Source: a virus. Taken from it: 43,915 bases of DNA. A program made the position numbers and the translations under genes. The stretch lies in IMG/VR virus record IMGVR_UViG_3300010401_000481, positions 1 through 43,915 of that record. One strand, 5' to 3'. This document shows positions 1-43,915 of this stretch, piece after piece. Each line of letters begins with the position of its first letter. Position 1 is the first letter of the stretch. A model generated the notes under the pieces. It did not search any database. It was not told where the DNA came from and was given only the letters and a program-made list of their open reading frames with translations.

Positions 1-1
1 A

Positions 2-190
2 AGCCAGCGGCATAGTAGCCGACGTGCCCAGCGAAGCCGAATTGTCCCCGAGACTATGGGGCAAGTTCGAATTTTGAGCGCTTGTCACTTGCCCTCAGTC
101 GCCTCTCGCTCGTATTCCCTCCAGGAGACCGAGAACAAGGTGTTCAGGCGCGACCCCACGGTGCGCGATGTAACCGCGAAAAAAGGTTGA
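2..190 (+). other. open frame running from the window edge into the phage end (uncertain)
   Basis: A plus-strand frame is open from base 2 and stops at the TGA at 188-190, whose TG is the candidate first dinucleotide of the phage. The only ATG is at 56. The translated end reads DVTAKKG and shows no domain I recognise. It may be a host gene interrupted by the phage, or chance; it does not resemble the HYR protein on the other flank. Confidence 0.2.
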
Positions 191-219
191 AAAGGGTCGG
201 AGAAAACATTGAAAAGGGT
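178..219 (+). repeat. late-end (S-end) transposase-binding repeats
   Basis: Two exact copies of TTGAAAAGGGT lie at 187-197 and 209-219, exactly 22 bp apart. The same core recurs at the opposite end of the phage: bases 194-219 match 43564-43589 in inverted orientation at 21 of 26 positions, bases 200-216 match 43606-43622 directly at 16 of 17, and the 15-mer at 178-192 matches 43673-43687 inverted at 13 of 15. Adjacent sites of about 22 bp are the arrangement of R1/R2 at the right end of phage Mu. A TG at 188-189 is the likely terminal dinucleotide. The precise end is inferred. Confidence 0.6.
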
Positions 220-242
220 ATGCTGCGCCCCTGCTGCTGCCA

Positions 243-269
243 CGCTGCAGCCCTCCGGCTGCCCCAGCG
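243..269 (-). terminator. hairpin just after the last late gene
   Basis: CGCTG (243-247) and CAGCC (248-252) pair with GGCTG (257-261) and CAGCG (265-269), with a CTCC loop and a three-base bulge. It starts 3 bp past the ABC ATPase stop, where a late-operon terminator is expected. No U-tract follows directly, so intrinsic termination is doubtful. Confidence 0.35.
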
Positions 270-271
270 CA

Positions 272-931
272 TTAGACCTGCACCCGGGCGCAAACCTGGA
301 CGTTCGGAGGCCCAACATAGACTAGCCTTCCGAAGTGCAGCCTGGCCACCATTGTGCATTGCATTGCATCGTCGGGATCGTGTATCGCCATAACCACCGT
401 AAGACCTACCCGCGCCAGGTCTTTTATCACCCGCCAGAACCACCGCCGCCCTTCAATTGCCATGCTGCCCGTTGGCTCGTCCAACAGCAAGATGTCCGGC
501 GCATCTATTAGGGCGCAAGCGATGCCCACGCCCAGCCTCTCTCTAGCCGCATAGCTCCATCTTTCGGGAGCTAATTGGAGCTGATGCAACAGCTCACTCG
601 CTCGACGCTCTGCGGTCTGTCTTCCAATTCCCCGAGTCCTTGCTGCCACCACGACGTTTTGCCGGGCAGTCAGTCCTTCGTTCGTCTGTGGGCTGAATTG
701 AACATACCCGACCCTTTTCAGCCCCCAATCACTAGAGATGTCCATCCCGTTGATTATGATTTCTCCAAAGGTGGGTGTAACGAGGCCTGCCATCATGTGC
801 AGCGTGGTCGTCTTCCCGGCTTGGTGATGCCCCAACAAGCCACAGATCGAACCGAGCGGAACAATCAAATCCAAGCCCTGCACCACCGTGGTTGCGCCGT
901 AACACTTGGTGATGTTTCGGCAGCAAATCAT
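272..931 (-). CDS. degenerate ABC-type ATP-binding protein carried by the phage
   Basis: A 219-residue single ABC nucleotide-binding domain of the CcmA/NatA/DrrA export type. Walker A is GHHQAGKT (34-41), the Q-loop glutamine is about Q78, Walker B is ILLLDEP (147-153) and the switch histidine is H184. The LSGGQ signature region reads SYAARERL (126-133) and the D-loop after DEPTG reads SMAI, so both motifs that complete the partner ATP site are missing. The ATG overlaps the TGA of the J-like tail gene by four bases, so it is translationally coupled to the last tail gene and must be expressed late. No permease gene is nearby. It could recruit a host membrane partner, act as a dominant-negative subunit, or be decaying cargo. 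The fold is clear, the function is not. Confidence 0.85.
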   Translation of the reverse strand: MICCRNITKCYGATTVVQGLDLIVPLGSICGLLGHHQAGKTTTLHMMAGLVTPTFGEIIINGMDISSDWGLKRVGYVQFSPQTNEGLTARQNVVVAARTRGIGRQTAERRASELLHQLQLAPERWSYAARERLGVGIACALIDAPDILLLDEPTGSMAIEGRRWFWRVIKDLARVGLTVVMAIHDPDDAMQCTMVARLHFGRLVYVGPPNVQVCARVQV

Positions 932-3582
932 AGAGCGTAATAGCCCGCCAGTTCGTTAATTTTGGCCACTACCTCCCTGTCGGTCAAATCGTCATCACCC
1001 GTGGTATGGATAATCTGCTCGGCAAGTTTGGCATTTGCGGGTTGGCCGCTCGCGTTGCCTGCATCAGCTCCCATTGTGGCGTTGCCATTTGCATCATCGC
1101 TGCCACTGCTGGCGTCGAACGTTGACTTCTCTCCCTGCCCATTGAACAAATCCACCCGCGACGCAGCCACATTGATTCTTGCAGCCACAACCACGAAGCC
1201 CGATCCCACTGAGTTCCCGGCGCAGTTGAAATACATGCCCCTAAACCTGACGCCCCATCCGGAGCATGAAGTCTCGTTGCTGTAAATTATGAATGCAGGT
1301 GTCGCAAATAGAATGGCGTGGGAGTTGGACGTGGGCTTATTAAACACGAGAAACACCGTGCAGTTCCTGTCCGGATTGGCACTGAAATTGTAGAACTCAC
1401 CGTTCAGATAGAGCGCCTTCTTGCCGCCTGGCCCGGCCACAATTGTCGCCTCCGCGTCGTCTGCCGTCGCCGTAATCGACCCTCTGTTCACATCCTTCAG
1501 CACGGCCACCGAGGTTCCCTCGGCTTGGCTCAACGACTGCGCTCGGAAATGAAACCACGGCTCGAACCGTGCCGCCCTGTAGATTCGGCCAGCAATATTC
1601 CCGTCCCATTCAAACGCGTCCGATAACTCCGAGACATCCGTCCGCGACACCGACTGCAACTTCAACACCACGGCATTGTCCGTGCGAAAATGCGCGTGCT
1701 GCCAGGCTTGGATGTTAGCCCGCTCGGTGATGAACACTTCCGCCGCCGACGCATGCGTCGCCTTGACCGTGTCAAACCTGGCGCGGATGCAAAACAGCCG
1801 ATAGAGGTCCACGTCCACCAGTTCGATCCGGAACACGCTCAACATCTCGTCCTCCACAAACACGAGCAGTTCATCGGTCAGTCCGTCGAACTCGTCCACT
1901 TCACCCAGCGTCTTGTCCAGCCCGTCCAGCCGCACCAGCAGCCCGACCGTGTCATCCACCACGTCAGTGCTGTCCGCATATTCTTCCTCTACCGTCCCGT
2001 GAATTGCGAACCGCGTTTGACCGCCCAGAATCTCGAAACTCTCCGGCGTAATCATCCCACCGAAGTCATAATTGTGCCCCAGGTGAACACGGAAGCCCGT
2101 GACCAGTGCGTGCGGACGCACTGCCAGCACCGCCAGGCTCAGAATCCCTTCCGGACAAAGCGCCAACGGCAACTCCAATACCTTTGCGCTCGCGATGACC
2201 GACAAATGGAATTCCGGATCGGGAAAGCTCTTGGGCGAGTGATCCGATGGCAACTCGAAGTTCGGAATTAGATAGCTCCTGTCGATCTTAAAGCTCACCC
2301 CAAACTCAGGTTGCTCTGGTTTGCTGACCGTCCGCTCTGTGACCCGGCAAAGTAAATCGACGTAACCCCTGGGCGCATAACTCAGCCGAAACATCGCGCC
2401 TGGCGTCAGGGCGGCAAACAACTCCGCTACCTTGCGCAGCATCAACTGCCCGGTAATCTCCGGCAGTGCCGCCAGGCGTCCGGCTGCCACGGCAATATTC
2501 TGCGCCTTCGTTCTGTTGGTCACCCAAGACCGGTCGAGCGTCAACGGACTGTATTCCCCGGTGATATAGAAGTTTCCCCGGTCCCGGTAGCTGACCGCAT
2601 CCTCCGCAAAGTCATTATCCGCGTTCACGAACTTCACCCGTGTCTCGTTGTAGGTGCCAGACCATTCCTCTGGCGCGGTTTCCAGCTTCTTGGTCATCAC
2701 CGTTTCATCCACCAACGGCAGCGCCGCCTCGCTGGCCGGCGCGCGACCCAGTCCAATCGACACCCTTCCGTCAGGCTTCGGAATCGTGAAGCCGTCAATA
2801 TATTCGAGGAGCTGCACCAGCAACTGGCGGCAGTCCTGCGCTCGCGTTAGCCAGGGCGAGATTCCAAACTCCTCGTCCGCCAGCAAATCGGCTGTCGCGG
2901 CAATCCCGCTTGTGTCGAAATAATCATCCGTCACGCCCAGCCCCAGGCGCGGGTTCTGAAACCATTCCGCCACACAAACCATCGGGTTGACGCCATCACC
3001 CACCTTCTCGTGCGAGGGCAGCCAGCTAATGTCCGGATATCGCGACACCACCACCTCGATGTTCTGCACGTTCGTCTGGTTGAATCCAAAGAAGTGCCGG
3101 TAGAAAACCATGTAAGCCAGGCCGCGATAAGCCGGGTGCTTGATGCCGCTCTTGTCCGAGAGGTAAGCGTCCGGTAGCTGCGTCTCCGTTCCCCAATAAA
3201 TCTTGGCCAGCCCAAAGCCCGGTATCGTCAAGTCCGCGTAATCCACATGCGAACCATCGCGCACCAGTGTCCCGGCCCAGACCGTCTCCCCATTCAACAC
3301 CACCTCATGCATCCCGTTCAGCGGACCGTGCCCGATCAGCGCGGCGAAGCTGGCATAATAGTTGTTTCCAATCTTCGTCTTTTGCTTGCCGATGTCGCGG
3401 GTAATGACCTCCGTCCTTACATCAAAAATATCCGAGATGAATGTCACCGCCACGCGTATCTTCCCGGCGAAGTAAGGCACCGGCCTGGCCTGCTCGTTCG
3501 TCGAGACCCGCCGCTCATCGATGCCCAGGGGCTTCGGCTTTTGGTCCGGCAGCCCCGCTGTATTGCCAAACAAAAAACTCAT
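928..3582 (-). CDS. tail tip / host-specificity protein, J-like, with C-terminal LamG-like module
   Basis: An 884-residue protein in the position of lambda gpJ or the GTA tail-tip protein. The first 450 or so residues follow the central tail-tip fold of siphoviruses, with segments such as HPAYRGLAYMVF and NPRLGLGV. The last 220 or so look like a concanavalin/LamG-type module (WFHFRAQSLSQ, KALYLNGEFYNF), ending in ELAGYYAL. The tip protein contacts the receptor, so the C-terminal module is the likely host-range determinant (inference). The gene overlaps the NlpC/P60 gene upstream and the ABC ATPase downstream by ATGA junctions, completing the order DUF2163, NlpC/P60, J known from gene-transfer-agent and lambda-like tails. 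Confidence 0.8.
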   Translation of the reverse strand: MSFLFGNTAGLPDQKPKPLGIDERRVSTNEQARPVPYFAGKIRVAVTFISDIFDVRTEVITRDIGKQKTKIGNNYYASFAALIGHGPLNGMHEVVLNGETVWAGTLVRDGSHVDYADLTIPGFGLAKIYWGTETQLPDAYLSDKSGIKHPAYRGLAYMVFYRHFFGFNQTNVQNIEVVVSRYPDISWLPSHEKVGDGVNPMVCVAEWFQNPRLGLGVTDDYFDTSGIAATADLLADEEFGISPWLTRAQDCRQLLVQLLEYIDGFTIPKPDGRVSIGLGRAPASEAALPLVDETVMTKKLETAPEEWSGTYNETRVKFVNADNDFAEDAVSYRDRGNFYITGEYSPLTLDRSWVTNRTKAQNIAVAAGRLAALPEITGQLMLRKVAELFAALTPGAMFRLSYAPRGYVDLLCRVTERTVSKPEQPEFGVSFKIDRSYLIPNFELPSDHSPKSFPDPEFHLSVIASAKVLELPLALCPEGILSLAVLAVRPHALVTGFRVHLGHNYDFGGMITPESFEILGGQTRFAIHGTVEEEYADSTDVVDDTVGLLVRLDGLDKTLGEVDEFDGLTDELLVFVEDEMLSVFRIELVDVDLYRLFCIRARFDTVKATHASAAEVFITERANIQAWQHAHFRTDNAVVLKLQSVSRTDVSELSDAFEWDGNIAGRIYRAARFEPWFHFRAQSLSQAEGTSVAVLKDVNRGSITATADDAEATIVAGPGGKKALYLNGEFYNFSANPDRNCTVFLVFNKPTSNSHAILFATPAFIIYSNETSCSGWGVRFRGMYFNCAGNSVGSGFVVVAARINVAASRVDLFNGQGEKSTFDASSGSDDANGNATMGADAGNASGQPANAKLAEQIIHTTGDDDLTDREVVAKINELAGYYAL

Positions 3583-4067
3583 CGCGCTCCCTCAATCGGC
3601 CGGAACACCTTCTCCAGCCGTCCGCTCCAGGTCGAATCCTGCAGGTCTCCGATCACCACCCCATGCCCCCGAATCGCATGGATGAAATGGGTCCTGGTCA
3701 GCAGAATGCCCACATGGTGGACCACCCCATCCATCCGGAAGCAAAGCAAGTCCCCCGGACCACTCGCATGAGCCAGCCCGCCCTGGGTCGTGGGGCCAAT
3801 CACCTCCTGGAATTTCCCGCTCGCCAACACATGCGCAATCACCTTCGACTCCTTGCAATGATGCCCGCCATCGATGGTGTAAGGAGGCGGATTAAACTCT
3901 GAGAGCAACCCGCACTCCTTGTAAATCTCCGCGCACAGATGCACGCAATCGACTCCGGCGCCGCGAATCCTGGCATGCGGCACAAACGGTGTCTCCAGCC
4001 AGCTCTTCGCCTCGCGCACCAGGCTCACCTGCCTCAGCGTGCTTTCAAAATAGGGTGTAGCGTTCAC
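3579..4067 (-). CDS. NlpC/P60-family tail-associated cell-wall peptidase
   Basis: A 162-residue cysteine peptidase. The catalytic cysteine is C41 in GAGVDCVHL and the histidine is one of HH at 117-118 in VVHHVGILL; H130 is the likely third polar residue. Family members sit at the tail tip, cut the peptide stems of peptidoglycan during DNA entry and help tail assembly (lambda gpK, GTA homologues). The start is GTG, placed after the upstream stop and its ATGA-like junction, and the gene overlaps the J-like gene by four bases. It is the only clear peptidoglycan hydrolase in the window, but its position argues for entry rather than lysis. Confidence 0.85.
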   Translation of the reverse strand: MNATPYFESTLRQVSLVREAKSWLETPFVPHARIRGAGVDCVHLCAEIYKECGLLSEFNPPPYTIDGGHHCKESKVIAHVLASGKFQEVIGPTTQGGLAHASGPGDLLCFRMDGVVHHVGILLTRTHFIHAIRGHGVVIGDLQDSTWSGRLEKVFRPIEGAR

Positions 4068-6043
4068 TTTTTGTCTCCTTGCGTTGCTGTGTTCTCCACG
4101 GCGGTCAGTGAAAGGTTCTTCTGCGGAATGGCCACGAACCCTCCGTGGTTTGGAAAATTATTAAACTTCGTGTCGCATATTTCAGCGGTCCCGTCACACC
4201 CCGGCAAAAGCTGAATGCTCTGTCCTGCCACGGCATGCATCATCGGCGCGTTCAGCGTCAGCGTTAACAATCCCCCATCCCAATCGTAGTACGAATTCAA
4301 CACCGTCCGGACCTCGAAGTTCAAACCCTGCCCTGTCTCGATCCAGCCGCCCGCAAACCAATCCTCCGTCTCCCGATCATCCGTTGGAAAATCCAGCGTC
4401 ACCGCTATCGTGGGAGGCCGCGCCGAGTTATCTACTTCCGCAATCACCCCGCTGGTCGCGAACAGCGCCCGCAACGCCTTGCAAGTCCGCGGCTCATACA
4501 CCTCGTAGTCGCAGTCCTTCTTGATCAGCATCTTCGGCACCTTCTTGCTCAGCAGCGCCAGGAAACTGTCACACGTCGCCGTCAACCGGTCGCCTTTGTC
4601 TGGCACCCGTCGAACGCGGCCCACAAACAGCGTCCGCGCTGGCAGCGGACCGCCCGAGGAGGCAATCTCCACCGACCAGCCCGCCAGGGAGTTCACGTCG
4701 CCAAAGTGCGCGACATTGTCCCCCACAATGTATAGGTTCCAATTCCCGTTCGGGGCTTCCCCCACGAAGGAAGCCAGCCCGGCCGCGAATGGATACCCCG
4801 TGTCCGGATCGGGTGAGTAGTTCTTTGGTCTCCACGTTCCGCCTGTCAAACTGCCCGATGGAATGTCACTCCCGGCGCTCGCGTCGAACGTCAGATCGAT
4901 TCCGCTCACCGGACTGGTCCCTCCCGCGTCCGACATTAATTGCACCTTCGTTCCAGTCGGCGACTTAACGTAAATATCCAGGTCCACCGGGTAGAGATGG
5001 CTCAGACCGATTAGCTTCACTTTCACGGCCGTAATCGTCCCGGTTACCCCCGAGACATTCACGGCGGACGGGAAAGGCGTCGCCGCCGCAAACCCTATCG
5101 CCACCCCGCTGTTGTTCGCAAAGGTCGCGCTGTAAGTGGTGCTCCCCGTCAGCTCGGTCAGCGTGATCTCCATCACCTGCACGTTCAGCCGCCTCGGGAA
5201 CGGCAGCGGGACAAACAGGGCGAACGGATGGTTCGCGTCATAAGCCGCATCGATGTCCAGGGTCTCGGCCTGTGCTTTGACTCCCTGCTTGATGGGGCCA
5301 TGCGAAATGGAGAACGCCTTGTAGATTTTGTTCAGGTAGATCACGTCCGCCGCGAAGCTCGTGTAATACCAGTGCGTGTCCATCGGCGGCTCGCACCAGG
5401 AGTGATACAGGATAATCGGCGTCTGTCCCGTCTCCTGGTTCGCATACTCGGTCGGCAGCTCGATCACCCGGCACTCGCGCCGCAGCCAGCCCTCGGCCTG
5501 GTAGCTCCCGCGCTCCACGTCCTCCGCCAGGCGCACGTAATGCAGCCGCCTCACCAGCGCTGTGGACGCAAACAACGTCGCCCAATCCGCCAGCGCCGTT
5601 TGGATGGTCACCCGCTCCTTGCCGCCCCCGATGGCGCTCACCGCCGTAATTTTCGCCGCTTGCGACGTCACCCCGTTGGCTTCGAAATAGAGATAAACGT
5701 CCGGATGGTCCTGCCAGGTGTTGGTCAGCCCCTGGTCGATGATGTCGAATTGCGTGCTGCTGACCCCGCCCGCCAGCAGCATCCCTTCCCACGGCGCGGG
5801 AAACCAAAACCCCGACAGCATCCCCTTCAATGCGCCCGTGAAATCCTCGAATGCCTTTATCTCCACCGGTGTCCGCAAATCCAGCGTCACCTGGAAGCCC
5901 TGCGCCACGGCCTGCTGCAGCGGGGCGAACACCTCCGCGCCAAAACCAATCAGCAGCTCCGCCAGGTCAAAGCTGAACGCCTTATTGACCTGGTCCGCCC
6001 AATCAATCTCAAACTGGAAAACTGGCCTGTTGAGAAAATTCAT
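4064..6043 (-). CDS. tail protein (DUF2163 / BR0599 type) with an inserted P-domain
   Basis: A 659-residue tail hub component. The N-terminal 300 residues and the C-terminal 190 correspond to the DUF2163 and Phage_BR0599 parts of GTA-type tail proteins: the end carries a cysteine-rich LPGCDGTAEICDTKFNN followed by a GGF motif, and C511/C522 lie before it. Residues about 325-462 interrupt this with a module resembling the proprotein-convertase P-domain: DLDIYVKSPTGT, then GGTWRP, SFVGEAPNGNWNLYIVGD and LAGWSVEI. P-domains are beta-sandwiches common on secreted proteins of Verrucomicrobiota and Bacteroidota. The insertion probably projects from the tail tip. It precedes the NlpC/P60 gene, as in GTA clusters. 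Confidence 0.75.
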   Translation of the reverse strand: MNFLNRPVFQFEIDWADQVNKAFSFDLAELLIGFGAEVFAPLQQAVAQGFQVTLDLRTPVEIKAFEDFTGALKGMLSGFWFPAPWEGMLLAGGVSSTQFDIIDQGLTNTWQDHPDVYLYFEANGVTSQAAKITAVSAIGGGKERVTIQTALADWATLFASTALVRRLHYVRLAEDVERGSYQAEGWLRRECRVIELPTEYANQETGQTPIILYHSWCEPPMDTHWYYTSFAADVIYLNKIYKAFSISHGPIKQGVKAQAETLDIDAAYDANHPFALFVPLPFPRRLNVQVMEITLTELTGSTTYSATFANNSGVAIGFAAATPFPSAVNVSGVTGTITAVKVKLIGLSHLYPVDLDIYVKSPTGTKVQLMSDAGGTSPVSGIDLTFDASAGSDIPSGSLTGGTWRPKNYSPDPDTGYPFAAGLASFVGEAPNGNWNLYIVGDNVAHFGDVNSLAGWSVEIASSGGPLPARTLFVGRVRRVPDKGDRLTATCDSFLALLSKKVPKMLIKKDCDYEVYEPRTCKALRALFATSGVIAEVDNSARPPTIAVTLDFPTDDRETEDWFAGGWIETGQGLNFEVRTVLNSYYDWDGGLLTLTLNAPMMHAVAGQSIQLLPGCDGTAEICDTKFNNFPNHGGFVAIPQKNLSLTAVENTATQGDKK

Positions 6044-6058
6044 TGTCGGTCGGGCGCG

Positions 6059-6496
6059 TTACTGGCCCATCGTCAAAATCTCGAAGACCGCCGTGCTCGT
6101 GTCCCCGATCCGGAAGTCCAGATACCCCGTCGATTTGGTTACCACCGTCACATTGGTGAGCAAGGGGACGAGGTAATTGGTGTTCGCATAAGCGGTCGTG
6201 AAACTCATGCGGTAATTGGCAAAGCCTCCGCTCGTGCTGATATAACTGATGCTCGCCACATTGACCGACATCAGCGTGTTGATTGTGTGCGTCGTTATGT
6301 TCGACACATTGGCCCGCACCATCGCCCGCCCCGTGTTCGCGGCGTTCGCCGTGGTCACCGCTGCCGCCGCCGTGGTCTGCGCCGTTTGAAAGAGCGAGAA
6401 CAGCGTGTCAATCAACTCCGCAAACTGCGCCTGCGTCGGTGTGTCACCCGTCTCGAAATAGCTTTTTAGAACTGTCTGGTCTTGTGGTATCGGCAT
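6059..6496 (-). CDS. putative small tail fibre / tail tip protein
   Basis: A 145-residue protein. The N-terminus (TVLKSYFETGDTPTQAQFAELIDTLFS) resembles the start of short tail-fibre proteins of siphoviruses, where a helix anchors to the baseplate. An Ala/Thr-rich stretch follows, then a beta-rich C-terminal half. It lies between the distal tail protein and the DUF2163 hub protein, which fits an accessory fibre. No catalytic motif is visible. The identification rests on position and the N-terminal pattern only. Confidence 0.6.
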   Translation of the reverse strand: MPIPQDQTVLKSYFETGDTPTQAQFAELIDTLFSLFQTAQTTAAAAVTTANAANTGRAMVRANVSNITTHTINTLMSVNVASISYISTSGGFANYRMSFTTAYANTNYLVPLLTNVTVVTKSTGYLDFRIGDTSTAVFEILTMGQ

Positions 6497-6520
6497 ATTA
6501 ACCCTTCGCCTTTTAACTCT

Positions 6521-7165
6521 TCAACTCACCACCAAGGTCGTCCCGACCTTCCATCCGCCCACGCCCGTTCCAGCGCTGCCCATCGTTCCCACCGTTGCGG
6601 TCGCCGGCGACCTCAGCTCCTGAATACCCAGCGCTGTCTCCCCGTGATGGCTCGTCACCCCGTCCATTGAGTCCGCCACGAACTTTCCATAGATCAGCGG
6701 CCACACCTGCAGCCCCGCTGCATAGGTCCTGCTGACGGCCGCCGTCAGGGTCAAAACATTCCCGGCCACCGTCAAAATCTTGCGGGCGTCGTAGTTCCGA
6801 AAGTCATCCATCAGGAACAAGTAATCATCCACCGCCCAGGGCCAGACTGTCGCCGCCACCGTTACCGTGGTGCTCGTCACCGGGGAGGCCAGCATCGAGG
6901 CCCGGCCCCAATGTGGGGCGCACGCCTTGCCGGACTTCTTCGCCGCCAGCATTCGGTCCTCCAGCCTGGCCCGCTCTTGCAGGTCCAGCGCCAGCACCGT
7001 CCAGTCCAAACGCGTCAGCGCCTGGTCTCGCATCCCGAAGCGCGATTCCTGCCCGGCCACGGCATCACTGATGAACGTCTGCCACGACCGCTGCCAATCC
7101 GGCTCCGTCTCCCAATTGGGAGCGTGCGGAAAAAGCACATGCCCGTTAATTGTCTCGACGCTCAC
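6521..7165 (-). CDS. putative distal tail protein
   Basis: A 214-residue protein whose GTG start overlaps the tape-measure stop (GTGA). It opens with LFPHAPNWETEPDWQRSWQT and contains aromatic-rich beta segments, ending in repeats of Gly/Thr/Ala. In siphoviruses the gene directly after the tape measure usually encodes the distal tail protein that joins tube and hub. I do not recognise a named family from the sequence, so the role is positional. Confidence 0.55.
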   Translation of the reverse strand: MSVETINGHVLFPHAPNWETEPDWQRSWQTFISDAVAGQESRFGMRDQALTRLDWTVLALDLQERARLEDRMLAAKKSGKACAPHWGRASMLASPVTSTTVTVAATVWPWAVDDYLFLMDDFRNYDARKILTVAGNVLTLTAAVSRTYAAGLQVWPLIYGKFVADSMDGVTSHHGETALGIQELRSPATATVGTMGSAGTGVGGWKVGTTLVVS

Positions 7166-9765
7166 GACGCAATTCCCACTTCGTTCCTCGAATCCCGAAC
7201 ATGCTTCACCACGATATTCTTGCCTGCGTTGCTCTCCAGCCAGCGCAGAAACTTGTTGTGGTCATCGAGCACCGCCAGGTGCAGCGGCGTTGGCGCGACA
7301 TGCACCGAGGAGGCCCCGGCCGACCGGCCGCCTCCGGACGCCTGGGCGAACTGCTGCATGGCTCCCGCATCAGCCGTAATCGGCTTTTCCACGAATGACG
7401 GGGCGGCGTTCATGGCTGAGTAAAGGTCCAATACCCCTTGGTTCAACTTCGTGAAGAAGGGGACGCCAAACCTCCGCACCGTCTCGGCCTTGATGATCAC
7501 TTCCGGCCCGCGTTCGTTCACCTGGACGAACTGGCGGCCGCCAGGCACGACGCCGCCCTCGGCGAACGCGGCTGCCGATAACCCGGTCGCGAGCGCCGTT
7601 CCGGCCGACATGGCCACGGCATAGCCCGTAAACCCGGCTACGGCCGCGCCGCCGTAACTCGCTATCGATGCGGCCACGGCCGCTGGTGCCCAGGCTGCCG
7701 CCGATGCGGCCGCTTCGCTCTTGTCCGTCAGGCCAAAGAGCTTTTTCAGCGCGGCGATGATGGTCATCGAGGCAATCCACTGGATCACGATCTGGATGAT
7801 GTTCGCAATAATCTGACGCCCAATTTGCGAGAACACCTGGCCCCAGGTCTTCGTTCCATCGATCACCCCCATGATGGCGTCGCCAATGCCCTGGACTGAA
7901 CTCTTGATCCCATCGAGCACGCCGCCCGCCAGGTTCGCCCCCAGGTTCCCGAACTCATTCATCATGTCGGTCAACCCGCCCCGCATCCGCCCCAGGAAAT
8001 TGTCGCGCTCCAGTTCGCGCTGCTTATTGAGGGTCTCCGTTCGTTGCGTCTCCAGGACATTGATTTGCTTCAGCGCCTCGATGTGCGTTTCCGCCGTCTG
8101 GTCCTGGTCCTTGGCCAGCCGCTCGTAGGATGCCATCTGCTCATCGATGAGCCTCTGCTCTTCGCGCAGCAACCGGAGCAACAATTCCTTTTTCTCAGCC
8201 TTCGTTTTGTCCGGATCGCTTTCAATCCTCGCAACCCGGCCTTGGAGCTTCGCCAGCTCGATGGCAGCGGTTGCATCCGCCTCCTGCCGGGCCAGCTCCT
8301 CCCGCTGTCGGCCGTAAATCGCTGTCAGTTGCGTCTTGGCCTTTTGCACTTTCTCGTACTCGACCACATTGCCGTCCTGCTGCCGTGACAACTCCATCAA
8401 CTGCGAAAGCTCCAGCAGATAAGTCTTCTCCAACTGGTCCCGCTTGCTCAAAAAAGCCTGGTTCCACCGCTGCTTCATATCCTCGATGGATTTCAATTGC
8501 TCCGGCTTCAATGGGTCGGCGGCAAGCTGCCCTGTTGGTGGACTTGACGCTTCCGCTTTCTTTGGCCGTTCGGGCGTTGAACTCCATAAAAACTTGAGCT
8601 GGTCCTTCAGGTCGTTCCATTCCCCCTTCACGCTGTCCCAGACCGTTTTGCTATTGCCCTTGATGGCTGCCCAGGCTTCGTTGGCCCCGTTTGTGAATTG
8701 CCCCCAAATCGTCTTTCCAGCGTCCGTCACGGCGTCAACTGTTTCGGCCCAGCCCTGTTTAAAATTATCGATCATGGTCTGCGCCGACTCGGGCTTGAAC
8801 ATGAGGATCATATCGTGCCCCCCCATTTTTTGGGCTGCCTTCTCCAATTTCTCAGCCATGTCCCAGAGCGTTTTCACCACTTTGATTTGGGTCTCGATGG
8901 CTTTCGTGGCCACGTTCCAGGCACTCACCCAGACTCCCGTCAGGATTTCAACGATGGCTAACAGAGCGTGACCAAGCGACGCCAGCGCGGAGGCCAGGGC
9001 TTTGATAAGGGCCATGAACACCTGGATGTTCTCGGTGGCATGGTTAAACGACTCGGCTGCATCCTTCACGGCCTCGGCAATGCTCACCAGGGAAGGCAGC
9101 AACACTTGAATCGCTCTCGTCCCCATCCCTTCGAGCGCCGCTTTCGCCTCGCTCATGCTGTCACGGAACTCCCGCGCATCGGACACAAGCTCCCCGCCCA
9201 TGACCAGCCCCAGGGACTTCGCCTTCGCCATCACTTCCTGAATCGCTCCCGAGCCTTTGTTGAGCACCGGGATCATCGCCTGCCCGCCCCGGCCAAAGAT
9301 GGCCATCGCCAGATCCGTCCGATTTACTTCCGGGGCCAGGTTGTGGAAGCTGTCGGCCACTTGGAAAAGAAAATCCTCCAGCGTGCTGAACCCCCCGTTC
9401 TGCAAGTTCAATTTGAAGAGGGTCCGATAAGCGTCGTCACTGTGGCGCTCAAACTCCGCCAGGAACCGCGATGCCTCCTTTAAGCCCGCGTTGAATTCCT
9501 CCTGATTAACATTAGCCAGTTTCGCCGCGTAGCTCCATCCCGAGAGAGCCTCGGTGGTCATGCTGGTCTTTTCAGCCAGCACGCCCATCGCTTCCCCGCC
9601 CTCAATGATGCGGTGCCCCCACTCGATCAGGCGTTCCACCACAAAGAAGCTGGCGACCTTTTTGGCAGCCTCCTCCATCCCCTGGCTCACCTTCTTGGTG
9701 AACCCCTGGATCAATGCCTCTGCTGCCCGCGTCTCTGCCGAAATCTCAATCTTTACGTCGCCCAT
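7162..9765 (-). CDS. tail tape measure protein
   Basis: An 867-residue, helix-rich protein. Residues 1-60 match the opening of tape measures (VKIEISAETRAAEALIQGF). Long amphipathic helices follow, a charged coiled-coil block lies at about 410-590, and hydrophobic Ala/Gly-rich segments from about 620 (WIASMTIIAAL, then SYGGAAVAGF) can insert in the host membrane. It directly follows the chaperone pair with the frameshift. Using the rule of thumb of about 0.15 nm per residue, the tail would be roughly 130 nm (inference). No peptidase or lysozyme insertion is visible. Confidence 0.9.
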   Translation of the reverse strand: MGDVKIEISAETRAAEALIQGFTKKVSQGMEEAAKKVASFFVVERLIEWGHRIIEGGEAMGVLAEKTSMTTEALSGWSYAAKLANVNQEEFNAGLKEASRFLAEFERHSDDAYRTLFKLNLQNGGFSTLEDFLFQVADSFHNLAPEVNRTDLAMAIFGRGGQAMIPVLNKGSGAIQEVMAKAKSLGLVMGGELVSDAREFRDSMSEAKAALEGMGTRAIQVLLPSLVSIAEAVKDAAESFNHATENIQVFMALIKALASALASLGHALLAIVEILTGVWVSAWNVATKAIETQIKVVKTLWDMAEKLEKAAQKMGGHDMILMFKPESAQTMIDNFKQGWAETVDAVTDAGKTIWGQFTNGANEAWAAIKGNSKTVWDSVKGEWNDLKDQLKFLWSSTPERPKKAEASSPPTGQLAADPLKPEQLKSIEDMKQRWNQAFLSKRDQLEKTYLLELSQLMELSRQQDGNVVEYEKVQKAKTQLTAIYGRQREELARQEADATAAIELAKLQGRVARIESDPDKTKAEKKELLLRLLREEQRLIDEQMASYERLAKDQDQTAETHIEALKQINVLETQRTETLNKQRELERDNFLGRMRGGLTDMMNEFGNLGANLAGGVLDGIKSSVQGIGDAIMGVIDGTKTWGQVFSQIGRQIIANIIQIVIQWIASMTIIAALKKLFGLTDKSEAAASAAAWAPAAVAASIASYGGAAVAGFTGYAVAMSAGTALATGLSAAAFAEGGVVPGGRQFVQVNERGPEVIIKAETVRRFGVPFFTKLNQGVLDLYSAMNAAPSFVEKPITADAGAMQQFAQASGGGRSAGASSVHVAPTPLHLAVLDDHNKFLRWLESNAGKNIVVKHVRDSRNEVGIAS

Positions 9766-9798
9766 AACTGTGTGGTTTTTCCATTCGCCATCCGCACC

Positions 9799-10385
9799 TC
9801 AGATCGGCCTGCCTTTGCCTTTCGGCGATTCGCTGGAATACATCAGCTTCAATCTCTGGTTGGCCTTCAGGCACACCAGGTCCAGCATGCGGAACGTCAT
9901 CCCCTTCACGCTCTCCAGGCTGTGCCCCTGCCAAACCAGAAAATCAATTACTTCGCCGATGTCGCACTCGTTGGCTCGGCCGCTTTCCCAGCGAATATTT
10001 CTCGCAAGCGGCCGCCGATTTTTTTTACTGAATTGCTCACAATTGAGAGGTTCAGGTCCAGTGCCTGATCCAGCACGCCCATGAACTCGCCGCACGAGAG
10101 CGCCGCCAGCCAGGCTTCATCCTTGCCGGTCGTCTGCAGCACCAGAGTCTCGGACAACTCCTCCGAGTCCCGAATGATGGAGAGGAACATCTCCCCGTTC
10201 AGCAGCAGGACCGCCCCCTCCGACGCATCCTCCTTGCCCTTCATCGCGCCCAGGATGCGTTGAGCTTCTCCCGCCAGCTTTTCCGTCAGCGTCTTCAATT
10301 CCATCCAGGACAACTCCCGGATCGAGATCTCCTCCCCGCCCACCCTCACCTGGCGGGAAGCCTTTAAAATTTCAAACGTGTTCAT
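9799..10385 (-). CDS. tail assembly chaperone, -1 frameshift product (GT-like)
   Basis: This entry describes the product made if ribosomes slip by -1 at 10020-10026. Residues 1-122 come from the zero frame (ATG at 10383-10385). The next 73 come from the -1 frame (starting NRRPLARN and ending PKGKGRPI), with the stop at 9799-9801, giving about 195 residues. The C-terminal part is basic and contains a FRMLDLVCLKANQR helix. In lambda and most long-tailed phages the frameshifted chaperone (gpGT) binds tape measure through G and tube protein through T; the gene order tube, G, GT, tape measure is the same here. Confidence 0.75.
9948..10385 (-). CDS. tail assembly chaperone, zero-frame product (G-like)
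   Basis: A 145-residue protein, mostly helical and acidic in its middle, with a typical opening for this family (TFEILKASRQVRVGGEEISIRELSWMEL). It lies between the tube proteins and the tape measure. It codes in frame through the slippery A-run and ends soon after, in TSATSAK. Such chaperones coat the tape measure before tube polymerisation and are absent from the virion. Its excess over the frameshifted form is normally set by the slip efficiency. Confidence 0.8.
   Translation of the reverse strand: MNTFEILKASRQVRVGGEEISIRELSWMELKTLTEKLAGEAQRILGAMKGKEDASEGAVLLLNGEMFLSIIRDSEELSETLVLQTTGKDEAWLAALSCGEFMGVLDQALDLNLSIVSNSVKKIGGRLREIFAGKAAEPTSATSAK
9977..10026 (-). promoter_or_regulatory. programmed -1 ribosomal frameshift signal
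   Basis: On the coding strand the zero frame reads GTA AAA AAA ATC, giving a slippery A AAA AAA heptamer at 10026-10020. Five bases later a perfect 9-bp GC-rich stem begins: CGGCCGCTT (10014-10006) pairs with AAGCGGCCG (9985-9977) around a 20-base loop. Heptamer, 5-nt spacer and stable stem are the standard parts of a bacterial -1 site, and the -1 frame is open for 73 codons. Confidence 0.75.
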
Positions 10386-10413
10386 GCTTTTTGTTTTTGC
10401 TTTCTATTCCGCG

Positions 10414-11109
10414 CTAGCTCCTGGAAAGGACTTCCAGCGTCCACTTGTTATAATCCTCCAGGTTGTTCTCTCCCCAACCGGTCACCTGCACCTGGCCGGT
10501 AAATGTCTCCGCGTTCTTGGGCACTCCCTCAATTTGATCCGACTCAAAGAAGCGGAACGTCCCCTGCGTCAGCAGCGCATCCAGCGCCCGGTAATTCAGC
10601 CGAGTCAAAAGCGGGCAATCGAACTCGAAGGTCCATTCGTTGGACCCGAAATGCGTCGCGGACAATGGCCGGATGAGTCCGCTCCCCGGATTGTTCTCAT
10701 AATCGACCCCTTCCACCAGATTGCCGCCGCTATAGCTGGCCGACTGAATGAGAACGCCCACTCTGCCCAGGTCATACACGCGGTCCACCGTCAGTTCGTT
10801 CACACCGAAAGTCCGCGTCAGTCCATACTCGGCCGCCTGCACCAGGTCGGTTAGCCGGGTCCCATAATTGAGCATCCTCACCGCCTGCTCGAAATGCTCC
10901 GTCATCGTGAACGTCCGCCGTTCCTTGGCCGAGCGCAGCAGCTCCACGTCCACGCGCTTCAGGCCCCCGCTCGCTTTTGAGTGGGGCACCCGTTGCCGTT
11001 CCGGGTCGTTCTTGTAATCGAACACATTCCCGAAATCGATGTAGCCCGCCTCCCCAAGCGGCTGCCAATACAGCCGCCCGGAGAGCAGATCCAAAGTTTC
11101 CAGATTCAT
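10414..11109 (-). CDS. tail tube protein paralogue (second copy)
   Basis: A 231-residue protein clearly related to the gene upstream: both contain GRFYLKRKG/GRLYWQPLG-type starts, a WGN/FGNV segment, a K-R-x-DV block and a shared C-terminal motif of the form GQVxVTxWGENNLEDxNK. It contains a divergent centre. Long-tailed phages normally need one major tube protein; the second may form the tube end, be a minor tube component, or replace the first under some conditions. The start context is TTAAAACTATG without a Shine-Dalgarno. Confidence 0.7.
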   Translation of the reverse strand: MNLETLDLLSGRLYWQPLGEAGYIDFGNVFDYKNDPERQRVPHSKASGGLKRVDVELLRSAKERRTFTMTEHFEQAVRMLNYGTRLTDLVQAAEYGLTRTFGVNELTVDRVYDLGRVGVLIQSASYSGGNLVEGVDYENNPGSGLIRPLSATHFGSNEWTFEFDCPLLTRLNYRALDALLTQGTFRFFESDQIEGVPKNAETFTGQVQVTGWGENNLEDYNKWTLEVLSRS

Positions 11110-11113
11110 AGTT

Positions 11114-11180
11114 TTAACCCTTCAACGCTTCGCCCCTTAACCCTTCATGGGTCAACGGTTCAACGGTTCGCGGTTCAACG
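11114..11180. repeat. intergenic heptad-like repeats between the tube genes
   Basis: The gap between the two tube paralogues consists of imperfect units with a period of 7-8 bases, such as GGTCAAC, GGTTCAAC, GGTTCGC and GGTTCAAC at 11150-11179, and TTAACCC/TTCAACG-type units before them. A similar short run (TTAACCCTTCGCC...) occurs at 6499-6525. This fills the space and hides any promoter. Confidence 0.6.
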
Positions 11181-11181
11181 A

Positions 11182-11916
11182 CTAATCCTTGCGCACGCTC
11201 ACGGTCGGCTTGTTCAGCGGCAGGCATTCCAGCGCCACCTTGTTGAAGTCCTCCAGGTTATTCTCGCCCCAATTGGTGACGTGAATCTGCCCGAAGAAAT
11301 CCGTGGTCTGCCGGGGCAGCTTCGAGAACTGGTCCTGCTCGATATACCTGATGTCCCCTTCCACCCGGAGGTCATCGAACGAGGTGAAGGGCTGCGTCGT
11401 CACCGCCGCCGCCGTGTAATCCACCGTCACCGTCGAATTGTCCGCGATGCCGCCGCCCACCAGGATGGTGATCGCGCCGTTGGAAAGATCGACCGCGTAA
11501 TCGGTGTCCAGCACTTTGGTCACGCCGCCGACTTTCACCACCACCGCGCTCAGGCCCTGGTGCGCGGCGAAGTAAGTCCGGCCCTGCTTGCTGTTGCTGG
11601 CCGTCAGCGCTTCCGCTGTCACGTTGCCGCCGGCATAAACCACGTCCGCGCCCTGGTTGCCCAGCAGGATCAGCCGCTGAAGCTCCGGATGATGTTCATC
11701 CACCACGAACACATACTTGGGCTTAATCGATTTCACCAGGCTCACGTCCGTGCGCTTCACGCCTCCGGACGAGTTCATGTGATCGGCCCGGCCGACTTCC
11801 GGCTCCAGCTTGTGTTCCTGCACGTTCCCCCAATCCACATAGGAGGTTTCGCCCTTGCGTTTCAGGTAGAACCGGCCGCTGGTTAATTTCTTCGTTATGG
11901 CATCACCGAGTTTCAT
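11182..11916 (-). CDS. major tail tube protein
   Basis: A 244-residue beta-rich protein, the likely tube subunit. It opens with KLTSGRFYLKRKGETSYVDWG and ends with the VTNWGENNLEDFNK motif shared with its neighbour. A Gly/Ala/Thr-rich beta insertion at about 120-170 (VLDTDYAVDLSNGAI, then VDYTAAAV) is missing from the paralogue and may be a surface domain. There is no sheath gene next to it, so the tail is non-contractile. It follows a LamG-like gene and precedes the second tube gene. Confidence 0.75.
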   Translation of the reverse strand: MKLGDAITKKLTSGRFYLKRKGETSYVDWGNVQEHKLEPEVGRADHMNSSGGVKRTDVSLVKSIKPKYVFVVDEHHPELQRLILLGNQGADVVYAGGNVTAEALTASNSKQGRTYFAAHQGLSAVVVKVGGVTKVLDTDYAVDLSNGAITILVGGGIADNSTVTVDYTAAAVTTQPFTSFDDLRVEGDIRYIEQDQFSKLPRQTTDFFGQIHVTNWGENNLEDFNKVALECLPLNKPTVSVRKD

Positions 11917-11984
11917 AGTTGTCGTTTCCTGTTGGTTGCTTGGTTTGCTATTGCTGTCCGCTCTCTGCTATTTGCGATCCGTCA

Positions 11985-12833
11985 CTAGACATACGCCCGT
12001 CCCAGCGCCACCTGGAACCCCTGCACCGCGCCGTAAAGCGCCTGGCACTGCCCCGGCGAAAGTCCCTCCGAGATGCAGTAAAATTTCCCGCGCACCGCGG
12101 CGGGTTCCTGAAGCCCACCATCATTCCAGTCGTTCCGGCCGAAGACGAAGTAGCCAGTTCCCCCAGAATCATCAACCTCGACGTGGGCGGTGCCCGGAAA
12201 ACTGGCAATCACATTGCCGTTCAAATAAAGCGACCGCGCATTGAGGCCGTCAAAGCTGCCCAGCAAGAATCCCTGCACGGGCACGTCTTCATTCAGGATG
12301 GTGTCCTGGGCCGGATCTCCCCACCAGAGCTGCGCCCCGTCCGTTCCTGTGCGTCTCAACGCAAAATTCACATTGTCGCTGCCGCTACCCAGGCCGATCA
12401 GGCACGCTCCGCCCGCGTTGCTCCCCGGCGCGTATTTCCCGTAGAACCCGAGCGCTCCCGTTGGCTTGGGCGAACCATCCGCCTGCAGCACCCCGGTATC
12501 CAGATATTCACTGCCGGAGGAGAGTAATCCCCCATTCGCCCCGGTCTCGTTGTAGTCGCTGTCGCCATCAAACCCGGCACTAACGATCCGGTCAGGAACA
12601 CCCTCGGGATACTTCAGCCTGGTCAAGGCCATCTCCAGGTTGCCGCCACAGAACAGACACACGTCGATCAGCTTGTCCCAAATCCCGTAATCCTTGCAGT
12701 CCTGGACGAACCGATCCACGGCGTTCACCGTGCTTTGCCCCATGCTCGAGACCCCATGCGTTTGGGCCCGGTCCCGAAAATCATAAGTCTCGGTGTTATA
12801 CCGCCTCACCGTTTTTCGTTTCGTGATAATCAT
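11985..12833 (-). CDS. LamG/concanavalin-like virion protein
   Basis: A 282-residue protein. After a helical N-terminal 60 residues (ending CLFCGGNLEMAL), the rest looks like a LamG-type jelly roll: FYGKYAPGSN, NVNFALRRTG, SLYLNGNVIASFPG and a C-terminal EGLSPGQCQALYGAVQ helix, the pattern of LamG domains in which the last helix packs on the sandwich. It sits upstream of the tube genes in the tail region. Its place suggests a protein displayed on the virion, perhaps binding glycans (inference). The ATG overlaps the preceding stop by four bases. Confidence 0.7.
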   Translation of the reverse strand: MIITKRKTVRRYNTETYDFRDRAQTHGVSSMGQSTVNAVDRFVQDCKDYGIWDKLIDVCLFCGGNLEMALTRLKYPEGVPDRIVSAGFDGDSDYNETGANGGLLSSGSEYLDTGVLQADGSPKPTGALGFYGKYAPGSNAGGACLIGLGSGSDNVNFALRRTGTDGAQLWWGDPAQDTILNEDVPVQGFLLGSFDGLNARSLYLNGNVIASFPGTAHVEVDDSGGTGYFVFGRNDWNDGGLQEPAAVRGKFYCISEGLSPGQCQALYGAVQGFQVALGRAYV

Positions 12834-13063
12834 ACAATTTTGCTGCCGCTTTTTTCGTCGTTCGGTGTTCTGGTTTCGTCATTTCCCGCCAGCGCCTTCG
12901 GTTCCACCTGGCTCAGGCTGCCCAAATACTGCCGCAGTTCGGTGCCCGCCACTTCCGCCTCGTAATGGCGGGCGCGCGTCATCCGCGCCTCGCTCGCCGC
13001 TTTGTCGAGAATCTCCAGCGCCGCCTTCAGCCGGCCCACCACGTTGCTCTTGTTTGGGATCAT
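12830..13063 (-). CDS. small helical protein of the head-tail region
   Basis: A 77-residue protein starting MIPNKSNVVGRLKAALEIL at an ATGA overlap with the gene before it. It is helical and charged, with no cysteines and no membrane segment. I do not recognise it. The tight coupling on both sides supports it as a real gene, and the position is that of a completion or connector accessory protein. Confidence 0.6.
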   Translation of the reverse strand: MIPNKSNVVGRLKAALEILDKAASEARMTRARHYEAEVAGTELRQYLGSLSQVEPKALAGNDETRTPNDEKSGSKIV

Positions 13064-13584
13064 GATTTTTCGGTAACCACCATCCGTCCGCCCGAGCACT
13101 GCCAGGTCATTTGCCATGCGGCCCGTCCCGTGGACTGCTCCTCGCTCTCGCCCACCAGTTGGAACGCTTCGCTGTTCAGCGGATGCATTCGCAGCATCAC
13201 CGGGGACTGCCCCAGGTTCTGGCCCAGCAAGGCTGCTTCGACCAGGTCGTTCATCTTCACCACGCCCGGAGTGTCGCTGCCACTCCCGAGCGCCGCGTTC
13301 TTCCGCTTGCTGAAATCGCGGTCCGTCAATAGCAGCACGAACTCGCGCTTTACTTCCGTCTGCACCTCTTTCCCGGCAAACTTGTTCTCGTAATCATTCC
13401 CGCTCGGGATGATTAGGCACAGCCGGTTGTCGAACAGCATCAGCTCGCGCCTGGCCTTGACCAGGTCGGGCGTCGAATACACCTCCACCTTGTCGAACAG
13501 GGCGACACCAGGGCTAAGCTGCAGCGCCGTCAGCAGCGTCTTCACCTGGCCCATCAATGTCAGTGTCGGAATGAATGTGTTCAT
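13060..13584 (-). CDS. Mu gp37-like head-tail connector / tail completion protein
   Basis: A 174-residue protein starting MNTFIPTLTLMGQVKTLL, coupled to the DUF6527 gene by ATGA. It has the size, position and feel of the gp37-like proteins that follow gp36 in transposable phages and act at the tail terminator stage: a helical start, then alternating strands with a VFLLLTDRDF-like core (REFVLLLTDRDF). No catalytic motif. The family assignment is from position plus general pattern. Confidence 0.6.
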   Translation of the reverse strand: MNTFIPTLTLMGQVKTLLTALQLSPGVALFDKVEVYSTPDLVKARRELMLFDNRLCLIIPSGNDYENKFAGKEVQTEVKREFVLLLTDRDFSKRKNAALGSGSDTPGVVKMNDLVEAALLGQNLGQSPVMLRMHPLNSEAFQLVGESEEQSTGRAAWQMTWQCSGGRMVVTEKS

Positions 13585-13925
13585 GCGGCCGCCTCCGCAA
13601 AGGGTTCCATCGGCACGGTCTTGCCCGCCAGGTCGTGGGTGCAATCAGCCAGGTATTCCAGCGTCCCGGCCTTGATAAAGAAATGGCAGCACTTGAACCC
13701 CGGATCGCCCCAGGTGATTTTGACGGACGGATGGAACGTGGGCCGTTCCAGATTCCCGTCGAAACTCCAGATCGCTCCACCCTTGCCGGGCTCCACTTCC
13801 GCCACCCAGATTAAGTGTTGGCTCTTGCAGCCAGGGCAGATGAACCGGTAGCCGATGAGGATATCAGGCCCGGCTGGTTTTTGGCCCATGTAGGAGCGAT
13901 TGAATGGTTGCAGCAGTTTCGTCAT
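13581..13925 (-). CDS. DUF6527-family protein
   Basis: A 114-residue protein with the DUF6527 pattern: FICPGCKSQHLIWV with a CxxC, GAIWSFDGNLERPTFHPS, then CCHFFIKAGTLEYLADCTHDLAG. The cysteines and histidines probably bind zinc. Members are frequent in phages between head and tail genes; their role is not established. Both ends overlap neighbouring genes by four bases. Confidence 0.75.
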   Translation of the reverse strand: MTKLLQPFNRSYMGQKPAGPDILIGYRFICPGCKSQHLIWVAEVEPGKGGAIWSFDGNLERPTFHPSVKITWGDPGFKCCHFFIKAGTLEYLADCTHDLAGKTVPMEPFAEAAA

Positions 13926-14299
13926 TTGATTCTTTCCTCACTCCCCCAGCTCCCGGAGCTGCTGGCCAGCCCGGTCGGTTGCGGATCGGCCAGGGGATAT
14001 TGCGGAAACTTTCCGTCCCGAATCTCTTTCAACTCTTCCATCGCGTCCGTGTAGGCTTGCGTCCTGGGTTTGGAAAGGTCATCTACCAGGACATAAACCT
14101 GGTAGATGACTATGGGTCGCCAGAGCCGTCGCAACGTTTCGGTCGGAACCACGAAGCGCGAGCTCCAGTCCCGCACCTTTGCCTCGGCCTCAGCTATGGC
14201 ATGGATGAACGCGTTGGCCTGGCCGAAGTTCACCAGCCCGGCCTTCAGCTTGTCAATCTCGTCCTGGGGCAGATTCAAATCTGATTCCGCAAACGCCAT
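13922..14299 (-). CDS. Mu gp36-like (DUF1320) head completion protein
   Basis: A 125-residue helical protein. It matches the DUF1320 layout: an N-terminal ESDLNLPQDEID segment, a helix with EAEAKVRDWSSRF, then YQVYVLVDD and a C-terminal PQYPLADPQP tail. In Mu this protein lies between capsid and tail genes and completes the head-tail connector. Its Shine-Dalgarno (GGGGAGAGGG) is inside a 13-bp hairpin stem directly upstream, which could restrict translation. Confidence 0.65.
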   Translation of the reverse strand: MAFAESDLNLPQDEIDKLKAGLVNFGQANAFIHAIAEAEAKVRDWSSRFVVPTETLRRLWRPIVIYQVYVLVDDLSKPRTQAYTDAMEELKEIRDGKFPQYPLADPQPTGLASSSGSWGSEERIK

Positions 14300-14310
14300 A
14301 AGTTTCTTTT

Positions 14311-14353
14311 CCCTCTCCCCTGTTGGCCAGTCCGGCTCGGACAGGGGAGAGGG
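14311..14353 (-). repeat. 13-bp REP-like palindrome covering the ribosome site of the gp36-like gene
   Basis: CCCTCTCCCCTGT (14311-14323) pairs perfectly with ACAGGGGAGAGGG (14341-14353) over a 17-base loop. On the coding strand the second arm ends 11 bases before the ATG at 14299 and holds the only purine-rich ribosome-binding sequence. The stem resembles CCCTCTCCCC palindromes scattered through many bacterial chromosomes, and a related one lies at 16958-16982. Confidence 0.7.
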
Positions 14354-14368
14354 TTAGGGAGGGGTCCG

Positions 14369-15142
14369 TTAACTCGTCGCCGGCGCGGTCCGCTCGTACT
14401 CGCACTGTGCGGCCCTGAATTTCTCAAACAGTTCGTCGTCACCAAACGGCTGGCTGTAGACATGCAGTTCCGGCATCGTGCCGCCCAGGGCGCGATAACC
14501 GTCGCCCTCGCCGCCTACCCACAGTTTCTGGGCGTTCAGATGTTCGCCCGCCGCGACCGTGTGCGAGGCCCTGGTTACCCAGGTGCTGCCGCCGGTGAAC
14601 AGGTCAATCGACGATTCGCTGTTCACCCGCACCGCAATCACCTTTGCGATGTAGCCCAGGGGCACGCCCGCGCTGAACAATTGCCCTCGGTATTCCACGC
14701 CCCAGGAACCGCCCGGAATCGAACCGCACATGGCCCGCAGGATCAGGTTCTTGATTTGCAGGACGGCCTGCCAGCTATCCTCCTTGTCCCGGCTCACCAC
14801 CGCCAGCACGGTCGGCGTGACCGTGTCGAGGTTGCCGCTGCCAACCAGGGGCGAACCCAGGAAGTCCAGCGAGGTCCGGCCGATGTCCTGCGCGTTCGCA
14901 GCCACGCGGTTGCGGCGCAGGGTCGGGGCCGGGTTGTCCGGATGCGCCAGCCCGAGCGCAATCGGCCCGCCGCCCTGGTCGGGCAGGCTGTTCACCTTCG
15001 CTCCGTCCGAGAGCTGCAGTGCTCCCGCCCGGAACCAGAAGTCCGGCTGCGTGCCGGGCGTCATCGCCGGCCAGCCAAAAATACTATTCAATTCCCGCTT
15101 CAACTTTGCTTCCTGCCTGTCTGTGATCGTGATCGTTTTCAT
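14369..15142 (-). CDS. LamG/concanavalin-like virion protein
   Basis: A 257-residue protein starting MKTITITDRQEAKLKREL. The centre reads as a concanavalin-type sandwich: DFWFRAGALQLSDG, VNSLPDQGGGPI, SLDFLGSPLVG, VIAVRVNSESSIDLFTGG, and a terminal helix DDELFEKFRAAQ preceded by MPELHVYSQPF. This last pattern is typical of LamG domains. It is the second of three such modules in the virion gene block. The start is chosen at the ATG after the run of shadow frames, where the conserved region begins. Glycan binding or capsid decoration is inferred. Confidence 0.7.
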   Translation of the reverse strand: MKTITITDRQEAKLKRELNSIFGWPAMTPGTQPDFWFRAGALQLSDGAKVNSLPDQGGGPIALGLAHPDNPAPTLRRNRVAANAQDIGRTSLDFLGSPLVGSGNLDTVTPTVLAVVSRDKEDSWQAVLQIKNLILRAMCGSIPGGSWGVEYRGQLFSAGVPLGYIAKVIAVRVNSESSIDLFTGGSTWVTRASHTVAAGEHLNAQKLWVGGEGDGYRALGGTMPELHVYSQPFGDDELFEKFRAAQCEYERTAPATS

Positions 15143-15180
15143 TTTTACTTTTGCTTTCCGTGTTTGTTGTTCTCTGACCG

Positions 15181-15426
15181 CTACTGCTTTCTCCGATTCC
15201 GCCGCTGCCGATACGCCAGCTCTTTCCAGGCCCGCCGCGCCGCATCCCGCCGCCATCCGATGGGCGGTCGCAGCCGCGAGCGCCGCTCCTCCCGTGGCTC
15301 GCACAGGATGATGCCCGGCGAAGGCACGAACGAAGACACGACTGACTCGGCTGCGCGAAGTCGGGCGGTGATTCTGGCCATGCAAACGGCCAGCGCTTGG
15401 ATTGGAGTTACGTATCGTCGCAACAT
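15181..15426 (-). CDS. small basic protein of unknown function
   Basis: An 81-residue protein, strongly basic towards the C-terminus (RRAWKELAYRQRRNRRKQ). The start at 15424-15426 is preceded by GGAGGAG, one of the better ribosome sites in the window, overlapping the end of the cold-shock gene. This supports translation. A nucleic-acid-binding or packaging-related role is possible but unsupported. Confidence 0.55.
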   Translation of the reverse strand: MLRRYVTPIQALAVCMARITARLRAAESVVSSFVPSPGIILCEPREERRSRLRPPIGWRRDAARRAWKELAYRQRRNRRKQ

Positions 15427-15431
15427 TAGGT

Positions 15432-15635
15432 TTACTCCTCCGGGGTGACGTTCACCGCCTTCGGCCCTTTCTTTCCTTCAACCTCATCAAACGACACCCG
15501 CTGTCCCGTCTCCAGGCGCGTGGTTTGTTTGTTGAGAATTCCGCTGTGGTGGACGAACAGTTCGCTGCCATCGCTGGCCTCGATAAAGCCGTAGCCCTTC
15601 CGTTCGTCATACCACTTCACTTTTCCGTTTGCCAT
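15432..15635 (-). CDS. cold-shock domain protein
   Basis: A complete 67-residue CspA-type OB-fold protein: NGKVKWYDERKGYGFI with the RNP-1 motif KGYGFI, LFVHHS as RNP-2, and the ending GPKAVNVTPEE. These proteins bind single-stranded RNA and DNA and melt secondary structure. It lies between the capsid and connector genes of the late operon, so it would be made in large amount during virion assembly. Its 5' leader holds a GC-rich hairpin (15666-15685). Whether it serves late mRNA translation, DNA packaging or simply came from the host cannot be told. Confidence 0.92.
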   Translation of the reverse strand: MANGKVKWYDERKGYGFIEASDGSELFVHHSGILNKQTTRLETGQRVSFDEVEGKKGPKAVNVTPEE

Positions 15636-15665
15636 AATGGTTGGTCGTAGTTGCGGACCGGCCCT

Positions 15666-15685
15666 CCTCCGCTGCCTCGCGGAGG
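15666..15685 (-). repeat. short palindrome upstream of the cold-shock gene
   Basis: CCTCCGC (15666-15672) and GCGGAGG (15679-15685) form a 7-bp stem with a TGCCTC loop, flanked by CCGG on both sides. It looks like a REP-type palindrome and would sit in the mRNA leader of the cold-shock gene. Confidence 0.5.
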
Positions 15686-15700
15686 CGGGCGTTCGCCGGT

Positions 15701-15886
15701 TTACTTCACTTCTTCTGGGCTGGTCTCGCCGGGCTTGGTTGGGGCCGGGGCCTCTTCCCATTGGCCAATCAACTCCTGCTCGGCGAGCGACTCCGCAGTT
15801 TTCTGCGACCGCGTTTGAAACGCTCCGCCCGCGTTGTAGATCACCCCTTCGTGGATGAAATTTTTTAACACTTTGAATTTCTTCAT
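15701..15886 (-). CDS. small protein following the major capsid gene
   Basis: A 61-residue protein starting MKKFKVLKNFIHEGVIYNAGG, with a KTAESLAEQELIGQWEE middle and a Pro/Glu-rich tail. Short proteins with this KVLKNF...G..Y..G pattern follow the capsid gene in many Mu-like and other tailed phages. The internal ATG is preferred because the pattern starts there. Function unknown. Confidence 0.6.
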   Translation of the reverse strand: MKKFKVLKNFIHEGVIYNAGGAFQTRSQKTAESLAEQELIGQWEEAPAPTKPGETSPEEVK

Positions 15887-15987
15887 AATTTTGGATTTTG
15901 GTTTTGTCTGCTGTGCGTTGTTTATTCTGAGACGCACCCCTCAGATTCATGAACCCAATCAGGGGGTTTGGAATGTGTTGTCCAGGA

Positions 15988-16917
15988 CTACGTGAGCACG
16001 TCGCTCAGGTGATACCCGGCGGCCGCGCCGACCAGTTTCTCGTCCAGGTCCTGCCGCACCCGATGCACGTCCGAGCGGATGCTGTCGTCGCGATAGCTTT
16101 CCACCAGCACGCCGTCCGGCCCGGTTTCCCCGGACCAGGCGAAGCACCGGCCGAAGTTGGGAGCCTGCAGGTCTTGCGCGGTTTCGACGTGGGCCAGGAT
16201 GACCGAGTCGCTCCAGAGGTAGGCCGCGCTCAAGGTCTGGCCTTCATTCGCGGAGTTGTAGAGCACCCCTGCGATCAGGAATTGCTGCACCCCAAACACG
16301 GCGGCCAGGATGTCCGCCGTGACAATCCCGCGCTCGCTGTATTTGATTTTGTCCAGCACCTTGGGATGTTCCTTCAGCTCGTTGAACACGTCCCGGTTCA
16401 CCAGCATCGTGTTCGCTTCCATCCCGCAGCCCTTGTGGATGGCCGTCTTGGCCGCGTCCACGTCCGAGATCGGATCACCGGCCAGGGCGCGGTTCCATTT
16501 GGTCGAGGGCGTGGCGGTCGGCACCGAGCCGCCCGTCGCCTTGTTCTTAATCCGCAGCTCCTGGTTGAATAGGATGATGGCCGTGGCCCGGCGCACCGCC
16601 GCGATGTCCGCGTTAATGGCGATGGCGTATTTCTTCCGCTCCCGGTCGTCCACCGACTCTTCGTGGCCGTATTCGCGCGTGGCGAAGGTGTCGTCGCTGA
16701 TCGTCATCTTGCTCCGCGTGTAGGCGGAGCCTGGCGCCCGTTGGATGTTGGTCGGGAAGTTCAGTGCGTTCGCCTGGTCCAGCACGTAATAATTGGCCGA
16801 CTGCTCCCCGGTGTTGAACTGGGGGAACAAACGTCGGCCCACGTATTGGGACGGGTCCTGCAGGAACTTCACCGCGTAACCCTGCATCACAGGGTTTGCT
16901 GTCGCTGTCGATTTCAT
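15988..16917 (-). CDS. major capsid protein
   Basis: A 309-residue HK97-fold-type major head protein, equivalent in position to Mu gpT. Visible features are an N-terminal arm (QGYAVKFLQDPSQYVGRRLFP), a KMTISDDTFATREYGHEESVDDRER stretch around the E-loop, RRATAIILFNQELR (backbone helix) and a C-terminal region with VFNELKEHPKVLDKIKYSERG, which suits the A-domain. It directly follows the decoration protein and protease/scaffold genes, as in transposable phages. No delta domain is visible; scaffolding comes from the nested gpZ-like product. Confidence 0.8.
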   Translation of the reverse strand: MKSTATANPVMQGYAVKFLQDPSQYVGRRLFPQFNTGEQSANYYVLDQANALNFPTNIQRAPGSAYTRSKMTISDDTFATREYGHEESVDDRERKKYAIAINADIAAVRRATAIILFNQELRIKNKATGGSVPTATPSTKWNRALAGDPISDVDAAKTAIHKGCGMEANTMLVNRDVFNELKEHPKVLDKIKYSERGIVTADILAAVFGVQQFLIAGVLYNSANEGQTLSAAYLWSDSVILAHVETAQDLQAPNFGRCFAWSGETGPDGVLVESYRDDSIRSDVHRVRQDLDEKLVGAAAGYHLSDVLT

Positions 16918-16957
16918 ATTTTCGTTTTACTGCTCTATTTGCTCGTTATGGGTTCCT

Positions 16958-16982
16958 CCCTCTCCCCTTCGGGGGGAGAGGG
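16958..16982. repeat. CCCTCTCCCC palindrome between capsid and decoration genes
   Basis: CCCTCTCCCC (16958-16967) pairs with GGGGAGAGGG (16973-16982) over a 5-base loop, followed by GCTGGGGTGAGGG. This is a widespread bacterial intergenic palindrome. It could act as an RNA stabiliser or weak terminator between the decoration and capsid genes. Confidence 0.6.
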
Positions 16983-17003
16983 CTGGGGTGAGGGATTTAT
17001 CGA

Positions 17004-17384
17004 TTACGGCGCGGTCTCGGCCAGGGTTATGATCTCGAGGGTGTCCCCGTCCGCCGACGCGGCTGTGGGACTGATCTTGATTCCGAGTGCCCGGCTGCCG
17101 GTCGTGGCCGCCACCACCTTGCCGCCGGTCAATCCTTTCACCTGGCCGCGGATCGCAATCGCGCCGCCCGCAATCACTTTATAGGTCGGGGCCAGCAGGC
17201 GGATCACCACGTCATTCGCCCCTTGCAGCTTCGAGTGCATGAATCCGATGCAGATGCCGCTCGTAAAGAGCTGCACGGTGCCGTTGGCGGTGAGTTCCAC
17301 CGCGTAACCTTCCTTGTTCGTCAGTTGCCCGGCCGTTTCTTCGGTGAACGTCCGGTAATGCTTGTCAACGTAAGTTTCCAACAT
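17004..17384 (-). CDS. capsid decoration protein (DUF2190-like)
   Basis: A 126-residue beta-rich protein with no cysteine-rich or charged clusters. The C-terminal part (IAGGAIAIRGQVKGLTGGKVVAA, then LGIKISPTAASADGDTLEIITL) has the pattern of small phage head decoration or fibre proteins of the DUF2190 group. It lies between protease/scaffold and major capsid, where such proteins occur. The start has the context AAAAACACTATG and no Shine-Dalgarno. Confidence 0.65.
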   Translation of the reverse strand: MLETYVDKHYRTFTEETAGQLTNKEGYAVELTANGTVQLFTSGICIGFMHSKLQGANDVVIRLLAPTYKVIAGGAIAIRGQVKGLTGGKVVAATTGSRALGIKISPTAASADGDTLEIITLAETAP

Positions 17385-17449
17385 AGTGTTTTTGGTCTTT
17401 CTTTTTCTTAACGATTTAACGCTTCAATGTTCCAGCGCCTGAACGTGTC

Positions 17450-18031
17450 TTAGTTTTGCTGCGCCTTGAACCCCTCCAGATATTCCTGGTAGAGCTTCGC
17501 GCCATCCGGCGTCGCCGCGAACTTCGCCTGTGCCGCCTGCTCATCGAGCTTGTTGGCCGTGGCATACTCCTTGGCCTTGACGATGAATGGATGCGCATCC
17601 AGTCCGGCGCTGGCCGAGGTGCCGTTCTTGCCCTGGCCATCGATCACCTTCTTTAAGGCGGGATTGACCGGCGCGGACTCCAGCAGTTCCGCGTTCTTGG
17701 CATCGAGGAGGATCACATTGGTCCAGTGCTCGATCAGTTTGGCGTCCTGCGGGGGAATCTTCCCCTCGCTGATCGCCTTCCGAACGACAATGCCGGCGTT
17801 GGCTTTCGCCTGCACCTTGTTCGCTTCGATCAGGGCTGTGACTTGCGTTTCGAGCGCGGCGATTTTCGGGTCCGCGGCCGCTTCCTTCTTGTCCGGCATC
17901 GCCAGGCCGACCAGCTTGGTCTGGAAGGTCGTGACGGTTTCCGTCAGCTTGGTGATGGCGGCGTTGGTGTCCGTCGCCAGCTTCGTAACGGCGGCGTTGG
18001 TGTCCGCCAATTGTTCTTCGATTGTTTTCAT
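17450..18031 (-). CDS. nested scaffold protein (gpZ-like internal start)
   Basis: An in-frame ATG at 18029-18031 opens the scaffold part (MKTIEEQLADTNAAVTKLA), preceded by AAGGAAAAAGCAGAT. Mu gpI/gpZ and lambda C/Nu3 use the same layout, in which the protease gene contains the scaffold gene. The internal start would give 193 residues. The upstream purine run is plausible but spaced a little far. Confidence 0.5.
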   Translation of the reverse strand: MKTIEEQLADTNAAVTKLATDTNAAITKLTETVTTFQTKLVGLAMPDKKEAAADPKIAALETQVTALIEANKVQAKANAGIVVRKAISEGKIPPQDAKLIEHWTNVILLDAKNAELLESAPVNPALKKVIDGQGKNGTSASAGLDAHPFIVKAKEYATANKLDEQAAQAKFAATPDGAKLYQEYLEGFKAQQN

Positions 18032-18583
18032 ATCTGCTTTTTCCTTTTCTGTTGGTTGTTTCTGGTCGCCGCCGTGGCGTGACCAAATTGGTTGTATCGT
18101 TTTGAAGGCCGCCCGATTCACCAGGCCGCCCATGTTCAGCGGAGCGCCGACAAACTCCCCGTCATCGAACCAGAAGGAGGGCGAGAATCGCCGATAGGCC
18201 CGGCCCAGGAGCGCTTCCTTGCCCGGCTCCGTCCATTCCACGCGTGCCCGCACCCCGCCGCTCACCGGGTCAGTCCCGCCCCAATAGAATCCCATCACAT
18301 GGGCGCTGGCTTCCCCGTCCTCGTGGTTGAAATCGAAATAGGGCCGGTCCTCCTGCCCCGTGGCAGCCTTGCTGCAGTAGTCCTGCAGGCACCGCTGCAT
18401 CAGCGCGCCCACCTCGGCTGTGACCTCCAATTCCAGCGTGACCGGTTCCTGGCTCGCGCCTTTCGTGGCGGTCACCTTGTGCTTGCCCGGCGGCATCCAC
18501 TGAATGTCCGCAGGCAACTGGTTTCCAATTACTGTCACCGGCGCGCTGCCCAGGGCCGCACTGATTACTGAATATTGCTTCAT
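17450..18583 (-). CDS. Mu gpI-like capsid maturation protease with C-terminal scaffold
   Basis: A 377-residue fusion of a head protease and a scaffold. The protease part (1-180) has FDFNHEDGEASAHVMGFYWGG with the likely catalytic histidine and RRFSPSFWFDDGEFVG with the likely serine. The rest (from about 185) is a coiled-coil-rich, Ala/Lys/Glu scaffold ending KAQQN. The gene overlaps the gpG-like gene (ATGA). The first residues after the ATG (QYSVISAALG) are encoded by ACTGANN heptamers like those at the starts of two other genes here. The catalytic assignment is by motif appearance. Confidence 0.8.
   Translation of the reverse strand: MKQYSVISAALGSAPVTVIGNQLPADIQWMPPGKHKVTATKGASQEPVTLELEVTAEVGALMQRCLQDYCSKAATGQEDRPYFDFNHEDGEASAHVMGFYWGGTDPVSGGVRARVEWTEPGKEALLGRAYRRFSPSFWFDDGEFVGAPLNMGGLVNRAAFKTIQPIWSRHGGDQKQPTEKEKADMKTIEEQLADTNAAVTKLATDTNAAITKLTETVTTFQTKLVGLAMPDKKEAAADPKIAALETQVTALIEANKVQAKANAGIVVRKAISEGKIPPQDAKLIEHWTNVILLDAKNAELLESAPVNPALKKVIDGQGKNGTSASAGLDAHPFIVKAKEYATANKLDEQAAQAKFAATPDGAKLYQEYLEGFKAQQN
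18560..18573. repeat. two ACTGANN heptamers at the start of the protease gene
   Basis: ACTGATT (18560-18566) and ACTGAAT (18567-18573) lie a few codons inside the protease gene. They encode the SVIS part of its N-terminus, as in the longer arrays at 23581-23615 and 36718-36752. Confidence 0.5.
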
Positions 18584-19185
18584 GGCTTTGGTCCTTGCTC
18601 CTTAAGCTGGCGCTCCAGCATCGCGTCCGCCCGGTCGGTCAGCGCCTTCTCGAATTGCGCCTGGTCCGGAAACGCCTTGGGCTCGGCGTCCTGGTGAACC
18701 GAGGGCGTCAGCAGATATTCCACCTGCAGTCCGCCGCCGGCGATGGCGGTCGCCAGCAGCACGTTCGAGTTCTGCTTGATGACGAACAGTTTGTGCCCGG
18801 TCTCCTGCTCGTAAACCTTGGGTCGGCGTCCGTAAGCCTCCGGCTCTTCCGGAATCGCCAGGTTGCGGGTCGTCTTGGCCCGAAGCGTTCCGCCGAAAAG
18901 TTTCTGCGCGTAACGCGGGTCCGTGATGCTCACCGTTACGGTCCTGCCCGACGGCGCGAGCACGGGCGCATGCACGCTGTTGCCCACTTGCCGCCAAAAA
19001 TGTTCTCGCCGTTCCGGAGCCAGGTGATTGACCTGCGTTTTGTCCAGCTCCCGGAAATGCGCCTTGAGCCGGTTGACCGCCTCGCGGCCGACGCCCGCCA
19101 TGATGGCCCCTGGGTTCTTGGCCTGGGCGAGCGTCGCATCCATCTTCTTCACGAACCCCTCGCGATTGATGTGCACAGCAATCAC
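18580..19185 (-). CDS. phage virion morphogenesis protein (Mu gpG-like)
   Basis: A 201-residue protein of the phage virion morphogenesis family. It has the helical opening FVKKMDATLAQAKNPG, the segment VNRLKAHFRELDKTQ, and the beta-rich centre with TVTVSITDPRYAQKLFGGTL. In Mu, gpG acts in tail or head completion. The GTG start overlaps the portal stop and the end overlaps the protease gene. The order portal, gpG, gpI, decoration, capsid is that of transposable phages, without gpF in between. Confidence 0.75.
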   Translation of the reverse strand: MIAVHINREGFVKKMDATLAQAKNPGAIMAGVGREAVNRLKAHFRELDKTQVNHLAPERREHFWRQVGNSVHAPVLAPSGRTVTVSITDPRYAQKLFGGTLRAKTTRNLAIPEEPEAYGRRPKVYEQETGHKLFVIKQNSNVLLATAIAGGGLQVEYLLTPSVHQDAEPKAFPDQAQFEKALTDRADAMLERQLKEQGPKP

Positions 19186-20990
19186 GCGGTCCCCCTTTCC
19201 AGGCTCAGGACTTTGGACTTTGGACTTTGGACTCTCCTCCGCATCGCGCCCTGCACCGCGCCGTTCACCATCGCCGCGCCCATTGTTTTCTCTAACGCGC
19301 TGCGCAACGCTTCCGCGTCCAGGTGCCGGAACAATTCCGGGATCTGGTTTTGCGCCTGGGCCAGCGCCCGGACAAAATCTTCATCACTGATGTTCTGGTC
19401 CTCAGCGGCCGTGACCAGGCGTTGGAAGTAAGGCTTCACGCCTGCCAGCCATTTCGCCTCCACGCTCGTCAGGTCCTCCATCACCCGTTCGGTCAGCAGC
19501 TCCGTGGCATCTTTCGCTCTGAGCACTGAGAACTGTGAACCCAGAACTCTCTTCGCCAAGGCCAGCGCGTCGCCAGGATTCGTCATGCTGGATTCATCCT
19601 GGTTTCGCCCCGCGACCACGTCCTCGCCCTCGCCCGGCATTGGAATCTCGTGCCGCTCGTAGAACCATGCCTTGGGCATCTCGACTCCGGCGTTCAATAA
19701 TATTTGGTCCCGCTCCGCCATCGCCTTCGAATCATCAGGCTCGTCGGCCTGCGTCATGAAATACGGGCACTCCTCCGTGTTCCCAAAGTTCAAGAGGCAG
19801 ATGGCCGGGATGAGCTGCCGGTTCAAAATCCGTCCCACAAAGTTCGCCGCCGCCAGCTTGCGCCCATCGAGCACCGTCTTATGCACCGTGCCCAGGGCCT
19901 GGGTTCCCCGGTCCCCGGCGTCGGTGGTGAGCGTCTGCCCGAGAATTATGATGTCGCAGATCGTGTCCGCCGCCTTGAGCAGGGCGATGTGCGGATTGTC
20001 CCCGGCCGCTTTCATCGCCTCCTTCAGCTCCATCGTCGTCCCGGACGGGAACGCGGCCCAACCGGCGCTGCCCATGTTGGCGAGCATGTCGCAAATCAGA
20101 TCGATGGTTTCCTTCGACGCGTTGGGATCGTAGTTGGCCCAGCGGATGGGCATCCCGAAAATTTGCGCGAAATTCAAAAACCACTCCCAGGTGAAATTGC
20201 TCGCGGCCCAAAAGAAACCCAGCACCCGCAACAGCGAAGCGCCCGCTGGATGGCCGCTCTTATTCTTCGCGACGGCGATCAGAAATTTGTTCTCCGGAAA
20301 CCGGACATAACCTTCCAGGGCTTCCCCGCCGTCCGCCTCGAGCAACACGCCGCTCTCCCGCGAGTCCAGCATCAGCCGCGAACCCACTGACGGATATCCG
20401 TAGTGCCTCGGATGCACCCACCGCGTCGCCCTGGGCGCGAATGCCTTCCCGCCATCGTAAGCCTTGACCTCCCACAAAAGTTCCTGAACGGAGATGCCCT
20501 TGCCCCACGCATCGAGCAGGTCTCCAATCAGCCCTTCGAAATCATTTTCGTCGTTGTCCGGCTCGGGCGTCATGTTCCAGACCAGGTCTTCGACCAGGTC
20601 GGCTCGACGTTGCGCCTTGATGGTGGGCTTCTGTCCTTTTGCGGCCCAGGGCTGGAGTGGCCACTCCTGGCCTTTGACGGCGTCCTTCAGCTCATTCAGG
20701 TTTTTCGAGAGCCGGGGCCAGGTCGCCTCCATCAGGTCGAACATCTCCCACTGCGCCAATAGATTGCCCATCATCGCTCCCCGGATCGTTCGCTCCACTT
20801 GCTCGGGCGTGAAGTGTCGAACCGTTCCGGTCATCCACCGGTCCCGCGCCTCGGGATTAATGATGATGCGCAGGGTCTTTTCCGGGTCCGGCGCGGGTCG
20901 TTCCGGAGGCGAAGGCCGGGCCGGGATCGGAGCCAGACCCTTTTGCTCAGTTGCGCCCCTCGCTCCGAACAATTTCGCGAGCAGATTCAC
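19182..20990 (-). CDS. portal protein (Mu gp29-like, DUF935)
   Basis: A 602-residue portal protein of the DUF935 family: RHFTPEQVERTIRGAMMG near the N-terminus, WDMFDLMEATWPRLSKN-type helix (QWEMFDLMEATWPRL), GKGISVQELLWEVK, the wing segment GWAAFPSGTTMEL and ILGQTLTTDAGDRGTQALG. It forms the dodecameric gate for packaging. The GTG start overlaps the 79-residue gene before it. The last 20 residues (VQSPKSKVLSLERGTA) are encoded by GGACTTT heptamers, and residues near LGSQFSVLRAKD by ACTGAGA heptamers, so both repeat types have been absorbed in frame. Confidence 0.9.
   Translation of the reverse strand: MNLLAKLFGARGATEQKGLAPIPARPSPPERPAPDPEKTLRIIINPEARDRWMTGTVRHFTPEQVERTIRGAMMGNLLAQWEMFDLMEATWPRLSKNLNELKDAVKGQEWPLQPWAAKGQKPTIKAQRRADLVEDLVWNMTPEPDNDENDFEGLIGDLLDAWGKGISVQELLWEVKAYDGGKAFAPRATRWVHPRHYGYPSVGSRLMLDSRESGVLLEADGGEALEGYVRFPENKFLIAVAKNKSGHPAGASLLRVLGFFWAASNFTWEWFLNFAQIFGMPIRWANYDPNASKETIDLICDMLANMGSAGWAAFPSGTTMELKEAMKAAGDNPHIALLKAADTICDIIILGQTLTTDAGDRGTQALGTVHKTVLDGRKLAAANFVGRILNRQLIPAICLLNFGNTEECPYFMTQADEPDDSKAMAERDQILLNAGVEMPKAWFYERHEIPMPGEGEDVVAGRNQDESSMTNPGDALALAKRVLGSQFSVLRAKDATELLTERVMEDLTSVEAKWLAGVKPYFQRLVTAAEDQNISDEDFVRALAQAQNQIPELFRHLDAEALRSALEKTMGAAMVNGAVQGAMRRRVQSPKSKVLSLERGTA
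19208..19235. repeat. GGACTTT heptamer array in the portal 3' end
   Basis: Three exact GGACTTT units (19208-19228) and one GGACTCT (19229-19235) lie in tandem inside the last codons of the portal gene. Each unit change would shift the frame of the last 10 or so residues. Confidence 0.9.
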
Positions 20991-21226
20991 GACGCACCTC
21001 CGTTGTCATTTCCGATGCCCGGCAAAACTTGCCCCCCAAGGCCGCAATATTCTTCTGCCATCCGCAAATCGACCGCATTGCAGCGCATTGCAGCGGCATG
21101 GGGCGGTTTCTGCCCCCCCCGTCGCACGGAAGTCGCTACCAAAACGTCCTGGGGCAACGTGGCGCGATTCGCCCGATCTACCCGGCCAGGCCCCACCACC
21201 TGATAATTGGATGCTTTGGAGTTCAT
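20987..21226 (-). CDS. small protein between methylase and portal, with a G8 tract
   Basis: A 79-residue protein that overlaps the methylase stop by ATGA and the portal start by GTGA, which supports it as a real gene. It ends GLGGQVLPGIGNDNGG. I do not recognise it. An uninterrupted run of eight G on the coding strand (21113-21120) encodes part of RRGGQKPP; slippage there would truncate or extend the protein and alter coupling to the portal gene. Confidence 0.5.
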   Translation of the reverse strand: MNSKASNYQVVGPGRVDRANRATLPQDVLVATSVRRGGQKPPHAAAMRCNAVDLRMAEEYCGLGGQVLPGIGNDNGGAS

Positions 21227-22023
21227 TTGGGCGTGATCACAAACTCCGAGAAAGTCCGGTCACTGTGGGTGCGCCGGTTCACCGCCTGGTTGGCCGAGGT
21301 GACCTTCCTCAGCTTGAAGTCCTTGAACAGTTCCCGGTTGAATGGGCTGCCATCCACCGTCAGCACCCATCGGCCCTGGATTCCGTCCACCGTCTGGCGC
21401 AGGCTGCGCATTTGTTCCTCGGTCCAGCCCGCGTAGTTTTTCACCTTCGCGTGCAGGTAGGGTGGATCAATGAAAAAGAAACTGTCCTTCGAATCGTAGA
21501 GCTTGATGCAACGGGCATAATCGACGTTCTCAAACGTCACCTTGTCCAGGCGCTGGTTGAGCAAGCGCATCGAGTCCATGATGTTGAAACGCGACTGCGA
21601 TGCCCCGCCTCCGGAAGTCTTGGCCACGCCAAAGCTGTCCATGTTCCCGCCGAAGCTCATCTTGTTGCGCATCAGCCAGCGCGAGGCCCGCTGGATTTCT
21701 GTCAGGCCAGGCTGCCCCATGAAGTCGAACAGGTTCTTGCGCGAGTTCAAAATCCACTCGACCTCCCGCTCCAGTTCCGGCAAATGAAACTTCACCTGGT
21801 TGTAGAGGTTGATGACGTCCCCGTTCAGATCGTTCACCACTTCCCGCACGCTCGGCTTCTTGGCCAGCAATACCGCCAGCCCGCCCGCGAATGGCTCGCA
21901 GTAACAAACGTGCGGCTTGATCAGCGGCAGAACGATGGGCAGCAGCCGGGTCTTCCCGCCTGGCCAGCGCAGGAGAGGTTTGGTTCTGACTTCCGCCGCG
22001 TTTTGAATTTTGGGCTTCGTCAT
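21223..22023 (-). CDS. DNA adenine-N6 methyltransferase (Dam/D12 class)
   Basis: A 266-residue amino-methyltransferase. RWPGGK at 19-24 and EPFAGG at 43-48 form the S-adenosylmethionine pocket and DPPY at 186-189 is the catalytic motif. The protein transfers a methyl group to adenine in a short DNA site. Its specificity cannot be read from sequence. It is inserted in the packaging module between terminase and portal, with ATGA junctions on both sides and a strong GGAGGA ribosome site. The usual role of such phage enzymes is protection from host restriction, comparable to Mu mom; no restriction partner is present. Confidence 0.92.
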   Translation of the reverse strand: MTKPKIQNAAEVRTKPLLRWPGGKTRLLPIVLPLIKPHVCYCEPFAGGLAVLLAKKPSVREVVNDLNGDVINLYNQVKFHLPELEREVEWILNSRKNLFDFMGQPGLTEIQRASRWLMRNKMSFGGNMDSFGVAKTSGGGASQSRFNIMDSMRLLNQRLDKVTFENVDYARCIKLYDSKDSFFFIDPPYLHAKVKNYAGWTEEQMRSLRQTVDGIQGRWVLTVDGSPFNRELFKDFKLRKVTSANQAVNRRTHSDRTFSEFVITPK

Positions 22024-23621
22024 AGTCTTCCTCCTAATCGTGCGGGCACAAAAGTTCCAAACCGCGTCGGGTTGTATCCCAGCCGGATTCCTTCCACCGA
22101 AAGTATTCCTCCCGCCGTGGAGGTAATGGCCCGCAACCCGAGCTTGGTGGAGTCGAATGTGTCCCCGTGCCGTCCCTCGTCCGAGATCTCCGCGTCGAAC
22201 GATCCCCGGTCGCGTTTGACCAGGCGGAAGTCTTCCTTGATGTAGCGCTCCGGGGGCAGCGTCAGATGGTTCGCGTCCAGCTCGTCCACGAGCGTGCTGC
22301 CCAGGTATTGCTTCATCGTCATCGGCTCCGGATGTCCCGGCACTTCGATGGTCTCGCTGCCAATCACCAGTTCGACTGGCACTTCGCCGCCCAGGAAATT
22401 CCGCAGGTCAATCGCGAAGTAACGTTCGTTCGTGGCATCGACGCACAAGCGCCGCGCTCGACCGCCTTCCTTGCGCTCCTTTATGGCCAGGACAATCGAG
22501 CGGATGCGGGCGCGGGCAATGTCCGGCTCCTGCGTTTTCCAAACGAAGACCGTGCGCACGATGGTTTCCAATCCGCGCTGTTCATTCACCGAGACGGCCG
22601 TGGGATTGCTCGTCTCCTTTTCGGTCGTGGCCAGGTCCACGCCGATGCCGACTGGTCCCGCGCCCAGATGTTCCACGAGGAACGCGATGGCCCGGTCCAT
22701 GTCCGCGTCGTCGTCAATCTGGAAGCACGCGCACTGGCCGATGCCCCGGCGCATCGCCGCGTCCAGTTGCACCAGCCCGCACGCCGCCGTGCCGCCGAAA
22801 ATAAATCCGCAGCCATACTCCCGGTCCCACACCGTCTTGTCGAAGTGCCGCTCGCGATGCGCCTGGGGTGTCAGCGGCTCGCGTGTTTCCAAATCATAGA
22901 CACTCACTCCGTCCGCGTAGGCGTCGAACGCCGTCACCCTCAACACCATGATGCCCGTCTCGCTTCGATACCAATTGCCCTTCGGATTCACTGGGAACTC
23001 CGTCCCCAGCGGCGGCATCAGCATCTCAAAGCTGTAATGCATGTCATCGGGCGGCGGCGTGGTGCAAAGGGTCAGCCGGAACGTGGGGTCGCTGCTCACG
23101 ATGGGTTCGATGGCCCCGTAGGTTTCCTTCCAGTTTGACACCCGCCCAATCTCATCGCACATCAGGTCGCCGGTTTCCCCGACCGTGTCCGGACCCAGCG
23201 CGACCACTTTGGTCCGGGAGTAAACCGTGCGGGAATGGTAGTAGCGGAACTCCAGCCGCTGGGCTTCATAGAGCGAGGCGAAATCATCCGCCGTTAGCTT
23301 GTCCGGAATCTTGCCTGTCTCGCCATCGGCTACCTGCAGCACGCGTGCCGCCTGGATGGCCCGCTGGATCACGTCCGCTTCCTTGCGCACCATTTCACGC
23401 GCCAGGTTCAGCTTCGCGCTGCCGAACACCACCGTGTGATTCTTGCGCTTCATCATCTTCTTGAGCGCGATGGTGCTGAAGAGCGTGGTCTTGCCGTACT
23501 GTCGCCGGGCGACCAGGGCGCAGACGCCGTAGCGCTCCACGCCGTCCACAAACTCGCTCTGCCCCGACCGCAGCTTGAGCACTGAGGACTGAGCACTGAT
23601 TACTGATGACTGATTATTCAC
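22020..23621 (-). CDS. terminase large subunit (Mu gp28-like)
   Basis: A 533-residue packaging motor. The ATPase has ARRQYGKT as Walker A (38-45) and LMCDEI as Walker B (153-158). The nuclease part has aspartates in IGVDLATTEK (D329), LCVDATNER (D395) and EGRHGDTFDS. It packages concatemer-free, integrated copies headful-wise in Mu-like phages. The start is the GTG at 23619-23621 overlapping the stop of the small subunit; longer upstream frames would run through that gene. Its first 15 or so codons (NNQSSVISAQSSVLK) are the heptamer array at 23581-23615. Confidence 0.9.
   Translation of the reverse strand: MNNQSSVISAQSSVLKLRSGQSEFVDGVERYGVCALVARRQYGKTTLFSTIALKKMMKRKNHTVVFGSAKLNLAREMVRKEADVIQRAIQAARVLQVADGETGKIPDKLTADDFASLYEAQRLEFRYYHSRTVYSRTKVVALGPDTVGETGDLMCDEIGRVSNWKETYGAIEPIVSSDPTFRLTLCTTPPPDDMHYSFEMLMPPLGTEFPVNPKGNWYRSETGIMVLRVTAFDAYADGVSVYDLETREPLTPQAHRERHFDKTVWDREYGCGFIFGGTAACGLVQLDAAMRRGIGQCACFQIDDDADMDRAIAFLVEHLGAGPVGIGVDLATTEKETSNPTAVSVNEQRGLETIVRTVFVWKTQEPDIARARIRSIVLAIKERKEGGRARRLCVDATNERYFAIDLRNFLGGEVPVELVIGSETIEVPGHPEPMTMKQYLGSTLVDELDANHLTLPPERYIKEDFRLVKRDRGSFDAEISDEGRHGDTFDSTKLGLRAITSTAGGILSVEGIRLGYNPTRFGTFVPARLGGRL
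23581..23615. repeat. ACTGANN heptamer array at the terminase start
   Basis: Five tandem heptamers, ACTGAGG, ACTGAGC, ACTGATT, ACTGATG and ACTGATT, fill 23581-23615 directly after the GTG start of the large terminase gene and are translated as its N-terminus. Confidence 0.85.
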
Positions 23622-24196
23622 TTCCACTTCTCCCCGAAGATGAGTTGCCCGAGCTGCTCCGTCTTCGCGTCGTTGCTCTCCGGCCCCTCCACGATCTGCC
23701 GCGCCCGCTGGTCCTGCGCCCAGGTCACGAACAGCTCGCAGGTATCCCGCTGGAACTTCTTCTCGTCCAGGGCGAGCTGCTGGTCCTTCTGCGCGATTTG
23801 CTTTTCCCGCTGGTCGAACTTCAGCCGATCCATTTTGGCCTTGTGCCGCGCCGTGCGGTAATTCAGAAACGTCTTGGGGTCGCTCTGCTTGATGGCTTCC
23901 AGTTGGAAGAACGCGTTCCCGTAGGTCTCGACCTTCTCCTCGCTCAACTCGGGCGCTTGCTTCCGGAGCAGCTCCATCATCGTGACCGTGTCCTGCTCCA
24001 ATAACTGGAATTGCTGCCGCAGCGACCACCAGGAAAAGAATTCCGACAACGCGCCCACGGAAGTTTTGATTCCGTCTTGCGCCAGGTGCTGCTTGGTTTG
24101 CTTCAAGCCTTTCTCGTTCAGCAGGTCGATCACCTCGCGCTGCCGTTCCGGAGGAAGGTTCTTGAGCACCGAGTCGCATCTTGGTTTTTTGTTCAT
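23618..24196 (-). CDS. terminase small subunit (Mu gp27-like, DUF3486)
   Basis: A 192-residue helical protein: LPPERQREVIDLLNEKGLKQTKQHL and TSVGALSEFFSWW form the N-terminal DNA-binding part seen in DUF3486, followed by a long coiled coil around YRTARHKAKMDRLKFDQREKQ. It recognises the packaging end and hands DNA to the large subunit. The TGA overlaps the GTG of the large subunit. Confidence 0.8.
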   Translation of the reverse strand: MNKKPRCDSVLKNLPPERQREVIDLLNEKGLKQTKQHLAQDGIKTSVGALSEFFSWWSLRQQFQLLEQDTVTMMELLRKQAPELSEEKVETYGNAFFQLEAIKQSDPKTFLNYRTARHKAKMDRLKFDQREKQIAQKDQQLALDEKKFQRDTCELFVTWAQDQRARQIVEGPESNDAKTEQLGQLIFGEKWK

Positions 24197-24199
24197 TCA

Positions 24200-24424
24200 T
24201 CAGAGCCGTTTCGGTTCGAGGTTCTGCCGCGCAATCGCTGCGTTGGCCCACATGACTGCTTCCTCCAGTTTGGTCATCGCCGTGGATTTCTCCCGTCCGG
24301 CTGGGCAGCAGTGATCGATCAGGTAAGCTAGGTCCTTGGCATGCGAGCGCAGGCGCACATAGTTCTCCTGCTGCTCCGGAGTCGGCGCGTGATACGAAAA
24401 ATTGTTCTCGATGGTTGCGTTCAT
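24200..24424 (-). CDS. Acb2-like candidate cyclic-nucleotide sponge (anti-CBASS/anti-Thoeris)
   Basis: A 74-residue helical protein beginning MNATIENNFSYHAPTPEQ. It has the pattern of the Acb2 group of small phage proteins: NxFxYHxPxxxQxxxYxxLRxxAK, then LIDHCCPAGREKSTAMTKLEEAVMWANAAIARQ. Characterised Acb2 proteins are hexamers that soak up cyclic oligonucleotide signals and so block CBASS and, in some cases, Thoeris defence; from memory a tyrosine near position 11 and a downstream lysine touch the ligand, and Y11 and K30 could fit here. Many relatives are uncharacterised. It lies between lysis-region genes and terminase, a site where transposable phages carry anti-defence genes. Confidence 0.7.
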   Translation of the reverse strand: MNATIENNFSYHAPTPEQQENYVRLRSHAKDLAYLIDHCCPAGREKSTAMTKLEEAVMWANAAIARQNLEPKRL

Positions 24425-24717
24425 TAGTAGCCCCTCCGCCGCAGCTCGTTGGTCCCTGGGGCCGTAATCTTCCAGGTCTGATTCGCCGGGTTGAAATGCC
24501 CGCGATGGATCGTCGCGACAAAACCGATCGCCGGGTCCTCCAGATATTCCAGGGCCTTGTTCGTGTCTCCGGCCGTCGCGGTGAACCCCATCGGCGTCAG
24601 CCGCATCCGGATGGCCTCGATGCCCAGCCCAAAGCGCGTGCCGTTCTGGTCCAGCACTCGCAAAATCCCCAGGTGAAATAATTCTGTTTGCTCCGGGCTC
24701 ATTGTGTTGATTTCCAT
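24424..24717 (-). CDS. small winged-helix-like protein (Mu gp26 position)
   Basis: A 97-residue protein with MSPEQTELFHLGILRVL, LGIEAIRMRLTPMGF and NKALEYLEDPAIGFV, then WKITAPGTNELRRRGY, consistent with a winged-helix fold. It overlaps its neighbours by TGATG and TAATG junctions. Mu gp26, of unknown function, has this position before the terminase genes. A role in packaging or gene control is possible. Confidence 0.6.
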   Translation of the reverse strand: MEINTMSPEQTELFHLGILRVLDQNGTRFGLGIEAIRMRLTPMGFTATAGDTNKALEYLEDPAIGFVATIHRGHFNPANQTWKITAPGTNELRRRGY

Positions 24718-25127
24718 CAGTCGTGCCTTCCTCGATGCGGCGCTCCGCGCTCAATGGCCCGGTCCAGCTTCCCTTCGATGGAACTTAAGCGCTGCACCAG
24801 GGCCGTGTTCATCGTGTCCACCGCCGCCAGCTTATTGCTCACCGCGTGGAGTTCATGCGAAAGCTGCTCCTTGTGCGCTTCCATCTTGGCGTAGATCGCC
24901 CGCCGCCGCTCGTCCCCGTCGCGAATGACCTCTTGGAACAATTCCTCCACCTTTTCGAGCTGGTCCTTCGTCGCGAATGTATCGGTCGCATGTTGCTTCA
25001 CATCCGCAGGCGCGGGCTTGTCCTTCATCCGATCAAGGAACGAATGGATCTGATTGACTCCCGCGCACAGCGCCGCCAGCGCGACGAGTATCCATCCGAC
25101 TGCTTGGTATGAATGTGGGTCTGGCAT
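24717..25127 (-). CDS. membrane-anchored coiled-coil protein, lysis region
   Basis: A 136-residue protein starting MPDPHSYQAVGW. One membrane helix (about 9-28, VGWILVALAALCAGV) is followed by a long charged coiled coil (TKDQLEKVEELFQEVIRDGDERRRAI) and a basic tail (GAPHRGRHD). The layout suits a holin-associated protein or an inner-membrane spanin-like protein. The start is set after the stop of the gene upstream. Confidence 0.6.
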   Translation of the reverse strand: MPDPHSYQAVGWILVALAALCAGVNQIHSFLDRMKDKPAPADVKQHATDTFATKDQLEKVEELFQEVIRDGDERRRAIYAKMEAHKEQLSHELHAVSNKLAAVDTMNTALVQRLSSIEGKLDRAIERGAPHRGRHD

Positions 25128-25131
25128 GGGG

Positions 25132-25464
25132 TTATGGGGATGGAATGATCCGCAGGAACGGAACCACGTTGCTCCCGTTGATATAGGTAAAATCGTCGCA
25201 ATAGACATTGCTGCCCACCCGGTCAAACGACATCAGTTCGAACCAGTTCGTGTTATTCAGGCTGCCGATCAGCGACAGCCTCGAAGCGATCTGGTTGCTC
25301 CACACCAGGTGCAGCACCACGCCGGTGCCGAACGCATGCTCCTCCCACGCGAGCACGCTCGAACTCGGGGCCATCGCGTTGGCCGGCATCGGGAACAACC
25401 CATCGAGCTCCGCGCCGATTACCGCCAGCGCGCAACCAATTAAAAATGACAGCGCTAGTTTCAT
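25132..25464 (-). CDS. exported protein with a host-style C-terminal module
   Basis: A 110-residue protein with a signal peptide (LALSFLIGCALAVIGAE). The rest has SLNNTNWFELMSFDRVGSN and ends NVVPFLRIIPS, the pattern of the short beta-module that closes many secreted Verrucomicrobiota proteins (x-TNW-x-x-L ... F-R-I). It overlaps the next exported gene by ATGA. Function unknown; the host-like style points to acquisition from the host. Confidence 0.6.
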   Translation of the reverse strand: MKLALSFLIGCALAVIGAELDGLFPMPANAMAPSSSVLAWEEHAFGTGVVLHLVWSNQIASRLSLIGSLNNTNWFELMSFDRVGSNVYCDDFTYINGSNVVPFLRIIPSP

Positions 25465-26027
25465 TCTTCTCGCAGCCGGAAAAATTCCTGGCTTCTCCCA
25501 TTGAAGGCTTTGACCAGGCAGAACGTGCAGTTGGCCTCGTCATCACAATCGCTGTATGAGAACGAGGCTCCGTCCGGGCAAGCCCATCCAAAAATGCACG
25601 AGGGAGTAACCATCACAGATTGCGGCCCGCGACTGTTGCCCCAGCTTGTGCCCGGCCCACCCCACCAATCTCCCAGCGTCGGCTCGGGCCAAAACGGCCC
25701 GGACGGAGGCCCCCACTCAATCGTGTAGGTTTTGCCCTGCGTGATGCCCGTCCAGATAATCTCCACAAAGTTGGTGACACCTTCATTCACGACCACGCGA
25801 GGATCGTCCACGGGCAGCGTGAACATCCGGATGCTCCGGGCGTTGAGAATCCGCGCTCCGGCGGGCAGCGGAGATTTTCTGATTCCTTTGTGCTCGAGGT
25901 GTTGGGGCTCCAGGAACTCAAACGCTTTCCAGTCTTGAGCGGAGGCAAGCATCGAGCACAGACCCAGCACGCTCAATCCCACGAGCCAGGTCTTCCCATC
26001 CGCCAGGTGCCATTTTGCATTCATCAA
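25461..26027 (-). CDS. exported cysteine-containing protein
   Basis: A 188-residue protein with a signal peptide (TWLVGLSVLGLCSMLASAQ). The body is Pro/Trp/Gly-rich (PSGPFWPEPTLGDWWGGPG), has cysteines near the end (SYSDCDDEANCTFCLVK) and closes with FFRLREE, again like secreted Verrucomicrobiota proteins. The ATG pair at 26022-26027 follows an AAAGGA ribosome site. It is in the lysis region but shows no hydrolase motif that I can see. Confidence 0.6.
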   Translation of the reverse strand: MMNAKWHLADGKTWLVGLSVLGLCSMLASAQDWKAFEFLEPQHLEHKGIRKSPLPAGARILNARSIRMFTLPVDDPRVVVNEGVTNFVEIIWTGITQGKTYTIEWGPPSGPFWPEPTLGDWWGGPGTSWGNSRGPQSVMVTPSCIFGWACPDGASFSYSDCDDEANCTFCLVKAFNGRSQEFFRLREE

Positions 26028-26039
26028 AGAATCCTTTCT

Positions 26040-26882
26040 TCAACTGGTTGCTATCGGGGCGACGATTTTTGACTTGCGCGCTTTCACCAAAACCTGATGG
26101 TCCGGGTGCATTGACTTGCTCAAGTGCTTGCTCAGGACGTCCGCTGCTGCCGCCGGAGAGCTGGGCGGGTTGTTTTTGAGTTCCACCTTCGCGGACTCGA
26201 CTCCCCGCACGATCCCGTCAAACGCATTCTTGGAAACCACTCCCAGCCCGCTGGCGAGCGCGGGAATCTTGTTCACCAGCCAGCCCGCCAGGTGGGTGAA
26301 AATCGGGATGGCCGCTGGAAAGAAAATGCAGATGGCCACTATCGCCGCTACCGTGCCCCCGATGCCCAGGCTGGAGATGATCCGCCGCACGATGGACTTG
26401 TTCCGTTCCGCCTCATACTTCTGGCCCATGTCGATGAGCTGCTTTTCGTATTGGGCGCGTTCCGCCCTCCAGCCCGTCTCTTCCGCTTCCCGCTGGGCTT
26501 CCAGGCTCGCCGACTGTTGCTTCAACGAAGCGTTCTCCCCCAGGAGCGTGCGGACTTGCGCGGTCTGGTCCTGGATGGGCAGGCCCGTCAGGTTCTGGTC
26601 CCGCCGCAGGAAATCATCCGACAAGTCGTAAGCGATCAGCGCCTTGCCGTAGTTCGTGGCCACCAAACTGCCACGCCCGATGTTGTTCGCGACCCGCGCC
26701 GCCTGGGTCAGCTCGCTCACTCTCTGGGCCGACTTGTCCAGCACGTTCGCCCGGTGCGCGGCATTGTGCGTGCAGCTCAGGGTGAGGAGGAAACAAACCG
26801 CCAAAAGGATTAACGACCGTGACGGGCTGTTTGGGGGAGCTAGCCGCTGGAGGAGGTGGTCGGCTGCGCATTGGCCCGTCAC
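26040..26882 (-). CDS. lipoprotein with coiled coil and TM segment, candidate unimolecular spanin
   Basis: About 280 residues from a GTG at 26880-26882. The N-terminus carries LILLAVCFLLTLSC, a lipoprotein signal with lipobox LTLSC (cysteine about 37). A coiled coil covers about 105-165 (LLGENASLKQQSASLEAQREAEE), followed by a membrane helix at about 173-197 (GTVAAIVAICIFFPAAIPIF). Outer-membrane lipid anchor, coiled coil and inner-membrane helix are the parts of u-spanins, which fuse the two membranes at lysis; a hydrophilic C-terminal 80 residues is unusual. An upstream TTG at 26939 is an alternative start. Confidence 0.6.
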   Translation of the reverse strand: MTGQCAADHLLQRLAPPNSPSRSLILLAVCFLLTLSCTHNAAHRANVLDKSAQRVSELTQAARVANNIGRGSLVATNYGKALIAYDLSDDFLRRDQNLTGLPIQDQTAQVRTLLGENASLKQQSASLEAQREAEETGWRAERAQYEKQLIDMGQKYEAERNKSIVRRIISSLGIGGTVAAIVAICIFFPAAIPIFTHLAGWLVNKIPALASGLGVVSKNAFDGIVRGVESAKVELKNNPPSSPAAAADVLSKHLSKSMHPDHQVLVKARKSKIVAPIATS

Positions 26883-27081
26883 GGCCGAAGTGTGAAAGCC
26901 GCTCGCGCTCGAAATCGATTTTGTAGGGTGCTCGCCCAAAACGTGGACGACTCTGCACGCCTCGCTTCGATGTCGCTATCCCACCTTGTTTGGTTTGGCA
27001 GGTTTGTCAGGAATTGTTTTCCGCCGCTCCCAATCGTAATCGTAATCCTGCTGCCTCGCGCAATGGGGTATTACCCTACCC

Positions 27082-27378
27082 TCAAAACTCCGAATCCTTG
27101 CTCGCCTCCCGATACTCCATGATGGAGGCCATATCGAAAACCCGCTTCCCCCTTCTGTCAGTCAGCCAGCGCCAGCGCAAATGCTTTTGACCCTTCTCGG
27201 TGTTGACGAGGTAGCTCAGGGTCGAGCGGGCCACGTTCAACATTTGCGCCGCCCGGTCCGCATCGATCTCCTGCATGGGCTTTTGCGGGACGATCTGGAA
27301 GCCGCCGCTCCCATTCGGCAGAAGCGTGGCGAACAAAAGAATTTGCGCCGGGTCATCGATGTTTCGCTTCCGTGCCAT
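27082..27378 (-). CDS. small helix-turn-helix protein, possible late regulator
   Basis: A 98-residue protein whose C-terminal half (DADRAAQMLNVARSTLSYLV, then GQKHLRWRWLTDRRGKRVFD and IMEYREA) is an excisionase/MerR-type winged helix. It lies between the semi-early genes and the late genes, where Mu has its middle (Mor) and late (C) activators. It does not resemble them in sequence, but a regulator is a reasonable guess. Confidence 0.65.
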   Translation of the reverse strand: MARKRNIDDPAQILLFATLLPNGSGGFQIVPQKPMQEIDADRAAQMLNVARSTLSYLVNTEKGQKHLRWRWLTDRRGKRVFDMASIMEYREASKDSEF

Positions 27379-27418
27379 GCCTGGTTCCTTTCTGTTCCCT
27401 CTGTTTGCTCCGGTTAAA

Positions 27419-27661
27419 TCACTCCGCCCATTGATCGAACTCGCCCTCCATGTCGCTGGAGAACGCCGCCCCCGTCTCCCGCGCCAGGTCGCGAAACAGA
27501 AAAATCAAACTCGCCACCGTGGTGTCGTCGAACGTTTCCGACAAGCGTTCCACCGGCCCGTCATACTGGACTGGGTTGCGGCCCTCGGGTGATTCCGCCG
27601 TCATCTTCCCGGTCACGACCTTGCCATCCGGAAAGAGCAATTTGCAAGTGAGCGTCACCAT
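27419..27661 (-). CDS. small acidic protein of unknown function
   Basis: An 80-residue protein, MVTLTCKLLFPDGKVVTGKM followed by an acidic helical part ending EGEFDQWAE. No family recognised. It stands just downstream of the head protein-metallopeptidase fusion in the same operon. Confidence 0.5.
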   Translation of the reverse strand: MVTLTCKLLFPDGKVVTGKMTAESPEGRNPVQYDGPVERLSETFDDTTVASLIFLFRDLARETGAAFSSDMEGEFDQWAE

Positions 27662-27663
27662 AA

Positions 27664-29274
27664 TTAAAACAGTCCCTTCAATACGATCTTCATCGTCTCC
27701 CGAAAATCCGGGTCATTCCACCAGCGGGCCATCTCGTTGGGCTTCATGGTCAGCCACTCGATATAGCGCGTCGGGACCTCCAATCCCATCGGCGGATATT
27801 CCCCGCGGTAAATGCGTCCGGCATAAACCTCATACCATTTGTCCCGCTTGCCCCGCACGTCGCGCCTGTAATTGCCCAGATGGACCACCGGCTCGCCCGC
27901 CGTCCGGGCGTCAAAGTGATCCTTAATCAATTTCTGGTAAGCGGGCGAACCTTCCCGATGCACCCAATGCATCAGCTCGTGGAACATCGTCCGCCGCGCC
28001 TGGTCCGGATCGGTTCTCAGGTCCCGATCTATCTTCAGGTTCCCTCCCATCGAATAGCTGCCGCGTCCCGACATGCTCGCCGCCCGGATGTCCAGCTTCG
28101 GCAATTTCTCCACGAGCGAGGCTGGAAGGAAGTTCAGAAACTCCTGGACGTGTTCCGCGATGGCTTCCTGGGTCAGCGCCCCGCTCGCCGTGGCCTTCAC
28201 CCGTCCCAGCACCGTGCTCGCCTGCGCGGGGGCGGCCTCTTTCAGCTCCTCGCGCAAATTCGCCATGTCAGCGGCCGTCACCACCGGCTTGGCCTCCAGC
28301 CCCAAATCCTTCAGGACGCTCTCAATCGTTGCTTCCCCTCTCGCCCCTGGGGAAGCGGGCCGGGGCGTGGCCGGCTGCACGGGCGCTGCAGGAGCGGGGC
28401 TGGGCGGCTGCACCGGGGCTGACGGCCGCACACCCGCGCTCCACCGGGCCGTCTGGGTCGCGCTGTCAATCTCCACCTGGCTCCCAAACGATTGCTGCAA
28501 CTTCGTGACCATCTCCGGATCGAGTCCCTTCAAACTCGCCTCCAGTCCCTCGTTGAAATCCTTGTCCACCGGTTGCGGTGTGTCGCTGGGCGAAAGCAAG
28601 CCCAGCGCTTCTGCTTCCGTGCGGTCCACGTCCTCGGTCGTCATCCCGCTTCCAAAACCCCACGGCCCCCAGGGCACCCCGAATCCTCCGATCGCCGGGG
28701 AGTTCATCGCTGTCCAGAATTCCAAATCCGTTTTGAGCCGGACCACCCCTTCATTCTGCTGATGCACCGGCCGGGGTTGTTTCACGTCCACCTCGCGAAT
28801 AAACCGTTGCGCCGGGAACTCATCGAGCACGGACGGGTCCATCCCCTGTTTCCAATTCCCAAAGCTCGTGGACGATTGCGTCTGCACGTCGAAGATTAGG
28901 TTCAACCGCTTCTGCGAGGTGATGTCTTTCAACCCGCCTTTGTCCTTCGAGTCGAGCGGCCCCATTCCCTCGGCGATGGCAAACGCGCTCATCTGCTTCA
29001 CAAAGTCGGCGCGGCTTCCCATCTTCAGCGCCTCGCGCTCGATGCCGTCTGGACCCATCACCTTGTGCCTCGCTCCAGACAGGAAGTCCCCAATCGAATC
29101 CTGCGCCCGCTGCAGGAACCGGACGTTCTCGATGGTGCTGGAGAAAAACGCCCGCTCGCGCAAGGCAGTCGGGATCTGCGCCCATTGCTCCGAGTTGAGC
29201 TGTGAGCCAATCACCGACTTGCTCCCCAGCTTGTCGATGGCTTCCTGGAACAAAATAGGTTTAACAAATTGCAT
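27664..29274 (-). CDS. minor head protein fused to a zinc metallopeptidase domain
   Basis: A 536-residue fusion. Residues 1-250 read as a phage minor head protein of the gpF/SPP1-gp7 kind: FQEAIDKLGSK at the start, LRERAFFSSTIENVRFLQ, and the segment WGPWGFGSGMTTEDVDRTEAEALGLL, which matches the AFNSGM...LGL signature near the end of such proteins. A proline/alanine linker follows (about 285-315). The C-terminal part has FHELMHWVH, a HExxH zinc site at 432-436, with a possible third ligand at about E506 (RYIEWL). It could process a virion protein, or be delivered with the DNA into the next host. It lies upstream of terminase rather than after the portal. Confidence 0.7.
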   Translation of the reverse strand: MQFVKPILFQEAIDKLGSKSVIGSQLNSEQWAQIPTALRERAFFSSTIENVRFLQRAQDSIGDFLSGARHKVMGPDGIEREALKMGSRADFVKQMSAFAIAEGMGPLDSKDKGGLKDITSQKRLNLIFDVQTQSSTSFGNWKQGMDPSVLDEFPAQRFIREVDVKQPRPVHQQNEGVVRLKTDLEFWTAMNSPAIGGFGVPWGPWGFGSGMTTEDVDRTEAEALGLLSPSDTPQPVDKDFNEGLEASLKGLDPEMVTKLQQSFGSQVEIDSATQTARWSAGVRPSAPVQPPSPAPAAPVQPATPRPASPGARGEATIESVLKDLGLEAKPVVTAADMANLREELKEAAPAQASTVLGRVKATASGALTQEAIAEHVQEFLNFLPASLVEKLPKLDIRAASMSGRGSYSMGGNLKIDRDLRTDPDQARRTMFHELMHWVHREGSPAYQKLIKDHFDARTAGEPVVHLGNYRRDVRGKRDKWYEVYAGRIYRGEYPPMGLEVPTRYIEWLTMKPNEMARWWNDPDFRETMKIVLKGLF

Positions 29275-29277
29275 ATC

Positions 29278-29517
29278 TCACCATAGCTCGTCGCCAGTAA
29301 ATATCCTGGTCCGATTACGCAGGCCCGAGGCCATGCGCTTCTGTCTGGATAGCAGTCGGCAATGAAAGCGTGTGGCCTTCATGGTTGCTGCTTTGCGACT
29401 AACACCCACCACCCGGACCACGAGGGCATGCCACGGGTCGTTAGGCTTGTTGTTTCTGAACGCCACGTATTGACCGCCAACGATTCGAGGCAGCTCGGGT
29501 TTCGTTTTTGTCTTCAT
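29278..29517 (-). CDS. small basic protein of unknown function
   Basis: A 79-residue protein with VGGQYVAFRNNKPNDPWHALVVRVVG and a basic C-terminal half (FHCRLLSRQKRMASGLRNRTR). ATGA overlap with the upstream gene. No family recognised; the beta-strand start could be a small barrel. Confidence 0.5.
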   Translation of the reverse strand: MKTKTKPELPRIVGGQYVAFRNNKPNDPWHALVVRVVGVSRKAATMKATRFHCRLLSRQKRMASGLRNRTRIFTGDELW

Positions 29518-29846
29518 ATCCCAGCCCCCTCGTCAAACTCCGCGCTCGCTTCTTCCAGTTCCCGTTTCCGGCTGACCTCGCGATGCACCTGGATAGCCCG
29601 CCACAGCATCAGATCAAACTCCTGGGACGATACCTTCTTGGTCCTGCCGTTGATCTCCTTGCCTGGCTCGTTCCACGTCAGTTCATACCAGAACCGCGAC
29701 GCGACCGCATGCCGATAACGAATCTCGAACACGACCGGCTCTTCCGACTCCATCGCCTTGGCCCGCACGAAGTCCAGGAAGTTCGGCCGCACAAAATCAA
29801 TCTGCCGCCGCAGACGGTAAACATTCGAGTCAAACATCGAACTCAT
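29514..29846 (-). CDS. phage protein of unknown function
   Basis: A 110-residue protein, charged and mixed alpha/beta, with VVFEIRYRHAVASRFWYELTW and a C-terminal RKRELEEASAEFDEGAG helix. It overlaps both neighbours by four bases. No recognised domain. Confidence 0.5.
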   Translation of the reverse strand: MSSMFDSNVYRLRRQIDFVRPNFLDFVRAKAMESEEPVVFEIRYRHAVASRFWYELTWNEPGKEINGRTKKVSSQEFDLMLWRAIQVHREVSRKRELEEASAEFDEGAGI

Positions 29847-30550
29847 ACCGTTCCTCCGTTCGTCAGCAACCTCGATTCAAACCCTGGCAGCTCCCCGACC
29901 GGCCGCTGGCCCTGGCGCACGCCGGGGCGAATCTCAATGTCCTGGCCGGCCCGATAACCATGCTCCAGCGCCATGCCCTTCTTTTGCTTTGGCGCAATGC
30001 TCCCGGTTTTAAGCTCGCCAAAGCTTTCCTTGATGTATTGTTCCCGTTTCGCCCTCCAGGAAATCTCTAAGGCCGTTCCACCACCAGGACGCGCAAACCT
30101 TGCGTTCAGCTTATTGGAGAGAGCGATGAAGCACCCGTAGATAAACTGCTTCCGGTTCTTGCAACGGCCCCGCCGTTTGTTCCACTGCCAGCGAAACTCC
30201 CGCACCAGAAAGTTGAAAATGTAATCCGCAATTTCCAAGTGCAGCTCCGCGCCCACGAACAGAATCTTTTCCGACCAGCCGCATTGGTGGATCGGATTGA
30301 CCTCGAAAAATCTTTGGCAGATAGCGGCCGCATAATCGGCCTCGGGCGGGCACGAGGCCCACTCTCCCACCTGGCGCTGGGCGATCCGAACCGGCTCCTG
30401 GTTCTCCGCTTTCTCCACCTCGGCCATGTCGATGCCGTGCTTTTCCGCCAGCGCCGCCGCCAGGATTTGCGCCGTGTCATGTTCCTCGGCCGTCCGCCCG
30501 TTCCCCCGGAGCAGCTTCCGTATTCGTTCAAATGCTTCGCTCTTGTTCAT
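29843..30550 (-). CDS. DUF2786-family phage protein
   Basis: A 235-residue protein. The first 45 residues match DUF2786 (AFERIRKLLRGNG, then AQILAAALAEKHGIDMAEVE), the domain that starts many phage-borne proteins of unknown role. A centre with YIFNFLVREFRWQWNKRRGR and KQFIYGCFIALSNKLN is shared with the DUF7168-type partner region. It is in the semi-early block; a nucleic-acid-related role is likely but unproven. Confidence 0.7.
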   Translation of the reverse strand: MNKSEAFERIRKLLRGNGRTAEEHDTAQILAAALAEKHGIDMAEVEKAENQEPVRIAQRQVGEWASCPPEADYAAAICQRFFEVNPIHQCGWSEKILFVGAELHLEIADYIFNFLVREFRWQWNKRRGRCKNRKQFIYGCFIALSNKLNARFARPGGGTALEISWRAKREQYIKESFGELKTGSIAPKQKKGMALEHGYRAGQDIEIRPGVRQGQRPVGELPGFESRLLTNGGTV

Positions 30551-30557
30551 GCTCGTG

Positions 30558-30785
30558 TTAGTTCAAATAAAACCCGCCCCCCATTGCCCAGGCCAGATTC
30601 ACCGGCAACCCACAACTCACGCAGGGCTCTTTCGCGTGCGCTTTCACCACGAACAGTTTCATCACCAGCGCGTGCCCATACTTCTCGGATGCCACCAGGG
30701 TCGTGGCCTGTCCCAGGTCGCCTCCGTCCGGCCGCATAAAGAATTGCCGCATCGGCCCCACAATGGTTTGGTGCGTGGCATTCAT
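30558..30785 (-). CDS. small CxxC protein
   Basis: A 75-residue protein beginning MNATHQTIVGPMRQFF at an ATGA overlap with the DnaA-like gene. Near the end CVSCGLPVNLAWAMGG carries one CxxC, which could bind metal as a dimer. No further clue. Confidence 0.55.
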   Translation of the reverse strand: MNATHQTIVGPMRQFFMRPDGGDLGQATTLVASEKYGHALVMKLFVVKAHAKEPCVSCGLPVNLAWAMGGGFYLN

Positions 30786-31303
30786 GGCTTGAGCGACATC
30801 TCCAGCTCTTTCAACGTATGATTGAATTGCGGTTCGTGTTTGCGCCGTTCCGTCACCACGGCCACCGAATAGGGAATCACCCCGTGGTCCCGCTGGAAGG
30901 CGCGGGCGACTTCCATAATGCACGCGCTCGTCAGGCGTCGGCAGAAATACATTGCGACCTGCCTGGCCTCGGCCGTCCGCGTCCGGCGGTCTTTCGCCAG
31001 CATGTCTTCCACGGTGATGCCCCATTTGTTGGCCACCGCGACCATCACGTCATGCAGCGGGCCGGCGAGCCGGGCCGGGCCGCTCAGCTCGTCTGCCATC
31101 AAACGATCCACTTTGCTCTTCGCGGCGCGGGCCTGCTGGCGCAACGTGTCCACTTCGGCCTGGGCGGCCGCCAGCCGTTGCCGGGACTCACGCAACGCCC
31201 CCAGGGAGGAACTCATCTCCTCCAGGGCGGTTTTCAGGTCCGGTGCATCGGGCCAAATCACAACTATTTTTGCTTCGGTTCTCACTTCAGTGCTCATGCT
31301 CAT
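30782..31303 (-). CDS. coiled-coil protein with a DnaA domain IV-like DNA-binding end
   Basis: A 173-residue protein. Residues about 22-75 form a coiled coil (LRESRQRLAAAQAEVDTLRQQ). Residues 84-170 follow the C-terminal DNA-binding domain of DnaA: VANKWGITVEDMLAKDRRTR, ARQVAMYFCRRLTSA, EVARAFQRDHGVIPYSVAV. In DnaA the last motif is GGRDHTTV; here the RDH is kept and the first glycines and TT are changed. There is no AAA+ part. It may bind DnaA-box-like sites to regulate replication, target choice or transcription (inference). ATGA junctions on both sides. Confidence 0.75.
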   Translation of the reverse strand: MSMSTEVRTEAKIVVIWPDAPDLKTALEEMSSSLGALRESRQRLAAAQAEVDTLRQQARAAKSKVDRLMADELSGPARLAGPLHDVMVAVANKWGITVEDMLAKDRRTRTAEARQVAMYFCRRLTSACIMEVARAFQRDHGVIPYSVAVVTERRKHEPQFNHTLKELEMSLKP

Positions 31304-31692
31304 ACTCCTGCTTCGATTGGTTTTTTTCGGTAGAACAATTTGTCCGCCTCAATCACCCGCCGTCTCATTTCGTCCGCCTGGGACGACATCCAGTGCCGCC
31401 AGTGATTGTATTCCTCGTGCGTCATGTCCTGCACGAGCTTGTAACCCTTCTGCCCGCCCGCGATGCGCCCCTGGCTCGCGCTCGCCAGCGCCCGGACCAG
31501 CCGGTCCGGCACCTGGCGTTGCGTCTTCTCCTCGATGGCCGCAATAATTTCCTTCGCCGTCATCCACCCTTTTCCCGTCAAAAGTTCCACAAGGAACTTG
31601 ATGTTCGGATCGTCCGGCCGAATCTCGCAACTCGGCTCGCCCTCGCGTTTCCTCGGCTCGAACAACGCCAGCTCTGGATGGTTGGGAATCAC
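31300..31692 (-). CDS. putative winged-helix protein
   Basis: A 130-residue protein. LLTGKGWMTAKEIIAAIEEKTQ and DRLVRALASASQGRIAGGQKGYKL look like a winged helix with a GQKGYKLV wing, followed by a helical tail (WMSSQADEMRRRVIEADKLFY). This pattern recurs in phage replication-region proteins. It sits between ThyX and the DnaA-like gene, overlapping both. Confidence 0.6.
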   Translation of the reverse strand: MIPNHPELALFEPRKREGEPSCEIRPDDPNIKFLVELLTGKGWMTAKEIIAAIEEKTQRQVPDRLVRALASASQGRIAGGQKGYKLVQDMTHEEYNHWRHWMSSQADEMRRRVIEADKLFYRKKPIEAGV

Positions 31693-32411
31693 TGTGCAGC
31701 TTCATGGATTGACCATTTGAACTTTTCGTAAGCCTCCATCGTCCAGGGAAACAGTTCTGCGCAGATAGATTTAATGGCGCGGCCGTAATCTTGAATCTCC
31801 GCCTGCGCGTGCGCATCCTCGCGCAAGGCAATAAAGTGCAGCAGGTTCTTCAGGTCCCAGCAGGAGTAGATTTCGGTGTAGATGTTCACCGGCAGGACCA
31901 TCCGGGCCATCTCGCGAGCCACGCCATCACTCAGCAACGCCATGTAAGTCGTGTAGGCTTTCTGGCAATGGTCCTGAAGAATGTCGGTAAAGTGCGCATT
32001 ATAGCTTTTTCCTGCCAGCTTGGACACGGGCTGGTTCCACTCCATAGGGACGCTTGACTGCTTGTTCTGTTGGTCCTGCCCCCTCCACTTGGCCGGGATG
32101 TAAAACTCGTTCGGCAACTCGGTGTAGCGAGCCGAGACCTCGTTCAGGTTCTGCATCCGGTGCCGGACGTATTGGCGCATCACGAAGATGGGCAGCTTCA
32201 CGTTGAGCGTGACCTTGGCCATCTCGAACGGCGACGTGTGCCGGTTCTTGTAAAGGTATGCCAGCAGCTTCTTGTCGGCCTCCTCGCCCTTTGAGGCTGA
32301 CCGGTAGGATACGCGTGCGGCCTCCAGGATGCGGGCGTCGCTGCCCATGTGGTCGATATATCGAACATAGCCGTGGTCTAGCACGGGGATGGTGTGACCT
32401 GGTTGAATCAT
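31689..32411 (-). CDS. thyX: flavin-dependent thymidylate synthase
   Basis: A 240-residue ThyX from the ATG at 32409-32411. It carries the ThyX signature RHRMQNLNEVSARY (RHRx7S), plus SPFEMAKVTLNVKLPIFVMRQ ahead of it and ARMVLPVNIYTEIYSCWDLKNLLHF near the C-terminus. The enzyme methylates dUMP to dTMP with methylene-tetrahydrofolate, FAD and NADPH. It overlaps the DUF3310 gene by ATGA. ThyX is frequent in large lytic phages; in a transposable phage it suggests that thymidylate is limiting during replicative transposition. Confidence 0.93.
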   Translation of the reverse strand: MIQPGHTIPVLDHGYVRYIDHMGSDARILEAARVSYRSASKGEEADKKLLAYLYKNRHTSPFEMAKVTLNVKLPIFVMRQYVRHRMQNLNEVSARYTELPNEFYIPAKWRGQDQQNKQSSVPMEWNQPVSKLAGKSYNAHFTDILQDHCQKAYTTYMALLSDGVAREMARMVLPVNIYTEIYSCWDLKNLLHFIALREDAHAQAEIQDYGRAIKSICAELFPWTMEAYEKFKWSIHEAAQ

Positions 32412-32647
32412 TTGCTTTTGGGTTTGAGTTGTTTCTCGCGCCGTTTGATGTCGCGGTCCAGATACCACAGCGCCTTTTTCAAGTCCTGGATCGGGTTCTC
32501 CTTGTGCTCCGCTCGGGCCACATACTTCACCACGTTGCCCAGGTGGAAATTCAAAGACCAATCTTCGATGGCATCGATGACCTCAATGCTACCGAAGGTG
32601 TAATGCTTGGGATGGTTGACGGGGTCTTTTTGCTTTTGTGTGCTCAT
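32408..32647 (-). CDS. DUF3310-family protein
   Basis: A 79-residue protein that is almost entirely the DUF3310 pattern: DPVNHPKHYTFGSIEVIDAIEDWSLNFHLGNVVKYVARA followed by DLKKALWYLDRD. Such proteins are common in phages near nucleotide-metabolism genes and are often annotated as nucleotide-kinase-like, though activity is not established. The next gene is thyX. Confidence 0.88.
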   Translation of the reverse strand: MSTQKQKDPVNHPKHYTFGSIEVIDAIEDWSLNFHLGNVVKYVARAEHKENPIQDLKKALWYLDRDIKRREKQLKPKSK

Positions 32648-32856
32648 TCAAAATCCTCCCCGTTCAGCCGCCAGACCAAATACACCCCGGTGATAATTGG
32701 ACCGGCTGCCAGCACGATCAGCCACTGCGCCCAGGCGCTGCGGCTCAAGAACTTTCTCGGCTTGTGGAAGCTCGCAAACACCAGCGCACCAAAGAAAGCC
32801 CAGATCCAGGCGATGAACCATGCAAGTTCTTTTGTCTCTATATATTCCATAATCAC
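32644..32856 (-). CDS. small two-helix membrane protein
   Basis: A 70-residue protein with two membrane helices: ELAWFIAWIWAFFGALVFASF and WAQWLIVLAAGPIITGVYLVW, joined by a basic loop (HKPRKFLSR). It overlaps both neighbours by four bases. Superinfection exclusion or another envelope effect is possible; no evidence in sequence. Confidence 0.65.
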   Translation of the reverse strand: MIMEYIETKELAWFIAWIWAFFGALVFASFHKPRKFLSRSAWAQWLIVLAAGPIITGVYLVWRLNGEDFE

Positions 32857-33470
32857 ACCCTCCAGTCCGGGTTGCCGCTCGCGTCCACCTCGACGGCCTC
32901 CAGCGGTTGCTTATACTTCTTCACCCGCTGCCGCATCGTCATGGCCAACTGCCGCAACTGCCGCAGGTCCAACTCCTCCCAATGGCAAGTGTCGAACTTA
33001 TCCCGCACGATGGCATACAGATACGCCTCGCGATCCTTCGACATGGCCCGGATGGAACCAACCAGGCGCCGCCGCACGCCCGGATCTTCCACGCCCTCCA
33101 GACCGACCTTTTTGGCATGGTCATACTTCTCGTAGAGTTCCCAATCCATCACCCCCTGGAGATCGTCCGGGTTCATCAGCAGCCGAAACAGAATCAGCAG
33201 CCGGTCGAATTGCGAATTGTCCAGGTCCTTGGTGCTGCAGAACGTCTTCGCGATCCGTGCCGTGCAGCCCCGCCGCAGGTCCTCCACATTGGTGCTGCGG
33301 GAGTTCTGCAGCGCGTGCTGCCGGGCGAGCGCGGCCACCTCCTTGTGCAACTGGCTCAGCTCGAGCGCGGCCTCCGGAACCAGCCGCCCTCGCGCCATCC
33401 GCCAATCGTTGGCCCGGCACACCGCGCCCCACTGGCGTCCGTAAAGTTGCACCTGTGCGTCGCTCAACAT
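32853..33470 (-). CDS. semi-early phage protein of unknown function
   Basis: A 205-residue helical protein beginning MLSDAQVQLYGRQWGAVCRAN from the ATG at 33468-33470. The end (DAYLYAIVRDKF-like segment, then LDLRQLRQLAMTMRQRVKK) is reminiscent of the C-terminal part of Mu gp16/GemA-type proteins, but the match is weak. The position in the semi-early region is the one GemA has in Mu. Confidence 0.6.
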   Translation of the reverse strand: MLSDAQVQLYGRQWGAVCRANDWRMARGRLVPEAALELSQLHKEVAALARQHALQNSRSTNVEDLRRGCTARIAKTFCSTKDLDNSQFDRLLILFRLLMNPDDLQGVMDWELYEKYDHAKKVGLEGVEDPGVRRRLVGSIRAMSKDREAYLYAIVRDKFDTCHWEELDLRQLRQLAMTMRQRVKKYKQPLEAVEVDASGNPDWRV

Positions 33471-33472
33471 AA

Positions 33473-33667
33473 TCAGCCTCGTTCCTGTAGCGGACTGGCG
33501 TTCGCCGCTGGTTGATGTTTCCTCACCCATGCCGCAATCTCAGCGCTGTTCCGAAATGGTGTGGCCCCCCACTGGGTTATCGCATAACCACGGCCGTTCG
33601 GAAAAATGACCAGGTTCTGCGTGCCGGAAACCTCCAGCGCGATCTTAATCTCTTCAACGTCCACCAT
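33473..33667 (-). CDS. small protein of unknown function
   Basis: A 64-residue protein, MVDVEEIKIALEVSGTQNLVIF followed by GRGYAITQWGATPF and a helix (SAEIAAWVRKHQ). A compact beta-alpha fold; no family recognised. It overlaps the upstream gene by 14 bases. Confidence 0.5.
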   Translation of the reverse strand: MVDVEEIKIALEVSGTQNLVIFPNGRGYAITQWGATPFRNSAEIAAWVRKHQPAANASPLQERG

Positions 33668-33968
33668 GTTTTCTCCTCACTTTTGTTGTGTCGTCCACAC
33701 AACTGCAGAGCGTCCTGGTCTCATTCAACCAACTGCACCCGCCCGCGCAGGCCCGGCCTTCAGTGCAACCACATGCTACGCATCGCCCTGGGGTGCCATG
33801 AGCAGCCGCCCAAATGTGAACGCAGTCGAACAGGAACTGGTCGCGCCGCCAGCAGTCCGCCTCCAATGCGGCCTCTCCCATCACATCTGCCCGCAACACG
33901 CGGGCGATGGCACGAATCGTCTCAGGCTTCACCGTGAACTCGAATCCACCTTTCCCATTGGACTTCAT
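33654..33968 (-). CDS. cysteine-rich zinc-binding phage protein
   Basis: A 104-residue protein with a helical start and a cluster CVACGCTEGRACAGGCSWLN followed by LCSCV. This CxxCGCTxxxAC...C motif is found in many small phage proteins and is expected to bind zinc. Function unknown. ATGA overlap with the gene before it. Confidence 0.65.
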   Translation of the reverse strand: MKSNGKGGFEFTVKPETIRAIARVLRADVMGEAALEADCWRRDQFLFDCVHIWAAAHGTPGRCVACGCTEGRACAGGCSWLNETRTLCSCVDDTTKVRRKHGGR

Positions 33969-34465
33969 TGTTCCACCGTGCCTTTCGCGATGCGGTCCTC
34001 GTTGAGCCGATGAATGAGTTGCAATTTGCTTTCCGGGTAGAGGTGGAACTTATCGCAAAGGGTATAATACCTCTGCAGGTAGGTGTGCCTCACTTCGTCG
34101 GAAGGATGACAGTGGCCCAGGATTTCTATCCCGTGCAGGAGGTGCATTACGTAATGCACCGGCAGGGGATCGATCTGGATTAATACCATTTCAAAGCCTT
34201 CCTTGGCATCGGGGTTGGGAAAACCGGTCATGAATCCCAAGCGCATTTCCAATTCTCTCGGATCGAAAGGAACCAAGATGAGACCACGCATTTCGCGAAT
34301 CAACGCCTTCTCCAGACTGTACTTACTCCACATGTCGCAGCCGCGAATGACCGTAAGAAGCACGCCCTGGAATCGTAATCCCAATTCGGTGACCCAGCCC
34401 TGCAGGATGCTGGTTGGCTGGTTGTTTCCGAGGGGACTTTGCTTGTCCGAGATTAGGTCCTTCAT
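33965..34465 (-). CDS. phage protein of unknown function
   Basis: A 166-residue soluble protein with a hydrophobic centre (GMRLGFMTGFPNPDAK-type segment, then FEMVLIQIDPLPVHYVMHLLHG). No domain recognised. It is coupled by ATGA overlaps to both neighbours. Confidence 0.55.
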   Translation of the reverse strand: MKDLISDKQSPLGNNQPTSILQGWVTELGLRFQGVLLTVIRGCDMWSKYSLEKALIREMRGLILVPFDPRELEMRLGFMTGFPNPDAKEGFEMVLIQIDPLPVHYVMHLLHGIEILGHCHPSDEVRHTYLQRYYTLCDKFHLYPESKLQLIHRLNEDRIAKGTVEQ

Positions 34466-34806
34466 GCGACCTCCGGTAGCCAGGGGTTGCCCGTGCGCGC
34501 GTAACGCTCTCGGAAGCCCGCCCAGGAGGGTGGCTCGACAAAGGGCGCTCGGGCCGCCTCTTTCGCTTCACGCAACTCGCGACCAGTGAGTTCGTCGGAG
34601 AATCGCTCAATCCACTGGAGCCATTCTTCGAGCGTGCGCAGGGAGTAGTCTGAGTGGCTGCCAATGCCGTCCGTCTCGCTGCAGGTGCTATAGCAGAAAT
34701 TCGGGTGTTTGGGATTTACTTCCAGGATCAGTCTGCGCGGGCCGCGAATGTTGTCCCCAAAGGCCACGTCCATTGGTTTCCACCGGAATTGTGCAGGGGC
34801 GCTCAT
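34462..34806 (-). CDS. phage protein of unknown function
   Basis: A 114-residue protein with an aromatic N-terminal half (RLILEVNPKHPNFCYSTCSE) and a helical second half (LEEWLQWIERFSDELTGREL). No family recognised. It directly follows the Gam-like gene with an ATGA junction. Confidence 0.55.
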   Translation of the reverse strand: MSAPAQFRWKPMDVAFGDNIRGPRRLILEVNPKHPNFCYSTCSETDGIGSHSDYSLRTLEEWLQWIERFSDELTGRELREAKEAARAPFVEPPSWAGFRERYARTGNPWLPEVA

Positions 34807-35354
34807 GCCGCCTCCTGTTGCACGGCCTCTTCGACCGCTTTGCCCATATCCAGTTTGGCCGGCGTCACGCTGATCGAGTCCGTCTTGATCCGCTTGATCC
34901 GGAACTTGGCCAGCTCCCCGTCATCCAGCTTCTCCAGCGCTTCCAGGTTGAGGGACTTCTTCTGGTGCAAATAGTCCGCGGCCTTGAACCCCTTGTCCCT
35001 CTCGCCCGCATGCTCGATGAGCACGATAGACACCTCTTCGTTCGCCGCATCGAGCTTGGTGGTGGACGTGCTTTTCACCTTGCCGTAAGGCGTGGTCAGG
35101 GTCTTCTTGCTGCCGAACCATTCCGGGTGCAGCAACGCCAGCTCCTTGATTTTCTTTTCCGCCTCGGTGACCGTGCTCTGCAGCAGCGCAAAGTTTGCCT
35201 TGCTGCCCTCCAGGATTTGGAACAACTGCTTGTTCGCTTCCGTCTCGAGAGCGGCCAGCGAATTGGTCACTTCCGAGAAAATGGCCAGCAGCTCCACCAG
35301 TGTTTTGAATTGTTCGGGGTCTTTGACTTCAACCGTTGTCTTGGTCTTGCTCAT
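34803..35354 (-). CDS. Gam-like DNA-end protection protein
   Basis: A 183-residue protein with the layout of Mu Gam: an N-terminal long coiled coil (FKTLVELLAIFSEVTNSLAALETEANKQLF) that dimerises, a strand segment FGSKKTLTTPYGKVKSTSTTK, and a C-terminal helix-strand part (LEALEKLDDGELAKFRIKRIK, DSISVTPAKLDM). Mu Gam, a bacterial Ku relative, coats linear DNA ends and blocks exonucleases. It is in the semi-early region as in Mu. The start context is CTAAAACTATG with no Shine-Dalgarno. Confidence 0.72.
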   Translation of the reverse strand: MSKTKTTVEVKDPEQFKTLVELLAIFSEVTNSLAALETEANKQLFQILEGSKANFALLQSTVTEAEKKIKELALLHPEWFGSKKTLTTPYGKVKSTSTTKLDAANEEVSIVLIEHAGERDKGFKAADYLHQKKSLNLEALEKLDDGELAKFRIKRIKTDSISVTPAKLDMGKAVEEAVQQEAA

Positions 35355-35366
35355 AGTTTTAGTTTG

Positions 35367-35561
35367 TTAGTTTGTTTTTCTTGCGTTCAAAGTTTTGTAG
35401 CGGCGCAGGGCCTCGGCCGTCAGCTCCTCCACGCTGGGGAGCGAGGGCACGCGGTCCTCAATGGTCTTCTCGAGGCGCAGTACCGTTTCTTCCGAGATCG
35501 AATTCTCGGTCGGGTCCTCTTCCAGATAGCTAATCTCCAGTTCCACGCGGATTATCTTCAC
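35367..35561 (-). CDS. small acidic protein
   Basis: A 64-residue protein from a GTG overlapping the previous stop (GTGA): KIIRVELEISYLEEDPTENS, then a helix PSVEELTAEALRRYKTL. No family recognised. The coupling to both sides supports it. Confidence 0.5.
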   Translation of the reverse strand: MKIIRVELEISYLEEDPTENSISEETVLRLEKTIEDRVPSLPSVEELTAEALRRYKTLNARKTN

Positions 35562-35818
35562 GCGGCTCCTTGGGTGTTGGCCGGCTCGACCGTGAAAGCC
35601 ATGCGCGGCTGCCCGCACAGCGCAATGGACACCTGAGCTTCGGCTTCCGAATCAAACAGCGTCGCCTCCTTGTCGGCTACGGCCGTAAAGACACGCGGAC
35701 GATTTTTGATAAAGCGCACCGCATAGCTGCCGTTCCATCGCACCAGGTATTTGCCAGGCGCATGGGGAGCTTTAGCTCTCGATGGATTGTTGGTGTTCAT
35801 GATGGTGGATGGTTTCAT
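35558..35818 (-). CDS. small protein of unknown function
   Basis: An 86-residue protein with GKYLVRWNGSYAVRFIKNRPRV and DSEAEAQVSIALCGQ, which suggests a compact beta-alpha fold. ATGA overlap with the previous gene and GTGA with the next. Not recognised. Confidence 0.5.
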   Translation of the reverse strand: MKPSTIMNTNNPSRAKAPHAPGKYLVRWNGSYAVRFIKNRPRVFTAVADKEATLFDSEAEAQVSIALCGQPRMAFTVEPANTQGAA

Positions 35819-36012
35819 TTGGTGACGAAGACCAGGCTGGCCAGTTGCGAAAGAGCTATGGAAATCTCCCGTTGGTGCTGCACGCCTTCGCGGGTCGGTT
35901 CGATACGGGTCTCAGGCCGCTTGCACCGAAGTTCTCCGAACGCGATCAGATCGTTCGCGCATTCGGAGGTAAAGGTTACGAGTGTGCCGTCTTTGGATAT
36001 TGTGGTTTTCAA
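35815..36012 (-). CDS. small protein of unknown function (TTG start)
   Basis: A 65-residue protein starting at a TTG that overlaps the previous stop (TTGA) behind AAAAGGAA. It reads KTTISKDGTLVTFTSECAND, then ELRCKRPETRIEPTREG and a hydrophobic end. The short length and unusual start lower confidence. Confidence 0.45.
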   Translation of the reverse strand: MKTTISKDGTLVTFTSECANDLIAFGELRCKRPETRIEPTREGVQHQREISIALSQLASLVFVTK

Positions 36013-36236
36013 GTGGGTTCCTTTTCTGTGGTCTTTGTTAATTTCAGCGCCGCCATTTCCTTCAGCTTCGCGCACCGCTTGCAGTTGTCCGGCCCGATGT
36101 CCTGCTGCCAGGCCCCGATGGACTTCCCGCCGTTGCCCCCCCCGCACACCGGCCTCAGCGCGGCCGTAGCCTCATGTATTTTGCTCGGCCGCATCCCGGC
36201 GCGACGCTTCACCTTGATGAGATAGAGAGCGCTCAC
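36009..36236 (-). CDS. small cysteine-containing protein
   Basis: A 75-residue protein from a GTG that overlaps the previous stop and has a GGAGGG ribosome site. It contains RRAGMRPSKIHEATAALR and VCGGGNGG...DNCKRCAKL, with a CxxC pair near the end. An internal ATG at 36194 is an alternative start. Unknown. Confidence 0.5.
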   Translation of the reverse strand: MSALYLIKVKRRAGMRPSKIHEATAALRPVCGGGNGGKSIGAWQQDIGPDNCKRCAKLKEMAALKLTKTTEKEPT

Positions 36237-36352
36237 CGTTTTGCCCTCCGCTTTAATCGCCAAGCCTGCACGAGGTAACCCGCCGCTAGTCCGCCCCAGC
36301 ACAGCACCATCACGGCGCAGCCGATCCATTCGCTGTATTCATTCGTGCTCAT
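36233..36352 (-). CDS. 39-residue single-pass membrane protein
   Basis: A short gene reading MSTNEYSEWIGCAVMVLCWG, then GLAAGYLVQAWRLKRRAKR: one membrane helix with a basic cytoplasmic tail. It starts 3 bp after the previous stop and overlaps the next gene by GTGA, so it belongs to the operon. The layout resembles the other tiny membrane protein at 40284-40394, which also ends in a basic tail. Confidence 0.55.
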   Translation of the reverse strand: MSTNEYSEWIGCAVMVLCWGGLAAGYLVQAWRLKRRAKR

Positions 36353-36354
36353 AA

Positions 36355-36756
36355 TCAGGGAAGCTTGGGGTTGGGTCGTTGCGGATCGTAAGCGGAGGCG
36401 CACCACCGGTTCAGCGGCAGTTCCGCCAGTGAATACCAGATGTTCCCCCAGGGCTTGAATGTTCCCATGGGTCGCGGATCATCTTCTGCCAGCCGCATGA
36501 AGAACGTGCGCTCAAACCCTTCCTCTCGCACGAATGCCCACAGGGTCGCCTCCCGGAACCGCAGCAGGCGTCCCCAGGCCCGCATGTAACACGTCTCCAC
36601 CTCGGCATTCCTGAAGGTCCCGTCATAATATGTCTTGCAGCCATCGCACACCCACACGCCGTTCACGAGGGACAACTGTCCCACGTTCATGCTGCAGCCG
36701 TGGCATTCCACTCCGGGACTGACTACTGAGCACTGACTACTGATTACTGTCTTCAT
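36355..36756 (-). CDS. zinc-ribbon-like early protein with repeat-derived N-terminus
   Basis: A 133-residue protein. The N-terminus (TVISSQCSVVSPG) is encoded by ACTGANN heptamers. Next come ECHGCSMNVGQ and VWVCDGCKTYYDG, two CxxC knuckles of a zinc ribbon, then a mixed region with RAWGRLLRFREATLWAFVREEG. The ATG overlaps the MuB-like stop and has a strong GGAGGAGGG ribosome site, so it is probably well expressed with the transposition proteins. Function unknown. Confidence 0.65.
   Translation of the reverse strand: MKTVISSQCSVVSPGVECHGCSMNVGQLSLVNGVWVCDGCKTYYDGTFRNAEVETCYMRAWGRLLRFREATLWAFVREEGFERTFFMRLAEDDPRPMGTFKPWGNIWYSLAELPLNRWCASAYDPQRPNPKLP
36718..36752. repeat. ACTGANN heptamer array at the start of the zinc-ribbon gene
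   Basis: ACTGACT, ACTGAGC, ACTGACT, ACTGATT and ACTGTCT follow in tandem from 36718 to 36752, immediately after the ATG at 36754-36756. Confidence 0.85.
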
Positions 36757-37835
36757 TGTCCCTCCTCCGTGTCTTCGTCCCGGACCATCTTGACCAGGCT
36801 CAAGGTCAGCGGCCGCTTGCCCATTTCCGCTCGGACCTTCGCCTGCTGCAGGTCTTCGAACAGCCTCCGGATGCGGCCCGGCTCCCGGCTGATCTTCACC
36901 AGAAAGTCCAGGTGCTTGTCCGCGTCCTTTAACCCGAACGCCTTGGCAATCGTCAGCACATCCTCCTCGGGCGGCACGTCCGGCAGCCGCAGGAAGTTTG
37001 TCCGGCCACCCGCCCGGCCCTCGAACTGCTCGAAGAACCCCTTCGCCAGGCCCTCCAGGAGTGTTCGCTCAAACACCGGCGTGATGCTCAGGATGATTGT
37101 GCCACCGCGTTCATCCTGGAGGCGGGAGAGAAAATCGAACACCGGCTGGTTGTGCCCGTTCTTCTCTTTGTAGAGGCGCTGCACGTTGTCCACGATGATG
37201 GTCTTCGTGTCGTTGAACGCCTGGAACACTTTGAAGCGCAGCCGCTGATAGCCTTCCTGGGGGCTCGATCCGTAGCGCACCGCCAGGCTGCTGATGAACT
37301 CCACCATGCTCCCGTTCTCCGGCGCTTCCACCCACGAGCACATGCCGTGATTGTTCCGCCTGCAGTATTCCTTGTAGCTCGCCGTCTTCTGGCTCCCCGT
37401 CTGGCCGACCACCACCCCGAACCGGTTCACCCGCTCGGGCGCTCGCTTTCCGTCCACGAAGTTGAAAATCTGCTTCGTGATGCTCGTCTCGATGAACGGG
37501 ACCTTCCCCGCCATCTCCCGGACGCGCTCATCGCTCCGCAGCAGCCGCACCGCCTTCAGGAAGTTCGCCTGCGAAATCACCGGCGACGTTTCGTTGCCCT
37601 CCGCGTCGCGGCCCCACTTCCCGCGCAGTATCCGGCTCCAGGTCGTCTTGTCGTGCTGCACCCCAAGCGCCCGCGCCCGCGTGGCCAGCACCTCAATGTC
37701 CCGATGGCAGGCGTCGCGTAGGAACGCTCCCAGCCAGAGGAAGTCCTCCCGCATTTCCGCTGGCAGGTTGGCCGCGTTGCGCTGCAGGTTCAGCTCGTCC
37801 AGTTTTAATGATGTGTTCTGTGGGTTGCTCTCCAT
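36753..37835 (-). CDS. MuB-like target-selection ATPase with altered Walker motifs
   Basis: A 360-residue AAA+ protein in the MuB position after the transposase. An N-terminal region (about 40-110) looks helical with a DNA-binding feel (TTWSRILRGKWGRD). The ATPase core has VVVGQTGSQKTAS: Walker A is GQTGSQKT (144-151), with Gln instead of the last Gly. Walker B is TIIVDNVQ (212-219), with Asn after the Asp instead of Glu. LSITPVFERTLLEGL and EPGRIRRLFEDL give the sensor regions. MuB binds target DNA and stimulates the transposase, needing ATP binding more than turnover; the altered motifs fit a slow ATPase (inference). Confidence 0.85.
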   Translation of the reverse strand: MESNPQNTSLKLDELNLQRNAANLPAEMREDFLWLGAFLRDACHRDIEVLATRARALGVQHDKTTWSRILRGKWGRDAEGNETSPVISQANFLKAVRLLRSDERVREMAGKVPFIETSITKQIFNFVDGKRAPERVNRFGVVVGQTGSQKTASYKEYCRRNNHGMCSWVEAPENGSMVEFISSLAVRYGSSPQEGYQRLRFKVFQAFNDTKTIIVDNVQRLYKEKNGHNQPVFDFLSRLQDERGGTIILSITPVFERTLLEGLAKGFFEQFEGRAGGRTNFLRLPDVPPEEDVLTIAKAFGLKDADKHLDFLVKISREPGRIRRLFEDLQQAKVRAEMGKRPLTLSLVKMVRDEDTEEGQ

Positions 37836-37853
37836 AGTTACTCGTGCTCCGGG

Positions 37854-39824
37854 CTAGGTGGTTTGGTTTTGGTTCTCCCGCTGAGCAAGAAACTGCCTGG
37901 CCCAATCAGCTTCCTGCTCCAATCGTTTCCGCTGCCGCTCCGCGTCCACCGGTGGACGCGCGGGCGCGACCGGCTGGGGTGTGGAAGGACGCCCGTCAAT
38001 AATCACAGACCCCGCTCCCTCTCCCCCTTTCACCCCTTCCGCCTTTCGCGCCGCCTCGCGCCTGGCTGCAATTTCCTCCGGCACCTGCCGTGACGGCGCG
38101 TGCTTCACCAGCGTCGCGTAAGCCGTCATCACCGCGTTGCGCCATTGCTTGCGCACGTCATGCCCGGTCAAATCGCTGCCCAGGAAACTCCCCACGCGCT
38201 CTTGGTAAGGAGCCGCGCAGATAAAATCACCGGGCGCAAATTCTTGCCCGCCGACCCGGCATTTGGAGGCCGCGTGGATCTGCGCGGGTTGCTCGAAGTT
38301 CTCCCGGTCGTAATAAACGATCACTTCCTTGCCCTCGATGTCGGCAAACGCTTTCGGGTTGCAATACCACAGCGAGTAGCGGCGGCTGGCCGGGTCCGTC
38401 AATCGCACCCGCGCCCAGCCGTGCGTGATCGTCAGCGGCTTCCAGGACCGCGCATACAAATAGCGCTGGTCGTCGTTCAGGAGAAACAGCGGATGCTCCG
38501 ACCGCGCCTGCTCGAACTTCTGAATCGGGATGCCGTGAAACACCTCTCCCTCCATCGGCTCGTTGTTGATGTATTCGATGATGCGCCGAATCATCAGCAT
38601 GATTTCCGTCTGGCTCAGGAAATAGAGGCGCGGGTCCAGCTTGGTGCGCGGACGCGAGCACTGCTCGTAAAGCTTCTTCATCTTTTCGTAGGGCTGCCGC
38701 ATCTGGTCCCGACCCAGGCTGCCCCACAGCGTTCCCTCGAACGTCTGGTTGCGATTGAACCAGCCCTCGATGCTCTTGCTCTTGGGCAGGAACGAAGTCC
38801 ACGTCTGCAGGTTCTTCGGAAAGGAGTCCGCGTCCGCGCCCATCGTCTTCCGGTGCCACTCGGTGATGTTGGTGGGCATCTGGCGCAACGCCCCCACGCG
38901 CCGGGACAAAGTGATCTCCCCCTCCAGGTATTCCACCTCCTGGCCGGCTATCAGGTTCGCCTCCCAACTGCCCCGCTCCAACTGCCAGCCCAGCCTGGGC
39001 ACACCCACGGTGTCGAACGTGTGCCCGAACAGGCTCCAGATGTCATAAGCCCGGTAGCTCGATTTCTCGCGGGCAATCAGCGCCATTGAGACTATGGCCT
39101 GGCTGGCCACGTCGATCACCGGAAGGAACTGCCCCTGCAGCAGCTTCACCCCGAACGGATACTCCTCGCATTCCACCCACGGCACCCACCACGCCCAGAT
39201 GGGCGTCGTATCGTCGCTGGAGAAAATGTCTCCCGGCAAAATGTCGCAGCGCCGGGGCGTGTAGATGCCCTTCAGCGCCAGCGCTCGCGGTCCCTCATGC
39301 ACCAGCCGCAAGCCGGGAGTCTTGATCAGCGCGTCCCGGATCGACGGCGCTATTGCGTGCTTGCTGCACTTGTTCGGATTCAGGATTTCCCGCGCCAGGT
39401 GCTCGGGGCATTGGTCGCTCTGCGCGAACAGCCGCCACGCGGCCGTGGTGGACTTCGTGTCCAGGTTCAGGCCCGAGACCTGGTCGATGATCTCCTGGGT
39501 CAGCCCGAGCAGCTCCGCCTTCGTTTTGCGGCCGCACTTGTCCGTCTTGGGCAGCAGCCCGTCGAAACCCTTGGTGTCGAACGCCTTCAAATAACGCCAC
39601 AAGGAGGTGATGCTCTCGCCGGTTTTTTTAGATGCCTCCTTCTTGGAGAAACCCTGCGAAAGCAGGGACTTGTAGGTTGTCACCAGGTCCAGTCGGCGAT
39701 TTGCCTCCTTGTAGCGAAAATCATCACTCTCAAACGAATCTGTCGAGGTAGGGCTCGTCACTCCGTGCGAGCCGTCATTCGACTCCGCAATGGGGTTACT
39801 CATGCTCGCTTCGTCTTGGGTCAT
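37854..39824 (-). CDS. transposase (MuA-like DDE recombinase)
   Basis: About 656 residues. The N-terminus has an HTH-type DNA-binding domain (RYKEANRRLDLVTTYKSLL, FSKKEASKKTGESITSLWRY, FDGLLPKTDK). The RNase-H core has GDIFSSDDTTPIWAW (first acidic residue at about D204), LPVIDVASQAIVSMAL, GVPRLGWQLERGSWEAN (the second position, normally Asp, reads Glu, about E283) and KSIEGWFNRNQTFEG (third, about E353). A C-terminal beta-barrel follows (DPASRRYSLWYCNPKAFADI, EGKEVIVYYDRE). The chosen ATG (39822-39824) has the AACTATG context; ATGs at 39833 and 39803 are possible. It cuts and joins the phage ends into target DNA. Confidence 0.9.
   Translation of the reverse strand: MTQDEASMSNPIAESNDGSHGVTSPTSTDSFESDDFRYKEANRRLDLVTTYKSLLSQGFSKKEASKKTGESITSLWRYLKAFDTKGFDGLLPKTDKCGRKTKAELLGLTQEIIDQVSGLNLDTKSTTAAWRLFAQSDQCPEHLAREILNPNKCSKHAIAPSIRDALIKTPGLRLVHEGPRALALKGIYTPRRCDILPGDIFSSDDTTPIWAWWVPWVECEEYPFGVKLLQGQFLPVIDVASQAIVSMALIAREKSSYRAYDIWSLFGHTFDTVGVPRLGWQLERGSWEANLIAGQEVEYLEGEITLSRRVGALRQMPTNITEWHRKTMGADADSFPKNLQTWTSFLPKSKSIEGWFNRNQTFEGTLWGSLGRDQMRQPYEKMKKLYEQCSRPRTKLDPRLYFLSQTEIMLMIRRIIEYINNEPMEGEVFHGIPIQKFEQARSEHPLFLLNDDQRYLYARSWKPLTITHGWARVRLTDPASRRYSLWYCNPKAFADIEGKEVIVYYDRENFEQPAQIHAASKCRVGGQEFAPGDFICAAPYQERVGSFLGSDLTGHDVRKQWRNAVMTAYATLVKHAPSRQVPEEIAARREAARKAEGVKGGEGAGSVIIDGRPSTPQPVAPARPPVDAERQRKRLEQEADWARQFLAQRENQNQTT
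39528..39724 (-). repeat. transposase DNA-binding domain region, duplicated at 40457-40653
   Basis: About 197 bp at the 5' part of the transposase gene align without gaps to 40457-40653 with roughly 88% identity (23 mismatches counted by hand). The duplicated stretch encodes the HTH domain through LLPKTD. Confidence 0.85.
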
Positions 39825-39840
39825 AGTTTCCATCTTCGGT

Positions 39841-40041
39841 TTAAAACAGTTCGAGTTGTTCCTTCCCGCGCTTGCGGGCAAATTCACAAAGCCTCCGGAC
39901 CGCGCCGCGCCGCTCATAAACGTCATCGCTCCGCAGCCGCGATTTCGGCTCGGCTGGCGCGGCCTGCCAGCACATCACGCACAGAATCTTCCCTTCCCCC
40001 CTCGGCAGCCCGCACGGGCACAATGGCGCTTTCTTGCTCAT
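39841..40041 (-). CDS. small zinc-ribbon-like protein
   Basis: A 66-residue protein: KKAPLCPCGLPRGEGKILCVMCW with four cysteines in a CxC...CxxC arrangement, then a basic helix RSDDVYERRGAVRRLCEFARKRG. Likely zinc-binding and DNA- or RNA-binding. It lies directly upstream of the transposase gene in the early operon. Confidence 0.65.
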   Translation of the reverse strand: MSKKAPLCPCGLPRGEGKILCVMCWQAAPAEPKSRLRSDDVYERRGAVRRLCEFARKRGKEQLELF

Positions 40042-40044
40042 GGG

Positions 40045-40287
40045 TTAGTTCCTGTCCTGCGCGTTGGCGACGTTTTGAGCCATCACCGTATTAACCTCGT
40101 TGGTGACTTCCCTGAGCTTGGCTATCGCCTGCGGCTCGGGCAGCGCCGAGATGGCATCCATCTTTTGCAACGTGACGAAGGCGGCAGCAAAGAACGCCCG
40201 GTGCAGTTCCTTGCGTTGAATATCGGGAGCGCCGTCCGGAAACAGCGTGCGGAAGTAGAGATCCCAATCGTGTTGCATCGTGGTCAT
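40045..40287 (-). CDS. early helical protein of unknown function
   Basis: An 80-residue protein starting MTTMQHDWDLYFRTLFPDG at an ATGA overlap with a GGAGGA ribosome site. FFAAAFVTLQKM and a charged C-terminal helix (LREVTNEVNTVMAQNVANA) follow. It is not recognised. The strong ribosome site suggests real expression. Confidence 0.6.
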   Translation of the reverse strand: MTTMQHDWDLYFRTLFPDGAPDIQRKELHRAFFAAAFVTLQKMDAISALPEPQAIAKLREVTNEVNTVMAQNVANAQDRN

Positions 40288-40394
40288 CGTTTCTTCCTCC
40301 CTTTTAGGAATCCAACCCACCAGCCGATTAGGGCTCCGTTCAACCACACCTGGAATATCAGCCAAGCCAAATCCGCGTCAGTGATGGTGCTCAT
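40284..40394 (-). CDS. 36-residue membrane protein
   Basis: A short gene, MSTITDADLAWLIFQVWLNG followed by ALIGWWVGFLKGRKKR: one membrane helix and a strongly basic tail. It has ATGA overlaps on both sides, which places it firmly within the early operon. Confidence 0.6.
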   Translation of the reverse strand: MSTITDADLAWLIFQVWLNGALIGWWVGFLKGRKKR

Positions 40395-40669
40395 CGCCCT
40401 TGCCCTCCCAGCAGCGGCCGGACGTGCTTGTCGAATCCAGACGGCTGTGGCGTCACGCGTCCGCACCGATCCGTCTTGGGCAGCAGCCCGTCGAAACCAT
40501 GCGCGTCGAACGCATTCAAATAACGCGTCAAGGAAGTGGCGCTCTCGCCGATTTGTTTAGATGCCTCCTTCTTGGAGAAACCCTGCGAAAGCAGGGACTT
40601 GCAGATTGTCACCAGGTCCAGTCGGCGTTTGGCCTCCCTGTAGCGGAAATTATCTGTGGGCGTTTTCAC
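40391..40669 (-). CDS. stand-alone copy of the transposase HTH domain, candidate transposition regulator
   Basis: A 92-residue protein from a GTG at 40667-40669, preceded by AAGGGGGGGCAA. It consists almost only of the transposase N-terminal DNA-binding domain: FRYREAKRRLDLVTICKSLL, FSKKEASKQIGESATSLTRY and FDGLLPKTDRCGR. The transposase has nearly the same stretches, and the DNA is about 88% identical over 197 bp. It stops where the transposase continues with its catalytic part. In Mu the repressor and MuA share a related DNA-binding domain and compete at the operator/enhancer. This protein could occupy transposase sites and reduce or tune transposition (inference). Confidence 0.75.
   Translation of the reverse strand: MKTPTDNFRYREAKRRLDLVTICKSLLSQGFSKKEASKQIGESATSLTRYLNAFDAHGFDGLLPKTDRCGRVTPQPSGFDKHVRPLLGGQGR
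40457..40653 (-). repeat. duplicated copy of the transposase HTH region
   Basis: Second copy of the segment at 39528-39724, about 929 bp away in the same orientation. The direct orientation means that recombination between copies would delete the genes between them, including the zinc-ribbon gene and the transposase start. Confidence 0.85.
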
Positions 40670-40793
40670 TTGCCCCCCCTTCGCGTGCTCCAGATGCCGC
40701 TTTCCATTCGCAGGGGCAAACGCGGCCCTCTGAGCTTTGGGAAGTCGTGCGCAAGCCACTGCCAAAAATCAAACGCCTTGGCCCGTTTCCTAG

Positions 40794-40821
40794 TCCGCAA
40801 TCCGCAATCCGCAATCCGCAA
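40794..40821. repeat. four tandem TCCGCAA heptamers
   Basis: Exact TCCGCAA units at 40794-40800, 40801-40807, 40808-40814 and 40815-40821 lie in the 160-bp gap between the ParB-like gene and the stand-alone HTH gene. No other gene is seen in that gap. Confidence 0.95.
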
Positions 40822-40829
40822 TTTCATAC

Positions 40830-41738
40830 TCACTCCTCCCTCTTGTGTTGTTGTTTCTTCCGTGCCCGCAACGCCGACTCGATCTCATCGCACAGGTCCT
40901 GCGGCATCGCTGCAATGGCCCCGCAGATGACCGGCTTCAGTGTCGCCTTCTCGTCCGCGTCGAACTTGTGCCAGTAATCGAACCGCTTCGTCAGCGTGTC
41001 GAAGGCGTCGGAAAATAACTCGAGCTGCGCCGGGTTCCGCTTAGCCTTGCCCGAGGTGGAGAGCGACCCCGCAATCCCCGCGATGACCGCCCCCAGCCCG
41101 TAGGGCTTTTCCTCGCGCAAAATCAGCGGCTCGTAGAACTCCTTGAACGTCACCCCATGCACCGTGTTCCCGTCCTGGTCCGTCAGGTCCCGCTTCTTGT
41201 TGTGCTTGCCAAACTCCAGGTGGACCTTCTGGGCATCGAAGAAAATGCGGCGTGAAATACCGATGTGCTGGGCTTCGTCCTCGACTGATTTCCTCGATAG
41301 TGCAGCGCCTGCACTATCGAGAGATCCTTGGAAATGTCGCAGGTTTTGGAGCCGACGACGCCTGGACTCGTCAAAAACACGCGCCATCAGTGGATAGGTC
41401 AAATAAGCGAGCTGCGACTGTGTATAATGCCCCCGCTGAACCAGCCCGCTCACAATCACCCCATAGACATCCCCGGCCTCGCGCACGATGACGGGCACAA
41501 CGCCGAGCTGCAGGCGCTTCGCTGCCCGCCATCGCCGCCGCCCGTCCAGAATCCGGTTCTCGCCATCAATCAGCAGTGGCTGATCGATGCCCCTCTCGCG
41601 AATGTCTTCGACCAGCGCCTTGAATCGAACGTCGTCATTCCCCCACTCGTCCGGGATCAGTTTCTTGTCCGGGTGGACCGTCAAATCCGCGGTGAACCGA
41701 ATCTCAACCTGGTGCTCGCGCTCAAGTGTGTCGTTCAT
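40830..41738 (-). CDS. ParB-like nuclease/CTPase-fold protein of the early operon
   Basis: A 302-residue protein with a ParB-N-type domain: ALVEDIRERGIDQPLLID and GENRILDGRRRWRAAKRL (box II GRRRWRAA, about 66-73), then LGVVPVIVREAG. The middle (ILREEKPYGLGAVIAGIAGSL) and C-terminal helical part (DFDTLTKRFDYWHKF-like) are not assigned. ParB-like genes occur in several transposable phages near the transposase; their function there is not settled. A 13-bp perfect palindrome interrupts the gene at 41293-41321. It directly follows the small RHH gene, with 2 bp between them, and has the AATAACTATG start context. Confidence 0.82.
   Translation of the reverse strand: MNDTLEREHQVEIRFTADLTVHPDKKLIPDEWGNDDVRFKALVEDIRERGIDQPLLIDGENRILDGRRRWRAAKRLQLGVVPVIVREAGDVYGVIVSGLVQRGHYTQSQLAYLTYPLMARVFDESRRRRLQNLRHFQGSLDSAGAALSRKSVEDEAQHIGISRRIFFDAQKVHLEFGKHNKKRDLTDQDGNTVHGVTFKEFYEPLILREEKPYGLGAVIAGIAGSLSTSGKAKRNPAQLELFSDAFDTLTKRFDYWHKFDADEKATLKPVICGAIAAMPQDLCDEIESALRARKKQQHKREE
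41293..41321. repeat. 13-bp perfect palindrome inside the ParB-like gene
   Basis: CTCGATAGTGCAG (41293-41305) and CTGCACTATCGAG (41309-41321) form a perfect stem with a 3-base loop. It is translated in frame as part of SLDSAGAALSRKS. It could be a binding site (a parS-like element or an operator) or an mRNA hairpin. Confidence 0.9.
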
Positions 41739-41740
41739 AG

Positions 41741-41935
41741 TTATTTCGCAGTTGGCTCTACGTGTTCTCCTAAGGTGATTCGTCCTTCCTCCAGCGCGGG
41801 CAGTCCGTTGTTTATTGCCATACGCAGCGCGTCGCTTTTTGAAATACCGGCTGCCCGAGCGACCTGTTTTAGTTTTCTGTCCACTTCCGCCGGCAACCGA
41901 ACCGGGAGGACGTTTCCGAATCTTCTTAATCTCAT
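41741..41935 (-). CDS. small ribbon-helix-helix regulator, first gene of the early operon
   Basis: A 64-residue RHH protein: FGNVLPVRLPAEVDRKLKQV gives the DNA-contacting strand and first helix, GISKSDALRMAINNGL the second helix. It is paralogous to the divergent protein (VLPVRLPAEVDRKL versus VLPIRLETDVEERL). It starts about 10 bp from the -10 element of the leftward promoter, and would be the first protein made on induction, a Cro/Ner-like position. It probably binds the TTGCTATACA repeats upstream (inference). Confidence 0.82.
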   Translation of the reverse strand: MRLRRFGNVLPVRLPAEVDRKLKQVARAAGISKSDALRMAINNGLPALEEGRITLGEHVEPTAK

Positions 41936-41944
41936 GTGCTCAAC

Positions 41945-41973
41945 TGTGTAGCATTGCTATACAATCGAGTCAA
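41945..41973 (-). promoter_or_regulatory. early leftward promoter
   Basis: On the minus strand TTGACT (41973-41968) and TACACA (41950-41945) lie 17 bp apart, giving a good -35 and a moderate -10. The transcript would start near 41938, just upstream of the RHH ATG. The first TTGCTATACAA repeat (41954-41964) lies between the two boxes, so a bound protein would block the polymerase. Confidence 0.55.
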
Positions 41974-42007
41974 CACTTTTCTTGCTATACAATTCTTTTG
42001 CTATACA
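41945..42007. promoter_or_regulatory. operator repeats of the genetic switch
   Basis: TTGCTATACAA occurs at 41954-41964 and 41982-41992, and TTGCTATACA at 41998-42007, all in the same orientation, with start spacings of 28 and 16 bp. A degenerate inverted copy, TGTGTAGCAT, lies at 41945-41954 (8 of 10 matches). Short direct repeats between two divergent RHH genes are typical of RHH operators. In Mu the operator also serves as the transpositional enhancer; that may hold here. Confidence 0.75.
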
Positions 42008-42015
42008 CATGGTTT

Positions 42016-42462
42016 ATGCCGCTTGGCTCAGTATTGCCGATTCGCCTCGAAACAGACGTGGAGGAACGCCTTGATGGCGTTGCCCAACAAATTGGCACCA
42101 CTAAGTCTGCGATCATCCGCCTCCTTGCGAAAACCTTCGTTGACCAAGTCGTCAATGATCGTGGAAAGGTGACACTCCCTCCCAATTGGAAAGAGCTCCT
42201 GCCTGCTGCCGACGCAAGGTCCACAGGGGGCACGGCAAAGCCCACGCTGTTGGACAAACGGGGCTTCCCGTTCAATTCCAAAGTTGCCGCCGCCGCTGAA
42301 GGCGCCCAAGCTTCCGCCGTGGAGGAAGTCCTTCGTCCAGGTCAAGAATCGCGGCCTTCAGCAGCAACTGTTTCGACCAGCGATAATAAAGCCTCGCCAA
42401 AGCGCGGCACTGTGGGGCGTCAAAAGCCTCGGTCCAAACCTGTAACTTTGGCTCCAAAATAA
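42016..42462 (+). CDS. ribbon-helix-helix protein with basic tail, candidate lysogeny repressor
   Basis: A 148-residue protein, the only gene of its direction next to the early promoter. Residues 1-45 form an RHH domain (GSVLPIRLETDVEERLDGVA, GTTKSAIIRLLAKTFVDQVV) related to that of the divergent 64-residue protein. The rest is Ala/Ser/Lys/Arg-rich and probably disordered. It contains NWKELLPAADARSTGG and a basic end (RGTVGRQKPRSKPVTLAPK). The ATG is 8 bases after the third operator repeat with no Shine-Dalgarno, so the mRNA may be leaderless. By position it is the counterpart of the Mu c repressor. Confidence 0.7.
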   Translation: MPLGSVLPIRLETDVEERLDGVAQQIGTTKSAIIRLLAKTFVDQVVNDRGKVTLPPNWKELLPAADARSTGGTAKPTLLDKRGFPFNSKVAAAAEGAQASAVEEVLRPGQESRPSAATVSTSDNKASPKRGTVGRQKPRSKPVTLAPK

Positions 42463-42502
42463 TACGAACCCTTTTTTGCATGTTTACCTTTCTATTTTGG
42501 AG
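42452..42502 (+). terminator. hairpin at the end of the repressor-like gene
   Basis: CTCCAAAATA (42452-42461) pairs perfectly with TATTTTGGAG (42493-42502) over a 31-base loop that contains a run of six T. The first arm includes part of the stop codon. It may be a weak terminator or a binding site. The rest of 42463-42634 shows no gene on the plus strand; a consensus-like DnaA box at 42612-42620 is no more than expected by chance. Confidence 0.4.
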
Positions 42503-42634
42503 TGATCCATCACTCATTTTGCTCTGCATCTTACTAAAGTGGGTAGGACAAATACGGTCATACCCCGAAAGATTTTTTCCCTCAATTTCCTTCAAAACCG
42601 CTGCATGTGGTTGTGAATAACTCTGACCAGGCTT

Positions 42635-43186
42635 ATGCCCCTCATAAAATGTCCAGATTGCGGCAAAGAAGTAAGCATGGCGGCTGAAGCTTGCCCGAAC
42701 TGCGCTCGTCCGCTCTGTCCACCAAAGATTTCTGCTCCGCCGGTATTGCTGCAACCTATCTATCAACCGATCAGCGAAGTCCACGTTCAGCGCCGCAAAA
42801 AGGAAGTCGGTTGGGTGGGAGCAATCGTTGCAATCCTGATGGGATGCCTCGCTTACGTTGTTACGACTCAGCTTCAGGACCGCATAAAGCGTGCGGAAGA
42901 GGCTCAGGCTCAGCCCTTACCACCGCCAGCATTGAAGCTGCTCGAATGGGAATGGGAGACGGCTGATTCGTCCCGTCGCATCGTTGGTCTGGTCACCAAT
43001 AATTCCGATAAGGATTTTAGACATGTCGGGGTGACGTTCGGACTTTATGATGATGATGGTGCAAAGGTCGGCACCACTACCGATTGGATCGGTGGCCTGG
43101 CGAGCCACCAAGTCTGGAAATTCCGTGCAGAGGTTTTCCGCAGTGGGCCGCTCAAGGCATCGTTGGAAGAAATCACTAAATACTAA
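42635..43186 (+). CDS. zinc-ribbon / membrane / FxLYD protein (accessory)
   Basis: A 183-residue protein. Cys6, Cys9, Cys20 and Cys23 form an N-terminal zinc ribbon (KCPDCGKEVS, ACPNCARPL). One membrane helix lies at about 59-78 (GWVGAIVAILMGCLAYVVTT), and the C-terminal part has RIVGLVTNNSDKDFRHVGVTFGLYDDDG, the FxLYD beta-sandwich (motif at 135-139). It faces outward from the membrane. It is transcribed rightward, away from the lytic operons, so it may be expressed in the lysogen and protect it from other phages or alter the envelope (inference). Confidence 0.75.
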   Translation: MPLIKCPDCGKEVSMAAEACPNCARPLCPPKISAPPVLLQPIYQPISEVHVQRRKKEVGWVGAIVAILMGCLAYVVTTQLQDRIKRAEEAQAQPLPPPALKLLEWEWETADSSRRIVGLVTNNSDKDFRHVGVTFGLYDDDGAKVGTTTDWIGGLASHQVWKFRAEVFRSGPLKASLEEITKY

Positions 43187-43243
43187 AAAGGGTCTCTTCC
43201 CTTTGACAATGCGGCTTGGGAGGCGTAGAAGGGATTCGAAAGT

Positions 43244-43272
43244 GGGGCCGGCTGTTACAACCAGCCGGCCCC
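43244..43272 (+). terminator. 11-bp perfect hairpin
   Basis: GGGGCCGGCTG (43244-43254) pairs with CAGCCGGCCCC (43262-43272) over a TTACAAC loop. It lies 58 bp after the FxLYD gene. It has no T-run, so it may be a rho-independent terminator of low efficiency or a structured mRNA end. Confidence 0.5.
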
Positions 43273-43303
43273 TGACAAACAGACCATAACCCGGTAAAAG
43301 ACT

Positions 43304-43531
43304 ATGGCCCATTCATCGCCCGAAAACGTATCCTCCCATCCACCCTTTTCGCAATCCCAAACCCTCTTCCTGCCGTTCCCCGGCCAGGCGGGTGTATTGG
43401 TTCGGCAGCGGCGCGGCAAGCGCACTGCCAAGCCGCTGCAGTTCCCGAGCTCCGTCGCGGCGCTGGCCTGGTGCGAGAAACACCGCACCAACCTGGTCTA
43501 TTTCTTCGGTGTGGTGCCGTCCCTTAATTGA
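43304..43531 (+). CDS. small phage-end protein (uncertain)
   Basis: A 75-residue ORF. Its C-terminal half (VRQRRGKRTAKPLQFPSSVAAL followed by AWCEKHRTNLVYFFGV) looks like a folded small protein with a basic start. The start has the GACTATG context seen at several genes here, but no Shine-Dalgarno. It would be the gene closest to the c-end. No named family recognised. Confidence 0.45.
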   Translation: MAHSSPENVSSHPPFSQSQTLFLPFPGQAGVLVRQRRGKRTAKPLQFPSSVAALAWCEKHRTNLVYFFGVVPSLN

Positions 43532-43563
43532 CCAGGTCCCATACTGTGCAAACGATCAGTATC

Positions 43564-43687
43564 ACCCTTTCCAACCATTTCTCGGACCCCATTTGGGGGC
43601 TGTCTGAGAAAACCTTGAAAAGTCCTCCCCGAAGTCGTTGATTTTCAAACACCTTCGGGGTCTTTCGGGCTGTTTCAACCTTTCCTC
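43564..43687. repeat. c-end transposase-binding repeat cluster
   Basis: Four copies of a TTGAAAAGG-like core lie within 124 bp: inverted at 43564-43589 (21 of 26 match to the left end), direct at 43606-43622 (16 of 17 match), a short inverted TTTTCAA at 43642-43648, and inverted at 43673-43687 (13 of 15). A wide spread of sites is how L1-L3 are arranged at the left end of Mu. The candidate terminal CA is at 43676-43677. Hairpins CCCCGAAG/CTTCGGGG (43627-43634 and 43653-43660) and CCCC-ATTT-GGGG (43587-43598) lie between the sites. Confidence 0.6.
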
Positions 43688-43915
43688 TTGGTCGTGGTAA
43701 AGCTATTTCCGGGTTGCGAGTTGGTCGTGGTGCTCACCACGGTGATGGTCGTGTTCCCGCAGCCACCGGAAGCGGTCGGCGGGTCGAAGGTCCAAAACGT
43801 TCCGCATTGAACGGTCTTGTTGGTGGCGCACGTCAAAACCAGCGCGCTCTGGTTGGTCGTCACCGTCACGGTAAAGCTGCAACTGTTGGTGTTCCCGCTC
43901 GCGTCCGTGGCCGTG
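43675..43915 (-). CDS. 3' part of a secreted HYR-domain protein (host flank)
   Basis: The minus frame is open from the window edge to a TGA at 43675-43677. The peptide reads TATDASGNTNSCSFTVTV, then CATNKTVQCGTFWTFDPPTA and GGCGNTTITVV, the HYR (hyalin-repeat) pattern with its paired cysteines. Such repeats form long secreted adhesins in Verrucomicrobiota. The pattern breaks off at NSFTTTKRKG, before the usual W-x-ATD-x-CGN segment. The stop codon contains the candidate phage terminus, so the gene is probably interrupted by the insertion. Alternatively it ends here naturally. Confidence 0.75.
   Translation of the reverse strand, partial: TATDASGNTNSCSFTVTVTTNQSALVLTCATNKTVQCGTFWTFDPPTASGGCGNTTITVVSTTTNSQPGNSFTTTKRKG

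Follow-up and report, generated by a model that had tools for sequence, protein, structure and literature searches.

A proposed lysogeny switch of two paralogous ribbon-helix-helix proteins in place of c/ner in a Mu-like phage

We describe a locus that is likely to be the immunity switch of a Mu-like Verrucomicrobia prophage, in which the longer of two divergent ribbon-helix-helix (RHH) proteins would serve as the lysogeny repressor and the shorter as an early repressor of the Ner/Arc type, with half-sites shared between them. That a paralogous-RHH lysogeny switch occupies the c/ner position is well supported by sequence comparison with related phages; DNA binding, the repression targets of each protein and the induction signal are what we infer. 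The stretch analyzed, referred to here as the window, is an entire virus record of 43,915 bases and appears to be a Mu-like phage of Verrucomicrobia, a host phylum in which temperate phages have received little study.

The phage record, its RHH proteins and the putative operators

The window is a Mu-like transposable phage, as its MuA/MuB pair and its Mu/D3112-type structural genes show. A MuA-type transposase (37854-39926, minus strand, with the start more likely at 39833; phrog_310, E=8e-11) adjoins a MuB-like AAA ATPase (36753-37835, minus strand) that carries PF09077 Phage-MuB_C and AAA_22 and matches Mu B. Mu Gam (34803-35354, minus strand) is present, as are portal, TerL, head protease and major head genes of the Mu/D3112 type. 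Where Mu-like phages would have HTH-type switch genes (c, Ner), the window has RHH genes in their place. The leftward early operon runs from the short RHH gene through a gene for a 302-aa ParB_N-domain protein (40830-41738, minus strand; PF02195, E=1.3e-9) and small genes to MuA and MuB. The switch genes lie past the transposition genes on the side of the phage end that has MuA-site-like repeats near 43673; the long RHH gene is directed at this end and the short one comes first in the opposing operon, which is the layout of Mu c/ner.

Several other features of the record were observed. Inverted AAAAGGTTGAAA-like repeats occur at both record ends (181-214 and 43609-43684) and also near the start of the locus of one relative (L020); judged by sequence they are probably MuA end-binding sites, and they put the ends of the phage close to positions 180 and 43685. 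A thymidylate synthase gene is found at 31689-32561 (minus strand; phrog_85, E=2e-65). The interval from the switch to the phage end contains a small gene (43304-43531, plus strand), with counterparts in L020 (250-477, minus), L028 (6459-6653, minus) and L030 (6711-6938, plus). The ParB-like coding sequence holds a perfect 13-bp inverted repeat, CTCGATAGTGCAG-CGC-CTGCACTATCGAG (41293-41321), with no second copy within one mismatch anywhere in the record; it is a candidate binding site of the ParB-like protein.

The sequence-only reading from which this work started had described two divergent genes with related RHH domains, and the comparison of their products agrees. The short protein (64 aa; 41741-41935, minus strand) matches Pfam RHH_1 above the cut-off and resembles its long partner (148 aa; 42016-42462, plus strand, from an in-frame ATG at 42016), with 33% identity over 52 residues in BLASTP and E=2e-7 for one comparison. 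The RHH domain of the long protein, at about residues 5-47, covers positions 4-39 of the 39 in the RHH_1 model at a sub-threshold E of 0.011, and is followed by a long Lys/Pro/Ala-rich tail that is probably disordered. Structure prediction places helices at residues 13-26 and 30-47 after an N-terminal strand segment, with a pLDDT of about 90, and leaves the tail unstructured. In Foldseek this model matches CopG (1ea4) with a probability of 0.98 but an E of about 0.3, and P22 Arc stands further down the list; CopG, AvtR and further RHH chains are also matched, at E of about 8e-5, by a profile that combines the pairs of the window, L020 and L028. Judged from sequence and model, both window proteins fit the RHH (MetJ/Arc/CopG) class, i.e., a ribbon strand and two helices. 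As to a different repressor, which the same reading had named as one finding that would count against it, the rest of the record encodes no HTH_3 protein of the CI/Cro type that passes the cut-off.

The three direct repeats that had been noticed between the genes are confirmed as exact copies of TTGCTATACA at 41954, 41982 and 41998. These are the only exact copies in the record, and no further site in it matches within one mismatch (0.48 expected record-wide). The repeat score of the 91-bp intergenic stretch was matched by 0/1000 dinucleotide shuffles, and a chance origin of the window repeats was dismissed on this count. The first copy is fused to an inverted near-copy, with one base common to both, to give a 19-bp near-palindrome, TGTGTAGCA-T-TGCTATACA (= TGTGTAGCATTGCTATACA; 41945-41963), which sequence and repeat statistics mark as a putative operator. 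It spans the spacer and the -10 of the predicted early leftward promoter (41945-41973, minus strand), which consists of a -35 TTGACT (41973-41968), a 17-bp spacer and a -10 TACACA (41950-41945). The promoters were identified by eye from the sequence; this one is absent from a strict scan because the scan's -10 rule demands a final T. The two other copies are predicted operator half-sites (41982-41991 and 41998-42007, both plus strand), the last of them 8 bp ahead of the ATG of the long gene. The earlier placement of one repeat in the leftward promoter and one before the rightward start therefore holds, refined by the palindrome and the 8-bp distance. Each of repeats 2 and 3 contains TGnTATACA, so that either could, to go by sequence, serve as the extended -10 of a rightward promoter. 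Both proteins probably read the same operator.

Switch pairs at the same position in related phages

Loci of relatives were gathered via portal, MuB or MuA and at no point via the switch genes, so switch type was not a selection criterion. A first scan of the genome collection with MuB found zero relatives and one with MuA found three; phylum- and order-wide genome searches gave one usable relative of the same clade (G689/L043) and a distant one (G670/L044). Scans of viral contigs with P0002 or MuA as single proteins returned zero close relatives. In tblastn against named phages, MuA and P0002 had zero matches and the sole match of P0001, a weak one, was to an archaeal virus. The MuA relatives are 46-59% identical to the window MuA by tblastn. 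The order switch, ParB-like gene, MuA, MuB is common to L013, L020, L027-L030 and L043.

Related phages were searched for the same pair, as had been proposed, and it was found. An RHH pair stands at the switch position clearly in L020 and L028, probably in L029 and tentatively in L021 and L023. The other five relatives (L013, L027, L030, L043 and L044) have an HTH pair there, with a CI-like HTH_3 protein over the cut-off at the c position and an HTH-like protein of 61-65 aa at the ner position. Partners are alike in fold in 11/11 phages, the window included, with several of these assignments being tentative.

The MuA of L020 is 56% identical to that of the window over the best tblastn segment, and this phage encodes RHH proteins of 89 aa (leftward) and 64 aa (rightward). 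An exact TTGCTATACA (1513-1522) sits inside its predicted early promoter, TTGACC (1495-1500) and TATACA (1517-1522) with a 16-bp spacer, and TTGCTATCC occurs twice ahead of the long gene. In L028 (96 aa and 63 aa), ACTTARCAAG occurs three times, namely upstream of the long gene, within the spacer of the early promoter, predicted as TTGACA (7521-7526)-17-TAGTCT, and immediately ahead of the short gene's ATG. The L029 proteins are mutual best matches, and TTTAACACCCAT/ATGGGTGATAAA are found at their two promoters; a single-sequence structure model of the short protein was of low confidence and not clearly RHH, and was left out of the evidence. The L021 and L023 pairs resemble RHH proteins in their pattern. 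Of these four proteins, only the short one of L023 matches a Pfam RHH family, and that match (5.9e-5) is under the family cut-off. In the dinucleotide-shuffle test, the operator repeats were equaled by 2/1000 shuffles in L028, 8/1000 in L020 and 36/1000 in L021, and those of L023 and L029 were no better than shuffles.

A collection scan for TTGCTATACA arrays and for the palindrome found a few unrelated contigs. Among viral contigs, the near-identical L049 and L050, which are without MuA, have three TGTATAGCA repeats ahead of an RHH-looking ORF (MKTQWNMRIEQEELDSW...) at about 7420-7520; this is suggestive of other RHH proteins that may read the same half-site. Two further observations concern the relatives. 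An early gene whose product starts M(S/T)xxFIxxYxG is found in L020 (1724-1954), L028 (7919-8164) and L029 (2324-2617) and is absent from the window; it sits after the short switch gene, directly so in L020 and L029, and before the ParB-like gene. The MuA of L030 (G007:C108) is interrupted by one in-frame TAG, which makes decay of this prophage probable.

The similarity between partners is specific. When single-protein HMMs were run against 4675 ORFs from 15 loci, the top non-self match was the protein's own divergent partner for 8/8 proteins of the window, L020, L028 and L029. In a six-by-six table of long-versus-short scores, the true pairing was the best assignment of 720, and the Z of the true pairs was 13.8 for the window, 11.8 for L020, 9.8 for L028 and 8.4 for L029. 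For L021 (2.3) and L023 (-1.2) no similarity between partners was detectable, and HTH pairs gave no partner signal, with 33/120 pairings equally good. In the first eight alignment columns, which approximate the DNA-reading ribbon, partners in the four phages are identical at 20/32 positions, versus about 45/150 in the rest; these identities were tallied by eye and post hoc, from local alignments that begin at similar residues. Partner similarity could instead stem from recent duplication, without a shared operator. Duplication alone, however, is expected to lift similarity overall and not in the ribbon in particular, and one shared operator would give the observed pattern. We take the excess in the ribbon as a lead toward matched reading of one operator by both partners.

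Homologues of the ParB-like gene are present in RHH and HTH phages alike (L013, L020, L021, L023, L027-L030 and L043), which bears on a second account of the locus. RHH centromere-binding proteins exist, e.g., ParG. The short RHH gene lies directly upstream of the ParB_N gene, and the L023 short protein weakly matches ParG; the two genes might accordingly form a partition-like module of an RHH centromere-binding protein and ParB, with no lysogeny switch. However, the ParB-like gene is retained beside an HTH protein and an unrelated long repressor in L013, L027, L030 and L043, and the scanned genes around the switch included no ParA. Since the ParB-like gene stays as the RHH gene is exchanged, the RHH-ParB module was rejected, and we regard it as very improbable.

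The exchange itself can be followed on the MuA tree, where three changes of the RHH/HTH label are required and well-supported branches force two or more of them. The nearest MuA relative of the window, L030 (61% identity), has an HTH pair, so the two switch genes seem to have been swapped together. It may be, though we hold this as a conjecture with the chances slightly against it, that in one group of Mu-like Verrucomicrobia phages the immunity cassette is swapped as a two-gene unit with partners of the same fold, and that in its RHH form both repressors stem from one domain and the ribbons of the two paralogues change together in each phage, so that a matched change of both proteins and one half-site gives new immunity specificities.

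Proposed roles of the two proteins

We propose that the switch would work as follows. In the lysogen, the long RHH protein would bind the palindrome over the leftward promoter and keep the early operon (short RHH, ParB-like, MuA and MuB genes) off, and would regulate its own gene via the two half-sites at the gene start. Once the early operon fires, the short RHH protein would be produced and would act on the same half-sites with a different affinity or cooperativity; it would shut the gene of the long repressor and later damp the early operon, in the manner of Mu Ner and P22 Arc. Both proteins would derive from one RHH domain, and matching DNA-reading ribbons would be kept in both because the same sites must be read.

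By analogy, the short protein is probably a second, early repressor (Ner/Arc-like) rather than an antirepressor. The repressor/antirepressor pair suggested by the sequence-only reading is retained as a paralogous RHH pair at the c/ner position, and its antirepressor is judged less probable in view of the position of the gene and the P22 and Mu precedents. The roles might also be reversed or symmetric, with the short protein as the main autoregulated repressor and the long one as an accessory or antagonist, e.g., via mixed dimers. In keeping with this, the strongest putative operator, the 19-bp palindrome, sits on the short gene's own promoter, and mixed dimers are conceivable between related RHH domains. 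The HTH relatives, however, have the long CI-like gene facing the phage end and the short gene in the early operon, and in P22 it is the long Mnt that keeps lysogeny and the short Arc that is the early repressor; we therefore consider reversed or symmetric roles unlikely.

Another candidate for the immunity repressor is encoded between the ParB-like gene and MuA, where the N-terminal HTH domain of MuA recurs as a free-standing gene (40391-40669, minus strand). Mu repressor and transposase N-termini are related, and on this analogy the HTH protein could be the repressor, with the RHH pair merely tuning expression. Its frame is intact, and over about 55 residues the protein shares about 82% identity with the HTH domain of MuA; mini-HTH genes, mutually related, lie just upstream of MuA in L020 (3315-3458, plus) and L029 (3693-3863, plus). 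Yet the gene lies within the early operon and hence would not be expressed in a lysogen, L028, L030 and L027 showed no counterpart of it, and the c position is already occupied by an RHH protein. We give this explanation little credence; the HTH protein could be an extra regulator.

If these roles hold, with the long RHH protein as lysogeny repressor and the short one as its early counterpart, the core decision circuit of Mu-type phages can be built anew on an unrelated fold of DNA-binding protein with gene order and operator placement kept. The window, L020, L028 and L029 would then form a naturally occurring set in which every matched repressor pair has a half-site of its own, and such pairs would allow the co-evolution of RHH paralogues and a shared operator to be studied directly.

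Comparison with known switches

Mu c and Ner are HTH proteins. In its arrangement the window resembles Mu and B3, with a long repressor gene facing the phage end, a divergent short early regulator, transposition genes next and operators between, but it differs from Mu c/Ner and from the HTH-type RepC of the hankyphage in that both switch proteins are RHH and paralogous. For Fc02/B3, a c/ner layout has been described with an early operon beginning with ner (PMC9936078), and the hankyphage RepC at the c position is a CI-like HTH protein (PMC12135933). In the literature searched, mostly outside subscription journals, no Mu-type phage with RHH switch proteins was found. With CopG/RHH_1 autoregulators and RHH antitoxins, the window shares the RHH fold and repeated half-sites over a promoter; unlike them, it has no toxin or plasmid replication gene and comprises two divergent paralogues instead of one autoregulator.

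The closest parallel in organization is immI of P22, where Mnt represses arc and ant, and Arc represses mnt and moderates ant (PMC11016777). In the P22 record, mnt (83 aa) and arc (53 aa) are divergent with overlapping promoters, and the ant promoter contains the arc operator, with that of mnt beside it; the similarity of Mnt and Arc to each other is strong (Z 16.5). Like immI, the window has a divergent pair of paralogous RHH genes that differ in length; in both, the divergent promoters (predicted in the window) overlap and an operator lies within one of them, and the shorter protein (arc in P22) is the first gene of the opposing operon. The differences are as follows. P22 immI is a secondary region that controls the antirepressor Ant, with arc and mnt operators annotated separately, whereas the window pair is at the primary c/ner position with the same half-site at both promoters; the genes next after the short RHH gene are ParB-like and MuA, and no ant gene is evident among them; and the similarity of the window proteins to Arc and Mnt is weak in sequence (Z at most 6.3), which does not amount to a close relation. 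The claim of a new switch design accordingly stands for Mu-type phages within the papers searched and not in general, since mnt/arc of P22 immI is a precedent. What the window would add is that the mnt/arc logic of P22 is carried from a secondary immunity region to an apparent primary switch.
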